A DNA stretch of 64,000 bases. Origin: Rhizophagus irregularis (taxonomy: Eukaryota > Glomeromycota > Glomeromycetes > Glomerales > Glomeraceae). The translations under genes and the position numbers were made by a program. The DNA lies in the NCBI RefSeq assembly GCF_026210795.1, contig NC_089448.1, positions 2,046,001-2,110,000 of the forward strand. The letters run 5' to 3'. Positions 1-64,000 of the stretch are shown here, one piece after another (position 1 is the first letter of the stretch; each line of letters opens with the position of its first letter). The notes beneath the pieces are model-generated. The model had not been told where the DNA came from and searched no databases. It was given only the letters and a program-made list of their open reading frames with translations.

Positions 1-58
1 GTAAATTCTTATGTTTTATTTTGATAATCGTAATTAAAAAATTTTCTCTTTATTTAGT

Positions 59-3000
59 CATAACTTACTTACAGATTCACAATCTTCCATGGAAGATGTG
101 AATAAACCTTCTTTACGTCCAGGTATTTATTTATTAGTTGTGAACCCAGATTTAGGTTTAGTTATTCATTGGCCTGAAAACGGTTGCTATGAGGAAAATG
201 CTTCCCCGCAAAAGAAACAAAATATGATTAATTTTCATAAGTATGTATTATAAATTATCATGTTTTTTAAAAAAATCTCGCTAACTTATTTAATCTAATA
301 TTATAGATATTTGACAAATCTTACTGATCATCAGCTTTGCTTTATGATCGATAATGATCTGGAAAGTTTTGATTGGAATTTAAACAATCCTGATCTCAAT
401 ACAAGTGATGAAAATGAATCATGTTATGAATTTGAAGTCAAGAAAAGTCAAGAAGAACAGGATGACTTCGAAGTTCATGATGGTTTTAAGGTTTTTATTT
501 ATACTTTTTAAGTATTAACTTGTATTATGCGATACTTTCTTGAAAATTAACATAAATTTTTATTGAAGGTGAATTTATCTCTTAAAATCAAAACCGATAT
601 GAACGTTAATCATCAATACGATGTACCTTTGTATCCGATTGGTAATCAAATTAATTTATTTTTTTGCATATGTAAATTTTGTTTATATCAAGAGATGATA
701 ATTTTTTTTATTTTATTTTATAGTGGTTGAATCAACTACGAATCAATCATTCATTACTAGAAAGATGGTGAAAAAATTAAGTAAAAACGATTTGACTTTT
801 TCGGCTGCATCATTTTCAACTGAACTTTGTAAAATACTTCAAGAGCGTAGTTTATACATTGATCGTAAATCGATGGATATGAAACAATTGGAATTTTTGA
901 TAAAAAATGGATTCAAAGCAGAAACCAAACTTTTGAAACCATTTGATGACGCAATAGATGCTGCGAAATCACGAATGAAAAAGAAGATTGATCAAGCAAA
1001 ACGTACAATGGAAGAAGATGCAGAAATTATTACTAGGATGGGTTGGAAGAAATCTTATAGGTATTATAATTAACTAAATAATTAATTTCATTAATCGTAT
1101 TATTCACTAAAATGTATGTATATATTTTTAGCATATTTGAGACATTTGTTGATAAAGATCTTTTTGACAACTCGGAAAATGACGATAAAGTTATTGAAGA
1201 AGAAGGTAAATTAAGAAAATTTTCATTATTATGAAGATTATTGGCATTAATTAATTACCAATTTTATATTAAACTAATCTTTTTTTCAGAAATTAATAGA
1301 ATTCAGTCAAAATATCCAGAGGTTAAAGATATGATAAAGAAAATTAAAATTAATTCTCCTGATTGGATTAGGTTGAAAAAGAGATATGCAATGGCATATC
1401 TCGTCATAAATAATGTTTATAGATTATTGAATAATAATATAAAAAGATCAGAAGAAATTATAGAACGTGCAATTCAAGAATTTTATAGTATGTTCATTGA
1501 TGTAGAGACTGACACACATAAATTGGTTGAGAAATATGAGCTGCGATCACGGGATTTCTTTTCGAGCCTCTCTACGAGTTCTAGTGTTCCCCAATCGAAA
1601 TCACAGGAGAAGCTTACTTTTGATAAACTACGTATCAATCAGACCGACGAACAATCTAAAAGATTTATTCTTACTAAATCAGATTCTGAGTTTGTCCAGG
1701 ACATTATTAATTCACAATTTTTTGCAAAGTTAAATCATATAAGACAAGATGTATTAGTAGTATTCTCAAATGAATACCAAAATTGGAGAAAAGATAATTT
1801 TCCAAATAGCGTTAAAGAAATGGTTCCAACATTTTCTTTTAACAAGCAATTAATGGATAAGATAAACGATGATTTTTCTCGTGAGAAGAAAGAAATTGAG
1901 AATCATGAACTTGAAAGAATATGTTATGAATTAGAAAAAGGTCACCGTGATGGGTAAGCTATATTTATTAAGACATTTTTTAAAATCACCATTTATTTAG
2001 TTATTTTGACCATTTTTTAGACTACTACGTTTGAACCTGTCAAATATATCAAATGTTACAGGTAATAATTGATCATCATTGATTTTATTATTTTATTTCT
2101 TTATTAAACATTCCAAATTATTTTTATAACAGATATAACAGATAAAGAACGACAATTCTGCTTAAATTATGAGTTAGAGACAAATCGATTGCAAATAACT
2201 ATTTACGAAACATTGTTAGATAAATCGGATGATTCTCATGTTCAAGATGATGAGTCTTATGTACCAAATCTAATTTTATCTTCAGATTTTTCTACTGGTC
2301 AATATGGTGTTGATTTTATGATTGATCCTACAATCTACGATTTCAGGTACAATATTCTATAATATTTGTCATTTTTTTAACAATCTTTTAATTATTTATT
2401 TTCTAAAACCTCAGAAAAATATCTCAATTCGAAAATTGTAAATTCCTTCTTGTGCTTTACAATAAAAACAAGAAACGAGTTGAAATATTCTTTGATACCG
2501 CTCAACAATTGGCACGAAGATTTAAAAAATCTGATTCAATCAAACCAATTAAAATATTGAATATAAATGAAAATTTCCTTGTTGCAGTTAATGAACCAAA
2601 AGAATTAATTGCTATATTTGATACAAATAGAACTATGGTAAGTTTTGATGTTTATAAAATCTAATATTATATTAATAAATTTAACTCTTCTATTTGTTTT
2701 TTTAATTAGTTGAATGTATACTCTTTTAGTGATGATCAAACAAATTTATATGCACGAAATCCAGATATCGAATTATTACGATGTTATAATGATATGGTTC
2801 CAGATATTCAATATTTCTTATTTATTAAGGATACCGAAGAACTTTGTTTTGTTGAGAAAGGTGGTCAAGCACGAATTTTTAACCTTATAAATCAACGATT
2901 TCGACCTGCAGTTAGTAAATTTCCATCAAATACAGCAAATGTTTTAAGTACCCCGGATGGTTCTTGTATTGTGGCTTTCGTAAAAGAAAAAGTTTATGAC

Positions 3001-6000
3001 GATGAAATTGCTGACAGTAGAGGAAAAGATATTTGTCGCGCTTATGTTTATTTTTGTGCAAATTTTGGAGGTTCCGTTAGTAAAGGTAGTTTCGTAATTT
3101 GTACAGTATGTTATAATACAAAATTTAATGTGTTATTAATGTTTTCTCATTTCTTTTTTCTACAGTTGTTAATTTACCACAAAACCTTGAATCCTTAGTA
3201 TTCTTACAATTCACTCGTGTGAATAAATTACAAACTCATTTGTTATCATTTGATTTACCGGATGGATATTTAACCTCTGCAATAGTTAAAGTTACTATGG
3301 AGAAAACTCATTATCATATCCAAGAACGAACGCAAAAGCAATCAACTGGACGTGTAAAATTAGTTGATTCTTCTCATAAGAATGTCGATTGTACCATTGT
3401 TAAAGGAAAAGGTACTCATTTTGAGAAAACTATTCAAAAGGGCCAAAATATTGTTATAATGGGAGAAAGATATAATGTGGTCAAAGTTCTTTCTGACACA
3501 AAGTTGAGAGTTTCTGGCAAATTTAAATCAACGAACGTAACTGATAAGTGGGCAGAATTTTATGTTGAACCTATTGAATCGAAAACAAAGTCGAATTATC
3601 TTATCGATGTTTATAAATTAATGGTTGAGAAATATCCTATTGAAAATTGTATAGATCCTCAACAAAATCATCCTTTTAACTTAAAAATTGTCCTTGATAT
3701 TGATGAAACTAATGATATTGATATTGAAGAATATACGGAAAGATTTGAAAATTATGTAATCGAGAGCTTAAGGCATTCTGTAAAGAAATTCGCAGCAATA
3801 TTAAAGAAATTTTCCGTACCAGTAATTACTTTCCAAGAACTTGATATTGATGATGTGAGATTTCTAAGTAAATATTCATCATATTACGACCTAGGAGAAT
3901 GGATGATTAAACTTTGTTGTCTAATTCCCATACAAATTGCTGTAACAAAAAATAATTCGTTTCAACTTCTTAAAGATGGATTGTCCTGGGATGAAGGTCG
4001 GGTCGAATTTGATAATGGTTATGGCCATTATATAGATAGTATAGCAAAGAGTATATCTTTTGGATGGTACGAAGGAATTTTCAAATATTTTGGTAATAAA
4101 AAAATCAAAGTTGTTTCTACCATGGGTGAACAATCATGCGAAAAGTCACTTATGTTGAATCATCTTATCGGGACCTCATTTGACGAGTCAGCGATGGTAA
4201 GCATTATGATTGTTCTTTATAATTAATTTTAAAAAATATATTAAATTATAATTCATTTTCAGGGTTGTACTGAAGGTATATGGATGTCATTAGGTGAATT
4301 TAAAATTTCTTATAATTTTTTTATTAGAAGCATAAATAGACTTGTTAATTTTATTGTTACTATTCTATAGTATACACGAAGAAATATCTTTATGTCGCAC
4401 TTAATTTTGAAGGTCAAAAGAGAACTCCACAAGAAGGTAGACTAAAATATATCTATATATTTAATAAATCTTTATTAATGTAATTTCTCTCTTTTTTAGA
4501 CTTGTTTTTAATGCTTTTTAATACAATCGTTTCAAATCTCATTCTCTTTAAGGTTAATATCATAGGTTTTTTTTTTCATTTATATTATCATTTTTACATA
4601 TGTTGTTAACATGATAACTTTTAAAATAGAATCAACCTGATGTAAATAAAGATACGTTAACAATGTTTCAAAAATTTCAAGATGGTGCATTGTTTTTCGA
4701 GTCAGGTTCAAAAATTCCTCAGGTTCGTCTAACAATTTTTTCACGAGTTATCTCTTATGATTATTTAGTTGTACCTTTTAATATTTCTTTTTTTTTTATT
4801 CAGGCAAAACTGAGTATTGTTTTAGATGATGCTCCTAATGCTAGCAAAGAAGACATCGTTAAAGAATTTAAGTCAAACCTCTCTCAATTTGTTTTAGAGG
4901 TAAATCATATTGCTTGAAAAAACAAAACCAGTCGGTACGTCTCACATTTAATAATGTTTTTAGGAAGGTGAAGGTAACTTTATGACAAAAATGTACAAAG
5001 GAAAAATGGATATTATTTCTTGGCCGGCGTTCAATGATGCTGCATGGTTTAAAAACTTGGAAAATGTCAGTAAGAAGTTAGCTAAGCAGGAAGAAAAACA
5101 CGAAAATGCTAGGACTTTCTTGCAAAATACTAAAGTAGTTATGGCTAAATTGAAGGTTCGCAAATATTATATTTATTTAATGAAAAAATTGACAGTATTG
5201 TTTATTAATAAGTACTGATAGTATTTAACTTTAGATATGTGATTGGAGTTCATTAGAAGAAACTCTCATGCAGATCCGTATTGCGACATTAAAAAGGTTG
5301 CTTCCAACTGTTATTTCTTGTGGCTTGGAACAAAAAGATTATGTCACCAGAGAACTTATGGTAAGAAATTTTTTCGCTTATATTTGAAATATTAAAACTA
5401 TTTTATTTATTTATTTATTTTTGACAATAGAATTATGATACTGAAAAACCAATTGATGATCCAATAGTCAGCCTGTCCGACATTTTAAATGACTTCAAAG
5501 AATCGGCTAAAATATTACCAGATTCCGATATTCAGTTACTTGATGAAAATGGGGCTTTTGAAGAATTTTTTGATAATTTAAGAAAATACTTTGAAGACGT
5601 TGTACAATCGCGAAAAGAATCATCTGATGACAGCAAATGGTTTGCCAACTTTGACAAATTCATCAAGTACGTTATTGAACGACGTGTTTCACGTGTTAAA
5701 GAATGGTACTTACAGAATACTTCCAAGTTTCCACAAGATAATAATGACATTGTACATGAAAAATATGCAATGGAACAAGAAACAGACAGACTTACACTTT
5801 TATGGATTTTATGTGGATCAACATGTCATCGATGTGGTTTAAAATGTGTCAAAAATCGTGATCACGAAAATAATCACGATTGCTTGACTGATCATAAATG
5901 CCATTTTATTTGTAATTTTGATGGAACCCACAACAGAAAATTGGTTCCAAATTGTATTTATATAGCTGGTCATGAAGGAAAACATGTTTGTGATCAAAAT

Positions 6001-7491
6001 CATTTATGTGGTGAACCATGCAATCTTATCGATAAACTCAATTGTCAGAGAATTTGCTCAAAGGAAATTGGACATGACGGTGAACATTTATGTGAATCAA
6101 CACTCCATTACTGTGGAGAAGATTGCTCATTATCAACATATACTCAAAAAGGAGATTATCGTTGCCCTAATAAATGTGTTATGCCATATAATGAAGAACA
6201 TGATTCACACCGTTGTGAGAATGAAACTTGTCCAATCCAATGTCCAATTCCAAGTTGTCAGAAAAGATGTCAAAGTAATGATCACTTCCATTCGTATTCT
6301 GACTTAATGGTTGATCATTTTTGTGGGTATGTATTAGAAATTTTTTTATTCTTTAGTTTTTTTATTATTTCGAATTTTTTTTTTAAAAAAAAAAATTACT
6401 TTAAAACTCCTTATATTTTAAGAAATGAGCATCTGTGCCAAGAATTTTGTGAAGATGATGGTGTTTGTAAAGTTGTAATTGAACCTAAACAGCAAATAAC
6501 CCGTACAAAGGTATAATCAATAAAATTTTTTTTTATGAGCAATTTATGTAATGAAGATATAATGTACTGACCTTTAACTTTATAAACGATTAGTATATTC
6601 AATCAAATGAAAAATTAAAATGCAGTAAAAAAATACCTCCGAATGAATTTGAACATATCGGAAAACACACTCATAAAGAAGATGGATTTCATTATTGTAA
6701 CGTGAAGTGTAAATACTGTGAATATTATGTATGTATTAAAAAGAAAAATTTATTGTTTTATTGAGGAACTCAATTCTAATTTTTTTTTTTAAAAAAAAAA
6801 ATTTAGTGTACGTTGCCTTATGGACATACACAAATTCATGAAACAAGACATGGTAATATGAAACCGAATGAATTCACAAGTGATGATAATTTTGAATTTA
6901 CAGGGTATATATGATATTAAAAATTGAATTTATTATTACACTGATCACGTAATTTGTTTTTTAATTAAAATAAACATCTTTCAATTATTAGACAAGAAGT
7001 TCTTTGTAATTTAGTAAGTAATATATTAATTTATAATTTCTTGCGTATTTAAATTATTAATTAAAATTATTTCTTTTATTAGAAATGTAAAGGTTTAGGC
7101 AGACATCCTCATGTTGATTATTGTCAAAATGAAGAAAATTGTAGATTAGGAAATCAAAGAATTGATATACAACATATTGATGGTAAATTATATTCCTCCT
7201 CTTTTTTTTTTCTTTTAGGTGAAACTTATTTTTAATAATTTAATAAATTATAGAACGAGCTCATCCCCATCCTGATAGACCAAAAGACTTAATTTCCCAT
7301 AAACTTTATTGGGAGCGAACAGGTTTCAAAGGTATATATATTAAACAACTATTTTTTTTTGAACTTATTATTGTACTATATTTAATAATTCGTTTTCTTT
7401 TTAATAATAATAATAAAATAAAATATTAGATCCTTATTCTGTTCAAGAACAGAAGGAATTTGCAAAATGGAATCATGAACGTATGGATTAA
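59..7491 (+). CDS. Very-large-GTPase-like protein with Cys/His-rich C-terminus, 26 exons, 5' partial
   Basis: Exons: 59-240, 307-490, 569-641, 724-1060, 1132-1205, 1290-1953, 2021-2061, 2133-2346, 2415-2637, 2710-3085, 3166-4196, 4263-4293, 4371-4436, 4500-4552, 4630-4722, 4804-4899, 4964-5155, 5235-5360, 5431-6326, 6423-6510, 6594-6728, 6807-6904, 6992-7013, 7083-7182, 7254-7331, 7430-7491. All introns are GT-AG and the frame stays open over 1,844 codons to TAA at 7489. The window begins with a donor-like gtaaat, so more exons lie upstream. The P-loop region (GEQSCEKS, about 4126-4149), the CTEGIWMS stretch (exon 12), the G3-like ALNFEG (exon 13) and LMLFNTIVSNLILF (exon 14) match the interferon-induced very large GTPase (VLIG/URGCP) family as I know it. 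G1 has E for the second G and G3 has N for D, so GTP hydrolysis is doubtful. Exons 19-24 encode many CxxxC/HxxxH pairs, probably zinc binding. A beta-rich segment lies near 3350-3560. Function in fungi is unknown. Confidence 0.85.
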
Positions 7492-8221
7492 AATTAATTC
7501 CAAACATAGGTAAATTTTGTTATCAAACGTTAATATGATTCAAAAACGAGTCGCATCTAACCCCTTTAGAAATGTATTTCTGAATACAAAATCTTATTTT
7601 CAAAGAATTATTTGAACAGATGAAAAATAGTATATACTCGTTATAAGTTAATTCAAATAGTAAGTGTATAGTTTTAAAATAATAATTAGAATTTAGAATT
7701 TTGGAAAACGGAGATTTAAGAAGTTAAAATCTTATAACAAATTATATTTATATCTTTTTAAAAATAAATACTACTTTTCCACGTTCAGTTGTATGAATTT
7801 GTTTTATTTGGAGTTTTGATATAATAAAATCTAAAAAAAATCTTAATTATACAAGAATTAAAATTAATAACTAGAGTTGTGGGAATCAAAAGTAATTTTA
7901 ATTATTCTTATTTAAATATTAGTATTTAAATATCAGTTTTAGGTGAATGTTTTTCTAATAATTTTGGACATTAACAAATAAATTGTATATTGTACAATTT
8001 ATACAAAAGCATAATATTTAATGAAAAAATCGATTTTAATTTATTACAATTGTTAATGGTTGGGGTTGCTGAAGCTGCCATGGTAATGGTTGAGCTCCCA
8101 CGATGATGACTGAAGTTGTTGAAGTAAATTATTTTGAGTATCAGTAGGATATCCAAATGCAACGAGAATATTTTCAACAAGATGGAATCAATATCATCGG
8201 CAGCAAAAGAAAAGAAAAATA
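7492..8221. other. Intergenic, AT-rich
   Basis: Downstream region of the large GTPase gene. I see no coding region, RNA gene or clear repeat here; the short open frames lack family features. Confidence 0.5.
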
Positions 8222-8530
8222 TTGTTGGGACTTGTTAAACTAGATGCGCTTAGCTTATATTTGCGCTGGTTATCACTTTGTTTCCTGGAATCCTGGTATA
8301 TGGAGCGGAATGGTTATACGTGCATGCGTGCATCTTTAATTTCTTATAAGTGTGCGACGCAATATATGAGATTTTCGACTTTAGAGTGGTACGAGAAGAA
8401 GAATATCCTCCGCTCGGATTCTATTTTCTGCGTTAGAAAGGCTTTGTCTTTTAGAGGACTTGATCTTGAATTAATCGTTCGTAGGTTAACACAAACCCTC
8501 GCACAGTGTATCAACCGGTTTCTGTAATCC
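8222..8530. other. Unidentified higher-GC island with a 101-codon open frame
   Basis: Base composition rises visibly against the surrounding AT-rich DNA. On + an ATT-initiated frame stays open 8222-8527; on - another frame is also largely open with two stops. I recognise no domain in either. It could be a decayed exon, a captured fragment or an RNA gene. No start context or splice structure decides. Confidence 0.25.
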
Positions 8531-9539
8531 GTAGTACATCAGCTCAAGTAGAGAACTCTAAGGTTGAATTCTAATATATATAATATTCATCATTTTATTA
8601 TAATAATTTATTCTCTTTCTTTTAAATGATCATGGAACATCTCTAATAAGTAAAAATCCATATTTAATTTATTAATTTTATAGTACATTTAAAAAAAAAT
8701 AAACGAAAGTATTTTTTATATAATTCAATATTTAGAGATTGAAGTGATTAGATCATTTCCAACTTTTTCGCTTAAATGTGTCAATTTTTGGAATAGTGCA
8801 AAAAAATACATTATGCATTATGCATTAGCTATCACATATTTATTTATTTAAATTATTCTGTGTAACAAGCTTTTTTATTTTTTAAAATAAAAAAGTGGGT
8901 AGAGACCTAAATATATATAAAGAATGCAAAAACTCCATTTTTTTTCATTTTTTAATAAATCGGTTTTTTAATGCTGGCTTTCGTTATTTAATAAAAAAAA
9001 ATCAGTTGATTTAATGTCTCCTTTCGTTTTTTAATAAAAAAAAATCGGGTATTTCATTTTTAATAAAAGAACGTCAAGGGTTCAATCCTATTGAAAAAAG
9101 TTTATTTCAAACAATACATAATAATCTAATCCAAAACTCAAAGAAACCAGAATAAATTTACCTATTGCAAAGCGTAATTGTTAGAGAAAGAACATTTTTG
9201 TACTTTTATCAAATATAAAAAGTTTTTTTTTTTTATTGTACTAATATATCGTAATAATAGTGTGGTGTAAGAAAGAAAGCGAGCGTTTATGAAAAAGAGG
9301 TCTAGAATAAATTTTTTTCTTAATAATATTTCTGAAAAAAAGCTGAGATTTCTTTTTTAATTTAAAAGCATTGCACAAATCTTTTAATGCCCAATGCATA
9401 TTTTTTTATCAAATAAAATATTTTTTGATAATTTTTAACCTAAAAATAATAAAAACTACTTTAGTCGAATAAATTTTTTAATTCTAAATAATTCACATTT
9501 TTTTTTCAATTATTTTTAATTCATAACTATTTATTTGTA
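8531..9539. other. Intergenic, AT-rich
   Basis: Low-complexity AT-rich DNA. A duplicated motif of about 50 bp (ttttcattttttaataaatc and its neighbours, about 8941-9070) occurs as three degenerate copies. Nothing coding is seen. Confidence 0.4.
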
Positions 9540-9889
9540 TTTTAACTCAAACTGTAAAATAATATGAGTTCATTTATTAACTAAATATTTACTATTATCG
9601 GATTGTATTGGAATTGTCTTTTTTTTATTCCATTTATTCATTATATTCATTATAAAGGAACATCCCGGATGTAATTTGTAAACCATCCAATCATTGTAAA
9701 TATCGAATTATAAAACACTTAATAATAATTCATTTGTTTATTTTTATTTACTTGTTTTATTTTTTGGCTCAAAAACGGTTTTTTTTTTGGACGAGTTGTT
9801 GTCACACAGAACTTTCTTAAGGAACAAATAATCCATAGTTACGTAACTCAGTTTACATTAAAATATATATTAACCGAAACAATCTTAAA

Positions 9890-10945
9890 AAGAAAGAAAA
9901 AAGGTTATTATTGTCTTATTTACTGTCTTATCTATATTGAAAGAGATGAAAGAGATGAGGGGTTTTTTATTTTGTTCCTACTTTTGGATAATAAATAAAG
10001 TTCCTTGAATAAATTCATTGTGGTATTTTGGCGATTAAAATATGGAATTCCAGTATGGAATTACCGATCTACCTAAAAATTTCACAAAATAATAAACTCC
10101 GATCAATACATATCATGAACTACCAATAAAAACAAAAAGGAAAAATAGAATGTATGTATAAACGTAGTATTTGTAAACATTCTTACTGTTTTCGTTAAGC
10201 TATTAATTGTTGTTTAAAGGAACAATTCAATATTTGTATTTCCATAAAGATACACATACATTTACGTTTAACTTTAAAAAAATCAGTATTGTTACACTCT
10301 AGAACTCTAGTTATTATTTCATTTTATTTCATTTTTCAAGAATGTTCTTTTTGTCATTCATAAGGATTTCTTCTAGTCTTCTACACATTTCTTTTTCTTT
10401 ATAATGTAATTTATTTGACTTGAAATGGATCAGAAATGTCATGACAAAATTTTTTATTTACGTCATATATAACCAAATAAATCATTATTGATGTATATCA
10501 TGTTTTCTTTGAACGAGTTGAAAGAAAAATAAACACATGACACAAATTGACAAATTAACCACACACAAAATATTTGACGTAATAAGAGATTGTATTAATG
10601 TATTTTTATGGATCCATAAGAATAATAATGTCTGATATGGTAATTTTTTATTTTATAAATCGACAATCACACTTAATTCAATTAATTCATACAAACATTC
10701 CAATTAAAAATTCCTGTTTAACAATCGTCGGTTAGTATTGTATTAATTATTGTAAGACGATCAAAACTGCAAAAAAAAAAAAAAATTAAAAAATTAAAAA
10801 TTGATATACAGAAATTTCTTATGTATTATAACCTTAAAGAAAAAGAGAAGAAAGAGAAAGGATTATTCGTTGTCTTATCTATATTGAAAGAGATTTCTAT
10901 ATTTAAAGGAGATTCTTTTTTATGTTCCTACTTTTTGGATAAAAT
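9890..10945. repeat. Internal direct repeat of about 100 bp, spacing about 945 bp
   Basis: The stretch at 9890-9995 (clatched around tcttatctatattgaaagag and the motif cctacttttggata) recurs at 10840-10945 on the same strand. A weaker third version is at 15290-15345. Seen directly by comparing the strings. Confidence 0.5.
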
Positions 10946-10982
10946 TATCGTAATTAGTTGGTTATAACTGATCAAGAACCTT

Positions 10983-11102
10983 TGACTGACCGACTGCCTG
11001 ACCAACCATTTGACCAACCATTTGACCGATCATTTGACCGATCATTTGAGTGATCAGGCTAACATTCTGACATTTATTGCATTTATTGCATTTATTGCAT
11101 AT
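10983..11102. repeat. Two short minisatellites
   Basis: A 12-bp unit (ccatttgaccaa/tcatttgaccga) repeats about four times at 11006-11053, preceded by related gaccgactgcc copies. At 11071-11101 a 10-bp unit (tttattgcat) repeats three times. Confidence 0.7.
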
Positions 11103-11734
11103 GTATATTACACATTCAAATTCTTATTATGAATTTCCCGGTTTTAGAGGATAATTTATTACTTAAACGGGATATAATAGAGTTTTTAACATAAACTACA
11201 AAGGAAAAATCGGATCCGTTTCTTTGTTTACCGATTATTAAAAAAAAATTTTTTTTCCTTATAATATAAAAAAGTAAAGTGTATTTACTATTAACCTACT
11301 TTTGGATATCTATGAATAAAAAAAATAAAATATTATTCATATCGGCTGATCAGAAAAGCCTCCCATAATTTTATATGCTAATGACAATAAGTAACCCATC
11401 AGTTATATAATGAACCCATCAACTGAGCTTAAATATTAATTGGCTTGATTTTTCTAATCAGCCGATATGTATATAATAATTAATTGAATAGTTGTATTAA
11501 AAAGATGAATATTAAAGAAAAACAAATAACAAACCATTGTTTACATTATATCCTTATGTTCTTATGTTATGAGCTTAAAAAGTAAATACATTTGTATCTC
11601 ATTGATGTTTAACTTTTAAAAAAAATTTTGGAAAAGGACTTTGTCTAATTTTATTCCTATGATCAATTACCAATTAGATTGATTAAAACTTTGTAGACTA
11701 TTTCAGATTAGTCCAAGTCCAATATAATATTTTT

Positions 11735-11742
11735 CTATAAAT
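11735..11742 (+). promoter_or_regulatory. TATA box of small-protein gene, copy 1
   Basis: CTATAAAT lies 97 bp upstream of the ATG at 11832 and is followed by a pyrimidine-rich stretch and the motif ctttctattagtat. The same order of elements is kept upstream of the paralogue (15758-15765), which supports a core promoter. Confidence 0.55.
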
Positions 11743-11831
11743 ATATACGATTTTTCCCTCCATTTTCAATCATTCTCTTCTTTCTATTAGTATCAAAGAA
11801 AAAAATATTTAAGAATCACATTTGCGCTGTT

Positions 11832-12098
11832 ATGATGGATCAACATACTTCATCAAATGGTTTACTTCCAGATCAAACATCTAATGCACCCTCTGAATCC
11901 TCTTTTATAGATAATCAGTTAACTGTTTCAACTTCTACAATCAACTTATCATCTTACAATCGCATTGTTCATAAACTTCGAAATAAAAGAAAACTAAGAC
12001 GCGAAATTAAATATCCATTAAATCATATTAGACGTTTACCAACACAAATCACAAATGATCCATTCGCAAATCCATTTTTTAATGGTTCGCCTTTTTGA
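11832..12098 (+). CDS. Small basic protein of unknown function, copy 1 (88 aa)
   Basis: An uninterrupted 88-codon frame from ATG ATG to TGA. No signal peptide or membrane segment is visible. The N-terminal third is Ser/Thr-rich. The centre is basic (NKRKLRREIKYP). The end is LPTQITNDPFANPFFNGSPF. From residue 15 on it is nearly identical to the paralogue at 15883 (about 8 substitutions in 74 residues). The flanking DNA of the two copies has drifted much further, which points to selection on the protein. The extreme N-termini differ (MMDQHTSSNGLLPD against MASSFSN). I do not recognise the family. A nuclear or nucleic-acid-binding role would fit the basic patch, but that is a guess. Confidence 0.65.
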   Translation: MMDQHTSSNGLLPDQTSNAPSESSFIDNQLTVSTSTINLSSYNRIVHKLRNKRKLRREIKYPLNHIRRLPTQITNDPFANPFFNGSPF

Positions 12099-14449
12099 AA
12101 GAATTACATCGATAATTACATTCTTTTAATATCATCAATCATTCGCTTATTTCATTTTCGTCTTTTATTTCCTTATAATCGTAAATAAATTAAAGATATC
12201 GATACCCTTGCTTATTTTTATTTCGCTTATTTTTATTTCAAATTATTTATAATCGTTATTATAATCGTAAATTAAAGATACCTTTCGCTCAAATTATTCA
12301 AAATCGTTATTATACTGAAATATGCAAAATCTGTTTATGACAAACTCAAATTTCGTTTGACAACCCAATTCCAAAATTCTTCTAATACACTTTTTTTTTA
12401 AAACGAAAACGGTCAGGAATAGTACATAGTATTCATATTAGCATTTGTGTGATAATTTTATATTTATTTCATCAATATTTTCGTAATCTTTCTTTTTATC
12501 TATTATTACATTTGTGTCATACAATATTTTACATAATGATTTTTTTTTTTTCAAATAGAAATAGGTCAACTATTAGTTTTTTATCAAAATTTTAAAGGTC
12601 AAAAATTTAAAAAATAAATTATTCGTCTCATTACAGTACATCGAAAAGAAAGAACAATGTATAAAAAATTCATGATAAATTTTTATAACTAAAACTAATA
12701 TTTTTATTTCTTGTTGAGTAAAAAGAAAATACTTGATTCTATCTATATTCTAATTAAAGATTTGAATTGAAATAATAAGATTATAAATCGATCAGTCTAA
12801 TTTTTAGGTACTTGCGCCCATATTAGTGGGATTGGACGAGACATCGATCTGATCAGTTTACACCAACCAATAAAATGTGTATTCTCAAAATAGCCCTGCA
12901 GTTACCATATCCATTGTATGTTTCCCATGCATATCCATGGTAAGTTAGTTCGATCAAGTTACACAAATTGAGACGTAATTAGTCCGGAGCGAAGCGAAGG
13001 ACTATATATATACTATTTGTGTCGGTTTCACAAATGTCCCGTTGTCCGCCCGCTCACTGTACATTCGTTCTTTCGGTTACACGTTACTCTTTTTTTATGC
13101 ATGTGATAAAAATAGAACAAAAATTGTTTATTTGATGATTACGATATACCGTTTATTTTTAATAATAATCAGAAAACTAAACTTCTTGTTTATTCAATTT
13201 TCCATTTATTCGAAAATAAACAAACTGTAACGAAAATAAATGTAATATAATATAATTTTGCTTAAACCGAATTTTATAATGACGAAACATCCTTTATTTT
13301 TTTTCTTGATATATATTTTTAATTAAGTTAAATTAAGGTTAATAATTTCACTTTTCGGACTCCCAACGGTTACCGTCCCTATATTTTATTATGGAGAGTG
13401 TAAACTATTGTACACCTGATGTGTTTATCATGTGATCAAGTACTTTTATCAGGTCATCAATATATGAGAAGGATCTAACTTTTATTTTTATTTTTAAAAG
13501 ATAATATTAAGATAACAAAATGCAATATATAATTTATGTTATCATTATGAAATATTTTTAATTTTCTTACAAAACCGGTGATGATAAAATAATATGTATA
13601 AAAAAATTGAAGAGCGGGAAGGAAGAATAAAAAAGAAAAAATAAAATGCTTAAAATTTAAAATAAATGTGATCGTCCCAATAGTTAAATATCAGCGTAAA
13701 GTTACGTAGAAATGACGTAAAAGTTACGAGATTTACGTTCAGAGACCCTGTAAAAAAATGTTGTTCCGTGTTTTCCATGTTTTTTTCCGTGAATGTATCG
13801 TTAAATCATGGAAATTTTTATCTCTCTAACACGGATATCTGCGAATGTATCATTTTAATATTTGGATAAAAATTTTTATAGGGAGAAAAACATATGCAAA
13901 CTAAATTATATTTCTATGATTGTTAAGCACTAATTTTTTTACTAGATAATCAGCTTTAATAAAGCAGTCGAAATAAAAAAATATTGGTTACACTCACATT
14001 TTCAAATAACAGTAATTCATGCTGCTTAAAGAAGGAATTAGGATCGTCATTTGAATTTTTAATTATTTTTTTTTTAATCATACTCGAATTAATTGTCATT
14101 ATCTTTAATTTATCCATACTTTACTATATTGCCTAGGCACTATGAAAAATGATCGATAACATTAATTTGTTTATAGCTTATTTTTGATTTTTTAAAAATA
14201 ACAAAATTATCGGCAATTATATTTTTATATTTAGCACGATAATAATTTATATAATATCGATCTACGTCACGAGTTACAATCTTTCATTGACTTAATGAGT
14301 GACGTATAAAAAAAAAAGATAACCTAGTTGTTAGGAGACGAATGCATAAAGTTAAGATGTGCAAACATATTGGTTACACACACACCACTTAATCATTTTT
14401 TGGACAATTACTTCTACTTGTATTCTAGTAAAAAATGATTTACACAAAA
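12099..14449. other. Intergenic part of duplication copy 1
   Basis: Non-coding DNA shared in blocks with 16130-16740 and 20030-21250. No gene is seen; the 62-codon frame at 13042 has no counterpart in the duplicate and is ignored. Confidence 0.5.
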
Positions 14450-15757
14450 GAATGAGTTCATGTGCCTGAAACACGTTAACTAAATATTTACTTTTTTTAG
14501 TATAGTTATTTATTTTGAATTGGTCTTTTTTTTTTCTTTTTAATTGATATTTTATTATAAATATTTAATAATAATTACCTTTTATATTTCATTTATATTC
14601 CATTTATTCCATTGTAAATTTCTAGATTTTTAATTTGTAATTCGGTAACCATGTGTACTGTGTAATATTTTTATATTTATCAGAGATTTACTATTTATAG
14701 TACAAAATAATATCTTATACGAAAAAAATAAAAATGATTTTATATGTTCGTTTTATGATTTACTTGGGGCACCTGTGGATCCCAGAGGCGAAACTACACA
14801 TAAAATTTAACAATTTCGCCTTTGATTATTGCACTTTTCAAAATTCTACCCCCTATAGATCATCTGATAAAAAATTATGGACGATTACCGGACATTGTTG
14901 TCCTATGTCCTGTAACTATAATAACTCAGTAATAACAACGTACACAGAATTCTGGAAAACTGCTATCTACTTTTATTTACTTAACCCGAAATTAACCATA
15001 TGGCTTATGGCTGATATGCTACTCATGACCAGCGAATTACGAATTACTGTCATTTAGGGGTGATTTTATTGGAAATTCATTTTTTATCATTAAATTTATG
15101 CTGCATGACACAAAAAGTCTTGGCATATTGGATTGGCAATTGAAAAAGTGTAAATCATTTCATTGATTCAGATCATTCATGCACAGATCCATGTTTAACA
15201 ATTGTTTGTCGGTTTAAATAATTATATAATTCCACGTTAAAAATATATTAACCAAAGTGTAATGAAAATCTTTTTGTTACAACCTTAAATAAAATAGAAA
15301 TTTTTATTATGTTTTTTCCAACTTTTGGATAAAATTTGTTATTAAAACCACATTATTAAAAATGAACATCGATTTTAAACGTTAACCACAGTATTTTTAA
15401 TTTAATATTCAATAAGAATTAAGTAATGTGATTTCTTTATTCTTATGATATAAAGTTATTAAGTCCGGAATATGAGCCTTTTACTGGATTATAAAACGCA
15501 GATCGAACTTTTTCTATAGGGAAAAGGGAAAATAGAACATCTTTATCTTTTAAACCGTGCAGGCCCCTAAAAAATTACGTAATACGAGGAATAATGATTC
15601 CTATAATATAATAGTAAAATAAAGTTTTGATAATTAACTTATTTTTAGTAAAAAAACTATGCTATTAAATAATTGAAATTGTGCCTGAACGTTGATCGGT
15701 TTAAATTGGGTTATAAAACTTGAAGTAAACTATTTCTAATTAGTAATGTAAGTTTTT
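14450..15757. other. Start of duplication copy 2, intergenic
   Basis: Matches copy 1 around 9540-11730 in short blocks. An open frame of 107 codons at 14734-15057 has somewhat higher GC than its surroundings but no recognisable domain and no partner in copy 1. It may be inserted or decayed sequence. Confidence 0.35.
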
Positions 15758-15765
15758 CTATAAAT
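15758..15765 (+). promoter_or_regulatory. TATA box of small-protein gene, copy 2
   Basis: CTATAAAT lies 125 bp upstream of the ATG at 15883. It is followed by a CT-rich tract (tactcctcctcctcc) and ctttctattagtat, as in copy 1. Confidence 0.55.
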
Positions 15766-15882
15766 TTACAATGTCCCTTACTTTTCTTACTCCTCCTCCT
15801 CCACTATAGTTCCTTTCTATTAGTATTAAAGAAAAACTATAGATTCTGTAAAATTATTAAACAACCAACAAATTTAACCCAA

Positions 15883-16128
15883 ATGGCTTCGTCATTTTCG
15901 AATCAAACATCTAATGCACCTTCTGAATCCTCTTTTATAGATAATCAGTTAACTGTTTCAACTTCTACAGTCAACTTATCATCTTACAATCGCATTATTC
16001 ATAGACGTCGAAATCAAAGACAATTAAGACGCGAAATTAAATATCCATTAAATCATATTAGACGTTTACCAACACAAATCACAAGTGATCCATTCGCAAA
16101 TCAATTCTTTAATGGTTCTCCCTTTTAA
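15883..16128 (+). CDS. Small basic protein of unknown function, copy 2 (81 aa)
   Basis: An 81-codon frame from ATG to TAA, paralogous to the gene at 11832. The shared core runs from QTSNAPSESSFIDNQ to FFNGSPF. Basic centre here is NQRQLRREIKYP. Most differences between the copies are conservative (I/V, K/R) or in the basic stretch (K to Q twice). It sits in the second copy of the segmental duplication, with the same TATA and CT-rich leader. Family and function are not recognised. Confidence 0.65.
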   Translation: MASSFSNQTSNAPSESSFIDNQLTVSTSTVNLSSYNRIIHRRRNQRQLRREIKYPLNHIRRLPTQITSDPFANQFFNGSPF

Positions 16129-17228
16129 AGAATTACATCGATGATTACGAAAGTTGCTAAATCTCACCAGTAGCGACCACTATATAATTTAATTTTTATC
16201 GCGTGACCTCCATGAAATTTGTCACCGATATCACAAATATATATTCTAGGATACTTCAAATTATTCATAAATTAAACTATGATATATAATATGCAATGTC
16301 AAACTCAAATCTCGTTGACAACCCAATTTCAAATTTCTTCTAATACCTTTTTTTTAAAAAAAAAATATTATCTTCCTGTCATCTACATTTTTTATAAACA
16401 TTTGTGTGTCAATTTTATATTTATGTATTTATGTCTTCAATATTTTTGTATTATCTTAAGAAATTCTCATATTAATTACCTCGACAAAGTTTCATAATTT
16501 CAAAAAGAAAAACTTCCTTTTTATCTCATTGTATCTATTATTACATTTGTGATGTATGATATTAGTATTATATTTTTATATAATGATTATAATGATTTTT
16601 TTATTCCAAATATATTGTAAATAGGTCAACCATTAATTTTTGAAATAAAAAAAATTTTAAGGTCAAAAATTGAAAAAATAAATCAAGATAAAGGTGTCCT
16701 GTAAATACTTGCCTCTCATATTAATGGGATTGGGACTCCCATGAGTCCCAAATCCAAATCCCATTTTCGCGAGACGTCACGTGGCATTGCACAAATTTCC
16801 AAAAAAGAAATTTTGTTCCAAGAAAATCGAAAATTAGGTTACGCGCGTTTTCAAAAAGGAAATTTATTCGCGGATTATACCGATCGTTCTGGTCTTAAGA
16901 AAAAATTTAGCCCGGTAGTCGGGTTATAGATGGAATTTTAGGCTAGTCGGTTTAAACCGGTTTAATAGAACCGGTCAGGCGGTAAATATAATCGAATTAT
17001 ATTTGATTAATTCATTTCGAAGTTCAATAGTGTATATGAGAATTAGAGTTTTAACGCATTTCAACACCACCAACCGCACACTCACCCCTCTACAAACCCG
17101 CAGACACAAACTTTAGTGGACCCCAGCAGTCTCCAACCCTCCCGTCCAAAAAGTCACCCCTCGCCGTCGGCACAGTCAAGATTCCGGAGCTGGGTTATTG
17201 ATCATGCCATCTTTTTCAATCACTCATG
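16129..17228. other. Intergenic; left edge of DNA gained by duplication copy 2
   Basis: Similarity to copy 1 stops near 16740. From there to about 20035 the DNA has no partner in copy 1. A GC-rich patch at 17085-17200 (cccctcgccgtcggcac and neighbours) has no identified function. No gene is seen. Confidence 0.4.
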
Positions 17229-17469
17229 CCCTATAAAAAATGTTAGTCCGATAAATATTCGGAATGGAGTCAATTTTCCGGACATTCGCACGCTATTATT
17301 CAATATTTGTTACAATTTAATACAAGATGCGGAGTTTGTGAATTTTTAACCACATAAAAAACGTACAATATCATGATGAATGTCCAATAAATGTCAAGTA
17401 AATGTTTGGAACAGGATCGATTTTCCGAACAAAAAACCGAACAGTGTTTGGACAATATTTTTTATAGGG
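17229..17469. mobile_element. Short inverted-repeat element (MITE), 241 bp
   Basis: Ends are CCCTATAAAAAATGTTAGTC on the left and the inverse of CCCTATAAAAAATATTGTCC on the right. ATG at 17226-17228 and ATG at 17470-17472 would be a 3-bp target duplication. No coding content. Confidence 0.5.
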
Positions 17470-17550
17470 ATGTGTAAAATAAATGTTGAACAGTTGATTA
17501 TTAGAGATATGATCTTTATAAGAACTTGTCGGCCTATTTTATGTGGCAAG

Positions 17551-18836
17551 TAGGGTTGGTAAAATAACCGTTAGTTATGAATTTGGTTAATTAACCGGTT
17601 AATTAACGGTTAGTTAACGGTTAATTAACCCATAAATAACCTGTATATATAATTTTAAGGAAGTTAAAATAAATTTATAATTTATTAAATATTATAAAAT
17701 TTTAATATATTTTATTTATTCTTCATCATCTAAATTAATAACATTTGCTTCAAATCCAAATATACTATCATTATCAGAACTATTATTATTATCATCTTCT
17801 TTATTTTCATTATCAGAACTATTATTACTATCTTCTTCATTTTCATTAAAATTACTACCCATTTAGCTGTATGAGATTCTTCACCAGAATAAATAGCATC
17901 AAAGAATAATGGTTTTGGAGTACAAATAACAAAATTTTGAACTGATTCTCGATTAATATTAGACCAACCATCTGAAACCATTGTAAGAGATTTAGCTTGT
18001 AAAATTTGTTCATTACATTCAGCTTTAACTTCATCAAAAACATCATCAAGTAATTCATCAGCAAGTTTTCTTCGATTAGGTAATTTGAATGCTGGACGTA
18101 ATTGTTGAAAAAACTGAATAACATAATTATTTTCAAGAAAAGAAAAAGGAACTCCAGCAGCAAATAATGCTTGAGCTAGTAAAATTTCAAGAGTATCTTG
18201 TTCTTCTTCACTCATACGATCAACAAAATTCTCAATTGTTGTATTTTTTAAATGCTTTTTTGATGTTTTTACTGTAGGAATAAAAGTAGAAGTAGTAGCA
18301 TCAGAAGTTTCTAATAGTTCAGGAATTTGTTGTTTCTTTGTTTTTGCACTTTCTGGAGCTCTAGGACAACTATCATTAAGATGAACTTGCATTCTTTTAG
18401 CTGTACCTTGTTCAAAAACTTTAGAACAATAATTACAACGTACAGAAGGATGTGTTTTTTTCTTAGACCTACTACTTTCTTCATTACTTTCTGCTTCAGT
18501 AATTATTGTCCAATGTTTCCAAACAGTTCCCTTTTTTTTTACCATGATAATGAACAATAAATTTGCAAAAAAAAGTGTTTTTTTAAAAAAAATTTATCTT
18601 AAAAAAAAGATCATGCAATATGTAGATCATAGATTTAATCAATATTTATATTAATTAATATTTAATTGTGTAACAAAATAATGGATTATCATTTAATCAC
18701 ATGATTTAAATTCTGCATTTTGATTGGCTAATTATAAATAACGGTTAATTAACCATTTTAAATCAATCATAACTAACAAAATTAACGGTTAATTAACCAT
18801 GGTTAATTAACCGTGGTTAATTAACCCCCATCCCTA
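17551..18836 (-). mobile_element. hAT-type DNA transposon, internally deleted, 1,286 bp
   Basis: Termini TAGGGTTGG (17551) and CCATCCCTA (ending 18836) form inverted ends of the TAGGGNTGG type, close to the known hAT terminal consensus. They are flanked by gtggcaag (17543-17550) and ctggcaag (18837-18844), an 8-bp target duplication with one mismatch, as expected for hAT. Subterminal ttaattaacc motifs are repeated many times at both ends. The internal frame is a transposase N-terminus joined to a C-terminal acidic tail. Confidence 0.8.
17716..18557 (-). pseudogene. hAT transposase, BED finger kept, catalytic core deleted
   Basis: Read on the minus strand from 18557. Residues 20-70 contain a BED-type zinc finger (CNYCSKVF with a later HLNDSC). 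Next comes the hAT N-terminal region with the motif LTMVSDGWSN and then FDAIYSGEESHTAKW. At about 17862 the frame breaks. In the next frame an acidic Asn/Ser/Glu-rich tail (NFNENEEDSNNSSD, ending in VINLDDEE) runs to TAA at 17716-17718. Such acidic tails normally end full-length hAT transposases, so an internal deletion removed the RNase-H-like core and dimerisation domain. It cannot be an active transposase. It might still bind the terminal repeats through the BED finger. Confidence 0.75.
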
Positions 18837-18864
18837 CTGGCAAGGAGCTGGATAGCTGGCTAAC

Positions 18865-19409
18865 TGTGACGACCCATAAAAGGGCCAAGTAGGGCGAGGT
18901 GTCATCGCAGATAAAAGTGGATAGGATGCGATAATACAGGCTCAGGAAATATGAAGAAAACATACTGTTAGATAGTGGAGCTTTGGGTCTCTTGGGAATT
19001 TTTCGTTGCTGGTTTTTTTTTCGGTCGGCGCAGCAAAAATTTAGGCACAAATGTTCGGCACAAATTTATCCGTTTAGGGATCAGCCATAACCGCGGAAAG
19101 TCACGTAAAGTCTCGTTAAGAGAGGATTGGACGAATATCAAGGTTGTAGGTAAGCCCGGAAAGCCGGCATGGATAGTGGAATGGATAGGACAGTAAAAGT
19201 ATTGGAAAGGTTAAGTTCCTTTGGAAAAAGAATGAGCGTAGGAAAAATTTGTTTGGCAGCTAAGAACGATATTCTCAAGTCACGTGATTTTGTGTTATAA
19301 AATTTCGAGAAACAAAGTTAAGTACAAAGTTTTTAGCCGTAGTTACTTTATTGATACGATATATGTATTTACGTCGATTTTGTAATTGTTCACGTTACGC
19401 AGCGTCATA
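18865..19409. repeat. Probable solo LTR, about 545 bp
   Basis: Starts TGTGACGACC and ends CGTCATA, near-inverted ends of the TG...CA class (right end degenerate). ctaac (18860-18864) and ataac (19410-19414) would be a 5-bp target duplication with one mismatch. A TATA-like gttataaaatt lies at 19294-19304. No gag/pol is next to it. It lies 21 bp from the hAT target duplication. An alternative is an unrelated transposon fragment. Confidence 0.4.
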
Positions 19410-19414
19410 ATAAC

Positions 19415-22289
19415 TAATAAAGTTTTTAAGAATAAAAATAAATAAATAAATAAATGAAAATCAAATCCCATCCGTCCGTTACTGTATTTTCAATTGCATT
19501 TCCTGATCAATTTTCAAAAGTTTATAACCAATTTTAACATTTTACGGCAATTTATATGAAACGAGATAGGAGGAAGATTGAATTATCGATAAGATCGGGA
19601 TAACTTATTAAACTCCTTGAATAATTGGTGTGAGTATTAATTGTACTATGAATAAATCGAAACTAATAGATCACATGTCACTATGAAAATTATTTTGTTC
19701 ACTATTGTCTTCTGGATTTCGTTTGATACTAAATTCCGGTGTGATTTTTTAGCTATTTATTTTTTGCACCTGAGTGAAGTTTCCCGAGGGCGGTTTAGTT
19801 TTTCAGTTTCTTTTTGTACTACTTTCGATTCTTGTTTAGTTTCTATGTTGAAGCTATGTTCACTCCGAGATATAAAAATAAAAATAAAAAATCTTCTGGA
19901 TTTTGTTTCTGCAGTAGAACATTATATGATAAAAAAATCAAATTCTTTCCTGTTATTGCATATATACAGTATATACTAGGCTACTTCAGAATTGTTTGAT
20001 TGGGAAACCGAGTTAACCGACAAATGGACCTCTCAAGCAGCCCTGCAGTTGAATTTTTCTTGTATTTCAACCATATCCATACCATTGTTCGCGTTCGCAA
20101 TGGGTACGACGGAAACATGTCATGTATAGAGGCCTATGTATGTCTGTATAGTGATCAACGTACGGTATGTATGGTCATTTTTACCATACTGTAGGGTGGG
20201 GTGATGTATACTGTAGGGTGATGTATACCGGACGTTGCCATACATTGACCACTATACGTACATACATACTCTACATGTTTTCTATATAATCTTTGTGCAA
20301 TACGTCTACATAAATTTACCTGTCCAATGGAGTTGAACTTGTTTACACGAATTGATAAGAATGATTATATTTTGAGTCGTGTAAAAGATCCAAAGTTTGC
20401 TATAGTTAATAACACTTTTTATGGTCCATCATTTGGTAATGGTTATATTAAGAGGAAACAACTTTTATAATGATAGTTATTGTAGAAAACATTCTTACGA
20501 AAGAGCAATTAGGAAGAAAAATAATACACGAGTAGTGTATATATATACAGTATATATATATATATATATTATGGATGTGTTTATCACGTACAAAAAAGCT
20601 ACTTTTATCAGGTCATCAGTAAATATTTTTAAAAAGAAGGATTAATCATTCAACGGATATTAACTTTAATTAATAAAATATATAATTTTTATAATCATTA
20701 TGAAATATTTTTTTTAATTTTCTTACTAACTGCGGTCAATAAGCCATAAAAAGTCATTTAAATTAATGACCGGAATTCTTTTATGTATTCTTTTTTAAAA
20801 TAATTTTTGAGCATGTAATAATTTTAAAAGAAGAAAGAAAGAATAATAGTATAGATATCATAATAGTAAATGGGATGATAAAATTATGTACAAAAAATTG
20901 AAAAATTGAAGAGCGTGAAGGAAAGAATAGGAAGAATAAAAAAAATAGTTTCGGCTTTAGGATCCAAAAATAAAATGTGATAATCCCCGATAGTTAAATC
21001 TTAGGCTTTTTAAGACGTAAAATGACCTAAGATTTACGAGATTTACGAGATTTGCGTTTGAATTAAATTTGTTCAACACAATAAAAAGAAAAAAAGAACC
21101 AGAGAAAAACATACTGTATGTAAAGTAATTATTTTACTAGAAAATCGGCTTTTAGCAGACGAAATGAAAAAATAATATTGGTTTTTCGAATAACACGAGT
21201 TCATGTTTAAAGGGGGAATTAGTATCGTAAAATGTAAAATATATAGAATGTGGTTTATTTTGAACTTGTTCGTTTCTATAAAAAAAATGACACATTTGAA
21301 TTTATAATTCTTATTTTTTAATCATACACGCAAAATTTTTCAGTATCTTAATTGAGCATTATCCATACTTTTACTGTCTCATGCAGATCGTTTGGTTAAA
21401 AAATCCAGAAAAATAATTTTGTAAATCTTGCCTTTCATGAATGTGCCAGTCAAAATTTTATTACCTTTTTTAGATACTGACCAACATTATCTTAATTCTG
21501 GCCCTGAAGAAATGATGAAATGAAGACCATTAAAATATAAACAATAATAGTGGCAAATTAAATAACATAATAACTTAATTAATAATATCAGTTATACTTA
21601 CTGTATTGATAATAATATTTTTAATTATTATTTCTAATAACTAAAACATTCCAATATTTCTAATTTTTTTTTTTGTGCCAATTCCAGTTATCCTTTTTTA
21701 TTGGACTAGACAAGAGCCGGTCCAGAAAATAATTTAAAGTTAATTTTTACAATCTTTTTAGTCTTTTTATAATATTTATATTTATTAACTGTCAATAATT
21801 AAGAATTATTAAAATTACGTGTTAAAGAAGTTATTTAGTTGAAAAGGAAGTAATAGAAACTATTGTTACTCATTTACTAAATAGTTTTCATGAATTAAAA
21901 AATACATGGTAGTTGTTTATAGTAAATTTTATATAACTTTGAAATATTTAGAATCATCATTATAAGCTGGAAAAATAGAATATTATACATTAATAGACGA
22001 ATTATTATGGAGAAATATAGTTAGATTTACTTTCAAATTTAATAATACTTAAATTTTCATATTTATCCATCTTTTCCTCATCAAAAATTAAATAATATTT
22101 ATAAACTTGGAACTTTTTAGAGAACTAAAGAATTCTAGATAGGATCGTATTTAATATTTATAATTTTATTATATAGACAGAAATAAATTAATTTGGAAGT
22201 ATTAAGTGTAAAAAATAAAATTATAACATTTATTTTTATTGTGAAGATCGAAAAAAAAAAAAATTTTCAAAAAAATTAATACTACGGCC
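19415..22289. other. Intergenic, remainder of duplication copy 2 and AT-rich DNA
   Basis: From about 20035 the DNA again matches copy 1 (12888-14045). There is an imperfect palindrome at 20125-20275 and an AT dinucleotide tract at 20536-20570. 21300-22280 is AT-rich with nothing recognised. No convincing gene. Confidence 0.45.
20125..20275. repeat. Imperfect palindrome
   Basis: The left arm (atgtatgtctgtatagtgat) is inverted at 20240-20275 (ccactatacgtacatacata). The loop holds two copies of atactgtagggtg. Possible foldback element. Confidence 0.45.
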
Positions 22290-23400
22290 CTACCACAAGG
22301 GACTTCCTAAGAAGTGTACTATGCTCCTCCCATGAAAATTACGCACAGCACCATGCCGTACCACAACCAACCAGCCCTACTATGAGACTGCAGCGAAAGC
22401 TGGTACTCACAGGCTTACAAAGTAAGCACACTATGCTCCCACCGCGCATAGCATCATGCTGCTCCAACGAACATACCCAAATAAACCTAAATATAATGAA
22501 GTAATAAAAATCATAAAAAAAATAAACAAAAAAGTAAAAAATAACAAAAAAAATACATTACCTTCGGTCCTATCGCGGGACTGCAGCAGAAGCTGGTACC
22601 CACGAGCTTACTAAAATGTAAGCGCCTATGCTCCAACCATCGCATAGGACTATACCGCTCCAAAAAATTCCCAACCAGCCCTACTATGAGACTGCAGAAA
22701 ATCTGGTACTCACAGGCTTACAAAGTAAGCACACTATGCTCCCACCCGCGCATAGCATCATGCTGCTCCAACGAACATACCCAATAAACCTAAATATAAA
22801 GAAGTAATAAAAACCATAAAATAAAATAAACAAAAAAGTAAAAAATAACATAAAAAATACAATTACCTTCGGTCCTATCGCGGGACTGCAGCAGAAAGCT
22901 GGTACCCACGAGTTTACTAAAATGTAAGCGCCTATGCTCCAACCCTCGCATAGGACTATACCGCTCCAAAAAATTCCCAACCAGCCCTACTATGAGACTG
23001 CAGAAAATCTGGTACTCACAGGCTTACAAAGTAAGCACACTATGCTCCCACCCGCGCATAGCATCATGCTGCTCCAACGAACATACCCAATAAACCTAAA
23101 TATAAAGAAGTAATAAAAACATAAAAAAAATAAAATAAAATAAACAAAAAAGGAAAGAATAACATAAAAAATACAATTACCTTCGGTCCTATCGCGGGAC
23201 TGCAGCAGAAAGCTGGTACCCACGAGCTTACTAAAATGTAAGCGCCTATGCTCCAACCCTCGCATAGGACTATACCGCTCCAAAAAATTCCCAACCAGCC
23301 CTACTATGAGACTGCAGAAAATCTGGTACTCACAGGCTTACAAAGTAAGCACACTATGCTCCCACCCGTGCATAGCATCATGCTGCTCCAAAAAAAATAC
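22290..23400 (-). repeat. Tandem satellite, unit about 305 bp, with two related hairpin-forming halves
   Basis: ccttcggtcctatcgcggga recurs at 22561, 22866 and 23180 (periods 305 and 314); a diverged first unit starts near 22290. Each unit holds two related modules of about 100 bp joined by an A-rich linker. On the minus strand module 1 (for example 22872-22956, 85 nt) has ends GTCCTAT/ATAGGAC able to pair as a 7-bp stem, an inner GCTTAC/GTAAGC stem and a GTGGGTACCAG stretch. That is reminiscent of a tRNA cloverleaf or a 5S-type internal promoter. The match is too loose to name a parent gene. The open frames inside are repeat artefacts. Confidence 0.75.
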
Positions 23401-24076
23401 CCAAAAATTACCTTAGTATATCGTGTAGACGGTTAAGCGTGAAGGGAAAAGAAGAGTATAATAAATATATGAGTTATATGGAGGGAGAGAAGGGAAAGGG
23501 AAGAAGCGAGAGAGGAAGAGGAGGAAAAAAAAAGATGAATTTATCAGTATGAAATAGACTTGTCGGATTTGTTTATATGACTCATATTATAATCATGAAT
23601 CTATATTACGTATACACGAAATTTACGCGTCAGTCAGAAAATACTGATATTCATATGGGTTATATCGGAGTTTGACTATAGTTTATCAAAGCTAAGATTA
23701 CAAGAAAAAAAAAATTAAAAAAATTGAATATTGAAGTTGGCAGATATTCGAATAATTTAAGAATCAATTATTTTCAACAAATATATTTATTACATTTGAT
23801 TAATGATAAAATTTTTACAAATTCTATATTTGATTATTCAAAGCTAGTACTTGAATCTTATATTTATTATTCAATTACAAACTGATTTGATTTACGTAAA
23901 AAAAGGATACTTTATAATCAGTGTTGAATAAAAGGGACGAAAAAATAATACAAATAAAAAAAAACAGATGAATAAGAAATCTAAATATTATTATCCGATT
24001 TTGTATAAAGATTAAGTAATAATATGTATAATAACTATGATATGAATTATTCCAATACTTTTTCACTCGTTTCTGA
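23401..24076. other. Intergenic with purine-rich tract
   Basis: A nearly pure purine stretch (gggagagaagggaaagggaa and flanks) lies at 23445-23535. The rest is AT-rich DNA with nothing recognised. Confidence 0.45.
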
Positions 24077-25470
24077 TTAACTAACTCCGTTACATATGTT
24101 TAATGTTAAATATTGATCATGAACACAATTAACAAAAGGTTGTTTATTGTATGGTATCCATCCAACCGCTATATTATCATAATGATTAATTTTTAACCGC
24201 ATTTCTTGAATGAAATTATCAATATTTCCATTTCCACTCTTTATACAAGTATTTTCTAAATAATCTATTTGACATGATTTACACCATTTCTGTCTTATAT
24301 TTGTATATTGATTACCACATTTTTCACAATATCCATCTTTAAGAACAATAATATAATCTTTTGTATCTGGATTTTGTGATATTCCAAATATTTTAATAGT
24401 ATCAACATCTTTTTCATAAATAGAATACGATCTAACCTGTTAAATATAAGAAAATAAGTATTATTATAATTTAATTCTAAAAGAGTTAAAAGAGTCATTT
24501 AAAGAAATTTCATACCTCATCTAAAAATTCATCAGTGATATTTTGTGAGTTATAACAACTTTTCAATATAACTTTCATATTTTGGTTCCTCTTATACATA
24601 TTATCATGTTTATTAAAATATAATGGACCGTCATTCCATGTTGCTAAATATACTGTAGCAAAGTTACCCTTGTTTATTTCCTTAATATTATTAAATTGAT
24701 TAAATGGTATCCATTCAAATATTATACCATTTAAATAATCGAATTTTAGGTACATGTCTCTAATAAGTTCATCAATTTTTTTATTTTTGCTGGTCCAGTT
24801 TCTTAAATTTTCTTTTAAATCATTCATTTGACATGATTTACATCGTTTATTACTTATATTTGTATAAATTTCACCACATTTTTCACAATATCCATCTTGA
24901 AGAACCATGATGTAATCTTTTGTGTTTGGGTTTTGAGATATTCCATATATTTTAAGAATATTATGATCATATTCATTAATAGAATATGTTTTAGCCTATT
25001 AATATATAAAAAAAAATTATTATTATCATATTATGGAATAATATTTAAATTAGTAATTTATATAGAAATTTTCATACCTCATTTAAAAATTCATCAATCG
25101 TATATTTTGAGTTATATAAACATTTTAAAGTAACTTTTTTATTATTGATTCTTTTCTTTTTCTTTTGATCATCATCTAACGGACCATCTTTCCAAATTGC
25201 TGAATATACTGTAGCGAAACCATCTTTGTTAATCTTTTTAATATTGTCAAATTGATTATATGGTATCCATTCAACTATTATATCATTATCATAATAAATT
25301 TTTAATTGCATTTCTTGAATAAAATTATCAATTTTTTCATCGCCGCTGGTCCAGTTTCCAAAATTATTTTTTAACTCATTTATTTGGCATGAATCACACC
25401 ATATATAATAATTCTTGCCACATTTTTCGCATTGATCTTTTAAATCTTTAAAATCGTCGGATACCATCAT
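24077..25470 (-). CDS. Tandem kinase N-lobe repeat protein (410 aa) without C-lobe
   Basis: Exons on the minus strand: 25078-25470, 24516-24995, 24077-24436 (GT-AG introns, frame kept, stop 24077-24079). The unit is a CxxC...CxxCQ zinc-ribbon-like pair, an IDxxIQEM helix, EWIPYNQF, a degenerate glycine loop (INKDGFATVYSAIW; INKGNFATVYLATW), a beta-3 lysine (VTLKCLYN; VILKSCYN), an FLNEV helix and IYGISQNPNTKDYI. Units 1 and 2 are complete; unit 3 stops after WIPYN. These are the N-terminal features of AMF TKL kinases. HRD, DFG and the whole C-lobe never appear, so it cannot phosphorylate. It may be a decoy or scaffold, or a product of unequal recombination. The intron after FLNEV/FLDEV is at the same place in both units, supporting exon duplication. 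Confidence 0.75.
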
Positions 25471-27166
25471 ATTTTCTTCAAAAGTTTCTCGTTTTTTAGA
25501 AAGGTTTTAAGTTTTTTGATTTAAAAAAAAAAAAAATAGGTAGAACGCTTTAACGCTTTTATATTTGAAATATTAGAGATCGACATGTGATTTTCATATT
25601 TGCGTATATGATTAACACAACGAAAGTTTTATTGTGCATAATACATTTGCATAATGAAATTTTTGTTCATGCAGTTTCAAGGTTTATTGATGATAATAAC
25701 AATGCACGGAAATTAGACAAAATCGGATGTAATTATATCGTTTTTGAAATTATTGTAAGCAAAGAATAAATCCACTAAAAGTTATTAATCATATAATAAT
25801 TAGTACTAAGAAGGTTATTAATTAAAGTTTATATAACTGGACAAAGAAATAAAATATAAATAGAAGTAAATATTGTTTGTATAATGAAAATATTAAAATA
25901 TTTGCGATAACAAAGTATTTTTTTTTTTCAATGTACTATTTTCAAAGTTTTAAAAACGCCCAATCATCTTATCTGCATTGTTTGGTTACATTGCTTAAAA
26001 CATCATATTTTTAATAATCATGTATAAAAAACTTTTTTGATCGAAATTTAAATAAAAAAAACTTGAATATTTTTTGTATGAATGAATATGAAAAGACATA
26101 AGAAACTTTTTAACATTCTCTGGTTATAGAACTTTTTATTTAAAATCTTTTTTAACTTTAATCATGTTATTATCTTTTTTTTGCAGAGAAAAATTTTTTC
26201 ATCTGCGGGAAGAAAGCGGCACATTTTTTTTTATCATACATAGATACTTGGCTGCTATTATGCTGCTGACCTATGATCTTCACGTATATGTGCTTAATAT
26301 TTTTGCTTTTTTAGGTAAAAAAAAAACGACAAAAAATTTTTGAAGGTTAGACTATATGCAACACATAATCATCTATGATAATTCGTCGATTCATGTCGGT
26401 AGTTTTCGTCGCAGCTTGTCACACCAAAATCGGCAAATTAAAAAATAATTGCGTGATATTTAGATTATCTTATATAAATTAATTTAAATTGTGTAACATG
26501 TAGCATGTCCGTCAAAAAAAATCATACGATTATTTTTCGTTGGCTGTATCACGAAAATGATTTGAATCGGATAAATTTAATAAATTTAATATTTTTGATC
26601 ATACTACAGCTTATTTCCAGAATATTATTTGCGTGTACAATTACTTTTAAGTTCATTGATCCCGGTGCGAAACAACGGGCTATTGCTAATATATACGAAG
26701 CATAAAGGTAAAAAAGTCTATTTTCACTATTTTCAAAAACGCAAAATCGAGAAAAATTTAAAGAATTTTTTTTTTTTCTTTCTCAAAAAATTAATAGAAA
26801 ATACTATTAAAAAATAGTATCTATCAATGGACTTATTATTATTCAAGGGCAAAGGAGTGAAATAATGGACCAAATACGCGAAGACCTTACTAACACATAG
26901 CAGAACGAAATTTCATATTACAAAGAATAAAACAAATCATAATGATCATCATAATGATCAGGATTAATATTTTGACAATAGATATTGTACGATCATATTG
27001 TGTGAGAGTAAAATTTTAAAATAAAATAACATTTTTTCTAATAAAATTAATTGTTTTATATTAACTTATAATTTTATAGCGTAATTTTGATACTTTAGTT
27101 AAATTAAGTAGGTCTAGAAAGCTTAAATAATGCTAGTCGGCGGGTATGGAACTACTTAAATATTAA
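25471..27166. other. Intergenic, AT-rich
   Basis: No coding region, RNA or strong repeat recognised. Promoter DNA of the kinase-lobe gene presumably lies at 25471-25600. Confidence 0.45.
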
Positions 27167-27195
27167 CTAGCCGATATCCCGGGCGTTGCCCCGGG
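27167..27195 (-). mobile_element. Helitron 3' terminus with hairpin and CTAG end
   Basis: On the minus strand the sequence runs CCCGGG-GCAACG-CCCGGG (27195-27178, perfect 6-bp stem), then ATATCGG and CTAG ending at 27167, followed by a T. Hairpin plus CTRR followed by T is the hallmark of Helitron 3' ends. The 5' TC end was not found. Confidence 0.8.
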
Positions 27196-28513
27196 TTCGT
27201 GGTTTAATATTGTAATAGCATAATACAATTAAAAATAGGTGGCAATCATGTAAGATTTTAATTAAATTTGTCTTTAAAACAGTTTCTTGTATTTTACATG
27301 AGCTATCCGAACAAATAACAAATAATAGAATGATAAAATAATCTAAACAGTTTCTATTGAAAGGTTTCAGGATACATAACATTATGTGTAACATTTTTGC
27401 CATGCCGTATAGTAATAAGAGTTTTCAAATTTTTTCTTGATTTCACTCTTGAACAGGTAACATAGAATTGTCCACGAGAAAACACAGGAGTTGGAAGATA
27501 TAAACCCAGTTTAATGTTTACCCGTAAGACTTATTTATGGTCATTGCAAATGCTATGACGTTTGAAATGAAAGGTAGTTCTGTTTCTGAAGGGACATCAT
27601 AATGCGAGGAATGAAAACTCTGGTTTCCAGGATGATTTCCAGTAATTATTTCAGTTTCAATGTCATGATTCTGAAAAGTGCGGCAAACTAATCTTGTCCA
27701 ATTACAGAGACCATCATTAGGTTGAAGATTACATAATAGTATAATTGGAGTTCCCAATTTCAATATTAACTTATAAGGTGGAAGACCACTAACAGTTAAA
27801 GAGTAGAGAAACTCTTGTTTGATCATCTGCTTCCTCAACTGTATCTGCACTGAGATACTCAAATGCTTCTCCAGCAGGAAATTGATTCATAATAATAGTT
27901 TTGATGGAGTTAACATATTCATTTGTAGGAGCAAGTATTCTACGTTCAACAAAATACTTGGGATCAGAATACATTGAAAGATCAGGATACGCAAATTTGA
28001 TTAGGTCATTTAGGTCTTGAGATGATAAAACAATATCTTCAGATAGTATAATAATATCACTTTCTGTTTTAGAAATTGCAGGAACACGACCTTAAGTAAC
28101 CATTTAGCAAATTCAGCTTGCTCAGCAGTATCAGAATTATTAGTAGTAGCATTAAAAAGACGCATGTTAATCTTTAGTTTTATAAAATTTACATGCTTAC
28201 ACAAAGTAGATTGACATAAACATAATCAACAATGTCTTCACGTATCAATTTCAAATTCGTTCAAGGTGATGGCTTCCCTTTACAGCAACAGGAAGAATTT
28301 GCCGAAAGTCACCTCCAAATAATACAACCTTACCTCCAAATGGTTTTCCTTCTAAATTTGGATTCAAAGCCTTCATAATATCTCTCAAAAGTTCGATCTA
28401 AAGCTTCAAATGCATATCGGTTCGTCATTGGGGCTTCATCCTAAATGATTAAACTTGTAAGCGAAGCTAGTTCTGAACTATGAGATATAGAGCAAGTGGA
28501 ATCTTCATGTAAA
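27167..28513 (-). pseudogene. Helitron PIF1-like helicase, broken C-terminal half
   Basis: Minus-strand translation shows, in several frames, the C-terminal helicase of Helitron Rep/Hel proteins. DEAPMTNRYAFEALDRT follows an in-frame stop where Trp is expected (28441). Next come LFGGDFRQILPV-like sequence (about 28335), FVERRILAPTNEYV, LKLGTPIILLCNLQP and FAMTINKSYG, where family members have SQGQ. PTPVFSRGQFYVTCSR ends the conserved part, and the remnant reading frame ends at TAG 27354. At least four frame breaks or stops make it non-functional. The Rep (HUH) domain is absent here. Confidence 0.8.
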
Positions 28514-29118
28514 TTATATATTTTTTTTATTTAACTCAATTTTCATTTCTTTATTTAACTTAAACTTCAATTAACTTTATTACGTATGTATTGTATTCGT
28601 ATGAGTATAAAGTTTAAACAAACTATTTACTAATTAAATTAGCTGAAAGAACTAAAAATTTTTAATATCTTATGTATCTGATAAGATAACTTGTTCAATC
28701 AAATTTTAACGAAATGCATGATTCTCATTTTATTTTTTTATGAAAAGTAATATTTAATTTTTAATCGACAGATATTTTGCAGATTAACCGCAGCATCAAA
28801 GAGATCACATGTTTAAAGCTACACGTGATTATAGTATAACATTAGGGTTACACAATTGAAATGTTACACAATTGAAAATTATTTATACATGGTACTCTAA
28901 ACGTGACAGGGATCGACATCAACAAATTTAAATATAAGATTTTTGTTAAAATATCTTGAATATTTGCAAAAATATTAAAATATTAATACTATGCGTGAAT
29001 AGGTATTTTCACTTTATAGTGGAATATTAGCAAATAAATAAGCGGGCATAGAACTGTCTATGTATTGATTTTTATCAAGCTAGCTTGTAATTTGAATCTT
29101 TTACAATAAAATATTTAT
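28514..29118. other. Intergenic, AT-rich
   Basis: Nothing recognised beyond possible further Helitron remnants close to 28514. Confidence 0.4.
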
Positions 29119-29268
29119 ATATTATTGTATAGGGGAGGAGCAATATCACTTATTTTAGTATAGGTCAATGTATGATTGGTTTTAATTTTGCCACGTCAGT
29201 GGCAAAATTAGTAACCAATCATACATTGACCTATAAAATAAGTGATGTTGCCCCCTGTACAATAATAT
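29119..29268. mobile_element. Foldback MITE, 150 bp
   Basis: Arms of about 60 bp are nearly perfect inverses: ATATTATTGTA...CAATGTATGATTGGTT on the left and AACCAATCATACATTG...TACAATAATAT on the right, with a short loop around ccacgtcagtgg. The target duplication is not resolvable in the AT-rich flanks. Non-coding. Confidence 0.7.
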
Positions 29269-29689
29269 TATTATCGTTTGGAACTGACCATAACATTTAA
29301 AAGCTTAAAAAAGTTTATTAATTTTTTACTGTTTATATTGAAAAAATGATTTACAAATTGTGCTTTTTTCTCTTGCTGACTCTTTAGTATTTTTATAATA
29401 ATGCCACCACAAAAATCTCAAAATAAAAGTAAAAAAGTAATATTTATTTGTATTCATTCAGTTAATATTTTATTTTGTTTTTTTTTTTGCATTTTACTAA
29501 AGATTTTTTTTTAGAATAAAAAAACTTTCACATATGTGGCCCCTACTGAAGAAGAAATAAAAAGTATGCAAACAGCAGCTCGTGGCAAAGCTACACATAA
29601 TTCTACAAGTACTTGGATTAATGCACTTGAAACTTTTCGTAAGGATATTGGATTCATCAGGAAATTTTATAGCGCGAAAAATTGCGTAA

Positions 29690-30225
29690 GTTTACGATTT
29701 TGTAAGTTTATGAAAGTTTATGGCATAATATTTCGAAAAATTTCAAAATATTACGTAAGTTTACAATTTCGTAAGATTTATGTGATATTACGGTTAAAAT
29801 ATTACGTAAGTTTACAATATCGTAAGATTTACGCAATATTACGGTCAAAATATTCTGCAAATTTATGAAACTGTAAACCTGCGTAATATTACGGTTGAAA
29901 TATTTCGAAAATTTACGAAACTGTAAACCTGCGTAATATTACGGTTGAAATATTTCGAAAATTTACGAAACTGTAAACCTGCGTAATATTACGGTTGAAA
30001 TATTTCGAAAATTTACGAGACTGTAAACCTGCGTAATATTACGGTTGAAATATTTCGAAAATTTACGAGACTGTAAACCTGCGTAATATTACGGTTAAAA
30101 TATTTCGAAAATTTACGAAACTGTAAACCTGCGTAATATTACGGTTGAAATATTTCGAAAATTTACGAGACTGTAAACCTGCGTAATATTCCGTTTCGAA
30201 AATTTACGAGATTGTAAACTGCGTA
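29690..30225. repeat. Left subterminal repeats with exact 50-bp tandem array
   Basis: Six full 50-bp units start at 29881, 29931, 29981, 30031, 30081 and 30131 (each gcgtaatattacggttgaaa ... ctgtaaacct), with a broken seventh at 30181. Differences are only a/g changes at two positions. The more diverged cgtaagttta repeats at 29690-29880 link the array to the terminal inverted repeat. Confidence 0.9.
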
Positions 30226-30589
30226 TGCAGTAGAACATATACAAGGGGCATGTGATACTATTGAATAATCAAAAATAATATAAACACCTTTTCTTTTATA
30301 TAAACACCTTTTTTTTTAAGTTTGGGAAAGCAAATTTATTTTTATTTACGAATTTTTTATTATTTACAATTTTTATGTTAAAAATTAAAGTAAATTCTAA
30401 TTTTTATTATAACTTAATAAAAAAATATACATTTGATACTTGTTCGCTACTATTTTATAAAATAGAACCCAGGCTGTACGGCGTGGACGTCAGTATCAGT
30501 CACAGCCCAAAAAAAATGTGAGTCTCCAGCCGATATTTGGTACGGACTGGGCCTAGCTACTCACTTAATAAATAAAAAAATAAAAATAA
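30226..30589. other. 3' flank of the Myb/SANT-like gene
   Basis: AT-rich. A short GC-richer segment lies at 30470-30560 (ggctgtacggcgtggacgtc and neighbours) that may be part of the 3' untranslated region. No gene is seen. Confidence 0.4.
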
Positions 30590-31230
30590 TTATCTTCTAC
30601 GATACGTAGGTAAGTTTCTCCTTCTCCTACGATTGTCACGCGTATCTAAAATTGATCAAATTTATCAAATTTAAAATGTGAACGTAAAATAGAATGTAAT
30701 ATTAATTATAAAATTTTATTATAGTATAATTACCCGGCCTCTCCCAAAATCTCGTTCTAAATTCGCGATAATATCTTTGGCCGGTACGCGTCCACAGCCG
30801 CCGCCCAGGCCGATCAGGGGTACCATTACGATAAAGGACATAGTTCTAAATATCAAAATCAGTTTGAATATTCGGTAATTACATTTAATTTAAATGAATG
30901 TAATTTTATTTATTTACTTACATGGTAATCCCTGATGAGGTTCCTCCACTTTTGGCTGCACTGTTGCCCGGAAACCCTCGTTTGAAATATTCTATTTATT
31001 CTGATTCAATTAAATGGATTGGTTAATTTGAATTTAAATTCTTTCTTAAAGAAAATTATAGATATTAGTCATATGAACCTATTGGCAACAGAGTCCCAAA
31101 AATCATGGCGGCTTCTACCATTAATATTATGGTAGGCGCGGTTTCTGTCGCGGCGTATGTCGACAAGTTCGTCCATCATAGCCCAGTTCCAATGGACGTT
31201 ATAGGAACGATGACGTGTTTGGCGAGGCAT
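30590..31230 (-). CDS. Myb/SANT-like (trihelix-type) DNA-binding protein, 132 aa, 4 exons
   Basis: Minus-strand exons 31079-31230, 30922-31000, 30734-30845, 30590-30645; all GT-AG, 133 codons to TAA at 30590-30592. Start chosen at MPRQTRH (31228-31230); an upstream in-frame ATG would add about 43 residues of low-complexity sequence. The pattern WNWAMMDELVDIRRDR, then HDFWDSVANR, then SGQQCSQKWRNLIRDY, and YYREFRTRFWERP, is the three-helix Trp/Cys-spaced fold of Myb/SANT-like domains. The last 20 residues are Arg-rich. It lies in the outer part of the 9.5-kb element, oriented as the transposase. Myb/SANT proteins accompany transposases in other DNA transposons (for example PIF/Harbinger), so a role in binding the terminal repeats is plausible but inferred. 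Confidence 0.75.
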
Positions 31231-31689
31231 TATTAGATTTGATTTTATTTTTATAATTTGATTTTGGGATGAGTAAAAATTTGAAAGAAAGTCATAAAAT
31301 GTCACTTTAAATAAAATTTGAACAATACCTCTTTGGTTTGATTTTATTTCTCGTTTCAATTAAAATTTAATTTATTAGACTTTTCATCATTAAACATATT
31401 AATTAAATCTCATGCGGATATGGATTATCTAAATATAAATATCATGATTCTAAATATAGATATAAATCACTTAATTTATTTTAATTTTTTTTAAAAAAAA
31501 AATCTTAGTTTGATTTCAATTAAAAATAATTAAAAATCATGTACATGTTTTGGTTATTTAAATATAAATATCAATATATTATATTTAAAAATAAAACAAT
31601 TTATTATTAGCACATTCTATTGAATTTTAAAAAAAAATCATCAATATATCATATTTAAAAATAAAACAATTATATTCTGATTAAATATT
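31231..31689. other. Upstream region of the Myb/SANT-like gene
   Basis: AT-rich. A direct repeat (atatttaaaaataaaacaat) occurs at about 31578 and 31648. No gene recognised. Confidence 0.4.
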
Positions 31690-31940
31690 TTGCGTACATT
31701 TCTTAAAAAAATCATAAAAAAAATCTTGTACGTCGTACATGCAATTACTAAATATCATCCCCTTGTGATAAATAAAAAATTACGCAACACAAATTCAACA
31801 CAAACTCAACACAAATTTAACAAATTTAACGAAATTTGGCCAAAATTAACAAATTTTTTACCAGAATTATCAACACAAATTGAACACAAATTTCAGTCAC
31901 GATTTATTTATGTCACGCCCGTGTTGTTAATAATTAAATA
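31690..31940. repeat. Inner inverted repeat, left arm
   Basis: About 200 bp (31741-31940) is the reverse complement of 37622-37822 with few mismatches (for example tttaacgaaatttggccaaa against tttggccaaatttcgttaaa). Weaker similarity extends outward to about 31690. It contains short aacacaaattc tandem repeats. It lies just beyond the 3' end of the transposase gene. Confidence 0.85.
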
Positions 31941-32039
31941 AATAAATCTGCATTTTATTTATGATATGGAAAACGTGACCATAAATTCTTTTAAGGATAT
32001 AATTTTATTAAAATAAATCAAAACTCCTATATCAAGTGA

Positions 32040-35020
32040 CTAAAAAATATATTTATTTACGAAATATTCATTTTGTTTATCAAATCGGGGTACTATGTGA
32101 ACGACACCATGTATAGACTCTATAGCTACAAAGTTATATAATTCTATCAATTTTAAGTGAGGACATCCATATAAATATGGGTTCCTTTTAGATTTAAAAT
32201 CGTACCATTGAATTAATGCGAGATTTAGCGGTGGGTCTGTTAATACTTCTGCTAACAATAAGGCCTATAAATAATAAATATTTATTAATACTTTTATAAT
32301 AAATTATTACATAAATTGGAAAAATACCTGTCCATAACAAAGTCCTTTGTCTGATATATAATCATTTGATTCTTCAGAATCCATTGAAATAGCTATGTCG
32401 CTAAACCATACTTTATTATGATACCTGTTTGTGGCACGCATTATGGCACCATTTTCCAGTGTTACCGATCCGTATATGTTTATTCGGGTTTCACCAATAA
32501 TTGTGAAACCATCAAGTAAATCTAGATATGAATCCAGACAACTTATAAATCTAGCAAAACCAGTCTGCATTTTATTGTCTACGGAATCTTTTTTTTCATT
32601 AAAAAATGTATTTGCATCTTGTAAAGAGAATTCAAAGAGTCTTGCAGAAAATTTACAAGTGCGAGGTGTTTTTGCCGGATTCACTGAATGTTGAGACATT
32701 CTAATAGATATTGCTTGACGTTTTATCTATTAATTTAATTTCCATCTTAAGTTATATAATAAATATATACAATAAATAAAATTATCAAATACTTACAGTT
32801 CGTAAAATCTGAGGTTCGACATCTTTTTTATTGCTAATTCGGTAGGGTATTTTAACGAAATATTTGGGAAGACTTTCGTAAGTTTCTGTAGTATAGCCAT
32901 TTATTGCGCCATAAGATCGTATTGAGTCAATAATATGATAAACCCATGAATGCAATTTAGGTAACTTCAAATTGGAAGGAGAAACAAATTTAAAAGCCTT
33001 GACAAACATCCGGGCCCATCTATGTATTGCATTCTAAAACTTAAATGTTAATTTAATTTATTTAATTTAAATTTTCAATTTTACTAAAATTTTAATACAT
33101 ACATTAAATTTCTCCAAGTCACTTTCACTAAATTCTTCATATCTACTTAAAATATACATTTCATTCCAATATTCGTACAATTTCGTAAGATCATCATTAT
33201 TTACAAAATTATCTACTTCATTGTTATTTTCATCATATAAATTATCAATAACAAATATCATGACTTTCATCAAACTTCGATATTCATTAGCAGTTAATCT
33301 TGCAATTGACTGCAGTCCATTGGAAAAAAATTTTAATGGCGGGAAAACGTGGGATTGCTGCTAGACGGCGATCTACTTCTTCAACTAATTTATTACCATT
33401 AACATGTTGCAATTTTAAGATATCGCACGTGAAGATAATTTGATAACGAAATAAACCTAAATCTAAATGATGCATTCTGTCAGGAACAGTAGCCAAGTAG
33501 ATATTTATATTCCTTGATAATATAAATATTTATAATTAATTATATATGTTATTATAATTATTTCTACTTTTGCATACTTACGGTAAATCCCAAAAAAAAT
33601 TATGTACAGATTCTATGCAAACAGATCTTTGTGTATCATTTTCAAAATGTTTACGCATTTCATCATGAGTTCTTAGTATTACATCGTTAACCGATAAGTC
33701 TATATTTGCAAGATTTTCCCTTTTAACTAAACAGGAGTGACATGGAAGGTTTGAATTGGAGGATTTATAAACTAAACAAAAACTTGCGGCCTCCGGCCAA
33801 TCTGCAATAATAGTTGAAACTCTAGGATAAAACCAGGTATTTTCATTATTTATAAAAAGGTCTATACCATCTTTTAATAAAATAATAGGTTCTAGTAAAT
33901 GACGTAAAGATTTATGAAAGGTATCACGAACCAGATCTTTATTTGCAGCTTCTAAAATTGGTAAATATCCCAAAAGTTGCTTTGCATCCTGTTTATTACG
34001 ACGCCATATTGGGATATTACCTAATGTAATATATATTGGATGCAATTGACTTTTTCCTAATGTATCTGTAGTTGTTGCATCTGAATATAAAATAATTGAT
34101 AATAATTTGGAACCAGTAGGTAAGGATTCTTGCGTAGTTTTCCACCATTTTCCAGTGTTTTGTTCACTGTAAATACTTTCTCTATTATACTATAAAATAA
34201 TATAAATAAATTAAAATAAATATTATTTAAATTATTGAATTAACTAATATTTACTATTTACCTCATAGTTTTCGTAAGATAGCGCAAAATTTTGTGTTAT
34301 GTCAGGAACAGTTAAGATATTTTTGATGCACTGTATTAAGTTTTGATAATAAAGAAAATAATCTTTATCTTTATGTTTTGTTATAAGAACTTTACTAAAT
34401 TCTAAATTAGAAAACTTCATATTATTCATAAATGCTCGTCCCTGTTCGATATTTTTTGGTAATGGTGATTCTGTAAGATTTGAATGTTTATTAAAAAAAC
34501 GTATTATTTCATTACCACCTTTATTGTTTATTTTATATTTCGTTACTAATAACATTAGATCTTTATAAGCATCATTAGGAAATTCTGTGCAAGTTTTGGT
34601 ATTGAGATTTTTGGGTTCTTCAAAAATTTCAGGCTCTTCAGATGAATCTAATATATTTTCAAAGTTACTATCTTCAAGGCTCATCTCTGATATTGCACTT
34701 CCAATACTGTCAAATGACATATTTTGTACATTATTATCATCATTCACCTAAAATTATAAACCAAAATGAGTTAGTATAATTTGAGCTTTTTCTTTAAAAA
34801 GAATAATCTGGAATAACATAATTACCTCAACTTTATCATTTTCATATTCACTACTTAGATTACTTCTTGTATCCATTTCACTGCTATATTTTTCACTATC
34901 ATTATTATCATCATCATCTTCTACTTCTACTTCTACATTTTTTAAGCATTTTTGGGCGTGTTGAGTATATGCAAAGCGTTGACTGAATATTCGCATACAA
35001 AGGGGGCATTTGAAACTCAT
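32040..35020 (-). CDS. Plavaka-type transposase, 7 exons, one frameshift
   Basis: Minus-strand exons 34826-35020, 34262-34747, 33582-34189, 33103-33512, 32797-33033, 32328-32726, 32040-32264. Total 2,560 nt, which is one base over 853 codons. Residues 5-25 form a C2H2-like finger (CPLCMRIF...HAQKC), followed by an acidic stretch. Then GKWWKT, SIILYSDATTTDTLGKSQ, HPIYITLGNIPIWRR, CHSCLVKRENL, TVPDRMHHLDLGLF and LTANEYRSLMKVMIF are conserved in Plavaka transposases (CACTA/KDZ-related, frequent in fungi) as I know them. Asp residues in SDATT and HLDLG are catalytic candidates. An extra T in a T7 run at about 33327-33333 shifts the frame between AIPRFPAIKIF and SNGLQSIA. The copy is therefore probably inactive, unless this is a sequencing error or the shift is tolerated. 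Confidence 0.8.
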
Positions 35021-36142
35021 GTTACTAAATTAACGCGTCAAATTTGATGAAAAGTATCAATTCACTATTTAATTTATATGAGATTATGTGTGCTAATAAA
35101 ATTATATTGCAAATTCATTGTAAAAATTTAATGAATTAATTGAATGGATTACAATTGATTGAGTTATTTAAATAGACACGACTACGCAAATTTACGCATT
35201 AATGAATGGAACTGGCTGTAAGAATCTGGTGGCTAATATCGCGGAATCATTCGCAATTTTACGCATTATAGCAAAATTTAAAATATGCGAAACACTCAGC
35301 AATTTTGCTGTCGGGAACTTGCCGAGTTCGTGGATTGGCAAATCTAAAAATAAATGTAACAAGTCTATGATGTACCATATAAATATTGTTTATTATTTTA
35401 TTTACTATTTCAATTTGCCGGCAACCTGCCAAGTGAATCTGACAGCAAAAGTGCTGAGTGTTTCGCATATTTTGAATTTGCTGTAACGGGCTGTAAGAAT
35501 TCGGATGGCTTATTCAATCGGCTAATCATCTGATAATCAGCCGCAAATTTATTGGCTTAACACGGCAAATCACTTTTACAATAATGGACGGATGATCAGC
35601 CACAAATTTATGCGATAATCAGGTTATAAGCGCTCAAGATCACTATCAATCTGATCAGCCAAATGAGTTCACTGGCTGCAACTTTTTTTTTCCATGCATA
35701 AAAGCCCCAACATGTGTAACATGTTATTTTTTTATAAATTGGATTTGATTAATATTTCGATTGTACTATGTGCTTTTACGAGAGTTTTTTTTTAAAGTTC
35801 TCTTATGAAAGTGTTACAATATTTTTTCGTAATATCACGATGCAAAATTTTTGCATTAGTACATTCATTTTTTGTAATATTTCGCATTAGTTCATCCATT
35901 TTTCGCAATATTTCGCAAGTTTTTTTTCTTTTTTAGTATAGAATGGCGGAAATTACCTTATGACAGCTTGCCTCCTTTTTCTGAATTTCTGATTCATGTA
36001 TTTCCCCCTTTTTCCTCATCCTTTTCGAATTTTCTAGTTCACCTTTTTCTCATATATTTCCTCTTTTTTCTCATATATTTCCTCTTTTTTCTCATATATT
36101 TCCTCCTTTTTCTCATATTTTCGTTTCAAATTTATTATCATA
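35021..36142. promoter_or_regulatory. Divergent promoter region between transposase and partner gene
   Basis: The two genes start outward from here. It holds the 35262-35490 hairpin and direct repeats of ggctgtaagaat (about 35214 and 35490). It also holds ttcgcaatatttcg-type repeats at 35830-35920 resembling the outer subterminal repeats. A pyrimidine-rich leader has a 21-bp unit (ctcatatatttcctcttttt) repeated three to four times at 36048-36118. Confidence 0.55.
35262..35490. repeat. Large imperfect hairpin
   Basis: The arm at 35265-35335 (atgcgaaacactcagcaatt ... cttgccgag) is inverted at 35415-35485 (gccaagtg ... tgctgagtgtttcgcatatt). The loop of about 80 bp is AT-rich. Either a small foldback insertion or a regulatory palindrome. 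Confidence 0.75.
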
Positions 36143-37546
36143 ATGGCTACAAAGCGTGGCGAGAAACGAAGAATTGACGATAATGAAAGATTTTCAAAAC
36201 GTAGTACTGAGGGTAGCGAAGCTGAGAAGCGAGTGAGAATATCCGATGATAGTGTTGATGGTATATATGACATAATATGTATCATATTCTTTATAAAAGA
36301 AATTATATAATATATAGTTAAATTATATTTTATTGTTAAAGTTAATAAAAAAACAATAGAAAAACTATTAAGAACCAATTCGCAGATAATTTCTAAGCTT
36401 GAAGTTCTTATCACCGGACAAAAAAATCTCGAAACCCGTCTCTCGAGCATAGAAAAAAAGCTCAACGATAATAACAAAAATAATAATAATACAATAGATC
36501 CGGAGTATGTAAAGGTAATAAAGATGAATATTATTTAATGTAAACCTGAAATGCTAACCTCGTTTGATTAGGAGCTCGTTAAGAAGGTGTCAAAAATTTT
36601 ATTTGAAAATTTTGTTTATCCTTCGCAAGACGAGTACAAACTCGCTACCGAAAAATATTTAAAAAGACGAAAATCCGGAATTTATGCGCCAGTTCAAAAA
36701 AATCAATGGATTATTTTTTTCGAAAAAAAAAATTGCCCCGACTGTAAGTTAAAGCAATTATGAATTTTATTAAATTTCATACTAACATTTTTTTTTAATA
36801 GTTAGTACAACAACATAGAAGCATACGAGGGACGTTCACGTCTAGAGTTAAAGACGTTATGTATTCTGTTTTCGAAGCGACTGGGCATAAATTACCGTCT
36901 ATTAATACTCAGGCTAGTCCGTCAAAGATTCAGGAATGGAAGAGTAAGGCGGAGGTGAAAAGATGTTACAACAACCTATTTAAAAAGGTTAAAGATGGGC
37001 AACCTACGACATATATGTCGCTGATAATTGATAAGTTGCGAAAAGAAAATAAAAATCCCTCAAAAACACAAATAGCGTATGCGATTAGCATATGTGAAAC
37101 GTACTTAAATCCTAATAATCAAAACATTCAAATGAGCGAAAGTATAATGAAGTCGAAGATAATCAACAACTTAGTAAGTTTTTAATTTACAATTTGCAAA
37201 ATGTGAATTATTTGAATTACAGTTTATTTATTTATTTATTGATTTTTAGCAAAAGTTGGAAAATAGGGATAAATTTACACATTCGGACGATGATTCTCAT
37301 GATGGTAATGATGTAGACGATGGTGGTGATAGAGCAGCTGACGATAGAGCAGGTGCGGCTGATGATGATGTGACTAACGATGGTGCGGCTAACGATGATG
37401 CGGCCAACGATGGTACGGCCAACGATGGTGCGGCCAATGATGGCATAGCTGACGATGATATACTTTCTATTGACTCTTATAACACGGAGGAGGAAGGTCG
37501 GTATGTAAATAGTTTATTAGAGAATTATGGGTTGCATAAAAAATAA
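36143..37546 (+). CDS. Coiled-coil / acidic-tail protein of unknown function, 375 aa, 5 exons
   Basis: Exons 36143-36260, 36342-36514, 36572-36743, 36806-37173, 37250-37546; all GT-AG, 376 codons, TAA at 37544. The N-terminus is basic (MATKRGEKRRIDD). Residues 40-85 form a coiled coil (KLEVLITGQKNLETRLSSIE). The middle contains KYLKRRKSGIYAPVQKNQW and RSIRGTFTSRVKDVMYSVF, resembling a DNA-binding or BEN-like helical domain, but I cannot assign it. The tail has AANDDAANDGTANDGAANDG repeats, strongly acidic. It is divergent from the Plavaka transposase and lies between the same inner inverted repeats. It is most likely a second transposon-encoded protein, perhaps a transposase partner; that is inference. 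Confidence 0.75.
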
Positions 37547-37601
37547 ATATTATTTTTTATATATATCACACGTAATAGCATTTTTTTTACCATAATTAAT
37601 A

Positions 37602-37870
37602 TAGTTTTAATAAATAAAATGGTTATTAATTCTTAACAACACGGGTGTGACATAAATAAATCGTGGCTGAAATTTGTGTTCAATTTGTGTTCAATTTGTG
37701 TTGATAATTCTGGTAAAAATTTGTTAATTTTGGCCAAATTTCGTTAAATTTGTTAAATTTGTGTTGAATTTGTGTTGATAATTTTTAATTTATCACGAGG
37801 GGATAATATTTAGTAATTGTGCATATACAATTTCTGTGATTTTTTAAAATGCGGATTTCCGTAATTTTAC
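37602..37870. repeat. Inner inverted repeat, right arm
   Basis: Reverse complement of 31741-31940 over about 200 bp (37622-37822), starting 76 bp beyond the stop codon of the partner gene. Weaker similarity reaches about 37870. Confidence 0.85.
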
Positions 37871-38690
37871 GATATCGTATTTTCTGGCCAATCAAATTAG
37901 GCTGATCCTTGCATGTGATTTAATCATTTAATCATTTAATCATGCACGCGTTTTTGTCTTATTTATTTTTGTTTCTTATTTCTTTATTCTTTTGTTCAAT
38001 ATTTTTAATTTTTTGTCTCTTCTTTCTATTATTTCTTTAATTATATACAATATATTTACATATATTTCATAATTTATTGCTTTGCAGGTATAGAAATATT
38101 TGTTTATTAATACTAATTATTTTCATTTTTTTTTACCTCTTTGTTATTTTGTATCGTAATACTAACAATAATATCCATGTTTCCTTTATTCCTTTTTACT
38201 TGTACTTTAATACTAACGATACTAACAATACTAACAACATGTTTATTTTTTCCTTTCTCTTTATTTCTTTATTCTTTTGTTCAATTACTTTGCAGGTATA
38301 GAAATATTTATTTATTAATACTAATTATTTTAATATTAACGCGTTTTTTTTTTACCTCTTTGTTACTTTATGTCGTAATACTAACAATACTATCTACGTT
38401 TCCTTTATTTCTTTTTACTTGTACTTTAATACTAACGATAATATCCATGTTTCTTTTACTCCTTTTACTGTTTCTTTAACTCTTTTTACCTTAATACTAA
38501 CAATAATAACAATATTTCTTTTATCTTTATATCTAATACTAACGTTACTATAGCTGTTTCTCTTCTTTTTACGTCTAATAATATTGTTACTCTACTCTTT
38601 CTCTTTTTTACTTTTATGTATTCTGTATATATTAATAAATACTTGTAATTTTTTATGATTATATCTAATAAAACATACATTATATAAACT
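37871..38690. repeat. Pyrimidine-rich region with long direct repeat
   Basis: A stretch of about 150 bp starting tttgcaggtatagaaatatt at 38082 recurs at 38289 (offset 207). Within and around it, taatactaacaataatatcc-type units repeat many times. Overlapping hydrophobic open frames are low-complexity artefacts. No gene. Confidence 0.65.
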
Positions 38691-38699
38691 TATAGTACA

Positions 38700-39175
38700 G
38701 AAAATGAAGTATTATTTATCGAAATATTTTGAAATATTACGAAATATTAAGTTGTGTAAAATCACAGAATATTACGAATCGTCAAATTATGGAACATTAC
38801 GCATCATAGAATTTCGAAATATTTTAAAAAGTTGCGAAGTATTACGCAGTAAAATTACGGAATATTACGAATCGTAAAATTATGAAGCCTTGCATACAGT
38901 AATATTTCGAAATATTTTAAAAAGTTACAAAATATTACGCTTACGCAAACTTGCGGCAGGTCTGAAAACTTACGAAATATTATGTAAAATTATGAAATAT
39001 TGTGAACCGCAAAATTACGGAATATTACAAATCGTAAAATTACGAAGCTTTGCATATCGTAATATTTCGAAATATTTTAAAAAGTTACGAAATATTACGC
39101 TTACGCAAACTTGCGGCGGGTCTGGAAGCTTATGAAATATTATGATGTGTAAACTTGCGCAACTTTTCGCACTAT
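38700..39175. repeat. Right subterminal repeats of the 9.5-kb element
   Basis: Many gaaatattacg and atcgtaaaattacg units. A block of about 100 bp (gcatacagtaatatttcgaa ...) at 38890 recurs at about 39053 (offset about 162). Motifs match the left subterminal array. Confidence 0.8.
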
Positions 39176-40535
39176 ATAATTTCCTGATGACTTACCTGGA
39201 AAAATAGATGATGTGAATTCTAAAGAAGAGTTAGAGCGTCAACTTGTTTTATTTTTTGTTTCATGTAAGCAGCAAAATGGAGCTGAATATTCAGTACAAT
39301 CAATAAAATCAGCAAGATTTGCTATTGCACGACATATCAACACATATTCTAAAATTCGTCCACAAGAAATTACAAATAAAAATATATATTCTGAATTATA
39401 TAACGCAATTACTGGCAAGATCAAACTTTTAACTGATCAGGGATTAGGTGAAATACATGGTGCAGATGCTTTTACTCAAGATGAGATTAGGAAAATTATT
39501 AATCATCCCACAATGCAACCAGATTCACCAAAAGGACTTATACGACGCATATTTTGGCATAATGCTTTTGAATTAGCTCTTCGAGGTGGAGAGCATTATA
39601 ATCTAAAAATACAACAATTTAAAAAAAGAAAGGATGGTGGTATTGACGTTACATTTTATAGATCTAAGTGTAATCAGAGATCTTTAAGTGAATCTAATTC
39701 TAAAGCTGAAGTAATTTCAATACCTGCTGATAATGCTGTTATTCAAGATTATGAGCTTTATTTTAGTAAAAGACCACCAATTTGTGAAGATGCATTTTAC
39801 TTGCAACCTTGCAACAATAATGAAGGTAATTATTTATTATGTAGTAATTTATTATTTTTTTTACCTTTCTTTTAATTTCAAATAGTTGAGTTTACGGGTT
39901 ATTGGTTCAAATCTGCTCAAATGGGAGAAAAATTGGTAAAAGGACTTATGAAAGAAATTGCAACAATAACTGAAATCGATTGTGATAAAAGAAAGTTCAC
40001 AAATCATAGTGGACGAAAAACCTTTATTCAAATTTCAAAAAGTGAAGGAATTAGTGATAATGATGTGATGTCTGTGTCACGGCATAAAAATCCTCACTCT
40101 TTGGCTTATTATGAACGTCCTAAGTCTATATTGCAGCAAAATACATTATCGCAAATTAATTCTTTAATTTATAATGGTAAGAAAAGAATTGCACCTGTGG
40201 TTTTAATGTAAAAGTAATATACAATATATTTATTAATTTTCTTTTCATTAGATACATTATTGTCAAATGACAAAACTGCAAATTCTTTTTTTTCAACCTT
40301 AGAAATTTTTAATGGTAAGATTTAACTTATGAACTAATAATTCTTATGGTATAAAAAATTTAATTTTTTTTTAGAATCACGGTCACCACTTCAGCAGCTC
40401 AACTCAAACGATTTAAACGAATTAAATGATGATCAACAAAATCAAGAAATTAACGGAAATGATGAGACCATTAAAAAAATTCTCCATGGGAATGTTTTTC
40501 AGAATTGTAATATTACATTCAATGTGAATAAATGA

Positions 40536-40862
40536 TTTTTATACGAATTTTATTATATGTACACTTATAAATAGCTTATTTTAATAATATAAAGTATAAA
40601 TAGCTTATATAAAGTATAAATGGTTTATTATGATATTATAAAGTATAAATAAAATATCTAAAAATATAGTATGTTATGATCATATGTACCCGAACGATAA
40701 TTAAACATTATTGTCTTTAAAAAGTGTTTATTTATTTGTTTATTAATTGAATAAAGTGCGAGAGAGTTATTTTTTAAATGTTTTTGTTGTAAATTAATAA
40801 AAGAATAAAATACCATCACGTGCCAGACGTACGAATCTTCGGATTAAATAATAAATTATGCA
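40536..40862. other. Intergenic, AT-rich
   Basis: 3' flank of the Crypton gene. Short repeats of agtataaatagcttat at 40590-40650. Nothing else seen. Confidence 0.45.
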
Positions 40863-41266
40863 CCCTTTATTGTGCAAGGTTCGTGGCGCAGCAAATTTTT
40901 AAAAAACATCATTTTAAAAGGAATTTTTTCTTTGACAAAATTTTTAAACTTATGTTGTATATATAATTTCACCTGCTCTGCAAGTTTACTTAAGATTTGG
41001 AAGAAGGCTACGAATGCTGATTATGAAATGATTGATTTTACCGTCTTTGTTGATCGTTTTCAAAAATGGATTCCGTGAAAGAAAAATTTTTTGTTAAATA
41101 AGTCAATAATGATATTTAAAATCGCCTTGTCACTCTAAGTAAACTTGAAAAGCAGCAAAAATTACATCTATCTAGTAATTTTTGAAGTTATATGTATTTT
41201 CTCTTTATAATTTTCGTTGCGCCACAATTTGCCAGCTGCGCCACGAACCTAGCACACAAAAAAGGG
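40863..41266. mobile_element. Inverted-repeat MITE, 404 bp
   Basis: The left end CCCTTTATTGTGC followed by AGGTTCGTGGCGCAGC is inverted at 41234-41266 (gctgcgccacgaacct ... aaaaaaggg). Flanks atgca (40858-40862) and ataca (41267-41271) could be a 5-bp target duplication with one mismatch. The open frame inside has no domain. It ends about 120 bp before the first kinase gene. Confidence 0.65.
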
Positions 41267-41385
41267 ATACAAACAAATGCATAAATTACGTAATGTTTGT
41301 ATTACTAATAAATTACACATAAATTACATGACAAATAAGACTTTTTTCCTTTCCAATTATTTTGGCAGAAAGAACTACTAAAGCT

Positions 41386-44300
41386 ATGGAGCTAGCATCA
41401 TCAATAGATATTCCTTTTGCACAATTCATTCGGCTTATTAGAATTGTATCTGAAATTTTTTTAAATGTCACGGATTTATATAATAGGTCATCTCAGCATA
41501 ATAAAAATATTACCAAGATTTTGATGGAACGTATCTCTATAGCAAACGTCTCTGTTAATATTTTACAAGCGAGAAAAGATTTATTAAATACAACTTACTA
41601 TAAAAGCTTACAAAGATTAGTTCAAGTTCTTCAGGATATGAAAAAATTTATTGAAAATATAACACAATATAATATAATGCAAAGATATTTAGAAAAAAAA
41701 GTAGTTGAAAATGAATTTAAAGAATTATGTGAAAAATATGATAACAGTATTAATGTGTTAAACTTTCACTTATTGGTTAATTTTAAGTTTAATGCCCAAG
41801 AGGAAGATGACATAATTATTGGTGCTGTTGAGCTAGCAACGTCAGTTTCTAATATTTTTTCAAATTATACAGAATTATATAAGTCATCTCAGCATTATGA
41901 TTATATTACCAAGATTTTGAAACATATCTTTGTAGCAAACATCTCTGTTAATATTTTACAAGCGAAAAAGGATTTATTAACCTCAAATTATTATAAAAGT
42001 TTACAAGGATTGGATCAAGTTCTTCATAATATGATTAAATATATTGAAGAAATAAAGCAAAAGAATTTAAAGAATAAAATGATCAAAAAAAAATTCCCAG
42101 AATTATGTGAAGAATATGATAGTAGTATTAGTTTGTTAAATTTTAACTTATTGGTTGATTTAATGTTTAGCGACCAAGAGGAAAATTATGATACAATTTT
42201 TGATGCTGTTGAGCTAGCAACGTCAGTATCCGATATTTTTTCAAAATCTACAGAATCAAATGGATCAACTCAGCATAATAAAAACATTGCCAAGATTTTG
42301 ACGGAACGTGTATCTGCAGTAATTACCTCTGTTAATATTTTACAAGCGAGAGAGGAATCATTAACTTCGACGTACTATAAAGGTTTACAAAGGTTGATTC
42401 AAGTTCTTCATAGTATGAAAAAATTTATTGGAGAAATAGTGCAACATAGTAAAATGCAAATGTATTTAGTAGGAAATAAAAAGATCAAAAAAGAATTTAA
42501 AGATTTATGTGAAGAATATGATAGTAGTATTAATTTGTTAAATTTTAACTTATTGGTTGATTTTATGTCTAATTCCCAAGAAAATAAGATTGTGAAAAAA
42601 GATATAGCACAACTTATAAAATTTCTAGTTTTAGCAAAAAATACGAACTTGGTCAATGAGCAGGTCAACGAAATTGCAGTAGTTATGCAAATGGTGCAAA
42701 ACAATAAAAAAGGAAATATAAACCAAATTCAAAACAAAATTGATAATCTGCCTTCATTTCCATACGAAGATTATGAAGAAGCTTACGAAGAAATATGTAG
42801 TGATAAATTGAGAAAATATGTTCATGTAAAAACAGAAGAGGAATTTGCCTTTAAAGTTTTGGATCAAGATCATATTAATGATGTTAAAAATCTAGTCGCA
42901 CTTTTTATGAAACATAAAGTTTGTCAAAATATCATTAAATTTTATGGTCTTACTAGTAATGGAGTTAAAACTTATTTAATAACTGAATGGGCAGAAAATG
43001 GAAACTTGCGTAATTATATTCTTAACCGTGGACAGAATATTGAATTAAAATTGAAAATAAGAATCGCTTATGATATTGCTAAAGGTTTGAATTTCCTTGA
43101 TTCTGTCAAAGTAAGGATTGCATTTTTAATTTATTTCTTTATATATGTATATATATCGTTTTGAACTTTGAAATTTCCTTTCAACAGGTGATCCATCGAG
43201 ACATTAGATCTGAAAATATAGTAATTACACATCACGATATTGCCAAAATTACAAATTTTAAGTTTAGTAGAATATTTGATGAAGCTACTTGTAATATAGC
43301 CATAAACAAAGAATGCGTTCGGTATAGTGCTCCTGAAATGTTAAGAAGAGAAATGACAGAAGAACAGTACTATACTAAATATAATTCAAAATGTGAAGTT
43401 TATAGTTTTGGTATTCTCCTTTGGGAGATTGCAGAATGTAAGATTCCATACGAGAAATTTGAAGATATTTTGGAAATTACAAGAAAAGTAGTAGATGGTT
43501 ATCGAGAAAAATTTACATCTAGTAATGTTATTCCAGAAAAATATCAAAATCTTGTGAATAAATCTGTTGATCCAAACCCGGATTCACGACCTATATTCTC
43601 AATGATGTTAACAGATCTTCAGGATATTTATAAAAGTTACTCCAATTCTCTGAATAATAACAGATCTTCTCCCGTGCAAAAAACGACTCAAAGCACAATT
43701 GTAGCAGAAGAAGATTATGAAATTAACAGGGACTTAGGCTTATATTATGAAAATAGAGCTGGTACTGAAAAAGATGATGAAAAAAATGAGGTTAAAACAT
43801 TTGAATTGATTCTCAAAAATGCGGGATGTGATAAAGTCAATTTTATGTCTTATAAGGAATTAGAAAATATTGTGCCACTTGTCAAAGGAGGATTTGGAGA
43901 AATTATGAAAGCATTTTGGACTAAAAAAAAGAGTCATGTCATTTGTAAAAAATTAATTAGAACTACTGATTTAAAACATAATTTATTAGATGCATTTATT
44001 CATGAACTAAAAATACATTTGCGACTTGATTACTATAATGATAGAATTATACGTTGCCTAGGCATTAGCTTTGGTAATTGTTCTCCGTCATTTATGTTCA
44101 TTTTATCATTATAATCATTTTATTTATTATAATGAATTTTTCTTTTAGATAAAAATGCAAATGAATATCTTCTTATATTGCAATATGCTAATGATGGTGA
44201 TCTTCAAAACTATCTTCAAAAAAAATTTGGTAAATTGACTTGGGATGATAAGAAAAAATTAGCATTTCAGATTGCAGATGGTTTAAATTACCTACATAAT

Positions 44301-46695
44301 GAAGATGTTTTACATAGGGATCTAGTAAGTACAATTTTTCATTATTAATAAATATAATGTAATTTACTAATAATATAATTAATAATATTATTATTTTTAT
44401 CTTTAGCATTCCAAAAATATTGTTATTCATGATGGTAATGCTAAAATTACAGATTTTGGTATTTCAAAAATTCAAAATAGTCAAAAATCAACAGCTTATA
44501 TTGGTAATTTTGGTATTATTGCTTATATGGAGCCAAAACGTATTCTTGATAGAAACTTTCCATATACCAAATCTTCAGATATTTATAGTTTTGGTGTATT
44601 GATGTGGGAAATTTCAAGTGGATGTCCTCCATTTAAAAGTAGTGATAATATAATTACACTTGGTCTTGCCATTAATAGTGGTACTCGTGAAACTACAATT
44701 TCTGGTACTCCCGAGGAATATAAAGAACTTTATAAAAAATGCTGGAAACAAGAACCTGAACAAAGACCAGCTATTAGTGAAGTATTGGGTGGACTTGAAA
44801 GAATGGGTATGTAAAATATATTTATTTTATTAAGCTACATTAATTATTAATTATATGACTGTTACATAGTAAAATCTTCGGATAATAATACAATTCCGAC
44901 ATCAAAAATGGAGGCTAATCGTGATGATGATTATCTACGCAGTAAGTTTATTAATTAATTTAGTAATAATCAAATATCATTATTTTAAAATAACAGCTAA
45001 TTATGGTTTTTAAATCTAGTCGATTCTTAATTAACGAATAATTGTATTTTACAAATTAATAAATTAAAATTTTTAAATATGCTATAACCAAAATTGATAC
45101 ATTCAGTATATTAAATTTTATATTATCAATATTTTTAGGAAATTATTTATATTGAGGTATATTTATAAACTGAATATCGGTTATAGATTAATCTCATTTT
45201 TCTTTTGCAAGTTAATCATGTGTATAAAAGCGTCCCATATACATTATTATAACCTCCTTTAGGATAAGTCAATAAGGTGTTTTCACTGTAATAAATTTAA
45301 TTTTTTGTCGTCCCGAGATTTTATAAATACTGTAAATTTAGATACTTGGTTGAGGACCCGAACAATACTAATATAGGTAGGAGCTGAAGATGCGTCGTCA
45401 TCTTAGTAGCTATCAATATGTTAGAATTTGGGAATGCGTACAATCATCAAAAAATTTTGATAAGGTTAGAATTTGATTTTGCGTAATTTTGATTGGATTT
45501 TAGGATGGTAAGATGTTGGTTTTGCCTATTTTTTGGTACATTTTGGAAATAAGTTTCCTTTTTTTGTAATAATTTTACATTTTTAATTTTATTTAACGAT
45601 CATCTTAAAATAACTTTTTTTTTTTCGAAAAAAAATATTTTCTGTATTGCATACATAATGTTTTATTGGAAATATGGTAAAGAGTGATTGGCTAAACATA
45701 AATACGTTACTCATATTATTAATGCAAAAAAGTAGCATGTATATGTGGGAAAGAAATCAAATTAAACCGTAGATATGAAGAAGATTATTTAAATAGACAT
45801 GTAGTATGTTAAGGATGTAAAGCAGACAAAGACAGAGAACAATTTGATACAACTAATAAAAGAGCCAATTAAAATTTTAAAAACTGACTTGAAGTTAGAG
45901 GATTAGAATGCGTATTTTGTAAAAATTTCAGGGGTTAGGAGCTATAAATGCGTACTGATCATAGTCAAAAGTGCTGCGTACAGCTAATAGTAAAATTTTT
46001 TTTCTGGACCTTAGTATTGTTCGGGGTCCTCTTGGTTGTCGGTATATTAATTTTAGATCTCATTATTGAAAAAGGTTTTGTAAGATGTATCATGATTCAA
46101 CCGTAACTTTTTTTCCCGGGTTTACCCTATCCGGTTATGTCATCAGATTTTTGCCAAAATGCTGACCGTAATTTCGGCAGAAATAATGTGATGCTAATAT
46201 TCGGTCCGAAATTATTGAAATTAGAGCATAAATTAATTTGAGTCGTATAATATGCTGCGTCAAATATATTACGAATTATTAGCTGTAAGCATCTCTTACA
46301 GGGCTGAAATTATAATAAAATTATCAAAATTATTCGGCCTATTCAAATTTTTTTTTTGAAATTCTTTAATGAAACATTTATTGAAATTTTCTTTATTTTG
46401 TATATTCGGAAAGGTCCTAGACAGCTAGACTATTGAAAAAAAAGTAATGCAAAACTTTCAGTTTTTTTTTAACAAAAGTAATGTACTGTACTAAATGTTT
46501 CTTTTTTTTTAAATTTATAGGTTTTGGCCAGAATCAGCTCGAACCATTGGATGGTAATATTTCTTTATAATACTACAAAAAAAAAAGCGTTTTTAATAAT
46601 TTTTTTCCCTTTTTTTGTAGAAATCCATTAAAGTTACTAATATTTAAGAATTTGCACATTTTTTTTTAGATCATATTGACAACATCCCGGTGTGA
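41386..46695 (+). CDS. Triple helical-bundle - pseudokinase - kinase protein, 1,105 aa, 7 exons
   Basis: Exons 41386-43110, 43188-44073, 44149-44324, 44407-44806, 44870-44941, 46521-46553, 46670-46695; frame kept, TGA at 46693. First in-frame ATG at 41386; a tttggcag acceptor at 41367-41368 suggests a missing 5' exon. Residues about 20-400 hold three tandem helical domains (period about 127 residues; each with SVNILQAR/AK, YYK(S/G)LQ, FKxLCExYDxS, LLNFNLLV) resembling the MLKL/HeLo-like four-helix bundle. Residues about 458-725: kinase fold without glycine loop, FAFKVL lysine, HRDIRSEN, but TNF in place of DFG, a pseudokinase. Residues about 790-1060: second kinase with LVKGGFGE loop, VICKKL, HRDLHSKN, ITDFGIS, so apparently active, TKL type. 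Intron 5 (1.58 kb) holds a transposon. The last two small exons rest on splice signals only. Confidence 0.8.
45352..46031. mobile_element. Inverted-repeat transposon, 680 bp, in a kinase-gene intron
   Basis: The left end GAGGACCCGAACAATACTAA is matched by the inverse of the right end, GAGGACCCCGAACAATACTA. It is flanked by perfect 6-bp duplications ttggtt (45346-45351 and 46032-46037). Inside, gttaggagctRWARatgcgt-like motifs repeat near both ends and gttagaatttg...gcgta in the middle. Non-coding, so non-autonomous. Confidence 0.8.
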
Positions 46696-48707
46696 AGTAA
46701 AGGATGATTGCTAGTTACTAATTAAAATAAAATGAACATATTAATATTAAATATAACAAAATCAAGATTATATGATATCTGTATAAATTACTATTAAATT
46801 TCATATGCTAAGTGACCCATTAACAAAATGAAAGATTGGCGATATCCGGATATTAAAATACTATACAATCGCTAATGTCAGGTGTTCTATTCAAGAATTG
46901 ATACGTAATAATTTAACTTGCGAACATTTTTAAAATTTCGGAGATAACAGTTATCACCATTCTTTTATTAACTTATTGAATCAATTAAATATTTTTGTTT
47001 TCGTCCACTTCGTCAATTCCGTCTCTAAGACTTTTGATTGGTTGGACTTTTTCACTAGGTATTTCATTTTCGTTAATATTTAAATTTTACTGTATCGGCT
47101 AAAAGTTTATCACTACCGATTTAACGGTAAGTTAAAAAAAGTCGCGGTTTATTATCATAATTCACAAATGCACGAGTGAAGTACTATGAATTTCAATTAG
47201 AATTTATCTTTCGATGAATAATGATTGGAGTCAATTCTAAATAAGTTACGTCAATAACAATAAACAATATAACTTTCATAAATTTATTATATAATGTACA
47301 CACTTTATTGATCTATCTATTCGTTTTACACATTTCGACGAGGGCCTTTGTAATCCATCCTTAATTGAATTTTTTGCAAGAATAATTAATAATCCTTAAA
47401 CCAATATTTATACTACGTTCTTTCTGGTCGTACCGTATTTTTTTAAAATTTTAATATACTAATTTGATAAAATAAAATAAAGTTTTCAGCTACAGAATAG
47501 TGTTGAAATTCAAAATCCAGATAATAAATTAAATACAACTCGATATATAAGTTACGAATTTATACTACATGATTAGTATGAAAATAGAAATTAAAAAAGC
47601 AGTTCAAAGTATAAAATAATATGGAACATCGGTCCCTCTACTCATTATGAACATTGACTTTCAATAATTTTATCGAAAGCTTAAAATATACTTAAAAATA
47701 AATAATGTGTTATAAGAGGTAGGAACTAGTACAATTTTTTATAACCAAGCCTGAAGAGGAAGATAGTCTGTTCATAAATTATCAGGATAATAAAAAAACA
47801 TACATGAATATGGGATCTTACACGCACACAAAGCAATATTTATATATTAATTTTGCACGTATGGTGCTGTACATACATTCTATTGATATTTGCTAAAGCA
47901 TTATATAGGATAAAATTAATGTATTAGTTTTTACAGTACAAAATTAATTGGCGGAATTACTAAAAAGTAATTTGTTGCCAATTATAAAATTCGGATAAGA
48001 ATAAGCTTAAGACATGTAATAAGTTAAAAATTGAATTTGAATCTTATATTCATACAGTAAAGCTTTCAACCATATTAATATTAATAAAATTTGTTTGTAA
48101 CTTCGACTAATTTATAACTTTGTGTAAATAAAAACAAAATAAATATTATGAAATTTTTTGTCGACATATGAAATTTAAATACCACAAAAACTATCTATTT
48201 TTAAATCATCCCAAAATTAAAATTTAGGCGTCATTAAAATATTCAAAAGTAATATAATACATATAGGTCTTTTTTTTTCTTTTAATAAAATTTATATATC
48301 GCTGTTTTCAAAATAGTTGAATTTCATTAATCGTAGGTTCAAATCCTTGTCCGTCCGAAATCTAAAAATTTTTTCAGCGTACCGATAAAATACATTTTGT
48401 GCTGATATACTTAAATATCAGCAGCATTTTTTAACTTTCGACACGTTATAATTACATTAACTACGACCTCTTAGAGAGTAAGTAATTATAATTCTTTATT
48501 AAACTTATCATTAATACTAAATTAAGTTTTAATATTTATAAATATGGAAATAAAAAAAAAGGAGGTAAAATTTTGTTAATACCATGTGAATATTTTTATG
48601 AAGTTTACCTAATTAGCCTACAGTAAACACTTTTTAAATCTAAAACGTTATTTATTATTGTGTGAGGCAGTGAGCAAATATAAATATAATTAATACAATT
48701 GTAAAAA
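46696..48707. other. Intergenic, AT-rich
   Basis: About 2 kb with no coding region or clear repeat recognised. A ggttcaaatcc tRNA-like B-box at 48336-48346 stands alone (see rejected items). Confidence 0.5.
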
Positions 48708-48807
48708 AATGATTTATCACCCGTTTTATTATCGATTGTCATGTGATCGCATATCATTTGTTCGATACCATCTTGTATTTCCATTTTCTGAAATAAAAGA
48801 ACAGTCG

Positions 48808-48893
48808 TATCTGTCGATCTTCAAAAGATTCTGCAGGATTTGTGGATATTTTCCTAATTTATGTTTGTATGGTAAAAAAATTACTTATATAAG
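48808..48893 (+). promoter_or_regulatory. Shared upstream block and TATA box, middle kinase gene
   Basis: tgtcgatcttcaaaagattc ... ctgcagga ... tgtggat ... atgtttgtatgg is matched upstream of the third gene (60762-60836) while neighbouring DNA is not. TTATATAAG at 48885-48893 lies about 65 bp before the ATG. Confidence 0.5.
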
Positions 48894-48957
48894 AGCCCCA
48901 AATTGCTCCAATTTATTCAATCGTTTTTTTTTATCGAACTAAAAAAAATAATAAAAA

Positions 48958-51194
48958 ATGGAAAAAACAGCTGTTTTGGAAACAACCGTTGCCGTAATTA
49001 GTCACTCCGATACAATTACTATTGATACCGTTGAACTAATAATTCCTCCTTCTCAGTTTATTTCGCTCATCAAAGATGTATCTAATATTTTGTCAAAAGT
49101 TATAGAATTGTATAGGTCAGCTCAGCATAATAAAAATATTACCAGGATTTTGGTGGAACGTATTTCTGTTGCAAGTGCCTCTATTAATGTTTTACATGCA
49201 AGAGATGATTTATTAACTTCAACTTATTATAAAATTTTACAAAGATTGGTTCAAGTTCTTCATAATATGAAAGAATATATTGAAGAAATAACACAATATA
49301 ATACAGTACAAAAGTTTTTAGGAACTGAAATGATTGAAAAAAAATTTAAAGAATTGTGTAAAGAATATGATAGCTGTATTATTTTGTTAAATTCTAATTT
49401 ATCAGTCAATTTTAATTTTAATACTGAACAAGAAGATAAAATTATAAAGGAAGATATAGTACAACTTTCCAAATTTCAAAAAGTTTTAGCAGAATGTATA
49501 AACGATGTGAAACAAAAAGTCACTCACACAAATGATCAGATGAACTTAATCGTTGAGCGAGTCAGTGAAATGGCAATAACTATGCAAAGTATGCAAAGTA
49601 ACATGAAAAGTATGACGTACACAGAAGACAACAAAATTCAAAAAAGAATCGATAATATCTTTCGTATATCTTCACTACCATTTGAAGATTATGAAGAAGC
49701 TGACGAAGAAGGACGTGGTTATAAAATTTATAAATTGAGAAAATACGTTCATATAAAAACTAAAGATGAATTTGCCTTTAAAGTTCTGGACCCATCTCAT
49801 ATTAATGAAGTTAAAAATCAAGTTACAATTCTTATGAAACTTAAAGATTGTCAAAATATCATTAATTTCTATGGTCTTACTAGTAATGGATTAGAAACTT
49901 ATTTAGTAACTGAATGGGCAGAAAAAGGAAACTTACGTGAATATATTCTTGACCATGAACAAAATATTGACTTAAAATTGAAATTAAAACTTGCCTATGA
50001 TATTGCTAAAGGTTTGAATTTCCTGAATTCTGTCAAGGTAAGAATTGCATTTGTAATTTAATTTTTTCATGTCAAATTTTCGAACTTTAAAGTATTAACA
50101 AGTATAAATGTTATCTTTTAATAGATAGTTCATCAGGATATTAGATCCGTAAACATCGTAATTACAGATCACGATGTCGCTAAAATTACAAATTTTAAAT
50201 ATAGTAGAAAATTTGATGAAGCTAAACATAATTTAGTTCAAAATGAAGACTATGTTCGATATAATGCTCCCGAAATGTTAAGAAGAAGAACTGCGGGAGA
50301 TTATTCTATCAAGTATGATACCAAATGTGAAGTTTATAGTTTTGGTATTATCCTTTGGGAGATTGCTGAACGTAAGGTTCCGTACGATCAGTTCGTAGAT
50401 TTTATTGCAATTGCGAAAATAGTAATGGGTGGGTATCGAGAAAAATTTACATCTGGTACCGATATTCCGAAGAAATATCAAGAACTTGTAAATAAATCTG
50501 TCGATCCAAATCCAGGTTATCGACCTATATTCTCAAAGGTGTTAACAGATCTTCAGGATATCTTTAGAAGTCTTGAAACACCCACAAATTATCCCAATTC
50601 TTTGAATAGTAACATAACTCCTCCCGTACAAAAAATGACTCAAGGTACAATTGCAGCGATAGAAGATTGTGCAATTAATTTGGATTTATTTAACACGGAT
50701 TGGACGGATTGGAATTCATTTGATTATATGACGCTTGATAAAGCAATTGAATTTCATAAAAAAGACAGCAGCAAATATTATATAAGTGTTTTGATACTTA
50801 TGCTGAAATTGGTAATCCAAAAGCAAAATATTGGAAAGCTTATTATATTTCAAAAGGTTGGTCTAATCTTGAATGTCCTGATAATGAAAAACATAAAGTG
50901 TCTGTTCAATTATTCAAAGAAGCTGCTAGTTATGGTGATGAGTTTCCTGATGCTCAACTCCGTTATGCATTAATGGTTATGCAAGGAAAAGGTGTCAAAC
51001 AAGATAAAGAAGAAGCGATTAAATATTTTCTTAAAGCTGCTAAAAATGGACATCTCGTAGCTATGTTTGACACTGCCACCTATTACTACTCTAAAGACGA
51101 AAATGAATTAGGGAATTATTATATGATAAGTGCTGCTAATAAAGGCTATGAACAAGCAATTAATTATTGCAAAAAGAAAAATATTTCTTATTAA
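48958..51194 (+). pseudogene. Helical-bundle - pseudokinase - Sel1 gene, frameshifted
   Basis: Exon 48958-50037, intron, exon 50125 onward. One MLKL/HeLo-like helical domain (residues about 25-160: SAQHNKNITRILVERIS, DDLLTSTYYKILQRL). Pseudokinase: FAFKVLD lysine, HQD in place of HRD (VHQDIRSVN), TNFKYS in place of DFG, PEMLRRR. After KAIEFHKKDS at about 50770 the reading frame breaks: against the intact paralogue, 10 bases are missing. The Sel1 part (50790-51194: DAQLRYALMVMQGKGVKQDK, AIKYFLKAAKNGH, NKGYEQAINYCKK) continues in the +2 frame. The in-frame product would end at 50973 without Sel1 repeats. It may be a pseudogene or a truncated two-domain protein; the otherwise clean sequence says the break is recent. 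Confidence 0.75.
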
Positions 51195-51855
51195 TTATAG
51201 ATTTATTGTATAAAAATTTATATTTGCACTTAATGAGTACTGTACTCTCTACCTTCAGTTAATCAATGTGATATATCATAAAATAATAAATTTACGTTCA
51301 AAGATGTTAGAATAATTAGAATAATTTCAATCTATAGTATTTTGAATAAATACTAACAACAATACTATATTTTTAATTTAAACAAAGTGTAGTATGTACG
51401 ATTTACATATGATTTTGGTGTCGGATTTTGTACAGTTAAATTTTAGCTTAAATTAATTCATATTTAAATCAAAAAAGCATGCAATTTTTTGTATAATTGA
51501 TAATTTATTTCTTTGATAATGCAAGCCAAAATTACGATGTTAGGCAAAATTATAAACTTGTATAAAATTTTTACGCCCAAAATCACATGAGGAGTGAGGA
51601 CAAGCATTATGTTTATTTTTTGTTTTTACTTTACTTTTTTTTAACTATTTTCTTTTGCAAATAAAAGCTGAAAATAAAAAAAGTTACTTTTTTAAAATGT
51701 TAATTATCAAGTATTTTTGCATAATTACATACTGTTGCATGAGTATTTTTTTCATTATTTCATAGTGTGATTTCAGTATTTTGGATGGTTAAATGAATAT
51801 GACTTAATGTTTAAGAAAAGTTAATCAGGCATGAAACTACCAAATATTTAATAGT
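51195..51855. other. 3' flank of middle kinase gene
   Basis: The first 50 bp match the 3' flank of the third gene at 63195. The rest is AT-rich with nothing recognised. Confidence 0.5.
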
Positions 51856-52000
51856 TATTCGGCACTTTTAACTGTTATATTGGGTAAATCAAGTTTGATT
51901 GGTTGATCCGGGCTCCGCAGGAGCCAGAGATCAACTGATCAAATTTGATTCCCAAGCTACCTTTAGGTAGCGTTAGTTATTCGGTTCGAAGTGCCGAATA
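51856..52000. mobile_element. Foldback MITE, 145 bp
   Basis: Ends TATTCGGCACTT and AAGTGCCGAATA are perfect inverses, flanked by agt on both sides (51853-51855, 52001-52003). Nested inner palindromes include ggctccgcaggagcc and ttgatc/gatcaa. Confidence 0.7.
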
Positions 52001-52007
52001 AGTGATT

Positions 52008-52130
52008 TATCCGTTATCCCGTGATTTGATATTGCCTGATACACGAATTTTTGCCTGATACACGATTTTTTACCCGATACACGATTTATTATAACCATTT
52101 TTAATTATAAAAAATCACGTGATACCGGAT
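52008..52130. repeat. Foldback sequence with three copies of a 20-bp motif
   Basis: atccgttatcccgtgattt (52008) is inverted at 52110-52130 (aaatcacgtgataccggat). Between them gcctgatacacgaattttt occurs three times with small changes. Adjacent to the 145-bp MITE. Confidence 0.6.
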
Positions 52131-54200
52131 AATAATTTTTATCAGAATATCTTGATATTTCATATCCGCCGATTGGTAGAATTAACAAAATTAACCTAAA
52201 TTAGTAATAAAACAAAACAAAATAAAATAATAAAATAAATAAATCACACTTGTGTTACATGATCTTATGATGCAGATATTGAGAAACTATATTAATGATA
52301 TTAATGATAAAATTTTTTTTTTCTTTGTAAACTCTTTATAAATTCCCCATCAACTTCCTCACCAAGGATAAGTTAAGAATTTTTGCAAACATACATGTTA
52401 ATTATTATATCTTTTTTTGTTTCTTTTTTAATAGGTTATGAAAAAAAATCTGTTTAGTCAATAAAAATATTTGGAAAAATCTTTTTTTTTTAAAAAAAAA
52501 AACTTTATTAATATTATAACAATTCTTGTAATTTTATTTTTATTTATTTATTTTATTTCAGAGAGGAGTAACCAATGACAAATACATAATAGAAGTTAAC
52601 AACTATAAATAGTGAAAAACTATACTATTAGGGGTGCTGTGGTTATAAATCTCGTAAACAAGACCTCACCCTCCGGGCGGAACTACTCTAACAGTAAAAC
52701 TACGCTACTGATAAAGGGAGACAAATATAAGAAAACAAAACAAAAAGAAAAAATAAAGAAAAAAAAAAGTCCCTATCTAAAAAATCTATAAAAGTTAGTA
52801 AGAATCAGTAGGAAGTTAAAGTAGATGATTTAATGCCTGTTGGGCTTATGTGTGAAATAAAAATATATTTTTAAATATATGTGAATTAAAACTGGACAAA
52901 TCGTCATTGAGAGATGATAACCAGGGTAAATTATGTAAAAAGTTTGATGATGTCAAATAGATCCATAAATTATTATTATCAACTTGTCGTCTAGAGTCGT
53001 TAAGATGACAGTGATATCCATTAATATTATTAATGTTAATATAATCAGATTGACGTGATCTGTTGGTTGAATCGTGTTGATGATTACGACGGTAATTGAT
53101 GAATGATTTTTTAGTGATATCATGTGCTATAACAATTCTTGTAAAACAAATTGTCACAATTTAGACGCATAGTACTGCTAGATCAGTAAATAACTAATAC
53201 TTATTTGCCCAGTACTTGCCATATATCCTCATATAATTTCAATTTAAGGAACTACTATCCTTTCGAATCTTTTACAGATTCCTTTACCTTACTCCTAGTT
53301 AATGTAAATGTTGGTACAGAAAAAAAATCAATATGAAGAAGCAATGGTTAATTCTGCATGTTAAGTATTATAATTCTAGAATAAATATCTTAATAATTGA
53401 ATTCTTCAACCTCTTTAGCTACTTACCAATTTTAAAAAAATCATCCAGATATAACAAAAGTTTCTTACATGGTTTACAGTACTTTAAGAATTCTTACTAG
53501 TTAAATTACGGATTCTAATAAATGGAACACACTAATGTTTAAAGCATCAATATCATTTTTAGAGTAGCTTGTAGGATTAGATTTCGAACAAGTTACCATG
53601 TTAGTTAAACGAACTATCTCATTTTTGTTTAAATCATGTAAATAATCAGATTTTCACTCTAAAAAGTATAAAGTTTACATTCGTTTCAGACAATTAAAAT
53701 AATAACTGTACTAAAAAATTGAGTTAGAAAGGTCCAAAGAAAAATTTATCAGATCTAAAAAATTATAAGTAAGAATTAGTTTAGTCTATAAAAATTATTT
53801 TACGTGAAAAGCTTCAAAACTCAAGCTATTGTAAAATGCATAATTAGTTATGACTTGTATTAAAAATAAAATTTTCAGATGATAACTGGAACTACTGTGG
53901 AACTTAATATGCCTGCGAAGGCCTACAAATGAAACTGTAATAAGTTAAAATCAAGGTCTTAATTGTTATTTCAAAATGATGCTTCTCCACCCATCACTCG
54001 ACCAAAAATAAGGTAGAAAAAACTGACTAGACTTCTTATTAAACATATAAATAAGATTCATAAATGGAGTCTATTTACACACGAGAAGAGTTCGAACAAG
54101 TTTTCTTTAGAGAAATAGAGCTTTTATTGAGAAAAATTGGAAACATAGTACATAACTTGCCAACGAATGGATAGATAAAGTTTTTAGAAAAATGATAACA
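52131..54200. other. Intergenic, AT-rich
   Basis: No gene recognised. The 103-codon minus-strand frame at 52846-53157 is His/Asn-rich without domain features and is not supported. Confidence 0.45.
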
Positions 54201-54201
54201 T

Positions 54202-54470
54202 CTATTGCGAGAATATAAGTCGAAATATTATGTAGTTAGTATTCATCCAAATATTAAATAGAACATTCATTAATGTGGAGAAGTAATAGAATATACTATA
54301 GATATGAGACTGAAAAATTCGGGCTAAAGGCCTGCAAACGGGTCCTAGAACCCGGAAACTCAGAAACTGGCCCGGCACATGTTGTTTCGTTAAACCCGGA
54401 TTTTCGTAATTCTGGCCGAAATTAATTAAGTTGCCCGATTTTTTTGTTTTTAACTGGGGTGGCATCAGGA
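54202..54470 (-). repeat. GC-richer repeat fragment
   Basis: An open minus-strand frame exists, but composition (many ccgg, ccggg words) and lack of any domain suggest a dispersed repeat or LTR fragment rather than a gene. Confidence 0.3.
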
Positions 54471-54734
54471 ATTAAGTTGGCACAGTCTTTAATATTTTTT
54501 CAGTTAATATGTTATTTATTGTGAATTGTGTATTTATGTTTTTGTTTGTAATAATGTTGAATATATTAAGAAAAAAAGTCTGTTTATGGATTTTTTTCGC
54601 TTTATTATCAATTCTCTCCTCCGCTTTTAAGTATCTACATTTTACAGTATATTAAATTTGTCAGCAACATTTCCCTTTCCAACAAATTAATTAATATTAA
54701 GTTTGATACTTTTAAATAAATCATCATCATCTTG
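54471..54734. other. Intergenic spacer
   Basis: AT-rich; nothing recognised. Confidence 0.4.
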
Positions 54735-54736
54735 TA

Positions 54737-55628
54737 CAGTCGCGTCGGAAAGTATTGCCCGATTACTTACAGATGGAGGTTATAATTATTTAGCCACTAT
54801 GGTTATCCCAGCATCCAGTGATCAGAGTTTGACAAATTAAGGCTTGTTGGATTCACCTCACCAAGACGAGTCCAATGTTAGTTGAATCATGTCTTTAGGT
54901 CCAATAGATGCCGAGATATACCTCCAAACATACTTTACCTGAAAATTTTTCGAAACTCTGAATTTCATAAAATCGGGAATAGCTCACTATCCAGTGATCC
55001 AATTTTGATAATCAAAGGCTCATTGGATTAGTCTCTTCGAGACGCATCGAATGGTGGCCAGCCCATGTGTATAGTATCGATATATCACGAGATAATGGCA
55101 AAAACGTCCAAAATATATTTTAATGTATATCTTAGCATATATTGATCCTAGAGATATGAACCGACCACCATTCAATTCATCTTGACGAGACGAATCCAAT
55201 GAGCCCTTATTCGCCAAATTTGGATCACTGGATGCCAAGATAATCACGAGTGGCAAGATAATTATAGATTTCATCTTTAAGCCAAAAATCAGCTAAAATT
55301 AAATAAAATTGCAACTAGTGATTTGCCAACAAATTTACTTGGTTTAAACAAAGTGGAGAACAATTAGAAACAAACCAATATATTACCCAGAAGTGTTGAC
55401 CTCCTCCCAAAAGCTGTAGGCGAACTTAAAGCTGTACTGAAGAAAAAATGAAAATTTAAATAGTTCTGTTTTTGGGAAGGCTGCCACCCTGGGATTGTGA
55501 AAATTTGATGTAGTATGAGAAGCAAACTAGATATAAATTTTTTACTAATGTATATACTGGTGAAAAAATACAAATATTTTTGTTTTTGTCTTCATTTTCA
55601 AATCGGGCATTACTTTCCGACGCGACTG
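54737..55628. mobile_element. Tc1/mariner-like non-autonomous element, 892 bp
   Basis: The left end CAGTCGCGTCGGAAAGTATT and the inverse of the right end, CAGTCGCGTCGGAAAGTAAT, lie between TA dinucleotides (54735-54736, 55629-55630). The ends and TA target are those of Tc1/mariner-type elements. Inside, a unit of about 130 bp (tccagtgatc ... ggctcattggatt ... gagacg ... aatg) occurs twice direct and once inverted. No transposase remains. Confidence 0.8.
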
Positions 55629-55801
55629 TACTTGTCTTATAACTAATCAATGAGAAAAACAGAGATTGAACTAATCATCAAATGATAACCTGCATTAGCT
55701 GTCATCTAATTTATTTTTTTATTTTCTAATTTTTAAAAAAAAGAATTAATAATTATTTTTTTGGTATTATTTTTTTTTTTACATAAATAATAATAATTAA
55801 A

Positions 55802-56060
55802 AATTACCTCCAAAATATTATTATGAGGAGGTTCTTCATTGAGAGAAAATTTTCCTGTAAACCTAATTACATCACCAGATGTAAAATCGGGAATCCATTT
55901 CAAAAAAGAAATTAATTTTAAATTCATTGTTGTATTATCTTCTTTTCTCATAATACCAATAGTTTCTTTTATAATAAAATTATTACTTTCTCGTTCAACA
56001 GTTGAATGAATTACACAAATTAAAGTAAGTTTTGCTGGTATAGTATTTATTTTATTTGTT
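55802..56060 (-). pseudogene. Gene fragment, OB-fold-like (uncertain)
   Basis: On the minus strand a frame without start codon reads AKLTLICVIHSTVERESN, then FLKWIPDFTSGDVIRFTGKF and EEPPHNNILE, followed by a GTAATT donor at about 55802. The beta-rich pattern and codon use look like one exon of a real protein, and I have the impression of a family common in AMF genomes, perhaps OB-fold. No flanking exons are recognisable, so it is a fragment. Confidence 0.45.
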
Positions 56061-56869
56061 TATTTATTTAATTTAATATGAAATAATTTATTTTATTTAT
56101 TTTTTTATGTAAGGAATAGATATTTTATTAATATATTTTTCTTAATCGATTTTTTTTTTCGAAAAAGAGAGATATTTATTAAATATTTTTTTTATATGAG
56201 CGTCATTAAATTAAAAATGAAGTCAATATTCTTCATAAATAGAATCTTTTTTTCTTATGATCAAATATTTTTGATGTAATTATATTTATAACTTGTAAAA
56301 AAAATGTTTTTTTGTAGATGTGCCAATTCTATATCATTTGTCCGATTACATAATGATTGGATATTTGAAATCTTCCATGTTTTTTTTATTTAACTGATAA
56401 TGGTAAAAGAATATAACCTTTTTTTTTAATTAATAAAAAAAAAAGAAAAAAATAATTTATTTTATTTATTCGTGATATTATTTAACACCCAAGTAGGATT
56501 TTTAGGCGATTTTTTACTCTAAAAGGCAAAAATTTTGGTTGATCATTTCATTTTGGTCAGATTTTCACCTAAATTTTCTATTCCGATTTTGAAAATCATC
56601 CACATGCATAGTTGCCATGGATACAAAAAAAATTGCCTTTTTCGTAAAAAACTCTCAATTTAATCTTAAGTATTAGTACAGTTCTGTACATGTACATGTA
56701 CAAGTACAAGAGCAAGAACATGAACATGTACATGTACATGTACAGAGAAAGTGAACATTCACTATGGAAACTTTTTGCGCAGAGTTTAACTGTGCTGCTC
56801 AAAAAGAATGTTAACTTGACAGATCATGAATAAATCAACATTTTTTAATAATATGTCGATCATTTTATT
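56061..56869. other. Intergenic with short palindromic microsatellite
   Basis: An acatgt/gtacat microsatellite with (acatgtacatgtac)-type palindromes lies at 56684-56745. No gene is seen. Confidence 0.5.
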
Positions 56870-57705
56870 AAAATATGAAAAAAATTAATTTTTTAAATTA
56901 AAAACGTCAAACCTGACGTTTTTGTAATTAAAAAATCAAAAAAAAGTAATTTTTTTAATTAAAAACGTCAAACCTGACGTTTTTGTGATTAAAAAAATCA
57001 AAAAAAATTAATTTTTTTAATTAAAAACGTCAAACCTGACGTTTTTGTGATTAAAAAAATCAAAAAAAATTAATTTTTTTAATTAAAAACGTCAAACCTG
57101 ACGTTTTTGTGATTAAAAAAATCAAAAAAAATTAATTTTTTTAATTAAAAACGTCAAACCTGACGTTTTTGTGATTAAAAAAATCAAAAAAAAATTAATT
57201 TTTTTAATTAAAAACGTCAAACCTGACGTTTTTGTGATTAAAAAAATCAAAAAAAAATTAATTTTTTTTAATTAAAAACGTCAAACCTGACGTTTTTGTG
57301 ATTAAAAAATCAAAAAAAATTAATTTTTTTAATTAAAAACGTCAAACCTGACGTTTTTGTGATTAAAAAAATCAAAAAAAATTAATTTTTTTAATTAAAA
57401 ACGTCAAACCTGACGTTTTTGTGATTAAAAAAATCAAAAAAAATTAATTTTTTTAATTAAAAACGTCAAACCTGACGTTTTTGTGATTAAAAAAATCAAA
57501 AAAATTAATTTTTTTAATTAAAAACGTCAAACCTGACGTTTTTGTGATTAAAAAATCAAAAAAAAATTAATTTTTCTAATTAAAAACATCAAACTTGACG
57601 TTTTTGTGATTAAAAAAATCAAAAAAAAATTAATTTTTTTAATTAAAAACGTCAAACTTGACATTTTTGTAATTAAAAAATCAAAAAAATTAATTTTTCT
57701 AATTA
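56870..57705. repeat. Hairpin satellite: 13 tandem units of about 61 bp
   Basis: Each unit contains the perfect palindrome AAAAACGTCA-aacc-TGACGTTTTT separated by AT-rich linkers (gtgattaaaaaaatcaaaaa and its relatives). The first eleven units keep the palindrome exactly; units 12 and 13 carry changes (aacatcaaactt, gacattttt). Linker length varies only in A or T runs. The open frame at 57606 is part of the repeat. Confidence 0.9.
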
Positions 57706-57709
57706 AAAT

Positions 57710-58820
57710 AATCTTGATTAATAGTATTAAAAATAAATATTTTTACGATACAGTAAAATTACAGTTTTTCTGTATAAAACTCAAAATTGGTATTCTAAAT
57801 CTAACTTTTAAGATTAATTAAAGTTGTAGCCCTAATAAAGTTATATATAATTACAAATTTACAGACTTATATAATGAATGGATAAGTCTCACACCTTAAT
57901 TTCGTGCTTAATTTTAACGATTTTAACAGTTTATCTATGTATGACTCAAAAACGGCATTCTAAATCTACTTTTTAAGATTAATTATATTTGTAGCCCTAA
58001 TAAGGTTACACTTAATTGCAAATTTACAGACTTTACGTAATAAATGAATAAGTCTCCCGCCTTAATTTCGTGCTTATTTTAACGATTTTAACAGTTTATC
58101 TATGTATAACTTAAAATTAGCATTCTAAATCAAACTTTTAAGATTAGTTAAATTTGTAGCCCCGATAAAATTACATATAATCCTTGCATTTGGGATTTCT
58201 TTAATTAATAGCTCCAGAAATGTTAAAAAAGTTCATAAAAGTCAAGAAAGTTTTGTGCTACGCAAAACAAATGTTTTTACTTATAGATCGGCATAATGCA
58301 TTTTTTCAATTTTAATATGAAAATTACGTTTACACCACTTTTGATTATATGTTAACTACATGTTTTTACAATATATTTTATCATGCAAGATACATTATGT
58401 TATATTCTTTTTATAAATCAATTTATTTTTACTATTGCTATCATTTGCAACTTACCCAGGAATGAACGATTTAAACCATCCAATATATTAACATTGGCAT
58501 TAATCCCAGGACCAAATGATCCATCATTACATCGCATAAATTGCTCTGGTGCTATATTGGGAATTTTCTTAAAATTACTGCACCACAAAAATAATTAATT
58601 TTACTTATAATTAAGATTATTTAAAACTATTGTTATAATAGTAAAAATAAATTGATTTATAAAAAGAATATAACCTAATGTATCTTGCATGATAAAATTA
58701 TGAGATGTATTAATCTTAAAAAGTAGATTTAGAATGCTAATTTTGAGTTTTATATAGAAAAACTGTAATTTTACTGTGTCATAAAAATATTTATTTTTAA
58801 TACTATTAATCAAAGATTAT
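57710..58820. mobile_element. Foldback element with internal direct repeats
   Basis: 57715-57815 (ttaatagtattaaaaataaa ...) is inverted at 58700-58815. 58381-58440 (atcatgcaagatacattatg ...) is inverted at 58630-58692. Between them, a unit of about 165 bp (gcattctaaatc ... taatttcgtgcttatttt ... cagtttatctatg) occurs about two and a half times, 57775-58160. A transposase scrap lies inside (58449-58545). Confidence 0.65.
58449..58545 (+). pseudogene. Tnp2-like transposase fragment
   Basis: Translation gives LPRNERFKPSNILTLALIPG followed by PNDPSLHRIN. This resembles the conserved RxxxxNxxLxxxIPGPxEP stretch of Tnp2-family (CACTA-type) transposases. About 32 codons only, with no flanking similarity, so a captured or relict scrap. 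Confidence 0.6.
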
Positions 58821-60240
58821 TTAAAACTGTTGTTGTAGCAATATTAATAAATTAATTTTTTTAAAAAATAAAATATTTGTTTATTATGGTATTAAAATAT
58901 TTGAAAAATTATACCTGTTAGGATGTAATGTTATATTATATATAAAATTAAATATTATTTATTTTATACATATATAAAAAATTTTAACATTACAATAGAG
59001 CAGATTATCTTACTATCTAGTGATCAGATTTTATTGATCTTTGACTTATTAGATTCATCTTATTAAGTCAAATCAAATGTTATAATTTTATAATTATTAG
59101 ATTAATATTTATTATAAGATATTAATTGAAGTACTGTTAATTTTATCTTATAATCTAATGATCAGAAACTGATAATTTATAGCTCATTAGATTTATCTTG
59201 TTTAGACAAATATAATGGTTATTAGATCATAAAAATTGGATTATTATTGGCTGAGATATTATGGTTTGAAATTTAATAGCAATTCAAGGGACATGCTTGC
59301 TGACCGTAAAAAATTTAATAATAAATAACAGGTTTGCACAGTTTTTAATTGATTTAATAATTAAATGGTGCAAACCTGTTTTTTATTATCTAATCATTTA
59401 ACAAAAAATGGTTCATGCCATTTCTTTATTAAACCATTAAAAAAATGGTGCATACCCATTATTTGTTATCAAATTACTAATTGAAAATAATGGGTTTACA
59501 CCATATTTATTATCAAATTGCTAATAATTTAATAATGTAATAATGTGAACTCTTAAAACTTCATAGATTATATAAATTAGTTTTAACCCTTACAATTTAA
59601 GGGATAGTTAAATAAATTATAATGTTTAAAAGCTCACTAACTTGTACTTAATTACCCTAGTTTATGGTAATAAAATTTTTTTTTCGATAGTAGCTTTCAT
59701 AGTGCTTTTTTTTTTATCATAGTAAATAAATTATTAACAAATAATTACGCTTATCATTTTTACCATTTTGTTAAATACATGATTACGTACATGATCATCA
59801 CGTTTTGTTTTTAATTTTTTTTTTTTTAAAAAAAAATATATATTAACCTGCCATCTGTAGAGAAGCTAACTGCAGATCCAATACTTGAAGCTTGAAGCTT
59901 GAAGCTTATGATTAAGCCTACACTTAAGTATATGCTTCAAGCTTCAAGCTTAATATAAAAATGCTGGAAAAGTTTAAGCTATATTTGGGCATCAAACAAA
60001 CCATATATTGAATTTCATGGTTAGTTACGATCAACAAATTTATTAAAATAATCCTACGATTAAAGCTAGACACATTAAACAGGCTTTTCAGCATTCTTAT
60101 CTCCAAGCTAAATAACAACAAATTAATATAATAATAGTCCGGGTCCGGGTTGGTAAATAGGGGTCAATGCAGACCTCTAATTCGGACCTTTGAAATTAGC
60201 TGTAGCAGGCGCAGCAAAATAACAAACAACACAAGAAAAA
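58821..60240. repeat. AT-rich region with relict repeats and hairpins
   Basis: 59012-59230 holds two decayed copies of the unit found in the 54737 element (ctagtgatcagattttattg; tctaatgatcagaaactgat). 59327-59381 is a hairpin (AACAGGTTTGCAC / GTGCAAACCTGTT). 59443-59515 is another (aatggtgcatacccattatt / aataatgggtttacaccat). 59884-59951 is a third, with cttgaag tandem repeats inverted as gcttcaagcttcaag. No gene is seen. Confidence 0.65.
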
Positions 60241-60560
60241 AGGTGGAGTCATCTTTCTTTTAGAAGTATTAAATCTGGCTGTTCTCCTTTTTCTGCAAAT
60301 TTTTTATCCAGATTATTTATCACACTTGTTTTACCAACTTCAATTATTACTAAATTTGGTCTAGTTGTCAATAATTCTTTAACACTTTTACAATTAATCT
60401 AGAATTACCATTCCTTTTTAGAATCTTCTTTTCTGATCCTGTTTGATTCATTTTTAAAAATAAGAGAATCATCATCAAAATTATTTATATAATCATCAAG
60501 TTCATAGGATAGTACAATAAAATTTTCTTTGATGCTCACCGCTATTTTCAATTATAATAG
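60241..60560 (-). pseudogene. Decayed gene fragment, family not recognised
   Basis: The minus strand reads IVLSYELDDYINNFDDDSLI, then after stops VKELLTTRPNLVIIEVGKTS and KKFAEKGEQPDLILLKER. Coding-like composition with at least two stops or frame breaks. I do not recognise the protein. Confidence 0.35.
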
Positions 60561-60761
60561 AAGTGCAAAAAGATGGAAAATTGAAAGAGTTTAAAAACTT
60601 TATCTTGACATCGATCATCACCTCGATCACGTTTTTGGCAAATGTCACGTGCCTGGGCTTTTTTTATTTGTGTTGCATGATCGACATCAACCCAACCATT
60701 TTGAAAAACGGAAGAACTTTTAGAAGGAATTTGCAGAACTCCTATAAAGAATGATCATGAC

Positions 60762-60836
60762 TGCCGATCTGCAGGATGCATATAGATTCTGCAGATTGGT
60801 GGATTATGTTTGTATTACAAAAAATAAAATATATAC
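60762..60836 (+). promoter_or_regulatory. Shared upstream block and TATA-like box, third kinase gene
   Basis: gccgatctgcagga ... agattctgcagattggtgga ... ttatgtttgtat matches the block upstream of the middle gene. AAATATATAC at 60827-60836 lies about 75 bp before the ATG. Confidence 0.5.
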
Positions 60837-60911
60837 TGGGAATGACAATACTGAAAATTTTTTAAAAATAATTTTTTTTTAAAAAAAAAATTTTTTCTTA
60901 AATTAAAAAAT

Positions 60912-63194
60912 ATGGCAAAAAAAACTGATTTGGCGATTGAAGCAACTACTGCTGTAATTGATTACACTGACACAATCATTAGTTCTGTTGAGCTAACAAC
61001 ATCAGTAGTTATTCCTCTTTCACAATTCATTCCGCTCATTAGAGATGTATTTGAAATTTTTTCGAAAGTTACGGATTTATATAGGTCAGCTCAGCATAAT
61101 AAAAATATTACCATGATTTTAATGCAACGTATCTCTACAGCAAACATCTCTGTTAATATTTTACAAGCAAGAGAAGATTTATTAACTTCGATTTATTATA
61201 AAAGTTTACAAAGATTGGTTCAAGTTCTTCATAATATGATTAAATTCATTGAAGATATAACACAATATAATACGGTGCAAAAGTTTTTAGGAGCTAAAAA
61301 GATTGAAAATGGATTTAAAGAATTATGTAAAGAATATGATAGCAGTATGACTTTGTTAAATTTTAACCTATTGGTCAATTTTAATACTGAAAATGAAGAT
61401 ATTAACCTATTGGTCAATTTTAATACTGAAAATGAAGATAAAATTGTGAAAGAAGATGTAGAACAACTTGTAAAATTTCAAGAAGCTTTAGTAGAAAGTA
61501 TGAACGATGTGAAACAAAATGTCTTTCACACAAATGATCAGATGAACTCAGTCGTTGAACGAATCAGTGAAATGGCAATAACTATGCATAATATGCAAAG
61601 TATGATGGGCAGTAAAAAAGAAGATGCAGATCAAATTCAAAACAAAATCGATATCATCTTTCGTACTGATAAACTTCCATTCAAAGATTATGAAGAAGCT
61701 GACGAAATTAGTATACGTGGTGAAAGATTGAGAAAATACATTCAAGTAAAAACTAAAGAAGAATTTGCTTTCAAGGTTGTAGATCAATATCATATTAATA
61801 AAGTTAAAAATCAAGTCACAATTCTTATGAAACTTAAGGATTGCCAAAATATCATTAATTTCTATGGTCTTACTAGTGATGGATTTAAAACTTATTTAGT
61901 AACTGAATGGGCAGAAAAAGGAAGCTTACGTGAATATATTCTTAACCATGAACAAAACATTGACTTAAAATTGAAAATAAAAATTGCTTATGATATTGCT
62001 AAAGGTTTGAATTTCCTTAATTCTGTCAAGGTAAAAATCGCATTTGTAATTTAATTTTTTCATTTCAAATTTTCGAACTTTAAAGTATTAACAAGCATAA
62101 ATGTTAACTTTTAATAGATGGTTCATCGGGATATTAAATCTGAAAATATATTAATTACACATCATGATATTGCTAAAATTACAAATTTTAGTAGAAGATT
62201 TGATGATGATGCTGGTAATATTGAGATATCTAAAGAATATTTTCGATATAATGCTCCCGAAATTTTAAGAAGAGGATTTACAGGAGAAAAGGAGAAAAAA
62301 GACAAGTATTCTAAGTATGATACCAAATGTGAAGTTTATAGTTTTGGTATTCTCCTTTGGGAGATTGCTGAACGTAAAATTCCATACGAGCAATTCAAAG
62401 ATTTTATTGAAGTTATAAGAAAAGTAGTAGGTGGGTATCGGGAAAAATTTAGAGCTGGTACTGATATTCCGAAGAAATATCAAGATCTTGTAAATAAATC
62501 TGTTGATTCAAATCCGGGTTCTCGACCTATATTCTCAAGGATGTTAACAGATCTTCAGGATATTTTCAGAAATCTTGAAGCACCCACAAGTCGTCCCATT
62601 AGTAACATAGCTCCTCCTGTACGAAAAATGACTCAAAGTACAATAGAAGCGATAGAAGATTATGCAATTAATTTGGATTCAGATTCATTTAACACGGTTT
62701 GGGATTCATTTGATTATATGACGCTTAATAAAGCAATTGAACTTCATAAAACCGACAGCAAGAAGGATAAGAAAATATTATATAAATGTTTTGATACTTA
62801 TGCTGAAATGGATAATCCAAAAGCAAAATATTGGAAAGCTTATTATATTTCAAAAGGTTGGTCTAACCTTGAATGTTCTGAAAAGGAAAAACATAAATTG
62901 TCTGTTCAATTATTTAAAGCAGCTGCTGATTATGGTGAAAAGTTTCCTGATGCTCAACTCCGTTATGCATTAATGGTTATGCAAGGCAAAGGTGTCAAAC
63001 CAGATAAAGATGAAGCGATTAAATATTTTCTTAAAGCTGCTAAAAATGGACATTTCGTAGCTATGTTTAACATTGCCACTTATTACTACTCTATACACGA
63101 ATATGAATTAGGGAATTATTATATGATAAGTTCTGCTAATAAGGGCTTCGAACAAGCAATTAACTATTGTAAAAAGAAAAATATTTCTTATTAA
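60912..63194 (+). CDS. Helical-bundle - pseudokinase - Sel1 repeat protein, 731 aa, 2 exons
   Basis: Exons 60912-62030 and 62118-63194, GT-AG intron, frame intact to TAA at 63192. Residues about 30-175: one MLKL/HeLo-like helical domain (PLSQFIPLIRDVFEIFSK, SVNILQAREDLL, YYKSLQRLVQVL, FKELCKEYDSS). A 13-residue unit NLLVNFNTENED is duplicated in tandem. Residues about 255-560: kinase fold lacking a glycine loop, FAFKVVD lysine kept, VHRDIKSEN kept, but TNF in place of DFG, so a pseudokinase. Then the linker PPVRKMTQSTIEAIEDYAIN. Residues about 600-725: Sel1-type repeats (DAQLRYALMVMQGKGVKPDK, EAIKYFLKAAKNGH), which usually scaffold protein complexes. This is the intact reference for the frameshifted paralogue. 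A role as pseudokinase-controlled membrane effector is inferred from MLKL. Confidence 0.85.
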
Positions 63195-64000
63195 TTATAG
63201 ATTTTTTGTATAAAGTTTTATATTTGTACTCAATAAGTATTAGAAAATTACACTCTTATATCTAAGGATTCTCGAGGAAGATATAGGAATATAATAACGG
63301 GAGGGTTCAATTTTAGCCAAAATTTTTTATGGGTATTAGATAAGTATTAACCGAGCTTAAATTACTGTAGTAGTAATTATTCGAGTGTTTAAATAAGTCA
63401 AACATATTTAATTAAATCAAATGATGCCGAAGCTTGCTTTGAAGATATCATATGCTTCTTAATTTTACTGTGTGCATAATAAACCATTATAAATACATTA
63501 TTTTGAAACTATTATTAATGTAACTATAAAAAATTTTCGCAGTTTTTTGTCTATTTTAATGAAATCCATAAATTTTAATATTTTTTTTTGGACCGGAAGT
63601 TTATATTCAATAATAAAATTGTAACACTTAAAAATCACTCAGCATTTTAAAAAACATCTAAAAAAATAAGTTTGTAATTTTGCGTTCAATACATTTTAGA
63701 TTTTTAGAAGCACTGAAGTGTCAACTAATATAGTAATATGTTCATCATTTACATAAATCGTTATTGTCGGTTAATTATTACGAAAAATATTATTCCTTCG
63801 CCCAATATGCGTGCGAGATCGATAATAACATTAATTAATTATCTTCTATCATTTATTACTTTTTGTAATATTTTTGAAAGGTGATGCAGCTTTGGGCAAG
63901 CTATCGATTATTGTTGAATAGTGTTTAATATATAAATGGAATACCATTAACGGGAAAAATTATCTTTAAATTTAGAATAGTAAACATGTTAACGTGTACT
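63195..64000. other. 3' flank and AT-rich intergenic DNA
   Basis: The first 50 bp match the 3' flank of the middle gene (51195). Beyond that nothing is recognised up to the window edge. Confidence 0.5.

What the first reader, a model, noticed from the sequence alone, without database searches (positions are those of the whole stretch)
41386..46695. Single-chain RIPK-MLKL-like architecture: three helical bundles, a pseudokinase and an active-looking kinase
The sequence shows three tandem helical domains, a kinase fold with TNF in place of DFG, and a second kinase with intact glycine loop, HRD and DFG. In animals RIPK3 (kinase) activates MLKL (four-helix bundle plus pseudokinase) for necroptotic membrane damage. 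In JAKs a pseudokinase and kinase sit in tandem. Here both layouts appear in one fungal protein. Assignment of the bundle to the MLKL/HeLo-like group is by motif memory, and function is inference.
Basis: partly seen in the sequence, partly recalled or inferred. Interest (0 to 1): 0.88.

Follow-up and report, generated by a model that had tools for sequence, protein, structure and literature searches.

The report
Fungal death-domain array fused to kinases
A root-symbiotic fungus carries a gene that joins three copies of a domain related to the animal cell-death protein MLKL, a dead-looking kinase and a live-looking kinase in one protein, built by fusing two gene families, which suggests (but does not yet show) a self-contained cell-death switch.

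Summary
The gene model holds: six exons with GT-AG introns, 41386-46695, 1081 aa; the joint between the two kinase domains lies inside one open exon. The three helical repeats belong to the MLKL four-helix family: Pfam MLKL_N over its cut-off, and a profile of 55 own-genome bundles ranks seven MLKL sequences first among all PDB sequences. The first kinase domain is a pseudokinase: DFG reads NFK (not TNF), with no glycine loop and no alphaC Glu. The second keeps glycine loop, Lys, Glu, HRD and DFG.

It is not alone. The genome (Rhizophagus irregularis by assembly statistics) has a large family, usually bundle-brace-pseudokinase-Sel1. In 44 of 50 loci examined the first kinase behind the bundle has Asn for the DFG Asp; nine of 50 have a DFG kinase behind the bundle, five of these behind a pseudokinase. 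This gene's kinase comes from a Sel1-array kinase like one about 144 kb away; a Sel1 remnant marks the joint. Bundle-linked kinases fall in at least three places of the kinase tree.

Most likely a kinase-gated, MLKL-like membrane or death switch; that function is inferred. Expression, catalysis and cell death are untested.

The parts
41386..46695 (+). whole gene, six-exon model: 41386-43110, 43188-44073, 44149-44324, 44407-44806, 46521-46553, 46670-46695; 1081 aa
   Evidence: all introns GT-AG, frame closed by a stop; last two exons supported only by short similarity to L049/L050 reading on past the kinase
41386..41805 (+). bundle 1, MLKL_N type, with full helix-1 head (IPFAQFIRLI)
   Evidence: PF22215 28.4 bits, cut-off 27; repeat
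41824..42195 (+). bundle 2, helix-1 head missing
   Evidence: repeat of bundle 1, aligned in A1/A2; no MLKL_N match of its own
42205..42585 (+). bundle 3, helix-1 head missing
   Evidence: PF22215 27.1 bits, cut-off 27; low-confidence AF2 model, Foldseek ranks 1-4 MLKL without significant E
42586..42750 (+). brace-like helical linker between bundle 3 and pseudokinase (shorter than in the two window paralogs)
   Evidence: alignment A2; helices predicted at pLDDT mostly under 50
42751..43110 (+). pseudokinase N-lobe: no glycine loop, VAIK Lys kept, alphaC Glu replaced
   Evidence: PF07714 50.1 bits; motifs
43188..43640 (+). pseudokinase C-lobe: HRDIRSEN, NFK in place of DFG, APE kept
43641..43793 (+). 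fusion joint: paralog-type tail ends at residue 757-758 (about 43731-43736), Sel1 remnant LGLYYENRAGTEKDD follows
   Evidence: no Pfam family in 43611-43790
43794..44073 (+). kinase leader and N-lobe: GGFGEI, VICK, FIHE
   Evidence: same open exon as pseudokinase C-lobe; similar to L048 at protein and DNA level
44149..44806 (+). kinase middle and C-lobe (two exons, intron 44325-44406): HRDL-HSKN, DFG, EPK
   Evidence: PF07714; C-lobe exon 82% identical to L048
48958..51191 (+). paralog W_B: bundle-brace-pseudokinase(NFK)-Sel1; its Sel1 part lies in another frame than the pseudokinase exon
60912..63191 (+). paralog W_C: bundle-brace-pseudokinase(NF)-Sel1

Best explanation
The gene is a recombinant member of a large MLKL-architecture family of this arbuscular mycorrhizal fungus. 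Shown by sequence: three MLKL_N-type bundles, a brace-like linker, a pseudokinase (DFG to NFK) of a conserved family and a complete TKL-type kinase in one reading frame; the kinase matches Sel1-array kinases, and a Sel1 remnant lies at the joint. Inferred: the pseudokinase holds the bundle array in check through the brace, as in MLKL; the fused kinase, when triggered (by crowding or a ligand), phosphorylates the pseudokinase or brace in cis or in a neighbouring chain; the array is released, oligomerises and disturbs a membrane, ending in compartment death or defence signalling. Only bundle 1 keeps the full first helix, so bundles 2 and 3 probably serve assembly rather than insertion. Anatomy about 0.9, mechanism about 0.4.
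For: MLKL_N Pfam match over cut-off in the gene and 71 matches at E 0.001 or better in the genome, 0 of 14 control genomes; PDB sequence search with the 55-bundle profile: ranks 1-7 all MLKL, E from 1.3e-4 to 0.014, next other protein 0.026; Foldseek ranks 1-4 MLKL for the bundle 3 model, though E 0.44-1.2 and pLDDT 60.8; Asn at the DFG Asp in the first kinase behind the bundle of 44 of 50 loci; pseudokinases one side of a branch, 37 rows, 99/98; dN/dS of this gene's pseudokinase against paralogs 0.23-0.51 in nine comparisons; breakpoint at residue 757-758 with paralog match before and L048 match after, junction peptide score 64 against a maximum of 51 in 2000 shuffles; all six loci with bundles in tandem (no kinase between) end in a DFG kinase against 3 of the other 44 (sample not random, four of the six share one kinase clade).
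Against: No expression, protein, kinase or cell-death data. Bundle structure predicted only at low confidence; IncA (Z 11.0) ranks above and HIP1R (10.4) ties with MLKL (10.4) in VIA. Bundle dN/dS 0.51-0.82 is high, compatible with fast adaptive change or with weak constraint; among the paralogs themselves pseudokinase values also reach 0.69 and, at dS 0.05, 1.01. The kinase catalytic loop has His where Lys or Arg is usual (recalled), and EPK for APE. The 60 best solved matches shown for the pseudokinase are tyrosine kinases and MAP3Ks, no MLKL among them (2139 sequences matched). Most loci carry Sel1 repeats and no kinase, so kinase fusion is not needed for the family's basic function.
Confidence: 0.5

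Rival explanations
1. A tandem kinase signalling protein of the plant TKP or JAK sort: pseudokinase regulates the kinase, and the helical bundles are dimerisation, sensor or decoy modules that never touch a membrane.
For: Degenerate-plus-DFG kinase tandems without a bundle in the stretch fetched exist in the genome (L051, L052; one gene each not shown); bundles 2 and 3 lack the helix-1 head; bundles evolve faster than the pseudokinase, as sensors may; PMC10951266 (passages read) states the same doubt for the MLKL_NTD of wheat Pm13.
Against: In most loci the bundle is attached to pseudokinase-Sel1 with no DFG kinase behind it (40 of 50 have Sel1), so it did not evolve as an accessory of the kinase; its best solved sequence relatives are MLKL.
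Confidence: 0.33
2. A recent chimera of a fast-shuffling kinase-rich genome with no selected function of its own, drifting toward a pseudogene.
For: Family is rife with combinations (bundle-PK-bundle-PK, bundles plus several kinases); a 1.7 kb intron, whose first 333 nt gave no second match in the genome, interrupts the tail; kinase dN/dS 0.43-0.49 is only moderate; paralog W_B has its Sel1 part in another frame, so decay may occur in the family.
Against: 1081 codons open with splice sites and kinase motifs intact; pseudokinase of this gene at 0.51 or less in dN/dS in all nine comparisons; the same bundle-array-PK-K layout exists again at L004 with another kinase.
Confidence: 0.14
3. Two neighbouring genes or an assembly error read as one.
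For: Bundle-PK genes and kinases are both common, and no transcript was available here.
Against: Pseudokinase C-lobe and kinase N-lobe share one open exon of 886 nt; the same junction type lies in one open frame at L004 too; the linker is a composite of the two parent families.
Confidence: 0.03

Closest known systems
Animal MLKL (four-helix bundle, brace, pseudokinase), activated by RIPK3
   Same: bundle family (PF22215, PDB profile ranks 1-7), helical linker where MLKL has its brace, pseudokinase with altered DFG directly after it
   Different: three bundles instead of one; HRD kept; NFK instead of the GFE that I recall for MLKL; an active-looking kinase in the same chain; no sign that the pseudokinase is nearest to MLKL's
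Glomeromycotina MLKL family (TCDB 1.A.105) with Sel1 repeats, PMC8778642 (passages read)
   Same: most likely this family: homologues reported only in Glomeromycotina and with Sel1
   Different: no bundle or pseudokinase analysis and no kinase fusion in the passages seen; here the Sel1 tail is replaced by a kinase
Fungal HeLo, HELL and basidiomycete BaMLKL domains (PMC9815663, PMC12881547, passages read)
   Same: MLKL-like bundle at the N-terminus; PMC12881547 notes that some HELL domains sit in proteins with kinase or pseudokinase domains
   Different: those described are largely NLR-linked; no NLR domain in the Pfam scan here and no match to one simple RHIM-like pattern
Wheat Pm13 and plant MLKL_NTD-kinase fusion proteins (PMC10951266, passages read)
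   Same: MLKL_NTD joined to a kinase with intact catalytic residues
   Different: one bundle, one kinase, no pseudokinase; loci L032, L037 and L042 here are closer to that layout
Plant tandem kinase-pseudokinase proteins (Yr15, PMC6170490, listing only) and JAKs (recalled)
   Same: pseudokinase and kinase in tandem
   Different: no MLKL-type bundle array (recalled); other flanking domains

Membership tests
MLKL N-terminal domain family (PF22215) | profile match over the curated cut-off | tested here: met
   36.4 bits against 27 for the chain; bundle 1 28.4, bundle 3 27.1, bundle 2 none
MLKL N-terminal domain family (PF22215) | closest solved relatives are MLKL | tested here: met
   ranks 1-7 of all PDB sequences with the 55-bundle profile
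MLKL N-terminal domain family (PF22215) | four-helix bundle plus brace fold | tested here: inconclusive
   AF2 of bundle 3 plus brace pLDDT 60.8; Foldseek ranks 1-4 MLKL at E 0.44-1.2; VIA Z 10.4, IncA 11.0, HIP1R 10.4; whole exon 1 model pLDDT 43
MLKL (executioner pseudokinase) | catalytically altered kinase domain directly after bundle and brace | tested here: met
   NFK for DFG, no glycine loop, alphaC Glu lost
MLKL (executioner pseudokinase) | single bundle and single kinase-like domain | tested here: not met
   three bundles and two kinase domains
MLKL (executioner pseudokinase) | membrane permeabilisation and death on phosphorylation | not testable with these tools
   needs expression and assays
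Active TKL kinase (second domain) | glycine loop, VAIK Lys, alphaC Glu, HRD, DFG | tested here: met
   present in the spliced sequence; HRD+2 is His and APE is EPK, as in L048-L050; activity itself not tested
RIPK3 | RHIM motif | tested here: inconclusive
   one RHIM-like tetrad pattern had no match in the 1086-residue model; divergent motifs not excluded
RIPK3 | kinase of the RIPK clade | tested here: inconclusive
   RIPK1 is one of many TK/TKL kinases among the 60 best matches shown; no tree with animal kinases was made
JAK | FERM-SH2-pseudokinase-tyrosine kinase | tested here: not met
   no FERM or SH2 match in Pfam at E up to 1
Plant tandem kinase proteins | two kinase-family domains in tandem, one often degenerate | tested here: met
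   likeness of layout only, common descent not tested

The most novel reading that the evidence does not exclude
A single-chain necrosome: the fused kinase phosphorylates its own MLKL-type pseudokinase and releases a bundle array. Arbuscular mycorrhizal fungi would have assembled such chains several times by plugging different kinases into an MLKL-like family, as sensors and executioners of their unresolved self/non-self or antiparasite system.
Probability: 0.27. Interest if true: 0.88.

Novelty: new variant of a known kind. Interest (0 to 1): 0.66.

Why it matters
In animals the kinase (RIPK3) and the executioner (MLKL) are separate proteins. Here, in a fungus, corresponding parts sit in one chain, and the sequence still shows how they were joined. 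Genes of both parent kinds are present in the same genome, so the value of the fusion can be tested directly. It also offers candidate genes for an open question: PMC12712441 (passage read) states that the molecular mechanisms of somatic compatibility in arbuscular mycorrhizal fungi remain unresolved, while some het genes of other fungi encode membrane-targeting domains related to MLKL (PMC12881547, passages). The altered DFG Asp, shared by 44 of the 50 loci examined, is a clean natural set for asking what a pseudokinase does when attached to an MLKL-type bundle.

Tried and rejected
Considered and rejected: 'different genes' (open exon 2); 'unique gene' (L004 and others); 'TNF motif' (alignment gives NFK); RHIM-like tetrad (none by one simple pattern); Pfam Sel1 in the junction (0 families; only the pairwise and shuffle comparison supports the remnant); an extra exon 44870-44941 (in frame and possible, left out as the simpler reading); early reading of the gene end at 44814 (replaced).

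Weak or failed evidence: AF2 of the whole exon 1 gave pLDDT 43 and was not used. VIA ranks IncA above MLKL. Bundle hits under 300 nt or 50 bits were left out of the 55-bundle alignment, and loci L041-L047 were fetched after it. The kinase tree uses C-lobes only, 56 rows with a readable DFG triplet and at least 95 aa; shorter C-lobe hits were dropped, and the program warns of long branches. The W_A-L048 pair itself has only 85/49 support; the clade of W_A with L048-L050 has 100/99. Four rows labelled 'no bundle' there (L019, L031, L024, L029) lie near the 5' edge of their fetched stretch, so what precedes them is unknown; with them unlabelled, or with L019 and L031 counted as bundle-linked, the starred branches force three changes instead of four. 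Bundle loci were chosen from hit lists, not at random; 50 loci were examined, fewer than the 71 MLKL_N matches. In L015 the bundle was seen by Pfam and at 30 bits but not by the queries.

Papers: PMC9815663, PMC12881547, PMC10197012, PMC8778642, PMC10951266, PMC10234402 and PMC12712441 were read as passages (PMC12881547 section 18 in full); PMC6170490 was seen in a listing only. Kwon et al. 2019 on pseudokinases (cited in PMC10234402) is not held; I recall that its abstract reports pseudokinase expansions and domain shuffling in fungi, so pseudokinase abundance in this species may already be in print. Daskalov et al. 2016 is not held. Searches for the combined layout; no description of an MLKL-type bundle, pseudokinase and kinase in one chain was seen in those listings and the passages read.
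Full report
Setting. The window is G000:C20:2046001-2110000 of a 146,748,485-base genome in 32 contigs. Contig C13 is 5,085,394 bases long, exactly the scaffold N50 that PMC10234402 gives for its 32-scaffold R. irregularis DAOM197198 assembly; that assembly's stated size is 146,773,001 bp, slightly more than G000 (passages read). I therefore take the organism to be Rhizophagus irregularis; no record name was shown.

The gene. Translation and splice-site inspection give six exons, 41386-43110, 43188-44073, 44149-44324, 44407-44806, 46521-46553 and 46670-46695, all introns GT-AG, 1081 aa and a stop at 46695. Searches used earlier models (1086 and 1062 residues) that differ only in the tail. The last two exons are short; they are supported by the relatives L049 and L050, whose kinase exon reads on as ERMGFGNN where this gene splices ERM-GFGQN. 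The intron between exons 4 and 5 is 1.7 kb; its first 333 nt gave no second match in the genome.

Bundles. Three tandem repeats of about 130 aa, 69-82% identical at DNA level over the repeat units. Pfam MLKL_N (PF22215) matches the chain with 36.4 bits (cut-off 27), bundle 1 with 28.4, bundle 3 with 27.1 and bundle 2 not at all. The same model matches 71 places in the genome at E 0.001 or better, two of them in this gene, and none of 14 control genomes (the nine named are prokaryotes). A profile of 55 bundles (5 from the window, 50 from other loci) searched against all PDB sequences returned MLKL in ranks 1 to 7 (E 1.3e-4 to 0.014); the next protein, LINE-1 ORF1p, had E 0.026. AlphaFold2 of bundle 3 plus the following linker, from only five window sequences, gave pLDDT 60.8 with five helices in the bundle and three after it, the latter mostly under 50. 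Foldseek ranked MLKL executioner domains 1 to 4, without significant E-values; VIA gave MLKL Z 10.4, behind IncA at 11.0 and level with HIP1R. The sequence evidence is thus the firm part; the fold is consistent. Bundles 2 and 3 lack about 14 residues at the head of helix 1 that bundle 1 and the two single-bundle window paralogs have.

Kinase domains. The first lacks the glycine loop, keeps the VAIK Lys and HRD, has Leu where active kinases have the alphaC Glu, and NFK for DFG. The second has the glycine loop, Lys, Glu, HRD and DFG; its His at HRD+2 and EPK for APE are shared with L048-L050. Both match PF07714.

The family. I fetched 47 loci picked from hit lists (L001-L047) and compared them with the three window genes. 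Of these 50 loci, 44 have Asn for the DFG Asp in the first kinase domain behind the bundle, one has Lys (L027), four have DFG and no pseudokinase (L032, L037, L041, L042), and one has no kinase directly there (L031). Forty of 50 carry Sel1 repeats behind the bundle (recount), nine have a DFG kinase behind it, and L014 shows neither in the stretch fetched. Sel1 was found by similarity to three family tails; Pfam was run on the tails of the two window paralogs and on L048 and confirms Sel1 there. The two window paralogs (48958-51191, 60912-63191) have the common layout; in the first the Sel1 part lies in another frame than the pseudokinase exon, which may be a small intron, a frameshift or an assembly error. 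Bundles in tandem without a kinase between occur in six loci (this gene 3, L004 4, L032 3, L041 3, L037 2, L042 2, the last in two frames); all six end in a DFG kinase, against three (L010, L018, L044) of the other 44. The sample is not random and four of the six share one kinase clade, so this is an association, not a test.

Tandem pseudokinase-kinase. In this gene and in L004 the pseudokinase C-lobe and the kinase N-lobe share one open frame. In L010, L018 and L044 a DFG kinase follows the pseudokinase on the same strand, but joining them needs splicing that I infer. L051 and L052 show degenerate-plus-DFG (DLG in L052) kinase tandems without a bundle in the stretch fetched.

How it was built. 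Residues 701-758 match the window paralogs (58-63%); residues 757-1062 match L048, a gene with a long Sel1 array and a kinase about 144 kb upstream on the same contig and strand, with exon identities of 59, 78 and 82%. The first donor-type residues, LGLYYENRAGTEKDD, are a remnant of a Sel1 repeat like L048's LGLCYENGIGTEKDD: the 23-residue junction scores 64 against the L048 array and at most 51 in 2000 shuffles; an 18-residue gap then separates remnant and kinase leader in the alignment. Pfam does not call Sel1 in so short a piece. So a bundle-pseudokinase gene acquired the end of a Sel1-kinase gene, with Sel1, present in both parent types, as the likely meeting point (inference).

Phylogeny and selection. 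In a C-lobe tree of 56 rows all 37 pseudokinase rows form one side of a branch (99/98). The kinase of this gene sits with L048-L050 (100/99), the L004 kinase apart, L010/L018 in another clade and L032/L037/L041/L042/L044 in a further one, the last two joined at 99/89. Starred branches force at least four changes of the label 'kinase behind a bundle' as first labelled, and three if rows whose upstream was not fetched are left out or counted as bundle-linked; gains and losses are not separated, and long branches are noted. Pairwise dN/dS of this gene against paralogs is 0.23-0.51 for the pseudokinase (nine comparisons, two exons), 0.51-0.82 for the bundles (twelve comparisons with W_B, W_C, L001, L002), and 0.43-0.49 for the kinase against L048-L050; between other paralogs pseudokinase values run up to 0.69, and 1.01 in one pair with dS 0.05.

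Mechanism. In animal necroptosis RIPK3 phosphorylates the MLKL pseudokinase and this unleashes the bundle (PMC12881547 section 18, read); the brace as relay is recalled (named as inhibitory in the abstract listing of PMC8433767). The simplest reading is that this protein carries its own activating kinase. Shown: the parts, their order, their kinship, the joint. Inferred: inhibition by the pseudokinase, phosphorylation in cis or trans, oligomerisation, membrane damage, death. The rival that bundles are sensor or assembly modules of a tandem-kinase receptor stays open, and the high dN/dS of the bundles fits it as well.

Novelty. The MLKL family in Glomeromycotina with Sel1 is in print (PMC8778642), MLKL_NTD-kinase fusions are known in wheat (PMC10951266), and HELL domains in kinase or pseudokinase proteins are mentioned in PMC12881547. 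I found no report of a bundle array, pseudokinase and active kinase in one chain (open-licence papers only). It is a new variant of a known kind.

Noticed in passing
L004 (G000:C1:396800-403500, minus strand): Four bundles, a pseudokinase with NFQ and a degraded HRD (HQN), and a DFG/APE kinase: the second array-PK-K gene, with a kinase placed elsewhere in the tree.
   Followed up: partly
L041 (G000:C1:5244000-5248300): Three bundles followed by at least three kinase N-lobes in tandem on one strand, the second with a broken glycine loop, HRN and an insertion in the DFG region; whether one gene is not known.
   Followed up: no
L007, L008, L020, L006: Alternating bundle-pseudokinase modules ending in Sel1 (L006 with Sel1 between the modules); about 60-240 nt between matched stretches in L007 and L008, possibly single multi-module genes.
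   Followed up: no
L051 and L052: Degenerate kinase plus DFG or DLG kinase in tandem without a bundle in the stretch fetched; suggests tandem kinases are a wider theme in this fungus.
   Followed up: no
window 44807-46520: 1.7 kb intron where L049/L050 read straight through, with a perfect 15-nt inverted repeat (45357-45371 and 46011-46025); could be an inserted element.
   Followed up: partly
window 50125-51191: Paralog W_B: pseudokinase exon and Sel1 part lie in different frames, unlike W_C, where one frame holds both.
   Followed up: partly
window 39876-40211: Open frame upstream that looks to me (from memory, untested) like a tyrosine-recombinase fragment.
   Followed up: no
L042 and L044: Nearly identical kinase C-lobes, one behind two bundles with no pseudokinase seen, the other behind bundle plus pseudokinase: module gain or loss in recent copies.
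   Followed up: partly
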